Source of the DNA: Sialis fuliginosa | Taxonomy: Eukaryota > Arthropoda > Insecta > Megaloptera > Sialidae | NCBI GenBank assembly: GCA_961205875.1 | Contig: OY540809.1 | Span: 30,020,267 to 30,084,266 of the forward strand | Direction: 5' to 3' | DNA length: 64,000 nt | Shown here: piece after piece, positions 1 through 64,000 of the stretch | How the letters are laid out: the number at the start of each line of letters is the position of its first letter | How positions within the stretch are numbered: the first letter of the stretch is position 1 | Notes under the pieces: generated by a model | Databases searched by the model: none | Seen by the model: only the letters and a program-made list of their open reading frames with translations | What the model was told of the DNA's origin: nothing | Program-made: the position numbers and the translations under genes

Positions 1-849
1 TAAAATATGTGTAGTGTCATTTTATGTGTATAGTGTTTGTAATTTAAAGTGAGTGTAATTCAGTCATTCAGGATTCCGTCAGGCAAATTTGTAGTGTTTA
101 TTTTGATTGTGAGTTATGTAAAGTGTAACAAATAACATAAGTGATATTTGATTTTGTAAAATTTTCCGCAAGTTGTGGAAATATTGATGGAAAATATATG
201 CTGTGTATTAAAAGGTCTAACTGATTATAAACAAATCATTGAATATTTATTACTGATGTGAAATTAAATTTGAAATGTTTTTAACGAATCAATATAGTTT
301 TTATTATATAGTATGTATATACTTTACGGTATTAATTTAAAACATATTTAAGTATTGTATATTTTACAATTGTTATTTTGTAGTAAATTTTTGCAAGCGT
401 TTCTTTGATGTTTAATGTAATGAATATTTTACTGTGTTATAGTTGGTTAGATGATGTTTTAATTGCGGCATGTCTGCAAATCCATTAAAATTGTCCCGAT
501 GATGTATTGGAAATGATAGTGTTCACTGTGTTGTTGAGTGATGTGCTGTTAGTTTTGTTTTTCTTTGTCTGACCGGGATCCTATTTGACGTGAAGTGGTG
601 TGACAAATACATGGAGAAGTTCTTGCAAATGAAATAGTTTTTAATATTTTCCTTTGTGTTGTTGTGTTGATGTTTCAGTGCTTTTCCAAATAATTTCAAA
701 AATAGTTTTTGTTGCAATCAAATTAGATAACTATCTCTTTGGAAAGTAAAAGTATAACAAGTGCTTGAAAAGTGCGCAGTGTACACAGTATATTCAAAAT
801 TTTAGTTTGAAAGAAATCTTGTTAAGTGACAAGTGAAAAATAAGTAACA
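1..849. other. AT-rich flank, no gene recognised
   Basis: AT/GT-rich sequence with no convincing coding region on either strand. Short open frames here have no recognisable domain and biased low-complexity composition. The last ~100 bases could be the 5' leader of the small ORF that starts at 850. Confidence 0.5.
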
Positions 850-1230
850 ATGTTCTGTTTTTCAGGCCTTTTTAAATTTATTCTTTTTATCAAAATTAAG
901 CCTTTTTTCAGTGGGCATATACATAGAATAATATCATTCTTTTTTATGTTCATTGTTGGCTTTGTTTTTGGTAAAAAGAATAACTCTGGTAAGATGTACA
1001 CAAAATATAACTATTATTCAGTTACATTACATTACAGTCACAATTTTTCCAATGAATTTTAGATCTTTTATACAATAATATACAAATATATATAACTATA
1101 ATAATTATTTTTTTATGAAAAATTCTTCTCCACGATACATCAGAAAAATGTATTTATCAATAATAACAATTATTTTTCAGGTTTATCAACAGTATATTCA
1201 TCTACAAGATGTATTTCATTTTTTCAATAA
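850..1230 (+). CDS. possible small two-exon membrane protein gene (hypothetical)
   Basis: Not recognised. A reading frame starts at ATG 850 in a favourable context (AACAATG). It has a good donor (G|GTAAGATG) after 988 and a pyrimidine-rich acceptor ending at 1180. Joining 850-988 to 1181-1230 gives 62 codons ending in TAA at 1228-1230. AATAAA motifs overlap and follow the stop. The predicted peptide is basic and aromatic at the N-terminus, with one hydrophobic segment at about residues 27-41 (IISFFFMFIVGFVFG), so it would be a single-pass membrane or signal-anchored protein. Alternatively exon 1 is the first exon of a longer type II membrane protein with another downstream exon, or the frame is chance in AT-rich DNA. 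No homology is claimed. Confidence 0.28.
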
Positions 1231-1817
1231 ATTATTTGAAAATAAATGGTGTAATTTTCATTTACAGTTAATTAATTAAGATAATTTTGTCAGTATTCAT
1301 ACTGCAAAGCAGGTAATATTTTATAAATAAGTAACTAGGAACAATATTACTAACAATAAGTATTCAAAGAACAGTAATGTATTGAAAATAGCAATATTAA
1401 AGCAAAATAAATATGTATATCTCAGAATATGCAGTATGTACTTAAAATAATTCAAAATTAATTTTGTATTAAAATTTGTTCTTAAGTCCATATTTTTTTA
1501 TGTAAGTGTATGTCCAAATAAACATTTTGCACCAGGTCTGGTCCGGTTGCTCTCTGAAATTTTGAGGGGCCTCTGTAATTAAACCCCTAGGATAAAATTT
1601 CTGCCGTATATCCAAAAACATCTTTGAGGTCTACTAACATTTACGCGATTTTTTTTGCGTATTTTTCATGGGCCTTATCTATTAAACCCCTACAAGCTGG
1701 TGGACCGGACTCATCGTCCGAGCTTTGTCTGAGTGAGTACTTCAAAGTAACCCAGTATTTATTTATCTATGAAGTAACCACAACGGCAGACGGTTATTAA
1801 ACCTACACCGATTTTGC
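1231..1817. other. intergenic, no gene recognised
   Basis: AT-rich spacer. A ~230-bp less AT-rich patch at about 1530-1740 has 'taaacccct' twice and loosely inverted 'ggtccgg' / 'ccggac' ends. It may be a decayed transposon but was too weak to call. Confidence 0.4.
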
Positions 1818-2366
1818 AGCTGGCTCCTATACGATTTATCGTAACAATTAATCGTTACGATAAATCGAAAGAGTGTATACTGTTTACATGCAACGATTTC
1901 TTGTCCAATATTCATTGTCGACCGCGGTACACTCGGTTAGCTTTTGCCATGGAGGAAGTACTGTTGTGGTCGTTATATATCGTTTGTTTAGCAAGAAAAG
2001 TGAAAAGGTCACGAAGACCAAGAAGAAAGTGGAGCCGCCAGTGGTTGCTGAAAAAAAGGGTATTTTCTCATATAAAATTATTGAAAGAATTGCGAAATGA
2101 ACCCAATGACTGGTGGAATTATTTAAGAATAGATGAAGAGACTACATAGACGTGAACAGCTAATGCAAACTGAGTCAAATCGTAACAATGAATGGCTGCT
2201 ACTTGTTTACACGTTCCAATTTGTCGTTACGATTCACAGAAATTGATGTCGGCCGGCATCAACCACCCAATCCAATTCCAATAAATCGCTACAATGTCCT
2301 GTTTACACGCAACGATAAATCGTAACAATTCGATTGTTACGATTTATCGTAGCGTGTAAACCAGGC
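1818..2366 (+). mobile_element. non-autonomous PIF/Harbinger-like element
   Basis: The right end (about 2290-2366) is a strong inverted structure built on 'cgataaatcgtaacaat' and its complement, ending GTAAACCAGGC followed by TTA. The left end (about 1818-1880) carries the same motif, 'cgatttatcgtaacaat', inverted. TIRs of the AGCCTGGTTTACACG type and TTA targets are typical of PIF/Harbinger transposons. The interior still encodes the start of a Harbinger-like transposase (1949-2149). The element is only ~550 bp, so most of the transposase has been deleted. The left end is diverged, so its exact boundary is uncertain. Confidence 0.6.
1949..2149 (+). pseudogene. Harbinger-type transposase N-terminal fragment
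   Basis: A 66-codon open frame from ATG 1949 to TAG at 2149. It has a hydrophobic start, then a basic Arg/Lys-rich stretch (RRPRRKWSRQWL), and ends with LLKELRNEP...NYLRIDEET. That layout resembles the N-terminus of PIF/Harbinger transposases, where a basic W-containing stretch precedes 'ELR..D...F.NYLRM....F'. The frame stops immediately after this, and the DDE catalytic domain is absent. It is therefore read as a leftover from internal deletion of a transposon. It lies inside the element with Harbinger-like ends, which supports the call. A different domesticated Arg-rich peptide is possible but less likely. Confidence 0.55.
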
Positions 2367-2591
2367 TTAATATCCATATCTGACAGTTCTTCGGGGAATA
2401 ATAGATTTGCTGGTAATATTTATTATTTATAGTTGGTTAGCCTGAAATAGTTATATTTTTGCATTGGCTAGATTGATTTCATACCAACACAAGGAATTTA
2501 AAATAAAATCACTTTATAACCTGAAATAGTTTAGTATTATAAATTAATAAAAATGCAATAAATTTACTTAAAACTTATTATTTATTAGAAA

Positions 2592-3362
2592 ATGTCATCG
2601 TTAAAAAGGGTGCAGGTAAATATTTGTTTATTTTTGTTTTATATCAATTATTTTTTTCCTTGCAAAAGACATTAAATTATTACATATTTTTAAGTTCTAA
2701 TAATATTTTCTTTAGCAATGGGCAACATTTGCTCGAGTTTGGCATATCTATGATGCGACTTGGCAGAACCCTTTTGAATCTGCCAATCTGATAAAGAAAT
2801 ATTTACAAGGAATGCATAAACCAATTTACCATCCAATGAGTATGTATTTGATCTATAATCAAGGAAAAACACTAGTATTACACTTATTAACAAATTTCAG
2901 ATGATTGTGGAGATCATGTAATAGTTACTAATAGTAAAGAAATAGCTCTTCCTGGTGACGAGTGGAAAAAACGAGTATATTTCCACCATACTGGCTATCC
3001 TGGAGGTGCATCGTGGACATTAGCTTGGGAATTACACGATAAAGATCCAACGATGGTTAGTTTAAAGTTTTAAAGCAAATTAAGTTATATCAAGTGTAAC
3101 ATGATTTTTTTTATTAAAGGTTATGAAAAAAGCAGTGTACCACAGTATGAAAGGTAACCTTCAAAGGAGATACACAATGCAACGATTACACATATTTCCC
3201 GGTAATGATGTACCTATTGAACTACTTAGAAACGTTAGTAATCAAATAAGACAATTACGACCTGTTCCAAAACGATTAGATTCTTATACGCAAGAAGAAA
3301 TAGAAAAGTTCCCGAAAATAATGGACTGGCCCGAGGATTACGTACTTGAAAAAATTAAGTAG
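2592..3362 (+). CDS. mRpL13: mitochondrial ribosomal protein L13 (uL13m)
   Basis: Large-subunit protein of the mitochondrial ribosome. Four exons: 2592-2615, 2716-2839, 2901-3055 and 3120-3362, all with GT-AG introns of 60-100 bp, giving 181 aa (human MRPL13 is about 178). The protein opens MSSLKRVQQWATFARVWH, a typical animal mRpL13 start. It then shows the L13-family features 'LQGMHKPIYHP', 'NDCGDHVIVTN', 'HHTGYPGG', 'KGNLQRR..MQRLHIFPG' and a C-terminal 'PKRLDSYTQEEIEKFP'. The first exon codes for only 8 residues, so it is easily missed by single-frame ORF finding. The stop lies 74 bp from the stop of the convergent hydrolase gene, so the two 3' UTRs probably overlap. Complete, with no frame damage seen. 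Confidence 0.95.
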
Positions 3363-3436
3363 ATATTTTTATTATTGATTTTATAGTTTAATTTGTAAAG
3401 TATTTAATACATAAATATTGTAAAACATTTCCATTT

Positions 3437-6400
3437 TTATAAATTTAATATTTTTTCAACTCCCTTCTGAGTAACCTGCATTAATATGTCTTTATTTAAT
3501 TTAAAGTTTTGTATAGCTTTTAGTCGAGTTTCTTCCCAATCATAAAGCTCTTTATATATTTGAAATACAAACTTTGCTCTTCCAACTTCATTGACAAAAT
3601 TCAAAGCATATAAAATTTGTTCATGCCATCGTGCTTTTAAACATACTCTTAACCAACAAAATTTAATTTCAACATTTTTTACTTCATTAAAATTGTATAC
3701 TTCTTTTATTGCCTTTAATTTGTCCTGCTCTTCGTATAAAATATTTTCTTTGTACAATATATTTAAAAAGTAACATATTTGCCTGATCGACATATTATCA
3801 AATGAAGGTTTTTTTATAGCGTTAGTCCAATGCAACCATTTTTGTTTTAATACTATGCTTTTATGCATTTTTGATATGTTTAATAAAGGTAATATAGTCG
3901 GCATTCCAGGACTATAAAGCCATGATTGCCAGTTGATTTTTATTAATTTTTTATTGCCAGAAAAATATTCAATGAACACTTTCTTGAAGTCATTTGTTTC
4001 AATTGATTGATATTTGAATTTTTCCAAAAAATGTTTGAGAAACTTTCCAAAAGGTTCTGTAAAATAAAATTGATATATTAGTGAACAAATTTTAATTTGA
4101 ATGTAATAATTGTAAAAAACATAAAAAGAACAGGTCACAATACTCATAATCTTACAATTGAGTTATATAATACACATTCAATAACATTGGGTGCGTTTAG
4201 CGAGCTCAGCGGTTGAAAGTCAGCAGTCAACTATGCTGAGTATGCTGACAGTCAACTGCTTCAAATTCTCTAAACCATGAGCTTACAGTCATAGTATCAC
4301 AAAAAACATAAATATTACCATTCACATTTCTACGAACGAGCCTGTTGTTTATAATAACAAAATCCTTTTAAAAAATTGGTTTGTTCATTTTTCGACAAGA
4401 ACGACTCAGAAAACGCAAAAATAATTTACCGATCCAAAAAGTTTTGACGTCTAAATATGAACAAGTTAGAGCCAGCTAATAACTGACCGACGCAACGTTA
4501 ATTTTTTGCGCTGACCTGTTTACTCAACAGTTGGAAGTCAGCGTTTACGCAGCTGCCCGTTTAGCGAAACCGATTTGGTCAGCAACTCAGCCGCTGACGT
4601 TCGCTAAACGCATCCATTGTTAATAGTAACAAAATCTTAAAATAAGAAAAAAGGAACAGATCATTTTTTTTATAGATATTTGTGGCCACCTGTGTAACAT
4701 ATTATAATCATATATACCTGAACCAACTGTTTGTTCTAAATATCGTACAAATAATTGACCTTTTTCATTAGGAACTTTACTAAACACATCATTGGGATGG
4801 ATACCTTTTAAATCAATGACCAATTTTGTGTACGGATGTTTATCTCCTAGTTTTTGTATCTGTAAATAGATATTTATGAAACTTTTCATGAGTACAACAA
4901 ACTGTCTACACGCTCAAAAAAAATAAAAAAAAAATGTACTACTTGTGAATTAATAAGGATGATGAAAAAGTTCTGTTAGAAAAAACGGTTTATTTTGATA
5001 TCACTCACATTATCTTTAAGTTCATCAATGCCCATGACTGTGGCCAAGTCTCGTTCCTCTTCATCTATTAGTTCGCCAATCATTTTTCGTTCAATAAATG
5101 TTGTAAATCCTTCATTTAACCAAAAGTGCTCAAAATTTGCTGCTGTTACTAAATTTCCAGTCCAGCTATGAGCTATTTCATGTGCAATAACATTCACTAA
5201 CGAACGATCTCCAGCCTATAATCGGTAAATCAATTTTATTATATAGTCAAAAAGAACTTATTTATAGTTGTTGAAAGGCTTGTGTTCTTACTAACCAATA
5301 TTGTAGGTGTGGTAAATGTTAAACAAGGATTTTCCATCCCTCCAAAAGCAAATGATGGTGGTAATACAAGGATATCATATTTACCCCATATATAAGGCCC
5401 ACATATCTTTTCAGCTATCTTCAACATGCGCTCTGTATCTTGAAATTCATATTCTGCTTGTTCTAAAAGCTCTTTTTCAGCCCAAACATGTGTACGAAGA
5501 CCTACTTGTCTTGATTCTAAAGCACCGACAGCAATTGCTATTAAGTATGATGGTATTGGTACATTTTGATAGAACTGGTGAAAAGTTGTTCCGTTTAGAA
5601 GTTTGATAGGTTTGTTGTAAAAATGTGCTCCCATTAATACTGTTAGTTCGGAAGGAGCTGTTATCTAGAAATATAGATTATAACTAAATCAAATTATAAT
5701 ATTGAGATCTTTTTACCTTTCTAAGATATCGAAAAGTAAAAATGTCTGATTATATAATATGAAAACATGTGGTTTTTAAATCTTATGATAATATATCACT
5801 GGGGTATTTATTCACACATTAATAGTATTATATTCTAAGAAATAAATTAAATATCTTATATTATGAATTATATATTCACCTCTGCTACGAACGAAGTTTT
5901 TACAGAAGGAGTATCTTGACAAGGAATTATTGATCTTATTGCAATGGGCTGAAACATAAAAAAGGTATGTTAATATAATATAAAATTTAATTTTAATTAA
6001 TTCAAAATACAATCACATATTTTATTTCACCTATTAATTAATCTTAATTTCAGTATAATGACAAATTATATATTTGATAAAACATATTACAAAGTTTATA
6101 TTTTATATTATTACCTGCCCTAAACTGAACATAAACGGATAATTTTTTCCTGATGTTTGAACTGGTGATAACCAATGCAAAGCGTCAGCTTGAGGCGATG
6201 TTTCATAGTGAATTACTACTGTAAATCTTTAAATAATTATATTAAAATATTTTTATCTCAAATTATTTTTTCTATCAAAATTTTATATTTATGTAAATTG
6301 GTACCTATATTTAAATATATAATTCTAATTTTATATTTACATTTTGTTTATATCTACAGGTAGAAATACAGTAAGTTTTGAACCGATGCCTTTAACGTTG

Positions 6401-6883
6401 TTAGATATTTCATATTTTAGTTTTTCTCCATTAGCGAAATTTATTACAGAATAAATATTAAGATCTTTTACATCAAGTACCTAAAAAAAATATATTCGTT
6501 TTATTTATTAAAATTATATTCATATCATTTATAACTTACTAATTCATTAATATTATTTTTTATTTTCTCTGCTTTTAAGCTTACTTTGCCTGCTAAGACA
6601 CATCTTTTAAAATTAATATCTAAGGATAAATGTAAAGATTTAACTGCAACTAAATCTAAAACATTGGAGAAAATTGTAAGGATTTTAAAATTAAATTATA
6701 AATTATTCAATTTACAATATTTGTAATATAGTATTACAAAATAATCTGAAATATAAGGAATTTTCTGTTGAGTTCTTGTTTGCTGTCATATTTTATAATA
6801 TTTTAATATTACATACCGGATCTAGAAAAGGAATTGGGATCTTTTGGACTGAATTCAGTATTTTTTATATCGATTTCAAACAT
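3437..6883 (-). CDS. Lta4h: leukotriene A4 hydrolase / M1 aminopeptidase family protein
   Basis: Nine exons on the minus strand: 6883-6817, 6655-6540, 6480-6341, 6226-6115, 5948-5880, 5664-5296, 5215-5009, 4859-4718 and 4056-3437. They join in frame to 613 aa (human LTA4H 611). Domain order is the N-terminal beta domain, M1 catalytic domain and C-terminal helical domain. The GGMEN exopeptidase motif is at 276-280, zinc motif HEIAH at 303-307, and the third zinc ligand E326 in WLNEG. The C-terminal peptide-carboxylate pair is kept in GRAKF. Against human numbering (offset +8), the catalytic Tyr383 is Asn391 (VPNEKG), Tyr378 is Phe386, and Asp375 aligns with Asn383. The family is a cytosolic zinc aminopeptidase, and vertebrate members also hydrolyse LTA4. 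The missing Tyr and Asp make normal activity doubtful. Intron 8 holds a 427-bp MITE. Head-to-head with Pde12. Confidence 0.95.
4189..4615. mobile_element. 427-bp MITE in intron 8 of the hydrolase gene
   Basis: Terminal inverted repeats: left GGGTGCGTTTAGCGAGCTCA, right (read inward) GGATGCGTTTAGCGAACGTC, both continuing with CAGCGG. Flanking ATT at 4186-4188 and 4616-4618 looks like a 3-bp target duplication. No transposase frame is present. The 3-bp duplication suggests PIF/Harbinger, but the superfamily is not certain. Confidence 0.75.
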
Positions 6884-6950
6884 TTTACTATAAAATAACT
6901 TTATTTTTCATAAATACTTTTTAATACATTCTAAAAAGATAAAGATAATA

Positions 6951-9012
6951 GCCCAGTCAAGGAAGCAGTGAAAAGTGATAAAAAGGGAAATTTAGAGGGC
7001 AAGCAATTTTATGATTGATTCTTATAGATTTTAAACCGGAGAATTCGAAAAAAATAACCCGGACAAGCGAAAAGTGGTGCAACACCCTTAAAAATGGGGT
7101 TTAAGGGTGAAAACCCCATTTCCAATCGTTTTTTCAATTTATCACAAAATCTATAGCGACGATGGTATATTTTTATCGTTGATATATGTTCAGGACACTC
7201 AGATGAATCGATTGTGACTACATATACTAAATTTGACCAAAAATTACCACTTTCAAAGGGCTTAAAAGACGTAAAAATGCATCTTTTCAGGAGAAATAGT
7301 TTAAAAATTAATAACTTTTGTTAAAATCATCCAAATAACTCGTAATTAGCGTCAAATTGTTCCTGAAGTTCCAAAGAATAATGACCAACCATAATTTAAA
7401 AAAATATTAATCGTATAACCAATAAAAATTGCCAATGTTTAAGGGTAAGTAACGTAATTTTTTGAAAAACTACATTTTTACTAAAATTTAAATAAAAACA
7501 CCAGGGTTAAATATTTTTTAGTGAAACGAATTGATTCTTATAAATTTTGAACCGAAGAATTCGAAAAAAATAACCCGGACTAGCGGAAAGTGGTGCAACA
7601 CCCTTAAAATGGGGTTTAAAGGTGAAAAGCCCATTTCCAACCGTTTTTACAAATTATCACAAAATCTAAAGCAACTATGGTATATTTTTATGATTGATAT
7701 ATGTTCAGAACACTTAGACGAATCGATTGTGACCACATATACTAAATTTGGCCAAACATTACGTCTTTCAAAGGGCTTAAAAGACGTAAAAATGCATCTT
7801 TTCGGGAGAAATAGTTTAAAAATTAAGAACTTTTGTTAAAATCATCCAAATGACTCGTGACTAGGCTCAAATTATTCCTGAAGTTCCAAAGAATAATGGC
7901 CAATCATAATTTAAAAAAATATTAGTAGTTTAACCAATGAAAATCGCTAATGTTTAAGGGTAAATGCATTTTTACGTCTTTTAAGCCCTTTGGAAGAGGT
8001 AATTTTTGGCCAAATTTAGTATATGTGGTCACAATCGATTCGTCTAAGTGTCCCGAACATATATCAATGATAAAAATATACTATCGTCGCTTCAGATTTT
8101 GTGATAAATTGAAAAAAACGGTTGGAAATGGGGTTTTCACCCTTAAACCTCATTTTTAAGGGTGTTGCACCACTTTTCGCTAGTCCGGGTTATTTTTTTC
8201 GAATTCTCCGGTTCAAAATCTATAAGAATCAATCATAAAATTGCTTGCCCTCTTAATTTCTTGCCAAAATGCTTCCTTTACTGGACTGAATCTATTATTT
8301 TGTTTGGAAAAATGTAATTTTTTTTAATTGTATACAACAAAAATTCAGTGTATTTCTAAGCGCACTTGTACCCGTTCTAATAATTGAATATTATTTTGGG
8401 GGGTCTCATTTTGTTTGTATGTACAAATAGAAGATATCTACCTTGGTTTCACTAAAAAATATTCAACCCTGGTGTTTTTATTTAAATTTTAGTAAAAAGA
8501 TAGTTTTTAAAAAATTTACGTTACTTACCGTTAAACATTAGCGATTTTTATTGGTAAAACTATTAATATTTTTTTAAATTATGGTTCATTATTATTCTTT
8601 GGAACTTCAGGAACAATTTGAGCCTAGTTACGAGTCATTTGGATGATTTTAGCAAAAGTTATTAATTTTTAAACTATTTTCCCCGAAAAGATATATTTTT
8701 AAGTCTTTTAAGCCCTCTGGAAGAGGTAATTTTTGGTCAAATTTAGTATATGTGATCACAATCGATTCGTCTGAGTTTCCTGAACATATATCAACCATAA
8801 AAATATACCATCATTGCTTTAGATTTTGTGATAAATTGAAAAAACGGTTGGAAATGGGGTTTTCACCCTTAAACCCCATTTTTAAGGGTGTTGCACCACT
8901 TTTCGCTTGTCCGGGTTATTTTTTTCTAATTCTCCGGTTCAAAATCTATAAGAATCAATCATAAAATTGCTTGCCCTCTTAATTTCCTGTCAAAATGCTT
9001 CCTTTACTGGAC
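6951..9012. mobile_element. 2-kb palindromic transposable element with nested internal repeats
   Basis: The outer ends are GCCCAGTCAAGGAAGC (6951) and its near-complement GCTTCCTTTACTGGAC (ending 9012), with TA on both sides. The same ~300-bp block ('aataacccggac...gtggtgcaacaccc') occurs four times: forward near 7020 and 7530, inverted near 7950-8240 and 8690-8980. A second copy of the right end (GCTTCCTTTACTGGACT) lies at about 8272-8288. The structure is thus a composite of overlapping palindromes. The TA flanks hint at Tc1/mariner-type insertion. Open frames in it are by-products of the repeats, and no transposase is seen. It sits in the divergent promoter interval between the hydrolase gene and Pde12. 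Confidence 0.75.
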
Positions 9013-9573
9013 TATAAACAATAATTCTTATTATCTTTGAAATAGTTTTATAAATTCAGTATTCTTATCGTCTTATCAATATTTATACTCATATTAGTGA
9101 TAACTACTGATAATACATTGAACAGTATTTATTATAAATAGAAATTACATTCGAAATAAAATTCAATTTAAAATACTTAAAACAGTAATTGTGAATGTAA
9201 AATAATAAAAATATTTTACTTTCAAGGACTGCATGATTAAAATTCAATATATTTATTTACGTATACTACATATTTATCCATGATACAATTATTATTATTG
9301 TATCATGATATTTATCCAATACATAATTGCTTTCTTAATTTTGAGAATTAGAGTAAATTGAATCGTATTTAAATTCAAATTTAAAACTATAACACGGAAG
9401 AGGGACTCGAATACGGAAATAACCTCTATGCCCTCTATATTAAATTATTTGTATCTGTGTTATATGTCAAATGTGACATTTCTGTGGCATCGCGGCGTGT
9501 CAATTTAATTATATTTGAGGTTAATGTAAAAAGTAATTAAAATTGAATTTAAGAATTAAATGTATTAAACTTT
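9013..9573 (+). other. Pde12 upstream region
   Basis: AT-rich. It contains a small perfect hairpin (atgatacaat...attgtatcat, about 9281-9308). A less AT-rich patch at about 9395-9510 is the likeliest core promoter region for Pde12, but no specific element could be identified. Confidence 0.35.
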
Positions 9574-12500
9574 ATGATGTTGTATTTCAGTTTACGTTTC
9601 TTTAGAACGATTTCTAATATTGGCGCAAGACGATTATTACATAAACATATTTTGAAAATGGAAAATGCATATTTTCAACATCTTGATGGATCAGATTCCT
9701 TTGAAATGATTTTTAAGTTAAAAAATCCCACATTGAAAATAGACAGAACTTTTAATTTTAAACGAAAAATTGAAGAAACAGTAGAAACATTTTTGGGTCG
9801 AGTTTCAGTTAATGTAGATAAAATACTTTCCAAGAAAAATAAAAAGAAAAAAGGTGAAAGTGAAAATACAAATGAAACACCTGAACTGTCTATAGGTTTA
9901 TATGAAAATGATAAACCAATTGATACAAGTACATCTTGTAAAAACGTTTTTATAAATGGAAAGAATATAAATTTAAAAATTCTCGATAACACTTTTAAAA
10001 TAATAATTAATTCACCGTGGATTAATAAATTATGTTTACCTTCATCGATATTAGCTGGGTTTCCTGTGTATCCAACTAAATTTGATGCTATTTTTACAGA
10101 AAAAGATATGAGTAATTTTACTTGGTATAAACATTGTCCTAATACAAAACAATGGCTTGAAGTTGGAAACCGATATTTGTATATTCCAACAACAAATAAT
10201 GTAGGTTGTAAGTTAAAACTTGTGTGTACACCACGAAACCAACTTTCATGTGGTCCAGAAACTGAAATCGAATCTAGTACACCTGTAGAGGCTGGACCAG
10301 GTGAATGTCCATTTGAAACAAGACATAAATTTACTTCAGAAAAATTAAACGGTAACAAGTAAGTTAGTTTATCAAACTTTAATAAGTAAATCGTATAATT
10401 CATATAATATCAGGTATGTTCTGTAATAATGGTTGCATATTTTTTTCAGTTTTAGAGTTGTTACGTACAACATATTAGCTGACTTGTATACCGATTCGGA
10501 TTACACAAGACAGGTTTTATTCCCATATTGTCCACCTTATGTTCTTTCAATGGATTATAGAAAACAGCTTCTACTGAAAGAAATAATTGGTATAATATGT
10601 TCAAGTTAGTTTTAAATTGGAATATTAACTTCATATTTTGTTTTACAGGGTACAATGGTGATATTATATGTTTACAAGAAGTTGATGGAAAAATTTTTGA
10701 CCTAGACTTATCACCTGTTCTTACTCAATTAGACTACAAAGGATGTTTTAGTAAAAAAGCTGGATCAGTTACAGAGGGACTTGGTTGTTTTTATAATTCA
10801 AAACGTTTTCGGGAAATTCATTTTGAAACGATAATTTTTGGCGAACAGCTTGAAACAAATCCAGTGTTTAGTGACATTTGGGATAAAATAAAATTGAATA
10901 AACCATTATGTGAAAGAATCAAACCAAGATCAACAGCATTACAAATAGTAGCATTAGAATCAATTGATAATCATGATCAAATTATATTAGTAGCTAACAT
11001 ACATTTGTATTTCCATCCGGATGCGGATCATGTTAGACTTCTACAGGGAGGACTTGCTATTTGTTATGTTGAACACGTTATTAAAGAATTGAAGCAAAAG
11101 GTACTTGACAATTATTTTCATTCATTTTTATTTTATTAGATTTTACAGGGGTCAAAACTGGTCAGTAAAATCAGTAAAAGTCAGTATTTTCTTACCCGGT
11201 CAGTTGAAGTCAGTTTTTTGGAAAAATGGTCAGTTTTGTCAGTTTTTTTGGGTTTGATACTCAAAGTTTTCACACCGGAGCCCTATTTATCGTGAAAAAA
11301 ATCACTATTTGACTTCAAAATGACACAGTTACCGTGAAAAATATATTCAAATTATAAATGATGTTCTATTTTGTACATAGACATGTAGTACTGGACAGCG
11401 TGATCCGCATTTTAAAATGGTCGTGAAGAAAAGAGAGATGGAGCGGGGTGAAACCATATTCTATCTTTTTCTTACACGCTGCCGTTATGAGCCTAGAAGG
11501 AGATAGAAGCTGTTTTAACCAAGCTCTGTCTCTGTGTCTACTTTCTTACATTCGTAAGATACGGATGGCGCAGTCCATGTCTTTATATCTATGATTTTGT
11601 ATTTGTGTTGTTTATTACCAACTTTTAGAAGATATTTTATGACATAATTGTAACGTATGTATACGTGAACATAATAAACAACATAATCTCACCCTAGCAC
11701 TGGCTATGCCAAGTTTGGTGAGAAAAATTACATACGTAGTGTATGTAAGTTATTCTTGGTCAAAGGTCGCGAAAATCGTTTTTTTACAAATATCTCGTAA
11801 ACTATTGGTTTTACGGCAATTTTAGTTATTATAAAATTTGTTCTTTAGCTAATTTTACATACAAAAAGTCCTGTACACAATTTCCGTAGGACCAATAGTT
11901 CTCGAGATATACGGCTGAGAAAAGTTAAGCGTTGTGATACATTCGATTCGACTCCACCATCTTTACAATACAATGCAAGGCGTGTTTTGTTTTATATCGG
12001 TTCAGATAGTCAGTAAAAGTCAGTTTTTTTAGATTTCTGTGTCAGTAAAATCAGTATTTTTGAACACTGAACTTGTTTCGACTCCTGGCATTTTATAATG
12101 AATATTTTTATATAATTTGTTGAACTTAGTTGTTATTGATTATAATATAGCATAGAAAGTTTGGCTAATATGGAGTGTATGGGTGTCCGCTGTCAGATTT
12201 ATTAATAATCACGTATATAGTTATTCAGAATAGAGTTGATGCTCTTATAATATACATGTTAACTGTACTTGGTTAGGGCAATTTATTGGGGCGAAATCGA
12301 GTTGATTAGTTTTGGGTTGGTTAGTTTTTGTTAATTTAAAAACAAGAATTCAATCTTCGCCACAACAAACTGTTTTAAAATATTCTACCAAATAAAATAA
12401 ACATGATGGTAAAAATGTGCTAGTCACGCATGCGCATCAACTCTATTAAAATTACTATATATGTGATTTTTAACAATTCTGACAGCGGACACTCATTTTT

Positions 12501-12994
12501 TTAACCAAAAGTGTTAATTAGTAATTATCATTTTAGAATATAAACAAAAGAATATCATTAATATTCTGTGGCGATTTTAATAGTACACCTGACTGTGGAA
12601 TATACCGTCTATTTAGAACTGGAAATGCACCTAGTGATTTAATTGATTGGTCTAGTAGTAAGTATTGAAAATTAATAATTAGCTCATGCTTAGTTGTAAA
12701 GGCAGCGTTAACACATCTTACTAATTTTTTTTAGATCCAGAAGAAGTAATTAAAGATTTATCATTAACTCAAAATATTTTAATGGAAAGTGCTTGCGGGA
12801 CACCTAAATATACAAACTATACAGCTGGATTCCGGGATTGTTTAGACTATATTTATTATCAAACTGATTCTTTTGTTGTGACACAAGTTGTACCGTTACC
12901 ATCTGAGGAAGAACTTTCAGCTAATGTAGCTTTACCTAGTGTAGTTTTTCCTTCAGACCACATTGCTCTTATTTCAGATTTAAAATGGACATAA
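9574..12994 (+). CDS. Pde12: 2',5'-phosphodiesterase 12, mitochondrial (EEP family)
   Basis: Five exons: 9574-10358, 10450-10589, 10649-11100, 12537-12657 and 12735-12994, total 585 aa (human PDE12 609). The N-terminus (MMLYFSLRFFRTISNIGARR) is Arg-rich without acids, as expected for a mitochondrial targeting signal. Residues ~40-255 are the family-specific N-terminal region. The exonuclease-endonuclease-phosphatase fold follows, with metal/catalytic motifs YNILAD (268-273), LQEVD (E319), GDFN (D472, N474) and SDH (H575). Known family role: 3'-5' removal of poly(A) from mitochondrial RNAs and cleavage of 2',5'-oligoadenylates. All catalytic motifs are present, so it should be active. Intron 3 (11101-12536) holds a hAT-like element and a MITE. 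AATAAA follows the stop at about 13018. The long antisense frame over exon 1 is a shadow. Confidence 0.94.
11146..12087. mobile_element. non-autonomous hAT-like element in Pde12 intron 3
   Basis: The ends are CAGGGGTCAAAAC and, read inward from the right, CAGGAGTCGAAAC, a hAT-type terminus. Flanking 8-mers are agatttta (11138-11145) and gcatttta (12088-12095), 6 of 8 matching, consistent with a decayed 8-bp duplication. Both subterminal regions contain many copies of GTCAGT/CAGTAAAA, like hAT transposase-binding repeats. No transposase frame. Confidence 0.65.
12166..12494. mobile_element. MITE, same family as 44044-44387
   Basis: The inner terminal repeats are GTCCGCTGTCAGA (left, about 12184) and TCTGACAGCGGAC (right, ending about 12490). 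The adjoining 'atcacgtatatag' and 'agagttgatg' are also inverted. The left terminus (taatatggagtg) matches the 44-kb copy, whereas the right terminus has diverged. Lies in Pde12 intron 3. Confidence 0.6.
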
Positions 12995-13192
12995 CATTTG
13001 TAAATAATTAGAATTGTAAATAAATAAATTTGTTATTTAATTTTTATATATTTTATCAAAACTTTATTTTTTCTTGATAACTGCGTTGATTGAAATAAAA
13101 AAATGATGATAATAATTAGACCTTTAACCTTTCATATCATGTGAAAACATTGAATATTATTACTTTTTGTTTGGATACATTTAACAAAAAGA

Positions 13193-14407
13193 ATGATTTT
13201 GTATTATTTGTTTTTTGTAATTTTGACAGTGGTTGTTTCACAAAAAATTGGAAAAAAATGTGAGTATATTACTGTTTCATCTTGTATGAATATGCCTTAC
13301 AACCGAACGATGTTACCTAATATACGAGGCCATACTAACCAAAATGATGCAGCTGAAGAGTTGAGAAGACTGTCACCGTTAGTTAGCTCAAATTGCCACT
13401 CGGATATACAATTTTTCCTATGTTCAATTTATGTTCCTGAATGTTCACCAACAAGAGAAGAAATGTTTCCATGTCGAAACCTATGTGAAAGGATAAGAAG
13501 CGACTGTGAGCCTTTAATCAACATGTTTGGTTATTCATGGCCTTCTGAAATGGACTGTTCTATATTTCCTGAAACTTCAGATAAATGCATTGATGTTCCT
13601 CAAAAAGATATACATCAACAGTGTCAGCCAATTTCAACGACATTATGTTATCGAGTACCTTACAAACAGACAATAACGCCTAACATTTTGAATCACAAGA
13701 ATCAAGCTCAAGCTTTTTTAGAACTGATCAAATTTGCACCTTTAGTGAAAATTAATTGCAGTTCAGAATTAAGATTGTTCTTATGTTCAGTATACTTTCC
13801 AAAATGCACATCAGAAAAAGGATTACATTGGCCATGTAAAAATCTCTGTTATAAAGTAAAATCAGAATGCACACCATTCTTAGATAAGTACAGAATTTCT
13901 TGGCCATCAAATCTTGATTGCTCCATGTTCCCTGACACGTCTGATATATGTGTAGATGAAACAGAGAATGAAATTTCTACAACTACAATTACACCAATCA
14001 TACAGAACAGGAACCATATAAAGTCGATATTAGATGATAGACGTTGTGAAGCACTAAGGACTCCGGTTTGTAAGCAGTTGCCATATAATCAAACATTGAT
14101 GCCGAATATCCTCAAACATCAGAGTCAAGAACTTGCTTCTTTAGAAATAATGCGGTTTCTTCCGTTAATACAAGTTAATTGTCATCGTGATTTTCAACTG
14201 TTTTTGTGTTCAATATATTTTCCTAAATGTACACCAGAGGGTAAAATATTGCTCCCATGTGAGAGCCTTTGCACAAAAGTTAGAGCTGGGTGTGAGCCGT
14301 TGGTTAATAGTAATGGATATTCGTGGCCTTCACAATTTAAATGTTCAATATTTCCTAATTCATCAGATCATCATTGTATTGAAAGTAATAATGTTATTAC
14401 AGTTTGA
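13193..14407 (+). CDS. secreted protein with three tandem frizzled cysteine-rich domains
   Basis: Intronless 404-aa frame with hydrophobic signal peptide at residues 1-17 (MILYYLFFVILTVVVSQ). Three complete frizzled-type CRDs follow: CRD1 C23-C132, CRD2 C144-C252 and CRD3 C285-C395. Each has the ten spaced cysteines and Fz hallmarks (PYN.T..PN, 'FLCS.Y.P.C', 'PC..LC..V', 'SWPS...CS.FP'). The CRD1-CRD2 linker is 11 residues. The CRD2-CRD3 linker is ~32 residues and Thr-rich (ISTTTITP). There is no transmembrane helix, GPI signal or netrin module. The CRD N-glycan site (YN.T) is kept in CRD1 and CRD3 but is YKQT in CRD2. CRD3 is closest by eye to the CRD of fz, which starts 547 bp downstream on the same strand. 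Known: Fz CRDs bind Wnt lipid. Inferred: an extracellular multivalent Wnt binder, possibly born by duplication of the fz CRD exon. Pde12 ends 198 bp upstream, and AATAAA occurs near 14563. Confidence 0.93.
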   Translation: MILYYLFFVILTVVVSQKIGKKCEYITVSSCMNMPYNRTMLPNIRGHTNQNDAAEELRRLSPLVSSNCHSDIQFFLCSIYVPECSPTREEMFPCRNLCERIRSDCEPLINMFGYSWPSEMDCSIFPETSDKCIDVPQKDIHQQCQPISTTLCYRVPYKQTITPNILNHKNQAQAFLELIKFAPLVKINCSSELRLFLCSVYFPKCTSEKGLHWPCKNLCYKVKSECTPFLDKYRISWPSNLDCSMFPDTSDICVDETENEISTTTITPIIQNRNHIKSILDDRRCEALRTPVCKQLPYNQTLMPNILKHQSQELASLEIMRFLPLIQVNCHRDFQLFLCSIYFPKCTPEGKILLPCESLCTKVRAGCEPLVNSNGYSWPSQFKCSIFPNSSDHHCIESNNVITV

Positions 14408-14930
14408 ATCCTTAGGATAATTTTTTTTTTTTAATGAAATGTAAATTCATTTATATTATTATTATTTATTTATATAGGTAATAGCAAAATAATTTGAAAA
14501 TTATGAATGTATTAATAATATTTTTATTAGTCGGTATGTATAAACTATTGAAATAACAATGTCAATAAATATATAAATTTAAATATTTAGGTGAAATTAA
14601 TACATACACAAATATTTTAATAAATATTAATATGGAATTCAAAAATTCAAAATTATGTATTAAAATAGCAAAGCTACAAACCAAATGTATAGGTATAGTA
14701 TTACAAAAATGTCAACAGGTGGCGCGACAGTCCCAATTTCATTTTATTTATCCTCTCTCTCTCAAATGAAAACATCGCTCTATCCCTTTTATTTACATTC
14801 ATTGTCACAGTGCGTCCATGGTTGTTAACGAGTGAAGTTCTGTGGTTGTGTTTGTGAACTTATAAATATCATTTTGGTGATGATGTAGAGTGGTACGATA
14901 ATTAAATATTCGTTTTTGTAATAACAAAGT
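14408..14930 (+). promoter_or_regulatory. 3' flank of triple-CRD gene and presumed fz promoter / 5' leader
   Basis: The first ~270 bases are very AT-rich and include AATAAA near 14563, suitable for 3'-end formation of the upstream gene. From about 14705 the sequence becomes less AT-rich (cagGTGGCGCGACAG, a CT-rich run at 14750-14765), which probably marks the fz promoter. No TATA box was recognised. The transcription start cannot be fixed. Confidence 0.4.
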
Positions 14931-14951
14931 ATGTGCAAGTTCTTTATGTGA
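14931..14951 (+). promoter_or_regulatory. short upstream ORF in the fz leader
   Basis: ATG at 14931 opens a 6-codon frame (MCKFFM) ending in TGA at 14949-14951, two bases before the fz ATG at 14954 and out of frame with it. If the fz mRNA leader includes it, ribosomes would have to bypass it or re-initiate, which usually lowers translation of the main frame. Confidence 0.45.
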
Positions 14952-14953
14952 CG

Positions 14954-16205
14954 ATGGCTAGCACGGATCGTTTGTATTTGGTCGTGTTGATCGCGTGTGC
15001 TGTGAGTAGTAGTGCGTACTCGCATACCATCGGCAAAGATCACCACACAGATGTTAGAATATCCGAAGAGGATATCTTACCACACCACGGAAGATGCGAG
15101 CCTATCACAATACCCTTCTGTATGGATATACAGTACAACCAAACGATAATGCCCAATATGCTCAAGCATACCAAACAAGACCAGGCAGGTTTAGAAGTGC
15201 ACCAGTTCTTTCCTCTGGTTAAAGTAAAGTGTAGTCCAGATTTACAGTTTTTCTTGTGTTCAGTTTATACCCCAGTGTGTACTATTTTAGAGAAACCAAT
15301 TCCTCCGTGCCAAAGTCTGTGTATAAGTGCTAGAAGAGGATGTGAGGCACTGATGAACAAATTCGGGTTTCCTTGGCCTCCTCAGTTAGAATGTTCAACG
15401 TTCCCAAATCCTCCGGAGATGTGTGTCGGTGATAATACGACCTCGTCTACATCTCCGCCTATTTTACCTGAAGCACCCACGTTAGGTGCTTATCCACCGG
15501 TTAATTTCAACCCCAATCTTCATGGAGTTGATTTTGATGGAAGGTTTCCTAATATGGACAGTGAATTTGGGGCGATTGGTGTTGGTGGAAGAGATTTCGG
15601 ATTTGTTTGTCCTGTACAGTTTAAAGTACCAAAAGGCTTGGACTACTCGTTACGGGTAGGAAATAAAGTAGAAAAAGATTGTGGCGCTCCATGTCATTCG
15701 ATGTTTTTCAGTGAGACCCAGAGAAAATTCGCTAGAATATGGGTCGGTGCTTGGGCTATTATATGTGTAGCCAGTTGCTTGTTTACTGTGATGACATTTA
15801 TGATTGATAAAGAGAGATTCAGGTATCCAGAAAGACCAATTATATTTCTATCTATCTGTTACTTGATGGTCTCTATAGCTTACGTGATAGGCTTTGTAGC
15901 AGGTGATACTATATCTTGTAGGGAGCCATTCCCTCCACCTGTTAAACTAGAAAGAATCAAAATGGTCAGCACGATTACACAAGGCACAAAGAATGAATTT
16001 TGTACAATAATATTTATGTTACTGTACTTCTTTAGTATGGCATCAAGTATTTGGTGGGTTATCCTTACATTGACGTGGTTCTTAGCAGCAGGATTGAAAT
16101 GGGGCCATGAAGCTATTGAAGCTAATTCTCAATATTTTCATCTAGCAGCTTGGGCTGTACCAGCTATCAAAACTGTAGCTATACTTGCCATGGGAAAAGT
16201 CGAAG
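14954..16205 (+). CDS. fz: Frizzled Wnt receptor, first coding exon (partial)
   Basis: Seven-pass Wnt receptor of canonical and planar-polarity signalling. This exon encodes 417 codons plus one base and ends at a GAAG|GTAGGC donor. ATG 14954 has a strong context (acgATGG); the frame is open further upstream but without an ATG. The signal peptide is about residues 1-22. The CRD spans C48-C157 with ten cysteines ([31 protein letters not shown]). A Gly/Pro-rich linker follows, then a second Cys cluster ([18 protein letters not shown]). TM1 is about 262-283, TM2 296-317, TM3 349-377, TM4 395-414. The CRD sequence is closest by recall to insect Fz (Fz1/7 type) rather than Fz2-4. TM5-TM7 and the C-terminal KTxxxW motif were not found in the remaining 47.8 kb. 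The gene therefore continues past a giant intron, or is truncated. Confidence 0.94.
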
Positions 16206-16499
16206 GTAGGCATATTGTTTTATTTTCATTATGTTTTATGTTTACCTAATAATAATCTTATTTCTCTTATTTATGAATTATATTCCTAGAAGGTTAAATT
16301 ACTTTTATAAAACACACTTCTTAATTTTTATAAACATACGATAGTCATATTAGTCATAATGAGATAACCTTTACTTAAAAAAAATAAGATAATATAATAA
16401 TTACAGTTTGAGTTAAAAATAACTTAATTTTTTAACTCTAAAAAGGATTTAAGTACAGATTAAAAGTAACCAATACTATCGATATTAAAAAAAATATTG

Positions 16500-16812
16500 A
16501 TGCCCGGTATTATAAAAAAAATGCTTGAGTGCAAATGAAAATTAGCTTCCAGTTGACGCTATCCGCTAGGTATTAAATATAATGAAATCGTATACATCAT
16601 AATCATGACGCATGCGCGAAGTACAATCAGCGACTTAAAATAAGTGCTGCATGTATACCTCATAAAATGCATAGCATTTACATTATTATACATTTATTAC
16701 CACTGCTTTAAAATATCGAGCAATTTCATAACAATTTGACACTTAGCAGATAGCGTTAGCTGGAAGCTAATTTGCATTTGCACTCAAGCAAATTCTTTAT
16801 AATACCGGGCAT
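16500..16812. mobile_element. 313-bp MITE with ~72-bp inverted repeats
   Basis: Left end ATGCCCGGTATTATAAA, right end TTTATAATACCGGGCAT. The arms extend ~70 bp inward at high identity ('cttgagtgcaaatg', 'aattagcttccag', 'acgctatc.gcta'). No coding frame. A degraded relative lies at 51092-51291. Confidence 0.8.
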
Positions 16813-17818
16813 GACACATTAAAAAAAGCAGATATTTAAAATAAAAGTTAGGTAATTTCACTTTGTAGCTTTTTTTTCTGAATATTCGTTACGTTTTCGG
16901 CACATTGAAATAAAAATATTACCAATCACTGAATATTAAAGAAAACATTTTACAATCGATAAATATCTATCGTATCGAAACCGGTTCAATAAAATCGTTC
17001 GGTTTGCTGTACAAAAAATATGCTGTTGTGTTAAGATTATCATACATATATACACTGTATGAAAGTAACTTTGTTCTCTGCTGCTTATACCAGAGTTGTT
17101 TTGTATTCTAATCATTCACGATGTTCTTTATATCATATTTCTAGGTTTTTTATTTATTTTTATGTAGACCTATAACTTTTATTGACTATTATTCAATCAA
17201 AAGTTCTGAATTAAAAAAAAAAAACAATTGTATCTAGGTTTTTGTGCAAAAGTTGCGTCGTTGATTTTCATTGTCTGTTTCTTCGATTCAATTTTGAAAA
17301 AGTTATTTTATTTAACGTTTGATGAAATATTTATCATGAATTTTTTGACCAGCTAAGCCTTGCCTCTTTAATATAAAATAATTCACTATCTAAAAATGTA
17401 ATGAAGGCATACGTATTATATAAAGAATATAGTCTAGAAGTCTAATTTAACCAAACGCTTTGATTTGTTTTTGTGTAAAAACTGAATAGCTAAAATCCGC
17501 AACGCAGTCATCAATCGTACTCTGGAAATATCTCGGAGTGATTTTGATTAGATTTTGATTCTTTATAATAGGTATCATACATTATTAGAAAAGTATGATA
17601 ATTACTTATGTTCATATCAAACAACAACATAATAATTAACTTTCTTTTGCTTTCTGTAAACAACTGACTAATTTTAATAGTACCTAAATTAATAAAAAAG
17701 GGTGTTGTCACATTAGATGTTGAAGATATTATTTCATAATGTGAGCTTGATCAAAATTTTCAATAAAAAGTAAAAAGAATACAAAAAAGTGGCGTGCATC
17801 ACCTACATAAGTGCACGG
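16813..17818. other. intron backbone, nothing recognised
   Basis: AT-rich intronic DNA with short homopolymer runs. No repeat, exon or RNA gene could be identified. Confidence 0.4.
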
Positions 17819-18068
17819 TTGAAGTGAAACTTATTTTGTTTTTATTAACGTAAAATGATCCATCTTTCTCATACATACTCATCGTTCTCTTACGCATAAC
17901 CGACGTAAAGTGACTTATACGCATGCGCTTTTCATCCATCTTTCTCTTATACATCTACTCACGCATATGCACACTTTCTTTAGCGTTTCATCTTTAAAAC
18001 GTGTCGAATTTTACAATCTGTCGAGGTTGTTCCAATTCGCTAGTCTCGCTAACGAATTTTCACTTCAA
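17819..18068. mobile_element. candidate 250-bp MITE
   Basis: Short inverted termini: TTGAAGTGAAAC at the left and TTTTCACTTCAA at the right. The interior is less AT-rich and contains repeated 'catctttctc' and 'cgcat' motifs. The ends match over only about 10 bases and the target duplication is unclear. Confidence 0.4.
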
Positions 18069-20163
18069 AAATCACAAATTATTCACTGACAGTGAATATA
18101 AAAAACACATCTTTTTATAGAGCATTTTAAAATACATGTTTTATCTATACAAATTATATACAAATTGACCACAACGTACTTTACGTCATGTATTATTAAA
18201 ATAATCTTCAATTGTGTGGATGATGAAAATTATTCAATATATAACTCAATTTAAATGTCGTCAGAGTTAAAGTGAATAATGTGATTTTCTTGTAACTTCG
18301 CACATAGTTTTTATACAAATAAAATTTTTCTGCACTTTTATTTGTGTTTTAATATGTAGTTATGACAAGAAATGATTAATTATCATAATTATTATATAAA
18401 TTATGACTACTTGTTTTATGTCTTTTTGACACGTTTTTCTCGAAAATAATAATTTATTTAATTGTACAATAAATATATTACACATGTGACATGTGTTGTA
18501 TTATTAAATATTTTATTTACTCTATAGTATAGGTAAATTAATTTTACAATCGCACTGGGGTAATGAAACATTCTCCTCCCAAAATAAAAGTTATAAAATT
18601 AAAGAAAATAAATTATAAAAAAATAATGAATACAAATATTATTGCGTGAAACAAAATTTAAATGCCCAAAACTCAAAATGTTATTGCTCAAAAAATGATT
18701 TTTGATGACACACTTAATGTTTAGTATAATGTTCAAAATTCAAAATGTTTTTGCTCAAATACAATATGTTTAATGTTCATGGTATGTAAAATATTGCGGA
18801 CTTAAATACTACTTTAAATATTATAATATAATAATCAAATGGGAGGAGTTTACTAACTTTGTGATAAGCGAAATTGAATGAAAACTGGATGACCACTTCT
18901 GCATTTCACTGTACATTGACGGTAGACTATGAATTATAAAAATTTGGCTTACATTAGATACATACGAAAACATATTTTTTATGATTTGAAAACTCAGACT
19001 ATCTTAGATATAATTTTTTTACATATAAATACAATATATAATTTGACCATTGATTTTATACTCTTTAACCCTTTAGATGCGAGGTGCAGATAAATCCGAA
19101 TCAAGTGCCAGGCGCGGATTTATCCCACGGCCTGTAATAATCACGGCACTTGGGCTACTTTTGTCTCAAATTTTGAGATTCCTTAATTCTGAAGGTGAAT
19201 ATAAATGCAGCACTAACTGACCAATCACACATAAAAAATCGCGATTAAATATTTAACTTTATTTTTCATGGATATTTGGATCATTTCATGACTTTTTTCG
19301 AAATCTTTCATTGAACATATCGTTTCATTGTAAACATTGCATTAATTAATTAAATGTATATTACATTAAAGTACTTTAGACGAGTCACGAATAAAATCTT
19401 TAATAGAGATATATTATAATCGATCCGTCAGATCCAAAGAATGTCTTGATTTATAATTTTTGTTAGACACTAGCATATTTTCTAACTGGTTTTTCTAATA
19501 ATTTTTCTCTCAAAATATTTATCTGATTCGGAGAGGAAACATAAAAACGTAATATTTCTACTGACGTTGTAGGTATTAATTAATTTGTATACACTTATAC
19601 TTACTTACATTTGAAATATGCATCAAAAAATATCTTAAATTGCTGAAATTAATTAAAAAATAATATTTATAACTACGTATATCAGTACTAAATATGTATA
19701 TTATTGTATAGGTATGAAAAATGATATGAAATATAAATGTAAATTTTATTTTTGTACTTATAATTATTATTTGAAATATGAATATATGTGTATGCGTGTG
19801 GTCCTTAGGTTATTTTAATTGAATCGTATAATTACTTGTATCGAATCATTTTAACATATGTGAAAATTATGTTTAAACGTTCATGTATTACATATTTATA
19901 TTTTGCAATACATTAATGCTAAAATATATGAAGATTTGTTAATAACAGCATACAAACTCCTTCATATGTAATAAATAATGAATGTATGTACGTATTTTAT
20001 AGTTACAGTTCTAAAAAATATATAAATTATTTACTACTTGAAATGTTATCAGAAATACGATATCCATTTTGAAAGTTTTCATAACAAAAGTACCGACTTT
20101 ACATCAAAATTATTGAACCGAATTTTTGGGACTAAATAAAAATATATAAAATGTTAAAATAAT
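18069..20163. other. intron backbone, nothing recognised
   Basis: Very AT-rich. A short less AT-rich patch at 19075-19170 contains two copies of 'gcggatttatc' / 'gcagataaatcc' in opposite orientation and may be a repeat remnant. No gene seen. Confidence 0.4.
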
Positions 20164-21099
20164 AAAACGGCCAAGTGCGTGTTGGGCACGCACATGATAG
20201 GTTTCCGTAGTCATTACGATTTATAAACAATAACGATATTTAAATGCAAATATATCGTGACTGAAGGGTTAAAATCAAAAGGTCATATAACATTTTTTGT
20301 TGCATTTTAGGAGACCTATCTAAAGATACCCCACTCAAGTGAGTGAAAAAAAATTTGAGAACAATTTTCAGTCTATGGGAGGGGGTCCAAAATAATTTTG
20401 ACAGTGTTCGTTATAATTTTCAGTGAAATTACTAATTCAAAGCTGAATTTTTTTCAGATTTTTTGAATAGATAGTTTAGAAATTAGGGTGGGGGGGACGC
20501 TCTGATAACGACATTTAAATGCAAATATATCGTGACTGAAGGGTTAAAATCAAAAGATCATTTAACATTTTTTGTTGCATTTTAGGAGACCTATCCAATG
20601 ACATCACATTCAATGGGATATGTGAAAAAAAATTGTGAGTTCATTTTTCAGTCTATGGGAGGGGCGTCCAAAATAATTTTGACAGTGTTCGTTATAATTT
20701 TCAGTGGAAGTACTAATTAAAGGCTACATTCATGAATTTTTTCAGAATTTTTAAATTGAGTTTAGAAATTAGGGTGGAGGGGACGCTTTTATCACGACTT
20801 TGAACGCAAATATATCGTGACTGAAGGGTTAAAATCAAAATGTCATATTGCATTTTTTATTGCATTTTTGGAGAGCTATCTAAAGACTCCCCACTTTTTT
20901 TTTTTTTTTAAATACTTTTCAGTCTATGGAAAGGGGGTCCAAAAAAATTTTTTTTTCAAAAACATTATCATTTCTGTATTTGGGTTATCAGTCTTCGTCT
21001 GTATACCAAATTTCATCTTAATCGGCTTAAAATTTTTGAGGACGGACGGACATGGCGAAACTATAAGGTATCCTAGTTTTCTACGGAAACCTAAAAAAA
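20164..21099 (+). repeat. interspersed repeat (cggccaagtgcg family) with internal ~285-bp tandem units
   Basis: Begins AAAACGGCCAAGTGCG and 'tttccgtagtcattacgatttataaacaa', and ends 'ctacggaaacctaaaaa'. This framing is known from many insect genomes. Inside, a unit starting 'gcaaatatatcgtgactgaagggtt' recurs at about 20246, 20520 and 20806. A second copy with shortened units lies at 42058-42685. No coding capacity was seen, and the class (SINE-like or other) is not resolved. Confidence 0.7.
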
Positions 21100-21273
21100 T
21101 GGGTGTGACTGTGTCAGGATGCACAGTCGAGTTATTGACGTGAATACGTGGAAGTTGGGTTAAATAAGACTAATATTTTTTGTTACATAGAAACGTTTGA
21201 ATATTTGTAAAATGGGCATAAAATCATATATTAAACATACTATTAATATATGATAAAATGTTGCCGTAACTTA

Positions 21274-21343
21274 AGGCCTCTATACACCACCCTATCGGGA
21301 GGTAGAATGTGGGTACAGCAGATTGGGTGGTGTATAGAGGCCT
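21274..21343. mobile_element. 70-bp micro-MITE with TTA target duplication
   Basis: Perfect inverted termini AGGCCTCTATACACCACCC (left) and GGGTGGTGTATAGAGGCCT (right) separated by ~32 bp, flanked by TTA on both sides (21271-21273, 21344-21346). The TTA duplication points to PIF/Harbinger. Extremely short but intact looking. Confidence 0.7.
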
Positions 21344-21468
21344 TTAGTCTAAATAAAGAAATATATAACTAGTATTGTAAAATATAGTTATTTCTTATGA
21401 TTTGTACGAACATAAAAACAATTAATTATTTAATATTTACAAGCGAAATCATGAAATACGAAATATAT

Positions 21469-23343
21469 GGGGCATTCCACGCAAAATTTGCCACCAAATT
21501 TTTTTTTTCCGTAAAACATTTTTTTTATGGTTCAGCAGTCAAAAATATTCGATACGTATTTTTTTATTTCAATATGATACGCGTAGTTTTCGAGAAATTT
21601 TTTTTTTAATCCAAGTTTGTAAAAAAGTACTTTTTTTCAATCGTTAATACTGCGATTTCTAACGAAGATATAAAAAAAATTCCTGAACATGAAATGTGTG
21701 CCTTTTTCTCAGCTTTCGAATGAAGTATACTAAAACCTAATCTTATTATTTATTTAATGAAAAAAATTGAAAATTTATAAACAAATAGAATTTTTTCGAA
21801 TTTGGACATGATTTTTTTTATTTTTTTTTATTAAAAAAAGTAGCCAAAACGTTTTTCTTAATACTGGCAAAATTTCAGAGTGGAGAGGTAAATACTTACG
21901 GAGCAATGAATTTTTCAATCGCGGCTTGCACGCGCGAAGTGTACCGCAGCGCGACTTGCTCGGACTCGGGTTTGACTATAAGAGTTCCCCACGGATTTTG
22001 TTGCAATTCTATACATTAAAAATGAAGAAGGGATTTCATATGATTCTGAACTCTGAACTTGAATTCAATGTGATAATTTTATTTATTATCGTTAATATTG
22101 TACAATAAATTTTCATAATGTAAATTCTATAGCTTTTTCAAATATTTTAAAAACAAAATTTACTATTTATTACATTTGGATACACGTTTGACTATTCTTA
22201 ATATTTCAAAAATTTCACAGGAAGAAAAGACATTCATTTTCAATTTGAAGTCTTCGTTCGGTTCAATATTATAATATATAATATATTATAATATATAATA
22301 TTATAATGATTGTGTTCCTGATATGGTTTTGCATTTTTCAAAACGATTCTGAAGAAATTGTATATCACTGAAATATTAAGCAGAGAAGAAACTTTTTTAG
22401 CCCACTCACTCGTACAATTTAGTAATCCGGTCAAAAATGAAAAACCCCAAAAACCTGTTTAATGTAATCTAGAAGTAAATAAACATTGTAGAACATTTTT
22501 TCATACTCCAAAAGTTTATCCCGACCCCGAAATATCAAATTTAAAAAAATATACTTTTCAAACGCTTTCAATTGCGTGCCATGTTGCGTGACGTCATAAT
22601 TCAGTATTGAAATTTCAAACAATGCTTATATACATTTATATATTATATACATTAACGATTATAAATAAACTTATCACATTAAATTCAAGTTTCAACGTCA
22701 TTTCACATTTACCACCTTGAGTTCAGAATCATATGAAATCCCTTCTTCATTTTTAATGTATAGAATTGTAAAAAAACCATTTTTCGAGTATACGATTGTG
22801 TTTTACTCAGCGCGTAGGCGTGGAGAACTCTTATAGTCAAACCCGAGTCCGAGCAAGTCGCGCTGCGGTACGCTTTGCGCGTGCAAGCCGCGATTGAAAA
22901 ATGCATTGCTCCGTAAGTATTTACCTCTCCACTCTGAAATTTTTCCAGTATTAAGAAAAACGTTTTGGCTACTTTTTTCAATAAAAAAAAATAAAAAAAA
23001 TCATGTCCAAATTCGAAAAAATTCTATTTGTTTATAAATTTTCAATTTTTTTCATTAAATAAATAATAAGATTAGGTTTTAGTATACTTCATTCGAAAGC
23101 TGAAAAAAAGGCACACATTTCATGTTCAGGAATTTTTTTTATATCTTCGTTAGAAATCGCAGTATTAGCGATTGAAAAAAAATACTTTTTTACAAACTTG
23201 GGATTAAAAAAAAAAATCTCGAAAACTACGCGTATCATTTTGAAATAAAAAAATACGTATCGAATATTTTTGACTGCTGAACCATAAAAAAAATGTTTTA
23301 CGGAAAAAAAAAATTTGGTGGCAAATTTTGCGTGGAATGCCCC
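21469..23343. mobile_element. 1.9-kb palindromic transposable element
   Basis: Ends GGGGCATTCCACGCAAAATT (left) and its complement ending GGAATGCCCC (right), flanked by ATAT. The arms run about 21469-22078 and 22669-23343 and are near-identical, including a GC-rich patch 'gcgcgacttgctcggactcg'. The central ~590 bp is unique. No transposase frame of useful length. A long-TIR or fold-back-like non-autonomous DNA transposon; superfamily not determined. Confidence 0.8.
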
Positions 23344-23650
23344 ATATACTTTTTATTTTTTTATTCAATTTAAAAAACTTTAATAAAAAAATTAAAAACG
23401 TTACTGCGTAGAGAATATATTTTAATATACTGTTATTTTTTCAATTCTATTAATTAATATTTACAAGCGAAATCGTAGAAATATGAAATATACTTTATAT
23501 ATTTTTTATTTAATTTAAAAAACTTTAATCAAAAAATTAAAAACGTTAGGTCGTAGAGAATATATTCTTATTCCTATATTGTTATTTATTTTTTTTCAAT
23601 TCATTTAATTAATATTGACATGGACAATAGTGGAAATACAAAATTTAATT
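23344..23650. repeat. ~150-bp tandem repeat interrupted by the palindromic element
   Basis: Two units share 'ttcaatttaaaaaactttaat', 'aaaaacgtta', 'gtagagaatatatt', 'taattaatatt' and end 'aaatatgaaatata' or 'ggaaatacaaaat'. The end of a similar unit ('aatatttacaagcgaaatc...aaatata') also lies directly left of the palindromic element at about 21430-21468. The element therefore apparently inserted at a unit boundary. Confidence 0.6.
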
Positions 23651-23907
23651 TTTTGTTATTTTTTTTTTTTAATATTAAATTTATCACTCATAAAACTGGT
23701 TAAATATTTTGATTTGTACTTGTACCTCTAATCGCGTACTAGCTGCTCTGAGTGTCAAGATATACTGATTTTAAAATTACGCTAGCCCGCAAAACTGATT
23801 TTTGCGCGTTACATCAAGTTTCTGAAATGCCCATCCAATATCTGGCGTGAAACACGTTATTCACGTCAAAAAAGTGCGCTAGTATAATAATAGGTAATAA
23901 ATAAATA

Positions 23908-24744
23908 CAGTCGGGACTCGTTTATTCTAAGCCTTCTGAATCGTTTTGGCACGAGGAAGTCGCGTTTATTCTAAGTTGAGTGGGGCTCCCACCAAGTTAT
24001 GTATAGATCCTTGACCAATCAGCGTTGGCACGGGAATTGACGTCACCACGAAGGTGTATTCAAATGTTATAAATGTATAATATAATATCAATTACAAGAA
24101 ATCCTTTGTTTATTCTTGTCTTCGTATTTTTTGATATTTTAACAACATATACAATCAAAGAAGTACAAATTCGACATTGCAAAATCATGAAAAAGCTATC
24201 ACAGACATTTTTGTCTATTCGGGAAGTGTCATTTTTACTATTCTTTAGTTGGCAATACGTCCTATAATTTTGACAGGTTTCTTTGATTTTGCAATGTCGA
24301 ATTTGTACTTCTTTGATTGTATGTGTTGTTAAAATATCAAAAAATACGAAAACAAGAATAAATAAAGGATTTTTTTGTAATTGATATTCTATTATACATT
24401 TATAACATTTGAATACGTCTTCGTGGTGACTTCAATTCCCGTGCCAACGCTGATTGGTCAAGGAGCTATAGAGACTATGTATGTAAAACTTGGTATTTAA
24501 TATTTATCGTTAAGTTAATCGTGATAGTGAAATAATTTAACTTTACTTTTAATTTCGAATATGAGCAAGGTGATGAGTGACGACGGTGATAAGTGTCTTT
24601 AATTAATTTTACAAAAATTTCCAAAATATGTTCGTTTACGCCATGACTCAAGAATGGTGGGAGGTGAAGGAGGAGAAAAAAATTCGAATAAACGAAACTC
24701 GGAATTTCAGATAAACGAGACTTACAATAAACGAATCCCGACTG
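23908..24744. mobile_element. 837-bp pogo/Tigger-like non-autonomous element
   Basis: Termini CAGTCGGGACTCGTTTATT (left) and AATAAACGAATCCCGACTG (right) with TA on both sides (23906-23907, 24745-24746), as in Tc1/mariner and pogo elements. A second internal inverted pair lies at about 24010-24120 and 24340-24465 (gaccaatcagcgttggcacg and complement). No transposase frame. Confidence 0.75.
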
Positions 24745-24746
24745 TA

Positions 24747-25445
24747 TAAGTTAAGTTTTTAATATTTCACAAATAGATAATTTACTTCAATTTAATATTT
24801 TTTGAATGAGAAATATTGGTTTAGATAAAACTATTCACCACAATATTCCATGCAAAAATATAATAATTCATACGCCTGCATTACCCATTTTTCCTATAAT
24901 TATTACTTCGTGTGTCTGTTTTTATTTAATTTTTACATGTGTACGCAATCATCCACAAATTGTTTTGTAATGTGATGGGTTGAAGCGGTGCTGTCAAGAT
25001 TAGATATCGCCAAGTAGCGGTGTAGCTTTGTCGGCCGCGATACAGTGAAGATAACACAAACAAACAGCCAGTAATGTATTAAATAAAGCATATATACACG
25101 CAGTGGTGCATCCGAAAAGTAGAGTCATTCTTGTACCCGGTTTGCTATTATTTAAATAATTATGTTCGTGTCTGCTTATTAATTTTGAAAAAAGATTTTC
25201 TCACGACTTTTCCCGCATGTATTTTAAAATCAGTTAATGCCAGTGCAGTCTCCCTCTACCGCTCCATGTTTATTTTGTCACCAATTTGACACTTACTTTG
25301 AACATCGTGCTGAAAACAGTTTAGCAGTAACTAAATTTTCTGTACATTTTAATGTTATTTTTAAGCCCATTGATAAAGTAGTGTACATTGTGATGATGAT
25401 GAGATAGAATTAGCTTGTCTAAGCTAATTCTATCTGTTGTCTTAC
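24747..25445. other. intron backbone
   Basis: No gene recognised. A less AT-rich stretch at about 24960-25330 has no recognisable domain. A short palindrome (gatagaattagcttg...aagctaattctatc, about 25403-25434) lies beside the next element. Confidence 0.35.
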
Positions 25446-25941
25446 AGGTACCTTAAATTAATACAACAAATGTAGCACACATCGTTAAAAGAAGAGTACT
25501 AAAAAATAAGAGCCTATTTAATGTTTATTTAATACGAAAAAAAAATGTATAACTCTTTTATTAAAAAAATTACGAGCGATTTAGATTTAAGCTGGCACAC
25601 TCAAGTAAAATAAGGTCAAATCTTAACAAATCAGGTGTCAAACATTTAGTGCTAATTTATAACCCGCATTAGACAATTCAGAAACAATTATTTATCAATG
25701 TATTCAAAAATAACCATGAGTGGGCGCTGACAAACATGCGTATAATGGATCGCTCGAAAACGAAATTCGCATAAACATATTTAGTGCTAATTTAATACTA
25801 CGAAAAAAATGACCTGATGCTGGCACACTCGCTTGTAATTAAAAAAAAAAGAGTTATACATTTTTTTTGTACTAAATTAGCATAAAATAGGCTCTAATTT
25901 AGTACTCTTCTTTTATCGATTTGTGCTAATTTAAGGTACCT
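25446..25941. mobile_element. 496-bp MITE
   Basis: Termini AGGTACCTTAAATTA (left) and TAATTTAAGGTACCT (right). The arms continue with 'aaaagaagagtact' and 'tgtataactctttt' in inverted order. Left and right flanks both carry 'gttgtct', suggesting a target duplication with small changes. Confidence 0.65.
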
Positions 25942-26087
25942 GTTGTCTAAGCTAATTCTAAAGCCTTATGCGTTATAATACTGAAAACCTCACCAAAATC
26001 GGTTCATTTGTTTTCGAGTTTAGTTGGGACAAACACGTTGATAGAAATTATAAGATAATATTAAAATTAAATTTTTTTTTAGATCTA

Positions 26088-26317
26088 AAGTGATCAAATC
26101 AGATTTTGATAGAATCTGCATTTTGAGACAAAATCATATTTGTTCACTGGTTTTTGAACTGTGGAGACCTGCAAATAACGATCTACAAAGATCTCTGAAG
26201 ATCGTTGTAGATCTTTGCAGGTCTCCACAGATTAAAAACCAGTGAAAAGTGAAAAAATATGATTTTGTCTCAAAATACAGATCTGTCAAGAACTGATTTG
26301 ATCACTTTAGATCTAAA
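26088..26317. mobile_element. 230-bp near-perfect hairpin MITE
   Basis: Almost the entire length is a palindrome: TTTAGATCTAAAGTGATCAA... to ...TTGATCACTTTAGATCTAAA. The arms share 'caaaatcatat', 'cactggttttt' and 'gtggagacctgcaaa' with only a few mismatches and a short loop near 26195. No coding potential. Confidence 0.8.
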
Positions 26318-26678
26318 TTATTTTCCCAGGTACTTACAAATATGTATTTTGCATGTTAAAATTATAACAATTTTAATTTATCAAATCCGCCAGAATCTTC
26401 CTAAAAATGTGCATATTTTAGCTTAGTTCCGTCTGATCTGAATATATAAAATTGTGCACTACGGCCAGGTTTTCACGTCTCTCCGTCTGCATGTGTTCGA
26501 CGTTAAGATTCAAAATAAAAAAATACATTATAAATTATATAGATAGAGCCTATAAATTTAGACACAAGTATGTATGTATATTGTATATATGGTGTGTGCG
26601 GGATTAAAAATAGGTCGACAACAAGGCTGTTATATTTTTATGATATTAATATTAATTAATGAATTTGTATGTTATCAG

Positions 26679-26974
26679 TAGAGATTGGAAAAATAGTTTT
26701 TCAACTATTGCGTAAAAATGCATTTATTGTAATTTTTATTACATATCTCTACCGTTTTCAGAAAACTGGTTTGATTGAACACAATTTGAAATCAACTATT
26801 TGCAACTACTATTCCAACTATTTTAAAACTATTTGCGACACTCTTTACTGCTTCCTTCGTTTGCACTAATTATTATTAAATCGTAAAAAAAACTATTTAA
26901 CAACTATTTCCCGAAAAAAAAAATTCAACTAGTAACTATTTCATTGAAAATAACAACTATTTTTACAATCTCTA
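26679..26974. mobile_element. 296-bp hAT-type MITE with exact 8-bp target duplication
   Basis: Termini TAGAGATTGGAAAAATAGTT and, read inward from the right, TAGAGATTGTAAAAATAGTT (19/20). An exact GTTATCAG duplication lies at 26671-26678 and 26975-26982. Many AACTATT copies occur inside, resembling subterminal binding repeats. Confidence 0.85.
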
Positions 26975-27198
26975 GTTATCAGCTATTTATATAATTACCC
27001 AACTCTATTAAATTATTCTGAATACGTTACTGCACGTAAAAACAACATTATTTATACAAAAAACGGTAATAATCTTCAAAGTGAATTCAGTCGAAAATTG
27101 ATCTGTATTTCGTTTCTGATTGTTTACGTATTTATTTAAGTTTATTTATGTTACTGGCACCTAAAAGTACGCGAGCATAAAAATAGATTAGACATTCA

Positions 27199-27513
27199 TA
27201 CCTACTAATATTATAAATGCGAAAGTGTGTCTGTATTTTTGTTACCTTTTCACGGTAAACTACTGAACCGATTTTGATGAAATTTGGCAGGGAGGTAGCT
27301 TGCATCCTGTATCCCGAAAAATTTATTAGATAAAACATGAGTGTATGACATTTATACACGCGAAGGTTATACTTTTCTTGGCATAAACATCTAGCGTGCA
27401 AATGCGAAACTAAAAACCTGTTTTATCGATTACTATACAAAAATCTGTATTATTTACTTCATGGTTTGTTTTCACTAACTTAAATTCCACGTGAACGAAG
27501 TCGCGGGTAACAG
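27199..27513 (+). repeat. SINE-like interspersed repeat, copy 1
   Basis: Starts 'cctactaatattataaatgcg', contains 'ctgaaccgattttgatgaaat', and ends 'cgaagtcgcgggtaacag'. This framing occurs widely in arthropod genomes as a short non-coding retroelement. Other copies are at 29509-29822 (+) and 52213-52374 (-), with a 3' fragment at about 34390-34416. Confidence 0.7.
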
Positions 27514-28450
27514 TTAAGAATGATGTAGGTACTGTATTTATACATTTATGAATATATTATTATACTTGACTTTTTTAGGAGGGGGTTGCATCATAATGGT
27601 ACATCTTGTAATGTTAAATTTTTCATGACGAATTAGTTAATGTTAGCTTTGGCAGTGGGCGCAATGAACTGCTATATAATGTTTGTGATTTTGTGTTTTT
27701 CTTGGAATCGATGTAAAAGCGGAGGTAGTTGTGAGTGTTGAGATAATTTCTCTCATCCTATTTAAAATACAATTACACTTAATGTTGAATAATTACATTG
27801 ACAATACCGGACTATTATATTTTTGATAATTGTCTAGGCGCCAGTTCACTTTAAATTTTCATTATTAAAGAAGTGGATGTCAGTTAAAGATGCATTAAAA
27901 AAAAAAAAAAAAAAAAAAACAATAAAAAAACCTTTAAAATTTTGATTTTGTCCAAAAATTCTTGTAACGTAATATGATAGAAAACTTATTTTCTAAATAA
28001 TCTTCATAGTTTATAATTTATGTCTAATTCATTTTATTGATACATATTATAACAAACTGTTTTCAAAATTTATTGTTAGTAAATTATCATTTTCTGACGC
28101 TTCTGAATTTTAAAACTTATTTTAATGAAAATTTTTCATGTTTTTGCTTTTCCATTTAAGCTAAATTTTACAAAATTTCCTGAATTTACTCAAATTAATC
28201 GCTATCAGCTTCTGTGCACATCATGGCTGGTACTATAAGAAATTTGGTCTAGTTTTTAGATAAAAATTAAGCCATAATGACATTCTATGGGTCTGACGAA
28301 ATTATATTGCTAAAATCCATATAGAAAACAACACAACTGTCAATCGTATTGTGGTTTCGATCATTCTTTACGATTAATACCGACTATTAAACTTTAATTA
28401 ATTTTATAAAACACCCCGCATTCCCTACAAAAAAAATCTTGTCGTTGTCT
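27514..28450. other. intron backbone with poly(A) run
   Basis: AT-rich; a run of about twenty A residues lies near 27897-27919. No gene or repeat family recognised. Confidence 0.4.
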
Positions 28451-28593
28451 AATGCGGTGTTCACACCAAAGAAAACAAAACAGCAACACGGTGTTTGAAA
28501 ACACGTCGTATTTAAAAATGCATAGGCTTTATTGCACTTTTGTCAAAAAGACACGATGTTGCTGTTTTGTTTTTTCGGTCTGAACACGGCATA
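28451..28593. mobile_element. 143-bp hairpin MITE
   Basis: Inverted ends ATGCGGTGTTCACACC (left) and GGTCTGAACACGGCAT (right). The arms continue through 'gaaaacaaaacagcaacac' and its complement 'gttgctgttttgttttttc'. Loop of about 60 bp. Confidence 0.7.
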
Positions 28594-29508
28594 AGATATT
28601 AACAAAGCTACTTCCAAACTAGTAGCCAGTAATACCAACACAAAACACTCTATAAATAAATCATAGCATTTCCTGCGATGCATGCATACAAAGCCGCACG
28701 TTGTTGGTGTATTGATGGATGCTGCAAACGCTGCCGCTCATAAATATTTCTATTAACATTTATTTTAATTAAAAACTCGCTCACCAGATAACAATCTCCG
28801 AGAACGCGTTCTCATTGACAACGACGAATGTCCACGGCTCTCTATGCCTGTGTAGTTCGCTAATTGCCCGAATAACTCAGTTACAAGAACAAAAAAATCT
28901 GTTTTTTTGTTTAGGATTTTATAATGTAAGTGTTCTTTCTAACGCTTATATTTATTTATAGTGTTATTTGAAGTTTTATCATGATGAATTAATTTAAAAA
29001 ATTTTGTGATTTATAAACTCAAAGTTTGTCGTGCAAGCTTTCATTGCTTCGTGGTGATTTTGAAGTGAATCTTGGCTTCTGGGTGTAAGCTTCCACATTG
29101 TAGTGGAAACCTTTTTGAAAAAGAAGACCAAATACGCTCCAAATATCAGTTTTCTAATTTTGAAATTAACAATACAGTATTTTATACTTCTAATAATTTT
29201 TTTTGTGAAGCTGGTGGTTTTCCCATCTGAATGGCTCATGTGTTTTTAAATGTGTTCTTAATTTTCTTTATGGTTTTTGGTTTATGTATTATTTTATAGT
29301 GTTTACTGGACTTGTTTTAATAGTTCTTTTCATGTTTTATAACAGAATCTTAAATTTTTCGTTATAGCATACACGCATAAAAATATTTACTTAAAGTAAG
29401 AGAAAATATTGTCTTATTGTTAGAGGTATAGTTTAAAACAAAATTTATTGTTTCCATCCGAAAAAAATGTTTAAAGAAACAATAATATTGTTAGATTAAA
29501 ATTATATC
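28594..29508. other. intron backbone
   Basis: No gene recognised. 28640-28880 is less AT-rich than its surroundings and apparently single-copy within the window. It could be conserved non-coding DNA or an untranslated exon, but nothing decides this. Confidence 0.35.
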
Positions 29509-29822
29509 CATACCTACTAATATTATAAATGCGAAAGTTTTATTATCACGGCTAAACTGTTGAACCGATCTTGATGAAATTCGGCAGGGAGATTGTTTGC
29601 CTCCTGAGGAAGGACATAGGCTACTTTGTATCCTGAAAAATGTATTAGATAAAAAATTGAGTGTTTGACATTAATACGCGCGACCTGTTTTATCGACTAT
29701 CATAACAGAAATCCGTAATACCTAAACTTCTTCTTCATGGGTTTTATGTCAAGTGGATTTTCTCCTTTTCTGATAGCTCTTACCTAACTTAAATTCCACG
29801 CGATCGAAGTCGCGGGTTACAG
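29509..29822 (+). repeat. SINE-like interspersed repeat, copy 2
   Basis: Same framing as 27199-27513: 'cctactaatattataaatgcg', 'gttgaaccgatcttgatgaaat' and 'cgaagtcgcgggttacag'. Confidence 0.7.
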
Positions 29823-30060
29823 ATAGTTCTATATAAATACATATAACAAGGATTGTTTTAGCCCAATGCATTTTTTTCTGTGTAACAGTGTACATAGGTA
29901 TAATTGTTAGAAAATACCTAATGCTTGGAAAAAGATTATTTTGTATATGTAGCATGGGGTTGTCTACGTTTTTAAATCATTAAATTAATTCTTTGCTTGA
30001 CGGAAAATTCATTTCAGCTTTTTTTATCAGTGGATACCTCAAATTAGCTAAATATAATTA

Positions 30061-30526
30061 CAGTAGAACTGCTATAAGTTCTAAGCTACGGGACCTAAAA
30101 TTCTCGGAATTAGAACTTACGGGGTACCCCTTCCATCACAAAACCATCTAATGAAATGAGACGGGAATAGCTTTCTCTCTCTCGCACACTTTACTCGGAG
30201 CAATTTAACATAACCCACGTGACACTCTGGTGGTAAAATTGAAAAGTTGTCTGACAGTACATCATTTGTCTTCAGAAAAAGATATAGTGAGTTGAGTTTT
30301 ATTTGAATTCTAATGTAGGTATTTGATTACATATTGCTTTTTTTCGTCTGTTTAATAACGTTGTACGTATATTTCCATTTATATAATTATGAAACCACTT
30401 TAATAATTATTTTCTCACCGTTTGCGCATGCTCAATGAAAAGACGGTAAGGAGTGAGGGAAACAACTTCTGCTCCGATGTAGGGGAATTCAAACTTAAAT
30501 TATTTGAACTTATATGAGTCCAACTG
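30061..30526. mobile_element. candidate pogo-like MITE
   Basis: Left end CAGTAGAACTGCTATAAGTTC after TA. The right end, read inward, is CAGTTGGACTCATATAAGTTC. The ~20-bp ends match with a few differences. No transposase frame. Confidence 0.5.
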
Positions 30527-31769
30527 AACGGTAAATAATGGGTTGATATGCAGTTGCATGCCTCCTCAAAAACATTTTCGTATTATTAGTAAAAAGTAAG
30601 TTTTGCGAATACATAAAGAATCTGGCTTATTTTTATACCCCTCTAAATGTAGCTAGGGCTGGAGAATATGTATGCGTGATATCCCTCTATAAAAAGTCAA
30701 TATTTTTACACCCACGTGTAAAGTAAATATGGGGATTATGTTGTTACTTCTCGTAATCAGAAATTATTTTTCGAAGTGTAAATTTAAAATTGATTTAAAC
30801 CAAATATTTATTTTGAATCGACTTATTGAAGTTGTACTATGTTTTTGCGTCTGGCGAATTCATAAACTTGTGTTCATAATGAATACTTGACAATTAATGT
30901 TAATAACTACTTACTTTAATGTCTTCTTTATAAGTTAATTTCATAATGCGAATATAAACTTTTAAGGCAGTTTGATCATTTTTCTGTACATTAATTGTTA
31001 CATGTGATTTTCGTATATATACTTTACTACTTTACTAATGAGAGCCAGCTTAACGACATAATTTAAGTTAAATTCTTAGAAATGTTTTGTATTTCGTGCA
31101 CATAATACGCCTATTAAATAATTTTAATGATTTAATTCATAAATTAATACATCTGTTATTATATTGTTTATAATATCCTATCTTTTCATTCACATTAGGT
31201 ATCAAATTAAATACGTTCATCTACGAATTATATAAAAGAGGAAGTTAAGTAGTCAATATCAATATTTTAATAACGGTTTGAATTTTAACAGCGATAAAAT
31301 TTTATAATATTAAATTCGATTGTCAAAATAAATAAAGTACAATTTCATTTTAGGATATTAATTTCTTTTCATTGACATTGTGACTGTGGGTTTACACGAA
31401 CAGTTAGCCAGAGATTAATGAAATATGGTTTCTCTTAATAGAAGTATTCATTAAATATTTGTATTATAAATATTTATGTGTGCCTTTTGAATGTTAGTAT
31501 TTGCCTATTTTTAAAAGTTTATCGTAGCTATATGTATATATTTTTATACTTAAGGGGGGGGGGGGGGGTAAGGTTTGTTTCGTCGAAAAAAGACCTTTTT
31601 CATGAATTTTTTTAGAAAAAATTATTACTGTAGGTTTATTTTACTTATTATTATATGAAAGTACAACATTTGAAGAATACTTAAAAAAAAATTTGTTCAA
31701 AAATAGCGAGGAATAACGGATTTATCGTAGATCTCCGCAGGCGCCTCGAAAAAAGTTTTTGTTTCGGTA
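30527..31769. other. intron backbone with 15-base G run
   Basis: AT-rich; an uninterrupted run of 15 G lies at 31554-31568. No gene recognised. Confidence 0.45.
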
Positions 31770-32311
31770 AGGCTTCTTTAAACACTTTACTAGGATACTG
31801 CAGTAAGTCGAACAGAAATTAATGTTAAATTTGCATAAGGGTAACGTGGGCAAGACAGATATGCGCGAGCGCAGCTTGTGTTTATGTATCACAAAGAACT
31901 AGCTTGCATTGGAGTTGGACCACAATGGTTTGTTTACAAAATATAGCGGGTGTCTGTCTGGCCTGGGTCTTCCCTATCTAATTGTAACATTAGTTTTCAT
32001 TCGACTTACTGCAGTCACATGGTGAACTGTTAAGAGAAACCAAGCTTTTGAATTTCGTTCTTCATTGCGAGTGCGAGCAGAAAAATTTTTTTGTGAAAAT
32101 CTCTATGTAAATTGAACATTAATTTTGATTCGACGTACTTCAGTCACTTAGTAAGTAAAGTGTTGAGAGAAGCCAAGCCTTTGAATCTTGTTCTTCATTG
32201 CGAGTGTGAGCAAAAGAAGTTTTTTGTGAAAATCCGGAATTCCTATGTAAATTTAACATTAATTTCTGTTCGACTTACTGCAGTATCCTAGTAAAGTGTT
32301 TAAAGAAGCCT
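31770..32311. mobile_element. 542-bp element with ~70-bp inverted repeats and internal tandem units
   Basis: Arms: AAGGCTTCTTTAAACACTTT (left) and AAAGTGTTTAAAGAAGCCT (right). They continue through 'ctaggatactgcagtaagtcgaacagaaattaatgtta' and its complement. The right half contains about three diverged ~120-bp direct repeats, each with 'cattaatttt.attcga' and 'cttcattgcgagtg.gagca'. Confidence 0.65.
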
Positions 32312-34574
32312 AGCTCTTACATTTCAGTGATTACGATCGTTCACCAATCATTTAAGCCCGATTTTGTGATATTTTTTAAAAAAATCGAAAATTCATTTTT
32401 TATCAATGAAAATAATTTCTTAGGGCCAAAGCAATAATACCACCGGATTCTGCAGGAAAAATCCCAAACAAAAATACGTTTTAAATATTTTTCAGATTGT
32501 TTCTGTTCATTTGCAGAGTGCGTAAACAGGGGGTTTACGAAAAATCTCGATTTTCCCGCTCAGAAAAGTCTACGTAACGCCAAAAATTGACGTCTGATCC
32601 AAAAACTAATAGCACCATTCAATTCAGCGGAAAAAAATACACAAGATTACGTATCTTGGATTTAAATTTTTGACCTACAACGAAGCTGGGAATTGAAGCA
32701 TTGTGTACTGATAAGGCTGGGTTTTTGAACTACGTTTTTAAACCTTTCAAAACATATCGAGACCTGTTCCCGTGATCTGTCAGAGCTAGGGTCGCGGCAA
32801 TCTTCATTTGGATAGTTGGACTATCCAATTCTGCCGGTGCCGCAACGATTTTTAAACATTCGTGCAAAACGCACCGGTCTAATGTATACATATTTGTAGA
32901 TACTAAATAGGTAGTAGGAATATAAACTGTTTATGATAAGAAATATTAATTCATTAATATTCTAAGAATAAGGGTCACATACTGAAATAAGTCTTACTTC
33001 GAAGAATGAGAATTAAATGGGAATAGGTACTTTAAAATAAGGGCGATTTTCATTTCAAAAGCACGTGCTAAGAATGTTAATTTTCAGATAGTAAAGATTT
33101 AAAAAAATATATATATGTAAAATCGGAAAAGCGAAAATAATAATTTGATACAAGTATGCTTTTGTTGAAGGTACAATAGAATTTCGATTCGAGAGAAGGA
33201 GAGTCCAGAAATGTAGAGTGTATATTAGTTTCAATTTTCTCCATTCTAAATGAAAATGTTAAAAAAATATATACACCAAAGATTTTTGTTCGATATATAT
33301 CTGAAGCCCCTTCCTTCTATCGGTATAGTTTTCTATAATTTAAAAATAATCCAAAAACGAAAGTTTATACATTCTTTAAACTTTGTTCATTAAAAAAAAT
33401 AGGTTTGTAGGGCAAATATGATTTATAGATGATAATTTAATTAAAGTATAATAAAGTTAACGTTTATTTGTATATTAACAACACTTACTCCGTACTAAGG
33501 GGATTTCCGTTATATTAAACGGAATAAATAATAAATAATATTGGACATGAGCCATTATAATGATCTATGATTAATAATTTATGAATATACATTTAGAAAA
33601 CTCTATTTTAGTTGTCTTACTGCAAGTATATATTGGCATAATAGTTAATAGTATATACCTACTTTATAATTAACCTAGTATTATTTATATTTGCTAATAT
33701 TTATATTATAGTATTTTACTGTCGTAAGAAGTTAACGTTTGACCTAATTTTAATTTTTTTGTATACCTGTAATTAAATATATTGATAGTGCTAATAAAAA
33801 TTTAGTATTGTAATAACAATCTTGTGCACTAACTTTAATTATATATCCCTCAACTCGCTTTTGTCTTATTCAATATTTTAATTATTGTTGTTTGTTGGAA
33901 CAAATGATAATGTTTCGCGTCACTACATATAGTTTATTTTTGGATCTTAAAAAATACAGACGAGTAATTAAAAATTGCTTGTTTTTTTATAAAAAAGTTT
34001 AAAATGATTATCTTTATCTATAATATTATATATAGGTATGTTATATAACATGCAACGTCTCTCTGCCTGTCTGTCTGTCCTTTAGTGCTCTTATCACTCG
34101 AGAACCACTTATCCGATTTACTTGTTGTTTTTTTTTAATTCATAGGTATGTTTTTTGTCCAGGTGTTAGTACCTATATATTTTATTACGTTAGGTAACAT
34201 AAGGAATAAGCAGTAACGATAATAGTAAATCAAGTCGGAAAAAAGTTCGCCGCCAGCACACTCTTTTGATATACGCTGCTGAAACCGTTAAATAATAAAC
34301 AATATAATGTAGTAAAGAATTGTGCAGAATAAAAAGATCTAAAATAATTCAACTACATTTTTTTAAATCGTAAAAAATAATTCCGTAGTCCACGCGAGCG
34401 AAGCCGCGGTCACAGCTAATTCCAGATTCTTAAACTGTAACGTGGGGTGGTCGAAGGGGGTTAAGTAATCACTGTTTTTCTCCCCAAAATATTTATGTAT
34501 ATATAACATAAAACTATCTATACACAAATATTTATTTCTTATTTTGTTTGTGTAAAACAATAGAAGACCGTATT
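32312..34574. other. intron backbone, probable old repeat remnants
   Basis: 32320-32880 is moderately GC-containing and resembles decayed repeat DNA but matches nothing else in the window. 33000-34050 is very AT-rich. 34025-34150 contains 'ctctctgcctgtctgtctgtcc', the start of a SINE-like fragment whose tail is at 34390-34416. No gene seen. Confidence 0.35.
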
Positions 34575-34750
34575 AATGTATCGCGATGTACGACCATTGC
34601 CGTCGCAAAGTTCGGCAGGTGTTTGTAATTAATCATGTGAATGTTAATAGCCACACCTTTCCTACCTGCGCGGTCGCCCCTTATTCCTTGGGCCATTCGT
34701 GGTGCAACAGGGCCCTGTGTTGGTCACACTACCCACTCGATCTACCATAA
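34575..34750. other. GC-rich island of unknown nature
   Basis: About 175 bp, markedly GC-richer than its surroundings. It contains a 54-codon + strand frame from ATG in 'cgcgATGTACGACC' (about 34586) to TAA near 34749, Cys/His-containing, with no recognised domain. Options are a retroelement fragment, a conserved non-coding element or an exon. No splice-site pair was convincing. Confidence 0.35.
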
Positions 34751-36582
34751 ATTCGTAATGCTAGTTAATTTAGTTTTCTTATGATATTTAATTTTATTAA
34801 TATAAAGTAAAACTTCTCTAAACCCTACTAAAAAAATCGTCGTTAAAAAATTGTCCTTAAAATACTGGATATAAAAGAAGGGGTCGTGTAGGAGATGTTC
34901 TTAATTATTAGCATTTGTTTCAATGATCATCTTCAATAAATATTACTTAAATTTTCAAGCTTTGATTTGTGATTTAAACTAGATTTTTGGGTGTAAGTTA
35001 TGCCTTTTTTAATCGTATTTTTGGTTAATAATTTGCTTGCCAAAAAGACACATTTTTCATTTATAAATTTTTTTAAAAGTAAGTTTAAACTTTTTAAAAA
35101 TGTGTTGTTAACTTTATACGAAATATAAAGGACTACTTATTCAGAACTGTACCTACTGAAATAGACTGAAGTAATCGATAAATGTTAATAATTATTTTTT
35201 TACAAATATATAATATATAATTATAAGTCTATACAAAAGGCACAATCAATAAAAATACAATATTTAAAAAATGTACACATCACATCACATTATGTATCAA
35301 ACTTACATATATAAATAAAAAATATACTTCGTGAGAACTTTTTGACCTACAAACAGAACATTTTTTGTCATTTAACCTATGAAATATCAAAGTTTGACGA
35401 GTTTTTTTTTTCAAATATAAATTAGTAGCATATAACAGAACATTAGTATTTAAAATAACTTGATTATTTAAATTAAACCGTTATCTACTCGCATTAATTT
35501 TAATTAGAAGATAATATTAATTCATTATACTACTATAATTCTTGTTATCAGTTAATTCCAATGATATATTTAGATTATTATTTTTATTTACTGTCCTTTT
35601 ATATGTACATACATAATTTAACCGCACACTAATTTTGTTTTGATAAGTAATGTTTGAAAAGACATTAATTTATCTACCAACGCATTAAAAAGGTGTTTTT
35701 TAAAACAATTCGTATTTAAAAATTTGTAGATTTTGTTGTTTTTTTTTGGTCTAAAAAGTAGATCACAATTATAAAAAAAATAGTTCTCGGGACCGAGTTC
35801 CACTGAAACTGAACGGATTTTTTTTAATGCGTTACTAAGACTGGATACTAAAATGTTTACCTACGTTAATAATAAATTATTATTAGCAATATATGGTATT
35901 GCAGAAGGTTTCACAAAAATTCGTTTCCAGTGGATTTAGATTCCGAGATAAAAATAAGCTTTTTGTAAAATCTATTATTTTTCAAGTTTCTCAAAATGTT
36001 ATACTGTAAAATAATTTTTTAAGTTTAAATAGATAAATGTAATAATTTTACCAGAAAAAGTATTTATGCATATCAAAAATATTTAACGATTCTTCAAACA
36101 ATTAAAGAAAACAACAAAAATCCATTTTCACTCTTCAAAATTGATTGTTCGAATGTTAACACATAAAAAAAACTCGGTTATACTCTGAAAAAGTTACCTA
36201 CTTTATTGTTAGTTCCTTTTTATAATATTTCAACCTGCTCGTCTAATCAAAAATTCATTTTCGGAGAATTGATCATTCTAAGAATTTGTTTTCAAAGAAT
36301 GAACTATGAATCATTCAACATCGCTATATACCTTTAATCGCGGAACCATCTTATAGTTATAACTTATGGCCCAAACAGACGATCAATAATACGCTCATGC
36401 AAAAAATTAAAGATGCAATACATTTTTTTTATTCTAATTTTTTTAATTCTAATTTTCAAAGTAATCCCGGTAAGTCAAGTGACAGTTTTTGGACTAAGAG
36501 GATGAAAATTGAATTGAATTTAATCACGCTATCGCTCAAAACAGCTGAGCATTAACATACATGAAAATCAAGATCTAACCCA
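34751..36582. other. intron backbone, nothing recognised
   Basis: AT-rich intron sequence without recognisable repeat ends or coding regions. Confidence 0.4.
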
Positions 36583-36803
36583 CTTGTTCCTAAACTTCCC
36601 AATACCGGGTGGATCAAAGGGAGCCCTGGTGGCTTTGGGTGTAGTTGGGAAGGCCTGGATTATTATGTTTATAGGTTATATAACATTAGATATGTACCTA
36701 TATGAAAAAATGTTCACTACTAAAAATATAAATTATCAGGGGAGCCTTGTAATTTTTTTATCGCTTAAAAGTGGGTTGTGGGTCAAATAAGTTTCGGAAC
36801 CTA
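36583..36803. mobile_element. decayed hAT-like MITE (candidate)
   Basis: Left CTTGTTCCTAAACTTCCC. The right, read inward, is GGTTCCGAAACTTATTTGAC. Inside, 'gggagccctgg' and 'caggggagcc' are also inverted. The GGTTCC.AAACTT type is common at hAT termini. Ends are degenerate and no duplication is visible. Confidence 0.45.
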
Positions 36804-37039
36804 TGATCTAAAATTTAAACAAATGTCTTTGTACTAAAGCGCTATAATTACATTAATTACTACTTATATGAAGCGAAACCCAATACACGTGTTTATCTAT
36901 ATTTCAGAAAATATAACTATAATATTATTATTGTAATATTGACAATAAATATTGATTATCCGTATTATTATGCAGGCCAAAACCTGGTACACGTGTTAGT
37001 GTATTATCAGTATAATATAAATGTGGCGGTTTATCGGTC

Positions 37040-37175
37040 AGTGGCTTTTTGGTACTGTATTTATCGCGCTCCATTATCGGGAGACCTCTGTTCCCGTATT
37101 CCAGAATGGCTCCTGAGGGATACGGGCGGCTTCACCTTTAACACGCGCGTGTGTTATGTGGGTAGATTTTGTGTG
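37040..37175. other. second GC-richer island of unknown nature
   Basis: Around 37060-37160 the sequence turns GC-rich (ctcctgagggatacgggcgg, acacgcgcgtg). It lies in a + strand frame running to about 37244 that contains 'RVCYVGRF'. No transmembrane segment follows, so it is not taken as fz TM5. Function unknown. Confidence 0.3.
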
Positions 37176-39358
37176 TATTCAAGAATCCACTTCCTTTGTT
37201 TCAGATACGTTTGTAGACCTTTGTTTTGTGTAGATATTTGTTAAAAGTATAAGTATGTTATGTTTTGTATGCTTGAATGAATATTTAAATTCAAATTTAA
37301 ATTGAGGATTTTTTGTTACTAGACACTGAAATTCAAAAGGTATATTTTATTATATATTTTATAGTCGATATTTGGGTTTGCTTATTTTTTTTTAATTTGG
37401 CTAAAATTTAGAGTGCTTTCTTCTAAAAATTTGCTAAGTATATGTATTATATTTCTCAGTAGAACCTCTCAAACAGAAGACTTTTCTTACACGACCTCTT
37501 CTTTCAAGATGAAACTATTCATATTTTTTAAGGTTATTCGATAATTACAGCAATGTATAGGCAAAAATTTTAAATTTTGATTATGTTATTTATGGATTGC
37601 TCATATATTTGACTAATTTTTATGAATTATATTGGACGTGTGGTTTTGAGTAATTGGATATTAAAAATAGAGTTTTTAATACACGGTAAATAAGAGAACT
37701 CACCGGAAGTGCTCGTTTTATTGAAATTCTATACAGAGAAATTTTAAACACTGATTATTCGAAACTTCAACCCTTTTAAATACTATACAAATTATAAAAC
37801 ACATACATTCACGTGTAGTTTCAGAACCAGGTTTATTCAAAGTAATGAAAAACTAGAAATACAACACTGCCATGACAGCATGTTTGTAAAATCGCGTGAA
37901 CAAATCATCCGTAACAGTAATAGAGTGCGACTTACAGGCAAACAACGTGTGCGAGTGCAGCAAACTAGGCTCGGCGAGGCCATAGTATATATTAAAGATA
38001 AAGTCTGTATACTGCAATCGCCAAATTATATCTAATTTTTTACTTTTAATTATTAACAGAGTAAAAAATTCCATTTAATGTACATGCGTTCTGCATATAA
38101 ATTAAAAATTAAATTTTTCGAAATCAAATATTTTTTTTTTGTTATTGAAAAAAATACGGATAGTTCACAACTAAAGGGGTACTAGGCTAATAACCTTAAC
38201 TATAATTTTTACACGAAATAAGTACCACTACAACAGTTGTTATTATTATTATAAGTTATTATTTTCCCATCTTCTAACAGCTTGAAATATTTACGTACCA
38301 AGATCACGAAGAAGAGGGTTACACAAAAAGGGCCAACAAAAGAAAAGCTGACTAAATTATAAATTCAAATACCCACTCCCTGTCTCTGTCTGTGCACGTG
38401 CTTGTAAACGTTTCTTGTTTCTTTCGCACCGTCTGGTCTCTCAGCAGAATGCTAATGCATTAGGCGACTTCCATTTAGCCGCTTGACCGAACACAATTGT
38501 ATTTGTGGTGGTTAACGATAACTTGAGGAATCATCGATGAGAAATATTGCGTATTTAGTCTGTCTGGTTAAACAATAAAATTATAGTAATAATAGAAATT
38601 GATTTTATTGTTGGCTGAAGATTATTTTATAATTTTTGTTGAAAAAAAAACTGCTTGTAAAATATGTTTTACTTATAGAAATATGCAGTGGAAAATATTA
38701 TAGTTTAAAAACTTAGACTTTATATAAAATATCTTTATTAAAACGTGAAAACGGAATACTTACGGAATCACTTCGGTGTCCGTCCGTCCGTCTGCTACAG
38801 GCGATTTTCTCTGAAACTACGTGAAAATTTAAAATTTAGCACAGAGATAGACTATGGTGGCCCAATTATAGACGTGAAATAAAAAAAAGTTGAATTTTAT
38901 TCTGCAGATTAGTTTCAGGGGGTAAATTGGGAAATAGAAAATAAATTCAAGGACATTTTGTCAAATGAGAACTTATTGAAGCACGAATTCAACAATATAT
39001 ATGATGCATTTTTTAAACATTTTCCGGGAAAAACGCATAAAAATTGCTGTCCCCCACCCTTATCAACAAAATAAATCAGAAAAAAATTTTAAAAAATTAT
39101 TAACATTGAGAATTAGGTGTAAATTGAGCCAAAATTATCAGGATTGAAAAAATCTAACGCGATCAATGAATTGTTATAAACAATTTAACTATTTATTTTC
39201 TTATAACAAATTGGTTTTAGAGAAAAGGTTTTTCGACAATTTTTTTTATCACGTTGTAAGGAACAACTTATGTCCTTACACGTTTTTAAAAATTTTTGAT
39301 AATTTAAGTGGGGACTGATCACACAAAATACAAGTATAGCTTGCACTTATTTTAATTT
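37176..39358. other. intron backbone
   Basis: Mostly AT-rich. 38380-38510 shares 'cagaatgctaatgca...cttccatttagcc' with 40350-40440, so both are pieces of one uncharacterised repeat. 38760-38830 has 'gtccgtccgtccgtctg', a fragment of an arthropod-type interspersed repeat. No gene. Confidence 0.4.
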
Positions 39359-40170
39359 TTGCTTCCTCGCAATATCGAAGATACGAGAAGCTTTGTGATC
39401 GTTTTAGATTAAGACAAAAAAATGTTCTCCGATTTCAAAATTTTAAATTTATCTTTCCGTTTCACGTCAAGACAAACACTTTTCGTTCCGTGTCTGTCTG
39501 TCTGTCCGTCCGTCCGTGTGTCCCCTGAATCCTTGTCACACGCATAACTCATGAACCACTGAACCGATATTGTTGAAACTTGGTCGGATGGCTGGGTCTG
39601 GCTTGAGGACGGTCCCATTTCAAAATCATCAAAATGGTGTGTAAGGGGGAGGGGTGACACCCCAAAATATTTATTTTTTCAAGATATCTCAAGAACGACA
39701 TATGTTACGTGAAAATTTTATAGAATATTTTTTGTAGAGCATTAAATTTCCTATAATATGGGTCTACAACGTTTGTTATAAAATATTCCCTTACATAGAT
39801 TTATCTCAATTTATTTTAAAAATTCGTGTTTTATTTTTCTAAATTGATATTTGCTTGGATTTATTAAATATCATTTTGGCGTTTTAAATATCATTTTGAC
39901 GTTTTAAATGTCATTTTGACATTTGCATAAATTTAGATTTAGATTGAAATTGTCAAAAAATTAAAAATATATTAAAAAATATTCAGGTACGTTTTAGGAA
40001 AAATTCCGAACTAATATTTTTTAGTAAAATTGTATAAAAATTAAATGGTTAACCAATTCCAGGCAATTTACCTAAACACTATCGGTTTTTATTTAAATTG
40101 TTGAATAATTAACTACCTTTGGTGAATTTAGCACGAGGAAACACTGTGCATTTACTTGGCAGATGTTTTT
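39359..40170 (+). repeat. ~0.8-kb interspersed repeat family, copy 1
   Basis: Starts TTGCTTCCTCGCAATATCG with a short hairpin (gcttcctcg...cgagaagc). Next comes a GTCT/GTCC-rich patch (39495-39525), then 'catgaaccactgaaccgat', 'gggggaggggtgacac' and 'tcaagatatctcaagaacga'. It ends 'cactgtgcatttacttggcagatgttttt'. Ends are asymmetric and terminate in a T run, so it is not a simple TIR element. Further copies: 40629-41358 (+), 55948-56660 (-) and the 5' fragment 59028-59090 (+). Confidence 0.7.
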
Positions 40171-40628
40171 AATTATTGTTCATTATTTAATTAATGGTTA
40201 ATATAAATTATAAGATTCTTATATTTTATATACTTATTTTTGTATATATGTTTATATATTATATTACTGTTGCTCTGTCTATACGTCTAGCTAGCCTATA
40301 CTACACACAGACATCCTCTCACATATATGTACACACATACACATGGTTGCTGTCGTCTGTCTACCGAGCACAGAATGCTAATACAGCAGCCGTTGGACGT
40401 CTTCCATTTAGCCGGTTCACCGAACAACAAACGTTCCATGTTTGACGTCTGACATTTCATAAAAACCCTCGTCCGTCTGTCAAAACCTGGAGAACATTCT
40501 TCAAAGGATTATGCCGTTTGCTCGTTTTGGATTTTAGCCAGTGGTAAACAATAAATTGTCATGGAAATGTTTCAGTTTCAGTTGCCAAATTAATAAAATC
40601 AATTTTTATTTGATTTTTAAATAAACAA

Positions 40629-41358
40629 TTGCTTCCTCGCAATATCGAAGGTACGAGAAGCTTTGTGATTGTTTTAGAATGAGACAAAAAAAATGTTCTC
40701 CGATTTCAAAATTTTAAATTGATCTTTCCGATTCACGTCAAGACAAACAATTTTCGTTCCGTGTCTGTCTGTCTGTCCGTTCGAGTGTCCGTCCGTCCCC
40801 TGAATCCTTGTCACACGCATAACTCATAAACCACTGAACTGATATTAATGAAACTTGGTCGGATGGTTGGGTCTGGCTTGAGGACGGTCCTTTTTTTAAA
40901 TCATTAAAATTGTGTGTAAGGGGGAGGGGTGACATCCCAAAATATTTATTTTTTCAAGATATCTCAAGAACGATACATGTTACGTAAAAATTGTATAGGA
41001 TATTTTTGTTGTAAAATATTCCCTTACAAAGATTTATCTCAATTTGCTTTTAAAAATCGTGTTTTGTTTTTTTTAAATTAAATTTATTAAATGTCACTTT
41101 GACGTTTGCATAACTTTAGATTTAGATTGAAATTGTTAAAAAAAAAAAATATACGAAAAAATAATCAGGTGCGTCTTAAGAAAAATTTTGAACTAATATT
41201 TTTTATTAAAATTGTATAAAAATTTAATGGTGAACCGATGCTAGGCGATTTATCTGAGCACTTTATCGGTTTTTATTTAAATTGTTCAATAATAATTAAC
41301 TACCTTTGGTGAATTTGGTACGAGGAAGCACTGTGCATTTACTTGGCAGATGTTTTTT
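40629..41358 (+). repeat. ~0.8-kb interspersed repeat family, copy 2
   Basis: Same start, GTCT/GTCC patch and 'tttacttggcagatgtttttt' end as copy 1. It lacks a ~60-bp middle block with the 'gacgttttaaat.tcattttgac' direct repeats of copy 1. Lies 460 bp downstream of copy 1 in the same orientation. Confidence 0.7.
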
Positions 41359-42057
41359 ATGTATTCATATTCATATTTATAAATTATTCAAATCATCTTT
41401 TACTTTTGATTAATAATATTAATATAAAATGTACGATCTACTTAATTATAATAATGTTCATATTATCTAACGTCACTGTTTAATAATTAAAAATAATTAT
41501 ATACGAAGATTGTATGTATTCAGTGTATTGTATTAATAATAATAAATACCATATGCGGTTTGAGCACATGTTTTAATGTTTTCAAAATTAAATGCTTGAT
41601 TATATAGTTAAACATTACTCTCTATAAACGATATGCTAATAGTGGCATTGTTTTAGAAACAATATTAAATAATTTACATTCGTAATAATAATATTTGTAT
41701 TGTTGACTTAACTACAATAAAAATAAATTGCCTTTTCAAATTAAATTTAAGTAGGATAATATTTTCCTATTGTTTCATATTAATGGTTTATTCAGTTATT
41801 TGTAATTCTGTTAACATTTTTTTATTGCAAGTAGGAAGTGTTACGCCCTACTATACCCCGCCTTCGCTCGCTTCGTTCGCTTCACTTTCACATGATCATT
41901 AATTAAGGATTGCATTTTTATTTTCAAGTAAATGCTAATTTTTAAATTACTAGCTTAAAAATCGGTAAATATCTTATCATTGAAGTTTAAGAAAAGTAAT
42001 CTAAATGAAATGATTTTGAGTTTGAACAAAATGGCATTATGATCTTAAGATAATAAA
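41359..42057. other. intron backbone
   Basis: Very AT-rich. A short less AT-rich piece at 41845-41890 reads 'cgccttcgctcgcttcgttcgcttcac' in fragments and is probably a repeat remnant. No gene. Confidence 0.4.
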
Positions 42058-42685
42058 ATAAAACGGCCAAGTGCGCACATGATAGGGTTCCGTAGTCATT
42101 ACGATTTATAAACAAGAGTTATTTCTATTATTTTTATAAACAATTCTAGCTACAGTGTTCGTTATAATTTTCATTGAAAGTACTAACTAAAAGCTACATT
42201 GTGGATTTTTTCCAGATTTTTTGAATCCTTAGTTTAGAAATTAGGGGAGCTCTGATAACGACATTTAAATGCAAATATATCGTGACTGAAGCGTTAAAAT
42301 CAAAAGGTCATTTAACATTTTTTGTTCCATTTTAGGAAACCTAAGTGGAAAAAAGTGAGTTCACTTTTCAGTCTATGGGAGGGGGTGTTCGTTATAATTT
42401 TCAGTGAAAGTACTAATTAAAAGCTGCATTCTCGATTTTTTTCAGATTTTTTATATTTATAGTTTAGAAAATAGACTGAAGGGTTGAAATCAAAAGGTCA
42501 TATTACATTTTTTATTGCATTTTAGAAGACATATCGATAACCACCCTACTTAATGGATTAAGTGAAATTTTTTTTTATTATACTTTTCGTCCGTATACCA
42601 AATTTCTTCTTAATCGGTAAAAAAATTTGAAGACGGACATGGCGAAACTATAAGGGTTCCTAGTTTTCTACGGAACCCTAAAAAT
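42058..42685 (+). repeat. interspersed repeat (cggccaagtgcg family), copy 2
   Basis: Same start (AAAACGGCCAAGTGCG...ttccgtagtcattacg) and same end (tctacggaaccctaaaaa) as 20164-21099. Internal units are shorter, with partial deletions. Confidence 0.7.
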
Positions 42686-43045
42686 GATTGTATTTATATG
42701 TTATAAACTGGTAATATACTCGTTACTAGTTGTAGCTGACAGTGAATCGACATATCAATTTGTAGACAAGTGGTTTTAATGTATACGTTTATACGAGCAT
42801 TAAGTACCTATAGAACAGCAGAACATGGTAAATATTATGAAACGTAACGTATATATTATAGATTCAATTTAAAGAAAATATGTTCACATGTGACGTCAGT
42901 GATGATTTCCATTTAAAGGCTATTTAATATTTCGAAATAAATAATCTGGATATATGTAGCTTAAATTAATGTTACATAGAAAAATATTATAAAAAGTGTG
43001 TTAATCTATGGACAATTTCAATTTCTAAGATTTATCGAGTAAATA

Positions 43046-43486
43046 AAATGTCGTCTCCTATAAGGTAAAGTAGCGTAAGCGACATTTTTCTAATTTTACA
43101 GGAGGCACAAAAAACTTAATAATATGACCCCAGACGATATAATTTTATTAATTTTTTTTAATAATATATACTTTGATACTTTTAACTTACAATTAACTGT
43201 TATAGAGGAATTGAAAAACAATGATTATTAATCAATAAAATGGCGCTTAAGATATTTTATAGCTCCCAATTTCAGTGATGACTGGTGCATAAGATATTTT
43301 TAATTGGAGGTTTAAGATATTTTACAGTACTAAGTAATATTTTACAATACACTGTACCTTAAACACCTCGTTGCTTACGAGATTTACAGAATCGATGGGC
43401 AGTATCAAGCAGATTATTGTAACCACCATAACTCAATTTCTCAAAAAAATTCTCTTACGATACTTTGCCTTGTAGGGGACGATATG
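43046..43486. mobile_element. ~440-bp MITE
   Basis: Left arm ATGTCGTCTCCTATAAGG. The right arm read inward is ATATCGTCCCCTACAAGG. Both continue 'aaagta.cgtaag' before diverging. No coding frame. Confidence 0.6.
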
Positions 43487-43642
43487 TAGTATGTGAATTT
43501 TATAATTTAAAACTAATATTACCTAATTCTAATGTAAAAGTAGGAAAGTAGTCATATACGCACAGACAGTTATGTGATATGTATACCTATGTTATATTAT
43601 AGAACAGGTGCACAGAGAGAAAAGTCATGATAATTTTTATAC

Positions 43643-45408
43643 AGAAAATCTTAGAAAAATTACAGTGCTCTCTTATAATGCGTGCGCAATCGACGATACA
43701 AGTAAAAAATATTTATACGTCCATATAAAAATTATCAGTGCTTACATTATATAAATTGCTTTTTTATCACGCTAAAAATTACGGTGCTAGCATGGTAATA
43801 TTTGGAATCTGTATCAGAAAACTGCCTTACCGATTCAGTAAAATTTCTATAGCTTATTATATTTTTTTTCAAACAGAAAGGTAAAAACAATAAAAAGCAA
43901 TTTCATTTTAAGAAAGTTATCGATTTATTTATATAATATACATTGTTTTGAATTTTACAATTAATAATAGTTTACAAATATAGTTGTAGAACAATTTACA
44001 TAAAGATATGACAACCAATACATGTACAAAGAGACCGAGGCTAATACGGAGACTCTGGGGGTCCTCTGTCAGATTTGTGAAAAATCACGTATATAGTAAT
44101 TCAGAATAGGGTTGACGCGCATGCGTGACTAGATCAGTGTTAACAACTTTTATAAATCACGCATTTTATAAAACGACTGGCCACGTTTAGCTGTGTTATA
44201 TTTAATTATTTAGTTTAAGTTAGAGTAGTCCAGGTAGATTTGGTTCCCTTTCAGGTAGGGTTAGGTTAGGTTTATTAATTGCACTAAATAATATATTAAC
44301 ATAGATACAACATACTCTACTCTATTCTAACACATCAACACGTGACTTTTAGAGTTTTTGACAGAGGACCCCCAGAGTCTCCGTATTTACCGAGACCGAT
44401 TCACAGAACAAATTAAATATAAAATAACGTATTTTTAATATCTAAAATCTAAACTAACCTATATCTGTCAAAACTTATTTTACAAATAAAACTTCTAAAA
44501 ATAACACATTAAAACCGAACAAAACATTATTGTAAAACATTTAACACCCACTTTCATTTAAAATTCGCACAAAACAATAATTTTAATAAAATAAAAACAA
44601 TCATAGCCATTTTGAATCTAAATATGCTACATTTCCCGCTTTAATATTATTCACAACACTTTTTAATATAAATTAAAATATAATACTTTAAAATCACGAT
44701 AACATAGAAAAATATCTTTAAAATAGAAAACACTACACAATTACAATATGTACTTTTAAAACAAATAATACATTCCAATACAAGTATGTAACTGTCAGCT
44801 TATATACGCCGTCGGAAATCGAAAATAGCCGACTGTACTCGAACCTTACTACCTTGTTTATGCTGATAGTAAAATTTGCTTTATATCCTAACTTTCTATT
44901 AAGATATATCGAAAACCATAAATCTGAGATCTAGACATGATGCGTATGATTTTTAGAGAATCGTTTTACAAACAAAATAAAACCATACATACATCTCCAC
45001 GATAAACAGTTAATGAGATATCACATTTTTAGTTTTTGTGTTTTCAACATAATTGGTATCTTCTGTCTTTTTCTTTCTTTCTGCTTTTGCCAGATATCTT
45101 TGAAATATCATTGAATTTTATAAGTCAGTATTGTAAAATTTATCAGACCGCCTAATAATTTACATCAACTTAAATAGCATTTTTTTTAAGAAAAACAATT
45201 AAAAAATACAAATTTGTCGAGATAGGAACTTTTTACTGTGCTGTTTTATAAATTTCGCTGGCCTGTATTTTAAAAAATAATATTGTGTCCTTTACTTTTT
45301 ATATTATGAATTTTAATTTTTCTTATTTTACCGTATAAAATTGACCATATTCGACTTTCGCACATCGTTTATAGTGCAGAGCACAGTAATTTTTCTAAGA
45401 TTTTTCTC
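43643..45408. mobile_element. candidate 1.8-kb element with inner inverted repeats
   Basis: A ~31-bp inverted pair: 'aaaatcttagaaaaattacagtgctct' (43643-43673) and its near-complement (45378-45408). 'gagagaaaa' lies just outside both. The interior is AT-rich and carries a nested MITE (44044-44387). True outer ends and superfamily are unclear. Confidence 0.4.
44044..44387. mobile_element. 344-bp MITE with 28-bp perfect inverted repeats
   Basis: Left ATACGGAGACTCTGGGGG continuing GTCCTCTGTCA; the right is its exact complement. The interior shares 'atcacgtatatagt.attcagaatag.gttga' with the MITE at 12166-12494, so the two are one family. This copy has much better preserved ends and so is probably younger. 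Confidence 0.8.
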
Positions 45409-46436
45409 TCCGTTTGCTTAACAAAATTTGACGTGTATAATTTGTTTTATAGTTTCGTAGTAAAAATATTTTTAACTTCCTAATCCTTCTACGAATCAAA
45501 ATTGAAGTACGTGCCTTAAAAAAGCAAAATCACCGATTATTAATAAAATAAAATTTTACTACACATTCATTTAAACGAATTCTTACTGTATATAACATGC
45601 ATTAATGTATGTTTTTTCTACTAGGATAAGTTTCTTGAACACATTATATTCTGTGTTATAAAGTTTAATGACGGGTTTATAAAATATTTTAATCACCAAT
45701 TTGAATCTATAAAACTTTCAAGATAATAAATTATTCTATAATAACAACAAGCTTGTCCGTCAAATGTTCGCTCTAGCTACTGCGGGGTCTTTATTAACAT
45801 TATTCTTAAAATTAATCGACCTTTTTATAATAATAACTTTTCAAGAAAATAAATATCTAACGTAAATGGTGTGCATTACATTTTACAATGAATTAATTTG
45901 TATTTTAATAGCGTTACTAGTTAAAATATGTAAATGTATGTAGATACTTTCTAAAATTGCAGACATTTTTGTTAACACTTTTTTATGAAACATCTATGAT
46001 TATTATTATCTAAAAATAAATTAAATGAATGTTGTTATTAGTTAGTGTTATAAGAATTTTATTTTATTTTTATTGCTGTAAGATGAAATCTTATTTATAA
46101 AAATGTATATTATAATTATTATATCTATTTTACATAAATTTATATTTGATGCATTATTTTTTTAAACAAATTTAATGTATATTCATATCTTATATGCATT
46201 TTATAATACTTGTTTGAATCATATGCGATAATATTAATTTTTTTTTTTTCACAATTAATTAACACATCGATATTTTTATGGAATTGAATTAAAATTTTTT
46301 AATATAACCTCGAGTAAAAACAGTAAAAACAACTTGCTGCGCATGCAACTGTCTGTCAAAAACTCCAAGAGAACTGTCATATATGTTTGATACCTCGTTT
46401 GAAAGTACTTACAAGTTAACAAATTTTTACTAGCTA
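45409..46436. other. intron backbone, nothing recognised
   Basis: AT-rich sequence with no recognisable repeat ends or genes. Confidence 0.4.
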
Positions 46437-46444
46437 GTCTATAT

Positions 46445-46796
46445 CAAGCTTGTCCAACCCGCGGCCCGCGGGCCTCATGCGGCCCTCGAGGACCCTCGGT
46501 GCGGCCCGCGAGCATAATTTAAAAAAATAAAAAAATTTATGACTATAAATGTACATAGAAAATAGTATTTACGATTAAAAAAAAAAAAAAAAAAGGTCTT
46601 CCCAATCTAACTTCTCTATCCATATATCTATTTATATATTATATTTATAATAAAATTAGAAATTGAAATTGACGCGACCAAAAAAAAAAAAAGGTCCTCA
46701 GTTTTATATTATAAATAACCTGCGGCCCTTCGTCAACCAAATTAAATAAAATTTTTGCTATGCGGCCCGGAAGGTTTAAAAGGTTGGACACCTATG
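46445..46796. mobile_element. 352-bp hAT-type element with exact 8-bp target duplication
   Basis: Exact GTCTATAT duplication at 46437-46444 and 46797-46804. The ends are CAAGCTTGTCCAACC and, read inward, CATAGGTGTCCAACC. Subterminal GC-rich 'gcggcccgcg' repeats on the left and 'tgcggccc' on the right contrast with an AT-rich core. No transposase. Confidence 0.85.
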
Positions 46797-46804
46797 GTCT
46801 ATAT

Positions 46805-48063
46805 TACCGAACATAAGTACCTATATTAAAAATTTATATTTGGATACAATAAAATAAAACTTTAAATAGTGAATATTTTACTCGTATATTTTGTATGTAC
46901 AAAACAATTTTATTTTATAATAGTTTAAACTCTTTTAACTTCTAGCCGATTCTAGTGAATGAAACATGATATTAAATAAACTTTAGTAAACAAACGTATA
47001 AAAGTGTTTTTCACTTAAAACTTAAATTGCAGTTGATTTTCCTTGTTTAAAAAGTTATATAGTTATTTCCCTTAGCAACTCACTATAACTTTTGAATAGT
47101 CCCCAAGGTAGTGCTTCAACTATAAAAATATATGTATGTATTTTTGAATGCAGAATAAAAGATTTTATTGGTTCAGATGCTTTTATGGATATTTATTATA
47201 TATGTAGTACGATCAATAGCAGTTGAGCCAGTAGCTTTGGTTCTAGGCATAAAAAAGGCACATTGTATATATGTATACTCGTATGCATGCATTTTGCTAT
47301 ATAACTCATAACATATTAAATGTGTACTTTTATGTAATTTTCTTGTATATTCTTCTGCTACCAATTTTAATTTATTGGATTTTACCTGGTATCTGCATTC
47401 ATTAAACAATTAAAGTACCTTTCAGTTTTTCAGAGTTTTAAAAATTGTTATCTATTTGTGAATTACTGTAAAATCATGGTGGTAAAAATGTCAAAATTAT
47501 TATTACGACGCTGAAAATTGACATTTCAATCAACATTTCAGTTCAGAAACAAAAATGTTTTACATAAAATTTGGAACGGTACTTTTGTAGTTTCACAATT
47601 TACCCCAATAGAAAATAATCTTGAACAAATAACCGTAATTATTGATCTCTCCCAATGATGACAAACTTCCTATCCAATCCACCCTTAGTTTGTACGAGTA
47701 TACAGAGAAATAAAATACACAGTCAACAAATAAATGGATAAAAATACTCTTACCAAGAATGTAAACATTTATATTCTCATATATCCTTCATATGTTTAAT
47801 ATGGAATCTGATATAAGATATACCGTTCTTGTTATATTACAGAGTTGTAACCAAAAATAGGGCCAGCAATAATGTTGTACTTATCATGTTTATTACAAAA
47901 TACTGAACAAAATATATCCCGTTTTTAATTTTCTGCTATTTGCACCTTATATTTAAAAATTTTGTTTGCCTAACAATAATAATATAATAAACTTATAACA
48001 TAATATAACAATAATAATTTTTTTTAAAATATAATTCTAGTTTACAAAAACAACTAGAAACAC
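46805..48063. other. intron backbone, nothing recognised
   Basis: AT-rich; no gene or clear repeat seen. Confidence 0.4.
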
Positions 48064-48260
48064 GTTTGATCTTATTGTTAGCCATTGAGGAGTCCCTATG
48101 ACCATCTCCCACATCCATGTTATATCCCACGCCATATTGTCACCAGAATTACGTAAGTTTTCAAAGTTTCAAATCGACACAATTACAAGTGGACGAAAAT
48201 TGAGTTGTAAGATTTGCTTACAATGTTAGGAAGTTACAGGTTAAGCTAAGAAAAGCGTGT
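48064..48260. repeat. short TIR-type repeat, related to 57703-58050
   Basis: Begins 'cacgtttgat' and 'cattgaggagtccctatgacca', and ends 'aggttaagctaagaaaagcgtg'. Read inverted, the 57.7-kb element carries the same terminal blocks (cattgaggagtccctatgacca; agcttgacctgtaactt). It lies immediately left of the palindromic element at 48271. Confidence 0.5.
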
Positions 48261-48270
48261 AAAAAGTATA

Positions 48271-48894
48271 TTAAAGGCTGACATGCCTTTACATGGATTT
48301 GGCTGATTATTTTAAGTCACATTCTATTAAACATTCAACCTGACCAAATATTAGCTTTCAAAAACTTAGTTTTCGAAAAAAAAAAAAATTTTTATTTAAA
48401 AAAAATAATTTTTTTTTGATAATATGTCAGTCGAATTTGATGGTACTTGAAATATATTATAGAGGTACTTATGACTCATCAGAGGTAATTTTATTATGAT
48501 CCTCTGTACATAATAAACCAGAAAAAAAAATTAATAAAATTTAAAAAATCAAAAAAGACCATGTTGTCTTCGGAGGGCAATCACAATTTTTTTATATATT
48601 ATACCTTGTATGTACCCAATCGTCTTTTTTGATTTTTTAAATTTTATTAATTTTTTTTTCTGGTTTATTATGTACAGAGGATCATAATAAAATTACCTCT
48701 GATGAGTTATAAGTACCTCTATAATATATTTCAAGCACCATCAAATTCGACTGACAGATTATCAAAAAACTATAAATTTTTGGAAGCTAATATTTGGTCA
48801 GGTTGAATGTTTAATAGAATGTGACTTCCAAAAAAATAATCAGCCAAATCCATGTAAAGGCATGTTTTGCATGCTTACCCGGCTACAGCCTTTA
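48271..48894. mobile_element. 624-bp palindromic element, short relative of 61346-62871
   Basis: The arms carry 'catgcctttacatggatttgg', 'aaacattcaacctgacc' and 'ggtacttatgactcatcagagg' inverted around a centre near 48585. The left end has lost ~20 bp (tagccgggtaagcatgcaaa) that is present at the right end and at both ends of the 61-kb copy. Confidence 0.75.
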
Positions 48895-50005
48895 TTGCAA
48901 GATTATGAACATTATTTGCATCATTTTGTAGGTATTTAAAAAAGTTTTAATAGCTTAATAAATGTGCCTTCTTTAACTAACGAGATAAATTTGAAAAAAA
49001 AATTATTTGAAGCGGTTGAAATCAAAGGATAATAGGAAATACTTGTATAAATAAACATTAACGTGAAAAACACATTAGCGTCTAGCATTTGTTTGAGGTA
49101 ATTTAGAAACATTTAGAAATATAAGCCGACAATTTATTCCTGTGTGTTCTTAGTTGTTTGAGTATGTATAAAAAATGGAATAATAATATAAATACTTTCA
49201 AGAAAGTCAGTTGTCATTAATCCTGATTACGAGAAAAACAAATCTAAATGTAATATTATCACAAAATTTAGACATTAATGAAATACCATTATTTAATATT
49301 TTTTTTATTACTAAAGATTTTACTTTTTGTAAAATTTATATATACTTTGCATAAAATAGATTTACTCCACATATATTTTACAATAATTGAAAGCCGTTAT
49401 TTGGCAAAATATGTAAAATCATTATGAATTTACTCCATTTTACCGTAATCAAAATAACTAAATCGATCTCAAGTTTAAACAGGGCATTCATAATTCTAAT
49501 TCGATACCGAAAAATTATTTTTCAAAATTTTCCTCTCTCAATTTTAAGTTATTAAAGTTGGAAAAAATGTTAACATAAGTTCTTATGACGATACATAATT
49601 AATAGAACAGCATTATTGTATCTAAAACTATCCTTAGATAGTAGAAATTGTTTTGTATTTAAAAAAAATGTTTCTGAACAGTTAGTATATATATAGGTAC
49701 TTAAGTATTTACGATTCCCTCTTACCGCCTGCCCCTAAAAGACTAACTAACCTCTTCAAGTTTTATCCTGTATTGATGCAATTTGGCGTTGCTCCAAAAA
49801 ATGTTGCAGAGGTTGCATTTAAAAGTACTAGATTGGAGGTCCATTTTTAAACAATCCGTGTACCTACTAAACATCATGCAGCTGGCCATCAATATTTTTG
49901 ACAAATAAAAATAAAATTGATTAACAGCTTTGATCTTCCAAATAAACAAGATAGAAATAAACACACAACACAATGTTCTTCCTATCTAAAGCTTTCGTAA
50001 CTTGA
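48895..50005. other. intron backbone, nothing recognised
   Basis: AT-rich; no exon, RNA gene or repeat end identified. Confidence 0.4.
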
Positions 50006-50300
50006 TCATCCCTTTGACAGCATCCAAACGCACTTCTTTGCAGCCATCGCATCCTCTCCTGTGTCCACCCCAGAATACAGGAACCTGTCATCGGGAATTC
50101 TGTAATTGGAGATCAATATATGAGTATGTGTGTGTGTGGATCCAGAGCGCCATGCAATGAGCCGCCACAGCCAACTACATAACTTGGGGTCGATGCTATG
50201 TTCAAGGCCGGTTCGTGCATGTAGCAGGCACACATACACACATATCTCGTTAACACAAGCGTTGGGTGCGTATGCTCGTATGTATGTGTGCATCAGTGTT
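50006..50300. other. third GC-richer island, unknown
   Basis: About 290 bp, less AT-rich, with open frames on both strands (minus frame ~95 codons containing Thr-His repeats from a 'gtgtgtgtg' tract at 50125-50140). The codon pattern and low complexity do not resemble a known domain. It could be a retroelement piece or an unrecognised exon. Confidence 0.3.
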
Positions 50301-50337
50301 TTAGATATGTTTGGTTGTAGTATGTATGTATGTATAT

Positions 50338-50908
50338 CAGTGGTGTACGTTAAGTTCCATTGAAATATTGTTGGACAAAGTTGATTAACAAACTGTTGAA
50401 ATTATTATTTAAATAGCAAAGTTGATGACTGACTATCTTATCAGGAAGATACTAGATAGATCGATTGGTAGAGATCAATTATCAATTGTTATGCTAATTA
50501 ATTAAATGCTAAACTCTAATAATAGTACAATAATATCGCAGTTATATTTTGATTAATTCGGTTAATTATTTTAACGAAAACACTGTAATAATCGAAACTG
50601 AACTAACTTGTAATGACACAGGAACAGAAAAGCTGTGTTCACCAGGGTATTACTTTATTCATTCGTACCATAGGTTTCTACCGTCCTGGGCAGATGGCAA
50701 ATTTACCACCCCGCCCACCTTATATGCTAAATATAAAAAAAAATTAAAACCTTTTTTTTTCGAATTTGCCGATGGCAATCAATAACTTTGCGCTTTCTAG
50801 TAATTTTGATGACCTTTTTTAAATTTTGATTGCTACCTTAAATTTGCCGCCCTTAACAAACTGCCGCTCGGGTTAAATGCCCCCTATGCCCCCCACGGTA
50901 CGCTACTG
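50338..50908. mobile_element. candidate decayed DNA element
   Basis: Left CAGTGGTGTACG. The right, read inward, is CAGTAGCGTACCG next to a C-rich patch (50870-50900). Only ~12 bp match and no target duplication is visible. The frame at 50549-50785 inside it has no recognisable domain. Confidence 0.3.
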
Positions 50909-51091
50909 ACTTTGTTGCAATCAATTCAACAGAAGACGAAATTCTGGAAGTCTTGTGTCGTGTATTATAAATAATTTGCTCTAAAGCAAAAGTTAATCTA
51001 ACATTATATGTATGTATATAAGGTACTGGCACCAGTCTGGCAAGGTGTCAAATCGTTATGAATTTGCTCGGGATTCTAGAACAGTGATAAT

Positions 51092-51291
51092 TTGGTAATA
51101 AATGTGTAGTAATGTAAAATGCATTTTATGATGTACACGTGTTACCACTGCTTTTAGATGAGCCAAAGTCATTCATATAAATCATAAAATTCGTTAGAAT
51201 TGTCAGTGGGCTATAATTTATATTTAATACCTCGCAGATAGCGTTAGCATAGATTTGGTCTCGAGCAAATTCTTTATAGGTAATACCGGTC
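51092..51291. mobile_element. degraded relative of the 16500-16812 MITE
   Basis: The right end 'cgagcaaattctttataggtaataccggtcat' and the inner 'gatagcgttagc', 'ttaccactgctttta' and 'aaatgcattttatga' match the 16.5-kb element in order. The left end is largely lost. Confidence 0.55.
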
Positions 51292-52212
51292 ATTGAAGTG
51301 AATAACTCAAATTGTATTATTGTAATAAGTAATAATGATCTATATTCGTTATTCTTCGATTATTATAAGCAAATCATTCATCGGTACGCACCTGACCAAA
51401 AACGTGATTGCAACACGATGAACAAAGATGAAGTTATTAAATGAGGAGCATTTTTTCCGCTCGTTTCTTCTCCGTATCGGCCGAAAAGAAAACAACGAAA
51501 GCCATAGTTATACTTATTTAAAGATTTTAAGTAAGATGAACAAAGATAGTTGTATCAAGATATTGAAACTTGAATAGCGATCATTTAGTTTCTTTCTTCC
51601 AACATTCCATCAACGTTATCTAAAGAAAGAGATGGGTGTTACGTATTCTAGAATGCATTTATTTAAACCGCGGAACAATTTCCATTGACTTTAATCGTTG
51701 ACAACTTTATATTATATTAGATACTACGGTTTATTTTTATAAATCTTCGTTTTTCAGAAACACCTCAATTATTTTTATTACCTGTTTTATTAGGCTTATA
51801 AATTTAGCTGCATGTTTATTTACTTTAATGTTTAAACTGTTTTCTTTAAACGGCGTCTGGCGAGTTTTTATTTTTATTTTTTACATAATAGTGCATTGTT
51901 TTTAAACATTTAATATACTGTAGATATTTTGAGAACAATGAATGCATTTTTACACATATATGATTTATAATTTAAAAATAATACATGAATACCTGAATAT
52001 CAAATTCAGTTAACAAAAAACATATTGAATATGTGTAAAAGTATTTCTTATTTACGTAATTAAGCATTTAAATTTAAATTTTGCCATGTTGAAATTTTAA
52101 AAATATTCTTATGTGACGATGTAGGTTAATTAATTTAATATTTTTGCAGTAGCCTACAAAATTATCTGCTAATTGCAGCGAACTGAATCTAAGCATGAGA
52201 TTTTTGCGTGTA
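51292..52212. other. intron backbone, nothing recognised
   Basis: No gene or repeat recognised. 51380-51640 is less AT-rich but has no coding signature. Confidence 0.4.
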
Positions 52213-52374
52213 ACTAGCTGTTGTACCCGCGACCTCGTCCGCGTGGAATTTGTATTTTTTTTTAATATAATCATTTTTTTGGGATACAAAGTATGTTCTT
52301 CCTCAGGATACAAGTTTAACCGTGAAAAGGTAATAGACAGAGTTACTTTCGCATTAATATATAATATTAGTATA
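52213..52374 (-). repeat. SINE-like interspersed repeat, 3' part, inverted copy
   Basis: Reads on the minus strand as the ends of the 27199-27513 family: 'taatattatatattaatgcg' through 'aaccgtgaaaagg' complement to 'cgcgggtacaacagctagtta'. Internally shortened. Confidence 0.6.
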
Positions 52375-52860
52375 ATGTATTTAATTGTTTTAATGTCCTC
52401 GACAACTCTTGAAACTTATCGGTATGTCTACAGGACACCCTGTATATATACGTTTATTAATACAGATTCCTATATTTTCATTTTTTATTTAAATGTATTT
52501 TATCGAATTTTCTGTTTAAGTATCTACGTATGCGTCATATTTAGATAACGAAATGATAAATGTGACAATAATAATTTAATAAAGATTATTAATATTTATA
52601 ACATGTATATTTGATGATAATATTTGATATTTATGTTTCGACCTTTTTGCTGGAATTCTTTATCAAAACATGGATAACGTATGAATTATCAGAGTACTAT
52701 AATGGTTAGGGCTGCACACATTTGGTAATTCTCGTCTCGTTTTTTGTAACTGAAGTTTAATTTCATTCTCGAATTTTACAACTGACAGTTTTGTCGAGAC
52801 TTAAAAATGTAAGCCAATCATCTCGCTTTCGATCTCGATGTAAAATTGAAAAAAGTATTT

Positions 52861-53858
52861 ATAGTAGAGTCATATAACCGGAATTTTTTATTGAATAAAA
52901 CAATCTCTCCCTACAGCGATTTTATGATTTTAAAATGTTCTAGGGATCTTGAGAAGTTCATAACTGAATTTGTGGATTAATCCGTTTTCCGCGCGGTATA
53001 TTTAACAACAATAATTAATTAATTTGTGCGGGTGAAATTCTAAATTTTTTGAATTTTTGGGGCGACCTACTATAATTAATGTAATAAAAATATGTTAAAT
53101 TTGTTTCAAACATTCATCTTTTGACTAGATTTTAAATTTTATAATTTGTTTTGAACAATAATGAAAGTTAACCGGGAAAAATGTATTTACGGCAACAATC
53201 CGAAAAAGCAAAAATCAGTTCACAAAAATCTTAATAACTTTTTTGTTTCAATATGTGTGGGTAAGTATATATTTATATATACATCATTTAAAAGGGCATA
53301 AAATACCTACAATTTTAGATAAACAAAATGGCTCTACGATGGTTTGCCCAAAGATGGCGCATCATTTAATTTTTTTTTGTAATATAAGTTTTGGTCGCAA
53401 TTTTGAATATTTTGGAATCAAACTTGGTAGGTTTATTAAGGATCATAGGTACATGTTTCCTTATTTTTATCAAAATATTCATATTTATTGTAAAGTAATT
53501 GAGAAAAAATAAAAATCAGTTATATACGCAGTTTGTAATTTTTTTTGAGGTTAAAAATTAAGTTATAGTAATCCGCCCCTCACAGATAGATAAAGGGGTT
53601 CCTTACCAGTAACCCTTTTTTTTGGTCGATATTGATTAAGTAGAAGTCTAGATATTCGCGAAAAACCGAACCGCAAATAGAAAAAATTGATGATTTTCCG
53701 GAAAAGTCGTGAAAAAAGTACCGCGCGAAAAACGGATTAATCCACAAACTCAGTTATAAACTTCTCTTGATTCCTAGAACATTTTAAAAATCATAAAATC
53801 GCTGTAGGGATAGATTGTTTTATTCAATAAAATTTCCGGTTATATGACTCCGCTATTA
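52861..53858. mobile_element. ~1-kb element with ~150-bp inverted repeats
   Basis: The arms begin 'atagtagagtcatataaccgg' (left) and 'ccggttatatgactccgctat' (right). They extend through 'attttatgattttaaaatgttctag' and 'tttgtggattaatccgtttttcgcgcggta' to about 53005 and 53720. No transposase frame. Confidence 0.7.
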
Positions 53859-54327
53859 TACTTTTTGTGGTTATGTTTGTTTTCAATCTGATTTTAACTA
53901 TAATAATAAATAGCGTTTCTAAAAAAATCTAATCTTTTAGATTTTCTGCCGAGTTATTTTATTTAAAAAAACGTTAGTGTAATTTATTTGAGTCGTTTAG
54001 GTAAACCGAAAAAATACACTGAAATAGTTAACAGATACTGAAAATACCTTGTAGTTAAGAGACACAATAGCGTGTGTGCGTGCTGTTTGTAATCCTCAAG
54101 ACAGAAATAAAAAGGTGCAGAACCGTAGCATGAAATCTGTAACAAAGGTATCCATTCGTAGGGGTCTGGGCGGTGAAGTTTGTCACCTTCAACAAATCTG
54201 CATTGTGTGCAGATTGTCGTGCAGGTACTCGACGCTAGCAGTCCTCAAACGGTGGCAGATAAGGGGAGTTATTCATTTAAAACAAAAACATTTTTTTTTA
54301 GTTTGATTTTATTATTTTTAACTAATA

Positions 54328-55288
54328 ACACAGGCCCACAAAAAAAGAGTGGTCTGCGCCATGGATGGGGACCATGATATCCTTATGTAAATATTTGCCC
54401 ACTTAAATCAAATCTCAAGTCAGTAACACACCTGGATTTTTTACAGCTTTTATTGACTTGACCTGTAACTAACATTGTAAGACAGTCTTATAACTCACTT
54501 TATAATAGGCATGATGCCAGTAACAAATTATCACTGAAATTATGATTTTAAATAATGAAATAAGTTAAAAAGATTCTAAAAAATGTATTTCTTTTTATAT
54601 TAAAAGCGAGATTAATATGATTTTTGTTAAAATAAAAACGCAAAATACATCAATCCGCCATGTTTGATAAAACACTAGTCAGAATGGATGACGTCACGGC
54701 TACGTAAATGTCATTTTTGTTTCATTAATATCTGCACTGTTTATAGATTATTTTCTGGTTTTAAATTATCAATTTTCTCAGTTTTGTGTTACCAAAAGTA
54801 AAACCGAGAAACATTAGCGATGGAACAAGGATTTATTATAGTTGACAAGGAGTGCTTACATAGACGTGACGTCAAAAATGCGCCATGACACCTGCGAGCG
54901 TTTTGGTGTCAAATTCAAAATTAGTTTTAAAAGGGTCAATTTTTGTGATTAAACCCGGATTACCTTTTTCGTCACACCCCTTGATATGAGTATCACATGG
55001 CTTATTGTATTCTATTCGTCAAACCCTTTCATTTGTTATCCATATCATGGGGGTTGTGACGAAAAAGGTAAACCGCCATTATGGGGCGTCCGCCATACAT
55101 TTGTACAGAACTTCAAATCGATACGACAATTAAAAGTGGGTGAAAAGTGAGTAGTAAGTTACAGGTCAAGTTAAAACAAGTTTTGTAAAAAATCCTGAGT
55201 TCAGATTCAGTTTCAGCGGGCGAAAATACATAGGAATATCATGGTCCCATCTATGTCGCAGATCACTTGTTTTTTTGTGGGTCTGTGT
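54328..55288. mobile_element. ~960-bp element with ~165-bp inverted repeats
   Basis: Left ACACAGGCCCACAAAAAAA. The right read inward is ACACAGACCCACAAAAAAAC. The arms share 'gatgggaccatgatat.c' and 'ggattttttaca', then 'gacttgacctgtaact'. That inner block also occurs in the 48064 and 57703 repeats, showing shared ancestry or nesting. Confidence 0.65.
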
Positions 55289-55947
55289 AATCAATGTCAA
55301 ATTATTTTATTGTCACAAAAGTATTTTTTTTCTGTTATTTTAATTCGTCTTATTATGCATGCATTTTCTTGCGCTCTTAAACATGAACTTGTTTACAAAC
55401 ACCGGAATAACAAACAATACTGACACCTTAAATAACAAGCAATGCGGATTTGTCTCTTTGACTAAAGATTTTAGATTATTTTAAAAATTCTCGAAACAGG
55501 TTTTGTATTTTACAATGCACTATCGATTTGGAAAATCAGTTAACGTCTGTTAATATATTATGTATATGTAGTTATATTATAATTATTTGAGACATATTGG
55601 TTGTTTATTTGTTGAATATTTCTCACAATGAGTGAGCAAGAATGTTTTTATCATCCGAGTATTCGAGTTGTTAACATTCTTGATAATAAGATTCTTTTCT
55701 TTGACAAAACAAAGCAATACAAGGTTGTCATATAACCAAGCAAATGTACTTTTAGTATGTACGAGTATAAAAAATTGACAGACTATTGTTGTGGAAAATA
55801 TAAAAATAGTCTCGAAGAAACAATATTTTATTATTATTAGAATAATAATAATTATAATAATTTATTGTCTAGGTATAAAATATACATATAATCATATATT
55901 AAACATACTATGTTTAATATATGATATAATAGGTCAAAAATACACTT
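55289..55947. other. intron backbone
   Basis: AT-rich; no gene recognised. The short 'atcatatattaaacatacta' at about 55889-55908 also occurs at 21222-21241. Confidence 0.35.
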
Positions 55948-56660
55948 AAAAAAAAACATCTGCTAAGTAAATGCATAGTGCTTCCTCGTGCAAAATTCAC
56001 CAAGGGTAGTTAATTATTATTGAACAATTTAAATAAAATCCGATAAAGTGTTTATATAAATTGCCTAACATTGGTTAACCTGATTATTTTTTCGTATAGT
56101 TTTAATTTTTTGACAGTTTCAATCTAAATCTAAATTTATGCAAACGTCAAAATGACATTTAATATGTAAAAGTAAATATCAATTTAAAAAAAAAACAACG
56201 AATCACGATTTTCTAAAGAAAATTGAGATAATTATTTATAAGGGAATCTTTTTATACCTATAATATAGGAAATTGAATGCTCTACAAAAAAGATCCTATA
56301 AAATTTTTACGTAACATGTATCGTTCTTGAGATATCTTGAAAAAATAAATAATTTTGGTGTGTCACCCCTCCCCCTTACCCACAATTTTGATGATTTTGA
56401 AAAAGACCGTCCTCAAGCCAGACCCAACCATCCAACCAAGTTTCATTAATATCGGTTCAGTGGTTCATCAGTTATGCGTGTGACAAGGATTCAGGGGATA
56501 CGCACACATACACAAACACACACATACACGAACGAAAAGTGTTTGTCTTGACCTGAAATGAAAAGTTCAATTTAAAATTTTGAAATCGGAGAACAATTTT
56601 TTTATCTCATTCTAAAACGATCACAAAGCTTCTCGTACCTTCGATATTACGAGGAAGCAA
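55948..56660 (-). repeat. ~0.8-kb interspersed repeat family, copy 3 (inverted)
   Basis: On the minus strand it has the same 5' hairpin (TTGCTTCCTCGtAATATCG) and 3' end (catttacttagcagatgttttttt) as copies 1 and 2. The GTCT/GTCC patch has become a 'cacacatacacaaacacacac' tract. Confidence 0.7.
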
Positions 56661-57702
56661 TACAATTACATTAAACGAATAAATATATATATATATATAC
56701 CTACAATATACATATGTATATGAATTAAAAATATTCACTGATTTTGTAATGACACGAGTTCAGCAAGAACAACCTAAACTTTATTTTAAAACTTGCTAAG
56801 GGTAGTGATTTCAAATCGTTAGGTATTTTATTATACACGTAGGTATTATGAAGTTAAAAACACACCTTTGTTTATTACTGCTCATTTTGATTGAAAGTAA
56901 ATTCGTTTTTATGTCGGGTAAAATGACTGTGCTCTGGTAAATTACAGCTAAACAGTTTACTGTGCTTATTTTTTTAAATTCCACATTCAAAAATATATGT
57001 CAGTTAAAATGAGAATCGTGAAAAGTGGATATTCGTCGAGAAGTTACACAAGTTTAACAAAATAGTTTTGTTTCCACGTTCCCACTTGTTGAAAAGGGGT
57101 CTGCATCGGGTCTCTAGAACTGGCACTGCACATCAATCTAACACATAATATTTTATGTACTTAAAAATATTTTTGTATTTAAATTATTACCTATAATGAT
57201 TTAGGTATAATTAATAATTTAATTACATAATAAATTACTAAACATGGAATGATAATTTATTATGCATCTAAAAAATTTTCGACACTTCTTTAAAAATCAA
57301 AAGTGATTTTTATTATATTTATTTTAACGTAGGCACTTCAATCGGTTTATTGTAGACATTTATAAATTGTTCAAAAAATAAAATCTCCAATAATAATTTA
57401 ATAACCTGCAAATATATAATTAATAACACATATTGAAGTGTCTCTTTGACTTTTATGTTCAAACGAATTGTAATAAATTGTTTAATCACTTCCTTTACAT
57501 TTTCGCCAGATGTTCGCGAACTCTTCAATGTTAAAACTAACATGTTTTTATTTGGATAAAAAATATGTCTGTCAACAAACACGTTGGTGTTTATTTACAT
57601 GCTGATTATTTATTGACATATAAACGTACTTCAAAATATAATATAAGTATCGGCTATATGTACAAAATCCTATGAATTAACTTAACTTTTTTAACACGCT
57701 TT
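56661..57702. other. intron backbone
   Basis: AT-rich, with an (AT)n tract at about 56683-56698. The minus frame at 57319-57582 has no recognisable domain and AT-driven composition, so it is not called. Confidence 0.4.
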
Positions 57703-58050
57703 TATTAGCTTGACCTGTAACTTCAATACATTGTAAAGCAAATCTTACAACTCACTTTTCACCCACTTCTAATTGTCGTATCAATATGAAACTTTGCAAA
57801 CTTATGCAATTCTAGTGACAATACAATAATATGATAGGTACCATAGACATAGAGCATGGACTGCGCATCTGACTCGAGTCGTGTCAAAAAAAGATAGTAA
57901 ATGGTTTGGGATATATGTTTTGGATAAATATTACACCATTATCCTAATACAAAATACGCGGTCCATGCTCTATGTCTAAGGTAAGTCCCATCGAGAGGGG
58001 GAGGTGGTCATAGGGACTCCTCAATAGATATCAATAAACCCAAGCGTGTT
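57703..58050. repeat. TIR-type repeat related to 48064-48260, carrying a nested MITE
   Basis: Termini 'aacacgcttttattagcttgacctgtaactt' (left) and 'ggtcatagggactcctcaatag...cccaagcgtgtt' (right) give CACGCTT inverted ends. It is interrupted by the MITE at 57846-57976. Confidence 0.55.
57846..57976. mobile_element. 131-bp mariner-like MITE, nested
   Basis: Inverted termini GACATAGAGCATGGAC (left) and GTCCATGCTCTATGTC (right), with TA on both sides. The exact 16-bp termini suggest it inserted more recently than its host repeat. Confidence 0.7.
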
Positions 58051-59027
58051 TTTTTTTTAAATTAGAATTTAATATTTTAAGTTAAGTACTGTTTTTAAGG
58101 GCTAAAGGTTGTAGGGTTTAAACTCGTTTACTTCCCTTTAATACCGCTGGAGAAGACGTAGTCCTGTCAAAATAAATGTTTCTATCATGTTAGAGTGAAT
58201 TTATTGAATAAAGCGGAATTACAATAAATGATATGAATAAGTTAAACATTATTTATTTACCTATGCTTTATTTCATATTTTAATATATATATAGAAACTG
58301 TACTATTATTATTAATTTATCTGAGAGTAATTTAATATAGACAATTATAAAGTGTTAAGCACGAAGAATAAAGGAAACCTAAATTACTTATATTCGTAAA
58401 TCCCACTAAACAAAAAGAACACAAAAACAATAACTCATTCCACTCATAAATAGCCGTACAGAAAGCAATTAAAAAGGCATCCGGAATTAATTACAGCACA
58501 TAAATTTTATGGGAACATGCAAATAAAGTACCTAACTAAATTTGATAATGATATGGAGGAGTTTATCAAAGCGAGACGTCTTGGTAGCCGGTGGGTAAAT
58601 CGATTTCATCAATACGGTAATTAGAGTTGGCGTTGAATGGACGATTATTGCCATTAGGGCTGTATTCAACTGTTTCTTATGTTTTTTATACAGTTTGTTC
58701 TTATCTGATATAGTAAAACTGGAAATATATTAGGAATAATTTTAGAGCCATAATCGTATAGGTATGATATTGACTTAATGCAAATTTACCAATTTTTTTT
58801 GCATGTATGAAATTATGCGATTTTATTAGGTATTCATTTGTTTGAATCGTGATTAAATTAAATTTATACTCATAAAATATTAGAGAATCAAAATATTTTT
58901 AGAAAGAGGCAAAATTATAAAGGGTAAAATTATGGCAAAAATGATCGTATATATAAATTAAATAAAAATTTGAATTTTTTTATTCCTCTCCAGTTATAGG
59001 ACTATAAAGCAAGTAAAAAAAAACATA
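58051..59027. other. intron backbone with a non-repetitive patch
   Basis: 58430-58690 is less AT-rich and matches no repeat in the window. It contains 'tttatcaaagcgagacg' (58561-58577), which includes the TCF/LEF core ATCAAAG. A regulatory role is possible but unsupported. No gene. Confidence 0.3.
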
Positions 59028-59090
59028 TTGCTTCCTCGCAATATCGAAGATACGAGAAGCTTTGTGGTGATCGTTTCAGATTGAGACAAA
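59028..59090 (+). repeat. 5' fragment of the ~0.8-kb repeat family
   Basis: 'ttgcttcctcgcaatatcgaagatacgagaagctttg' and 'gattgagacaaaaaa' match the starts of copies 1-3. The sequence then diverges. Confidence 0.65.
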
Positions 59091-60063
59091 AAAAAATAAT
59101 GGCAAATTTTTAATTAAATGTACTGAATTAGAAATATGTGTTGATATTTGATTACTGCCATTTCTGAATATTAATCTATATACATTTAACTGTGATTTAA
59201 TGACAATCGACCAATAGGTGTCAAAATGGTGGACATTTAAACTTATTATTAGTATAATTTATTTATTAATAACTGACGATTCTTTCTTTTATATCTTTAG
59301 TGTCGTAGTACTTATCATCTTGTAATCATTAGCAAGTGCGTGCTCATTACTGGTTTTACCTTTGCCATTACTGGAGAAAAAACATAAAAACAAAATAAAA
59401 GGCTATAATTTAAACAACAAACTATATTTGCGGACTTTGGTAATTAAATTGATTAAATAAAGAATTACTTGTTTTATTAGCAACATGACTTCATGAGAAT
59501 TACAAAAAACAAGCCCATTAATCAAAAAAAACGAAAAAATGCTCTTATAGCGGTTATAACTGGCGCCTTTACCTTATACTGCCTTATAGGGTATATACGA
59601 TGAAAATGGCAATTTAAAAAAAGTTTAGAAATTCCAAATAAAAAGCTAAAATTCACAATAATTTTTATTCGTATAACTGAATTCCACCCAAAAGATCATA
59701 TCTTATTAATTTTATTAATATTTCATTATATTTATCTTTTTGTATCATCCTCTATGTTTAGGTCAACAGAAATAAAGGAAAATTTCAAACAAATAAAAAA
59801 AAAACTTCATAATTTGTTAGAAACAATCACAGTTAATATAAATTTACAATTTCACAAAATTTTCAACCACTTTTCTACCCTTTATTATTCGACTCCCATT
59901 GCATTACAATTAATTCGAACGACATAGGTAAAGATACATTTTTTAAACAGCTAATTTTGACCGGTATTGTATTTTTTTTATAAAATAACACTGTCGACTG
60001 GTTCTAGACCTCTCCCGACAGCTCCTTATAGTGTATTTAAAATGACGCCCTCTAAAAAATACA
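59091..60063. other. intron backbone, nothing recognised
   Basis: AT-rich sequence without recognisable genes or repeat ends. Confidence 0.4.
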
Positions 60064-60071
60064 ATACCTAT

Positions 60072-60685
60072 CAGGGACTTGAATCGGAATTTATTTATGG
60101 TTCGGGTTCAAATATAAATTTTGGTTCGGGTTTAGATTCAGCATGGTGCAAACTATTAAGGGTTTTTTTTAGGTTTCGGATTCGGGTTCAAGTTTGTAAT
60201 TGAAAGAAAATTATTTTGTTCGAAAAAAAAATTTTAATTAACAAATAAAACATTTTCTGAAGAAGAAAAAATCATTAATCGTCTTTTCTTTTTTTTTCTA
60301 GAAAAAAGTGCTAAAAATAAAATTACATTTTAATGATTGGAATCTCTACTTTTCAGATATTTTTTTGCAAATTGAAATGTAATTCAGTTATACAATTTAA
60401 AAAAAAGTAAAAAATATGTAAATTTTAGTAGTTGGATTTGATAAGTCACATCATGCCATAAAATTCAAAAAGATTTCCAGTTTGTACATTTTATAATCTC
60501 TTTTAAAAATCATTGGAGAAATGATTAAAAAATTTAAAAATAATTTATTGAACCTTTTTAAAATATACGGTTACCGGTATCCATGAAACGGTTCGGATTT
60601 CGGTTCAGGTTCGTTGACTTTGAAATATAGCTGTTCAGTTCGGGTTCAGGTTAATGAAAAATACGGGTTCAGGTTCAGGTCCCTG
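60072..60685. mobile_element. 614-bp hAT-type element with exact 8-bp target duplication
   Basis: Exact ATACCTAT duplication at 60064-60071 and 60686-60693. The ends are CAGGGACTTGAA and, read inward, CAGGGACCTGAA. Both subterminal zones are packed with 'ggttcgggttca'-type repeats around an AT-rich core. No transposase frame. Confidence 0.85.
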
Positions 60686-60693
60686 ATACCTAT

Positions 60694-61345
60694 ACAAAAT
60701 GACAAAATTTCTCTTAATCTATGACAATAACCATTTCGAGAGCAATTTTTTAATTAAAACCTACCCATATTTGTTTTATTATACATTTTCGCTACGATAA
60801 GTTTTTGTCGTATAAAACAATGCTTGCGTTTAATTATTTACATCTTAAGATTTATTTGAAAACACCCACATTCAAGAAACTTGGACACGCAACTTGCACG
60901 ACTAATTACACAGATATGCTATTATACGGTTAAATCTAGATCTGTGGTTATTGGCATCTCACCACACCCTGGCTCATCATAATTATTCATTCTCTGTGCA
61001 CACATTGAGGCGGTAGCGAATAAGAACCTCGTTATTAGCGGCGTTCGGTAATTATTGTAGGACCTGATTGGTTCAGATTTCGTTGACGTCTCAATTTGCA
61101 TAATTTTTATACCCGTATCAGTTTGACGGATTATTGCTAGCTATCGCTATTAAACTTATTTATTGGTTAGGTTATTGATTCGAATTGTTCTTAAACATTT
61201 TCTTGTTTATGTTTTTTTTTTCGTTTTGTACCCGGAGGTGATTTGAGTGGTTTTCATGGGGAGATAATTTAATGCAGTATTTAATACATATATGTATGTG
61301 GGCCGGGGTATTTTAGTTTTTAATGGTATTTTCTTAGTATTAATG
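60694..61345. other. intron backbone with a non-repetitive patch
   Basis: 60945-61150 is less AT-rich and single-copy in the window (ttagcggcgttcggtaatta, gacctgattggttcag). Possibly conserved non-coding DNA. No gene recognised. Confidence 0.3.
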
Positions 61346-62871
61346 GGTGTAGCCGGGTAAGCATGCAAAACATGCCTTTACATGGATTTGGCTGATTATT
61401 TTTTTGGAAGTCACATTCTATTAAACATTCAACCTGACCAAATATTAGCTTCCAAAAATTTATAATTTTCGAAAAAAAAATTTTTTTTGATTTTCAAAAA
61501 AAAATTTTTTTTTGATAATCTGTCAGTCGAATTTGATGGTGCTTGAAATATATTATAGAGGTACTTATGACTCATCAGAGGTAATTTTATTATGATCCTC
61601 TGTACATAATAAACTAGAAAAAAAAATTAATAAAATTTAAAAAATCAAAAAAGACCATGTTGTCTTCGGAGGGCAATCACAATTTTTTTATATATTATAC
61701 CTTGTATGTACCCAAACAACATATCAAAATCCCAAATTGATACAAAGGGTATAACATACTCGTATAAATTCGCATGCGGTCGTATCGGAGTGGCGCGAGC
61801 GTGGCGCGGGCGAGTTCAAGTGTGTTAATACTTTTAAAATATCTCTAATTTGTTGCTAAACAGGACTGGGCTAACCCAGAAGCATATCGAAAATTTGACG
61901 GGGCCCATAGTCTGACAAAAACAAAATATAGAGGCCGTAGCCGCGGGAATATATGGGAACTACTCCATTGAATTAATTTTACAATTTTTTTTCTCATAGG
62001 TTGCTTTTTAAGTAACAAAAAATCGCCCCAAATCGCCTATAAATGTTTATAATCGACTTTAGTAGTAACAAATCACATTTCCGCTGTGAACTAGCGAATC
62101 TTCTTCCATTAAAAACAATAGACAAGATTTATTTATTTTTTCTAAAAATGATCTGAGCAAAAATGAATATATTGAAGCACAGACATTTAGGGCGATTTAA
62201 TTTTACTTAAAAAGCAACCTATGAGAAAAAAAATTGTAAAATTAATTCAATGGAGTAGTTCCCATATATTCCCGCGGCTACGGCCTCTATATTTTGTTTT
62301 TGTCAGACTATGGGCCCCGTCAAATTTTCGATATGCTTCTGGGTTAGCCCAGTCCTGTTTAGCAACAAATTAGAGATATTTTAAAAGTATTAACACACTT
62401 GAACTCGCCCGCGCCACGCTCGCGCCACTCCGATACGACCGCATGCGAATTTATACGAGTATGTTATACCCTTTGTATCAATTTGGGATTTTGATATGTT
62501 GTTTGTACATACAAGGTATAATATATAAAAAAATTGTGATTGCCCTCCGAAGACAACATGGTCTTTTTTGATTTTTTAAATTTTATTAATTTTTTTTTCT
62601 AGTTTATTATGTAGAGAGGATCATAATAAAATTACCTCTGATGAGTCATAAGTACCTCTATAATATATTTCAAGCACCATCAAATTCGACTGACAGATTA
62701 TCAAAAAAAAATTTTTTTTTGAAAATCAAAAAAAATTTTTTTTTCGAAAACTATAAATTTTTGGAAGCTAATATTTGGTCAGGTTGAATGTTTAATTGAA
62801 TGTGACTTCCAAAAAAATAATCAGCCAAATCCATGTAAAGGCATGTTTTGCATGCTTACCCGGCTACAGCC
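61346..62871. mobile_element. 1.53-kb near-perfect palindromic (fold-back) element
   Basis: The arms at about 61346-62013 and 62207-62871 are almost identical in inverted orientation, with ~190 bp between them. Ends read TGTAGCCGGGTAAGCATGC inward from both sides. The arms also contain a GC-rich block (gagtggcgcgagcgtggcgc) and 'gggcccatagtctgacaaaa'. The outermost ~300 bp are shared with 48271-48894. No transposase frame. Confidence 0.85.
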
Positions 62872-64000
62872 TTTAAATTAAAAAAATTCTTGGTATTTGG
62901 AGATTAATAAAATATGTTACGTATACCATAAAAAAATTATAATTTGTAATTCTTGAGAAGTTCTATTAACGATTTGAAACGTACTCAGCTCACCTTGCTT
63001 TTTACTACATGTACCTACACAAAATAACGCAAACATTTTTTACTTTCTTATACCATGTATATGAAATATACATTAGTATAAGTAAGTATTGTTAAACTGA
63101 TTTTTTTCGAAATCCGGATTTTGATGGTATTATCCATTTTGACTTGATGATGTATGTGTGTCTGTCGGTCTGTAAGCGCTGTAACTCAAATACGACAAAT
63201 CGTAGAAGGATGAAATTTTATAATCAAGATTAATTTTTGTCTGGGAAGAAAATGTCCTATTTTTGAAAACGATCTTTCAATAGAATACAGATGTTTACCT
63301 ACGTCAATTTTTGAATTTTTCGAATTACAGTGCGAAATAGAAAAAAATGGTCAAGTTAAAAATTGTAGGTAATATTAATATCTATAATTTATGTTTTATT
63401 CATTTGTTCGAAACAACAAATTTTTGAAGAAAAAAAAGTTATTATAATTTAAATGATTCATAACAGAGAAGAAATATCTGCCATGAGTGTCATGGGACTT
63501 TCTTATACGTATTACAGAGATTGAACAGTGGGTTTGTCTAAATAATTATTTCTGACTAAATCATAAATGTTGGAAAAAATGTATGAGGAATAAATTATAG
63601 ATAAGAACATACTCAACATTTTTTATCTAAAACATTTTTTTTTCAAAAAGAATTCGAAAATTGAAAAATTGATAAAAGTAAACATCTGTTTTCGGTTGTT
63701 ATTACGTTTAAAAATATTCATTTGATACATAATGTAGAGAATAATATTATCTAAAGTTTATGTCTCATTAATTTTATTCTATCTTTTATTAGTCTGTCAG
63801 AAATATGTTTTAATAAAATAAGAATCACGTTCACTGTCAGGATTACGTATAAGAAAGTCCTGTGGCTCCCATGGCAGATATTTTTATATATGAGTATCTT
63901 TATTTTTCCCGTTCATCACGTATTTGATATCTTGAAAATTACTATAGGCATATAGAAATAACTAATTCTTAGCACATTAACAATTTAAATAGTAATTTTT
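62872..64000. other. intron backbone / repeat DNA at window end
   Basis: 63110-63220 has 'ccattttgacttgatgatg...gtctgtcggtctgtaagcgctgtaa', resembling an interspersed repeat. Two motif pairs are inverted relative to each other: 'cagatgtttac' 63286 / 'gtaaacatctg' 63679, and 'atatctgccatg' 63474 / 'catggcagatat' 63871. They are in A-B-A'-B' order, so it is not a simple hairpin. No gene seen. Confidence 0.35.

What the first reader, a model, noticed from the sequence alone, without database searches (positions are those of the whole stretch)
13193..14407. Intronless gene for a secreted protein built from three tandem frizzled CRDs
Seen directly: a signal peptide followed by three complete ten-cysteine frizzled CRDs (C23-C132, C144-C252, C285-C395), then a stop, with no transmembrane, GPI or netrin module. 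Known: Fz CRDs bind the Wnt lipid and index-finger regions. Vertebrate sFRPs carry one CRD plus a netrin domain, and Drosophila lacks sFRPs. A soluble three-CRD protein is an unusual architecture and would be a natural multivalent Wnt trap or carrier. The frame is undamaged over 404 codons with all 30 cysteines kept, which argues for selection and not a pseudogene.
Basis: partly seen in the sequence, partly recalled or inferred. Interest (0 to 1): 0.88.

Follow-up and report, generated by a model that had tools for sequence, protein, structure and literature searches.

The report
Secreted protein with three Wnt-binding domains
Right next to a normal Wnt-receptor (frizzled) gene sits a small extra gene for a probably secreted protein made of three copies of the receptor's Wnt-binding domain, which most likely captures or carries Wnt signals outside the cell; a similar four-copy protein is known in sea urchins.

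Summary
The 404-codon frame at 13193-14407 (+) encodes three Frizzled cysteine-rich domains (Pfam Fz, E 1.2e-87) with 30 cysteines in register. A signal-like N-terminus precedes them; no netrin, transmembrane or GPI-like segment was found. Correction: CRD2 ends at C253, not C252. The frame is far beyond chance, and differences among the CRDs concentrate at third codon positions, so it evolved under constraint. It lies between a PDE12-like gene and a frizzled gene of the Fz1/2/7 class whose CRD also has no intron, so tandem copying of a frizzled CRD could explain it. That origin is inferred: the three CRDs are no closer to the window's fz than to human FZD7. Of 27 lipid-groove cells, 25 stay hydrophobic or aromatic, so Wnt or fatty-acyl binding is the best guess. 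It is not an sFRP (no netrin domain). Nearest in architecture is sea urchin sFRP-1 (four CRDs plus Ig, a secreted Wnt antagonist; PMC5778778), so tandem-CRD secreted proteins are a known kind. What may be new is one in an insect-like genome, where sFRPs are reported absent (PMC6162966). Host species, expression and Wnt binding were not tested.

The parts
13193..14407 (+). Intron-free coding frame of the three-CRD protein (404 aa plus stop)
13193..13240 (+). Presumed signal peptide, residues 1-16 (cleavage after S16 is my reading, from no predictor)
   Evidence: KD15 2.76; helix, block pLDDT 88 for residues 1-10, in an otherwise poor model
13259..13588 (+). CRD1, residues 23-132, 10 Cys, NRT glycosylation site after second Cys
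13589..13621 (+). Linker 1, 11 residues
13622..13951 (+). CRD2, residues 144-253, 10 Cys; the site after the second Cys is lost (KQT)
13952..14044 (+). Linker 2, 31 residues, with a short Thr run
14045..14377 (+). CRD3, residues 285-395, 10 Cys, NQT site after second Cys
   Evidence: moderate fold model matches FZD CRDs
14378..14407 (+). Nine-residue C-terminal tail and stop codon
14564..14569 (+). AATAAA poly(A)-signal match 157 bases past the stop (another at 14619)
   Evidence: consensus match only
13019..13024 (+). AATAAA match behind the upstream PDE12-like gene (others at 13023 and 13094)
   Evidence: consensus match only
14954..16205 (+). First coding exon of the neighbouring frizzled receptor (Fz1/2/7 class), CRD at 15095-15424 without intron; GT donor at 16206
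9553..12994 (+). Upstream neighbour, PDE12-like gene; joining of the exons is inferred
   Evidence: PDE12-like N domain at 9553-10359; the last piece, 12782-12991, matches Exo_endo_phos below its cut-off (19.8 of 24.5 bits); 10561-11136 had no Pfam match

Best explanation
A real protein-coding gene, probably born by tandem copying of the intron-free CRD-coding part of a frizzled gene of the Fz1/2/7 class (most simply its downstream neighbour), with further internal duplication to three CRDs. The product enters the secretory pathway, forms three disulfide-bonded Fz CRDs and is released. Each CRD keeps most of the hydrophobic groove that takes the Wnt palmitoleoyl chain. The protein would therefore bind Wnt outside the cell and either compete with Frizzled for it (antagonist) or shield and carry it. 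Shown: the frame, three CRDs with all cysteines, past constraint, no membrane anchor found, and position beside fz. Inferred: transcription, secretion, descent from the neighbouring fz, Wnt binding, and effect on signalling.
For: Three Pfam Fz domains. 32 of 111 columns are invariant among the four CRDs, 10 of them Cys. Each of the three CRDs ranks FZD2 or FZD7 chains first against PDB sequences: 114.7, 106.8 and 110.8 bits, against 77.1, 81.9 and 82.1 for sFRP3. Differences are highest at codon position 3 in 6 of 6 pairs. NG86 dN is 0.38-0.48; dS is 2.9 and 3.0 in two of six pairs and gave no value (saturated) in four. In neutral simulations matched to about 59% nucleotide identity, 5, 2 and 5 of 5000 copies of CRD1, 2 and 3 stayed open and 0 kept ten Cys. 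At nine groove positions named for FZD7 in PMC6333880 (passages), 25 of 27 cells are hydrophobic or aromatic: P88, L89 and Y106 identical in all three; L134 and M135 hydrophobic in all three; F86 is L, F, F; V92 is S, I, V; F138 is F, Y, N; F140 is Y, I, Y (CRD1, 2, 3). CRD3 model hits FZD CRD structures, best E 1.4e-7. Precedent: a secreted four-CRD protein without netrin antagonises Fzl5/8 signalling in sea urchin (PMC5778778, passages).
Against: No expression data. The three CRDs are no closer to the window's fz (48, 48 and 55 of 110 for CRD1, 2, 3) than to human FZD7 (48, 50 and 46 of 104), so recent descent from the neighbour is not shown. The acyl head-group position (Q in fz, FZD2 and FZD7) is R, K, R in CRD1, 2, 3; CRD1 has S at V92 and CRD3 has N at F138, so affinity or ligand may have changed. 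The signal peptide could be an accident of T-rich DNA. The CRD3 model is only moderate (pLDDT 67.7; matches at TM about 0.6, rmsd about 5 A) and the full-length model is poor (41.8).
Confidence: 0.6

Rival explanations
1. The protein is secreted and CRD-like but no longer binds Wnt: it holds another lipid or ligand (free fatty acid, sterol, another secreted protein), or has a species-specific role such as in a secretion.
For: All three CRDs replace the head-group glutamine by a basic residue, and two have a polar residue in the groove. CRD1-3 are set apart from fz, FZD2 and FZD7 by a supported branch (98/99), about 0.9 changes per column long in the drawing.
Against: 25 of 27 groove cells and the full cysteine frame are kept. 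All three still rank FZD2 or FZD7 first.
Confidence: 0.2
2. The frame is not a gene of its own but upstream exon(s) of a longer transcript, spliced into fz or joined to an upstream exon that supplies the true N-terminus.
For: Acceptor-like site whose AG ends at 13229, inside the supposed signal peptide, among the four best-scoring of the scan, and the best-scoring donor-like site of the scan at 13260 (score 8). The fz start lies only 546 bases downstream in the same direction.
Against: In-frame stop after CRD3, AATAAA matches at 14564 and 14619, and AATAAA matches behind the PDE12-like gene. The fz exon has its own ATG and a hydrophobic start (KD15 2.18, under my 2.4 threshold). The 13260 donor lies inside the first Cys codon of CRD1. 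Only 1-5% of comparable ATGs are this signal-like.
Confidence: 0.1
3. A recently silenced pseudogene, still intact because too little time has passed.
For: No expression evidence is available here, and dN/dS between old paralogues does not report on present selection.
Against: The frame is open over 404 codons with 30 of 30 Cys kept although the CRD copies differ at 41-43% of nucleotides.
Confidence: 0.08

Closest known systems
Sea urchin (Strongylocentrotus purpuratus) sFRP-1
   Same: Signal sequence, several tandem ten-cysteine Fz CRDs, no netrin domain, no transmembrane segment (PMC5778778, passages).
   Different: Four CRDs and an Ig domain; CRDs reported as related to sFRP3/4. Here three CRDs, no Ig match, and scores nearest to FZD1/2/7.
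Platynereis FzCRD-1
   Same: Signal peptide plus Fz CRD without 7TM and without a whole netrin domain (PMC4669655, passages).
   Different: One CRD only, 208 aa, CRD clusters with sFRP3/4, and a possible netrin remnant.
sFRP1/2/5 and sFRP3/4
   Same: Soluble Fz CRD proteins that act on Wnt.
   Different: One CRD plus netrin domain; here three CRDs and no netrin match. sFRPs are reported absent from insects (PMC6162966, passages).
Frizzled 1/2/7 class receptors, including the neighbouring fz
   Same: CRD sequence and cysteine spacing; best-scoring class for all three CRDs and for fz.
   Different: No seven-pass membrane region in the three-CRD protein.

Membership tests
Fz CRD (Pfam PF01392) | Domain match above the curated cut-off with ten cysteines | tested here: met
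   290.2 bits against cut-off 32.1, three stretches; 10 Cys in each CRD
Frizzled receptor | Seven-pass Frizzled membrane region (PF01534) | tested here: not met
   No PF01534 match in the three-CRD protein, present in the neighbouring fz; no TM-like segment after residue 25; no match to the fz exon's membrane part between 14408 and 14950 (tblastn, E up to 10)
sFRP | C-terminal netrin (NTR) domain | tested here: not met
   Fz is the only significant family; nine residues after the last Cys
sFRP | Single CRD | tested here: not met
   Three CRDs
Secreted tandem-CRD proteins (kind of sea urchin sFRP-1) | Signal peptide, two or more Fz CRDs, no netrin, no TM | tested here: met
   signal peptide judged by hydrophobicity only
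Sea urchin sFRP-1 orthologue | Ig domain between CRD3 and CRD4; CRDs related to sFRP3/4 | tested here: not met
   No Ig match; sFRP3 scores 77-82 bits against 107-115 for FZD2/7. Sea urchin sequence itself was not compared
Fz1/2/7 class (as source of the CRDs) | CRD closest to FZD1, FZD2 or FZD7 | tested here: inconclusive
   Ranks first for all three CRDs, but by only 7.9-11.8 bits over the next class; the tree had only FZD2, FZD7 and fz as comparators and no outside root
Wnt-binding protein | Direct binding to lipidated Wnt | not testable with these tools
   Groove residues only

The most novel reading that the evidence does not exclude
A lineage whose ancestors lost sFRPs re-invented a soluble Wnt regulator from its own frizzled gene, convergently with echinoderms. 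Because FZD5/7/8 CRDs pair across a shared U-shaped lipid cavity (PMC6333880, passages), two of the three tethered CRDs could pair within one molecule and wholly bury a Wnt acyl chain. The protein would then be a solubilising Wnt carrier and not only a trap, with the third CRD free for a second contact, and it might be co-regulated with the adjacent fz.
Probability: 0.15. Interest if true: 0.75.

Novelty: new variant of a known kind. Interest (0 to 1): 0.5.

Why it matters
Insects are described as having no sFRPs (PMC6162966, passages). If the host is an insect, a soluble multi-CRD protein encoded beside fz would be a natural candidate for buffering or carrying extracellular Wnt there. It would also be another case, besides echinoderm sFRP-1, of frizzled CRDs multiplied into a secreted protein. 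Binding and knock-down tests are simple.

Tried and rejected
Rejected: chance ORF; netrin, Ig or 7TM module in the protein; remnants of the fz membrane region behind CRD3 (tblastn of the fz exon against the window, E up to 10, gave itself, the three CRDs and two weak matches elsewhere, E 6.4 and 8.7); further CRD copies in the window (an HMM of the four CRDs, E up to 10, hit these two frames only). Retroposition is not needed, because the fz CRD itself has no intron; it was not separately excluded.

Led nowhere: viral-contig scans with the protein (no pattern match) and with the CRD alignment A1 (39 pattern matches, 0 confirmed); genome-contig scan (10 pattern matches, 0 confirmed). These collections do not aim to hold animals, so the misses say nothing about insects. 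Rfam gave 0 matches and ARAGORN 0, so no taxon clue. Later fz exons were sought by recalled motifs: searches showed none, and one search gave four frames with weak generic hits that I judged not to be fz. Bacterial promoter scan is not informative for an animal gene; repeat scans near the gene gave nothing that I used. The full-length fold was poor. YN00 failed for 5 of 6 pairs; the sixth gave 0.50/1.36. The neutral simulation used a single hit rate whose printed example had 54.7% identity, somewhat below the observed 57-59%; I repeated it over three CRDs and three hit rates.

Papers: 10 searches were answered. None of the listings showed an insect three-CRD secreted protein, but searches found no paper at all, searches listed only 15 of 46 and 15 of 20, and the library holds only CC0, CC BY and CC BY-SA papers, so this is weak evidence of absence. 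Of the papers cited I saw passages, not whole texts. PMC4068752 (passages) did not give the CRD-side residues that I sought. The prawn 'two Frizzled domains' paper (PMC3555924, passages) reports a 610-aa Frizzled whose two domains I take to be CRD plus membrane region.

Full report
The observation. The plus-strand frame 13193-14407 starts with ATG and runs 404 codons to one stop. Pfam finds the Fz domain three times (E 1.2e-87, 290 bits against a cut-off of 32) and no other significant family. The spacing equals that of the neighbouring fz CRD, with one extra residue before the last Cys of CRD3. In 30 first-order Markov copies of the window the longest stop-free stretch was 189 codons, against 417 here.

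Secretion and anchors. Residues 1-19 are the strongly hydrophobic segment (19-residue mean 1.98); after residue 25 the best mean is 1.03, and nine residues follow the last cysteine. This fits a signal peptide and no transmembrane or GPI anchor. No signal-peptide predictor was available. The segment is T-rich and contains a good acceptor-like sequence whose AG ends at 13229, so it could in principle be an intron end misread as a signal. Of 2175 ATGs in the window (both strands), 314 have 30 open codons; 17, 8 or 3 of these, this one among them, are signal-like at thresholds of 2.1, 2.4 or 2.76. The fz start itself scores 2.18. I keep the signal reading at about 85% (my estimate).

Selection. 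Identities among CRD1, CRD2, CRD3 and the fz CRD are 44-50% in protein and 57-59% in DNA. Differences at codon positions 1, 2 and 3 run, for example, 47/27/61 (CRD3-CRD1) and 35/28/72 (CRD3-fz), and position 3 is highest in all six pairs. NG86 gives dN 0.38-0.48, with dS 2.9 and 3.0 in two pairs and no value (saturated) in four; YN00 worked for one pair only (CRD1-fz, 0.50/1.36). In neutral simulations with mean identity of about 59%, 5, 2 and 5 of 5000 copies of CRD1, 2 and 3 stayed open and none kept ten cysteines. The copies have therefore been constrained for most of their history. Whether the gene is constrained today needs sister species.

Surroundings. Upstream lie a ribosomal L13 gene (the mitochondrial form by my reading), an M1/LTA4H-like gene on the minus strand, and a PDE12-like gene whose last open stretch ends at 12994; that last piece matches its Pfam family only below the cut-off. 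Downstream, a frizzled exon starts at 14954 with its own hydrophobic start, a CRD at 15095-15424 and part of the membrane region, and ends at a GT donor at 16206. AATAAA matches at 13019, 13023 and 13094 and at 14564 and 14619 are compatible with separate transcripts. The fz CRD has no intron, so tandem copying of that stretch would give an intron-free frame without retroposition (inference).

Relationship. Against PDB sequences each CRD scores FZD2 or FZD7 first (CRD1 114.7, CRD2 106.8, CRD3 110.8 bits), then FZD4 (CRD1, CRD2) or FZD8 (CRD3) 7.9-11.8 bits lower, with sFRP3 at 77-82 and sizzled at 61-76. The window's fz scores 181 with FZD2. In a six-row tree CRD1-3 are separated from fz, FZD2 and FZD7 by a branch with support 98/99 (the three-row label was clustered as tightly in 47 of 500 shuffles, as expected with so few rows). 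Eight columns are shared by the three CRDs only; for two of them only fz could be compared. The CRDs are not closer to the local fz than to human FZD7 (48, 48 and 55 of 110 against 48, 50 and 46 of 104, for CRD1, 2 and 3). Descent from the neighbouring fz rests on position, not on sequence.

Mechanism. FZD7 lipid-cavity residues, and the FZD2 head-group glutamine, named in PMC6333880 (passages) were mapped to the alignment by counting. Pro88, Leu89 and Tyr106 are identical in all three CRDs. Leu134 and Met135 stay hydrophobic. Phe86 is L, F, F; Val92 is S, I, V; Phe138 is F, Y, N; Phe140 is Y, I, Y (CRD1, 2, 3). That is 25 of 27 cells hydrophobic or aromatic. The head-group glutamine is R, K, R. 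The glycosylation site after the second Cys, which PMC4669655 (passages) reports in all Frizzled receptors, is kept in CRD1 and CRD3 and lost in CRD2. I infer retained lipid or Wnt binding with possible shifts in affinity. A fold model of CRD3 (pLDDT 67.7, four-row alignment) matches FZD CRD structures (best E 1.4e-7, TM about 0.6, rmsd about 5 A; the 50 rows shown of 80 are all FZD or sFRP3 CRDs, alone or in complexes). The full-length model is not usable (pLDDT 41.8).

Known relatives. PMC5778778 (passages) describes sea urchin sFRP-1: signal sequence, four tandem CRDs with an Ig domain between CRD3 and CRD4, no netrin, antagonist of Fzl5/8-JNK signalling. It counts at least 15 novel Fz-CRD genes in that genome and at least four related genes in a sea star. 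PMC4669655 (passages) describes CRD-only genes in Platynereis. [quoted passage not shown] So the kind is known, and this is a new variant with three CRDs, no Ig, nearest to Fz1/2/7. Ten answered paper searches listed no insect case, in an open-licence library and with some lists cut.

Verdict. Interest 0.5.

Noticed in passing
window 13207-13261: An acceptor-like tract (AG ends at 13229) and a donor-like site at 13260 lie in and just behind the signal-peptide region; either chance or a sign of another splice form.
   Followed up: partly
window 21426-23386: Large palindrome: 568-nt arms, 95% complementary, 825 nt apart, in the region behind the fz exon; looks like a mobile element or inverted duplication.
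   Followed up: no
window 61340-62876: Nested near-perfect inverted repeats (372 and 321 nt arms, 99%), with 94-95% similar copies at 48367-48785, suggesting a recently active repeat.
   Followed up: no
window 6986-9013: Cluster of direct and inverted repeats of 173-545 nt, 84-97% alike, between the M1/LTA4H-like gene and the PDE12-like gene.
   Followed up: no
window 16206-64000: No later fz exon was recognised by recalled motifs, so the fz intron may exceed 47 kb or the remaining exons escaped the search.
   Followed up: partly
CRD alignment column 37, in 13259-13588, 13622-13951 and 14045-14377: All three CRDs carry a basic residue where fz, FZD2 and FZD7 carry the glutamine near the acyl head group.
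   Followed up: partly
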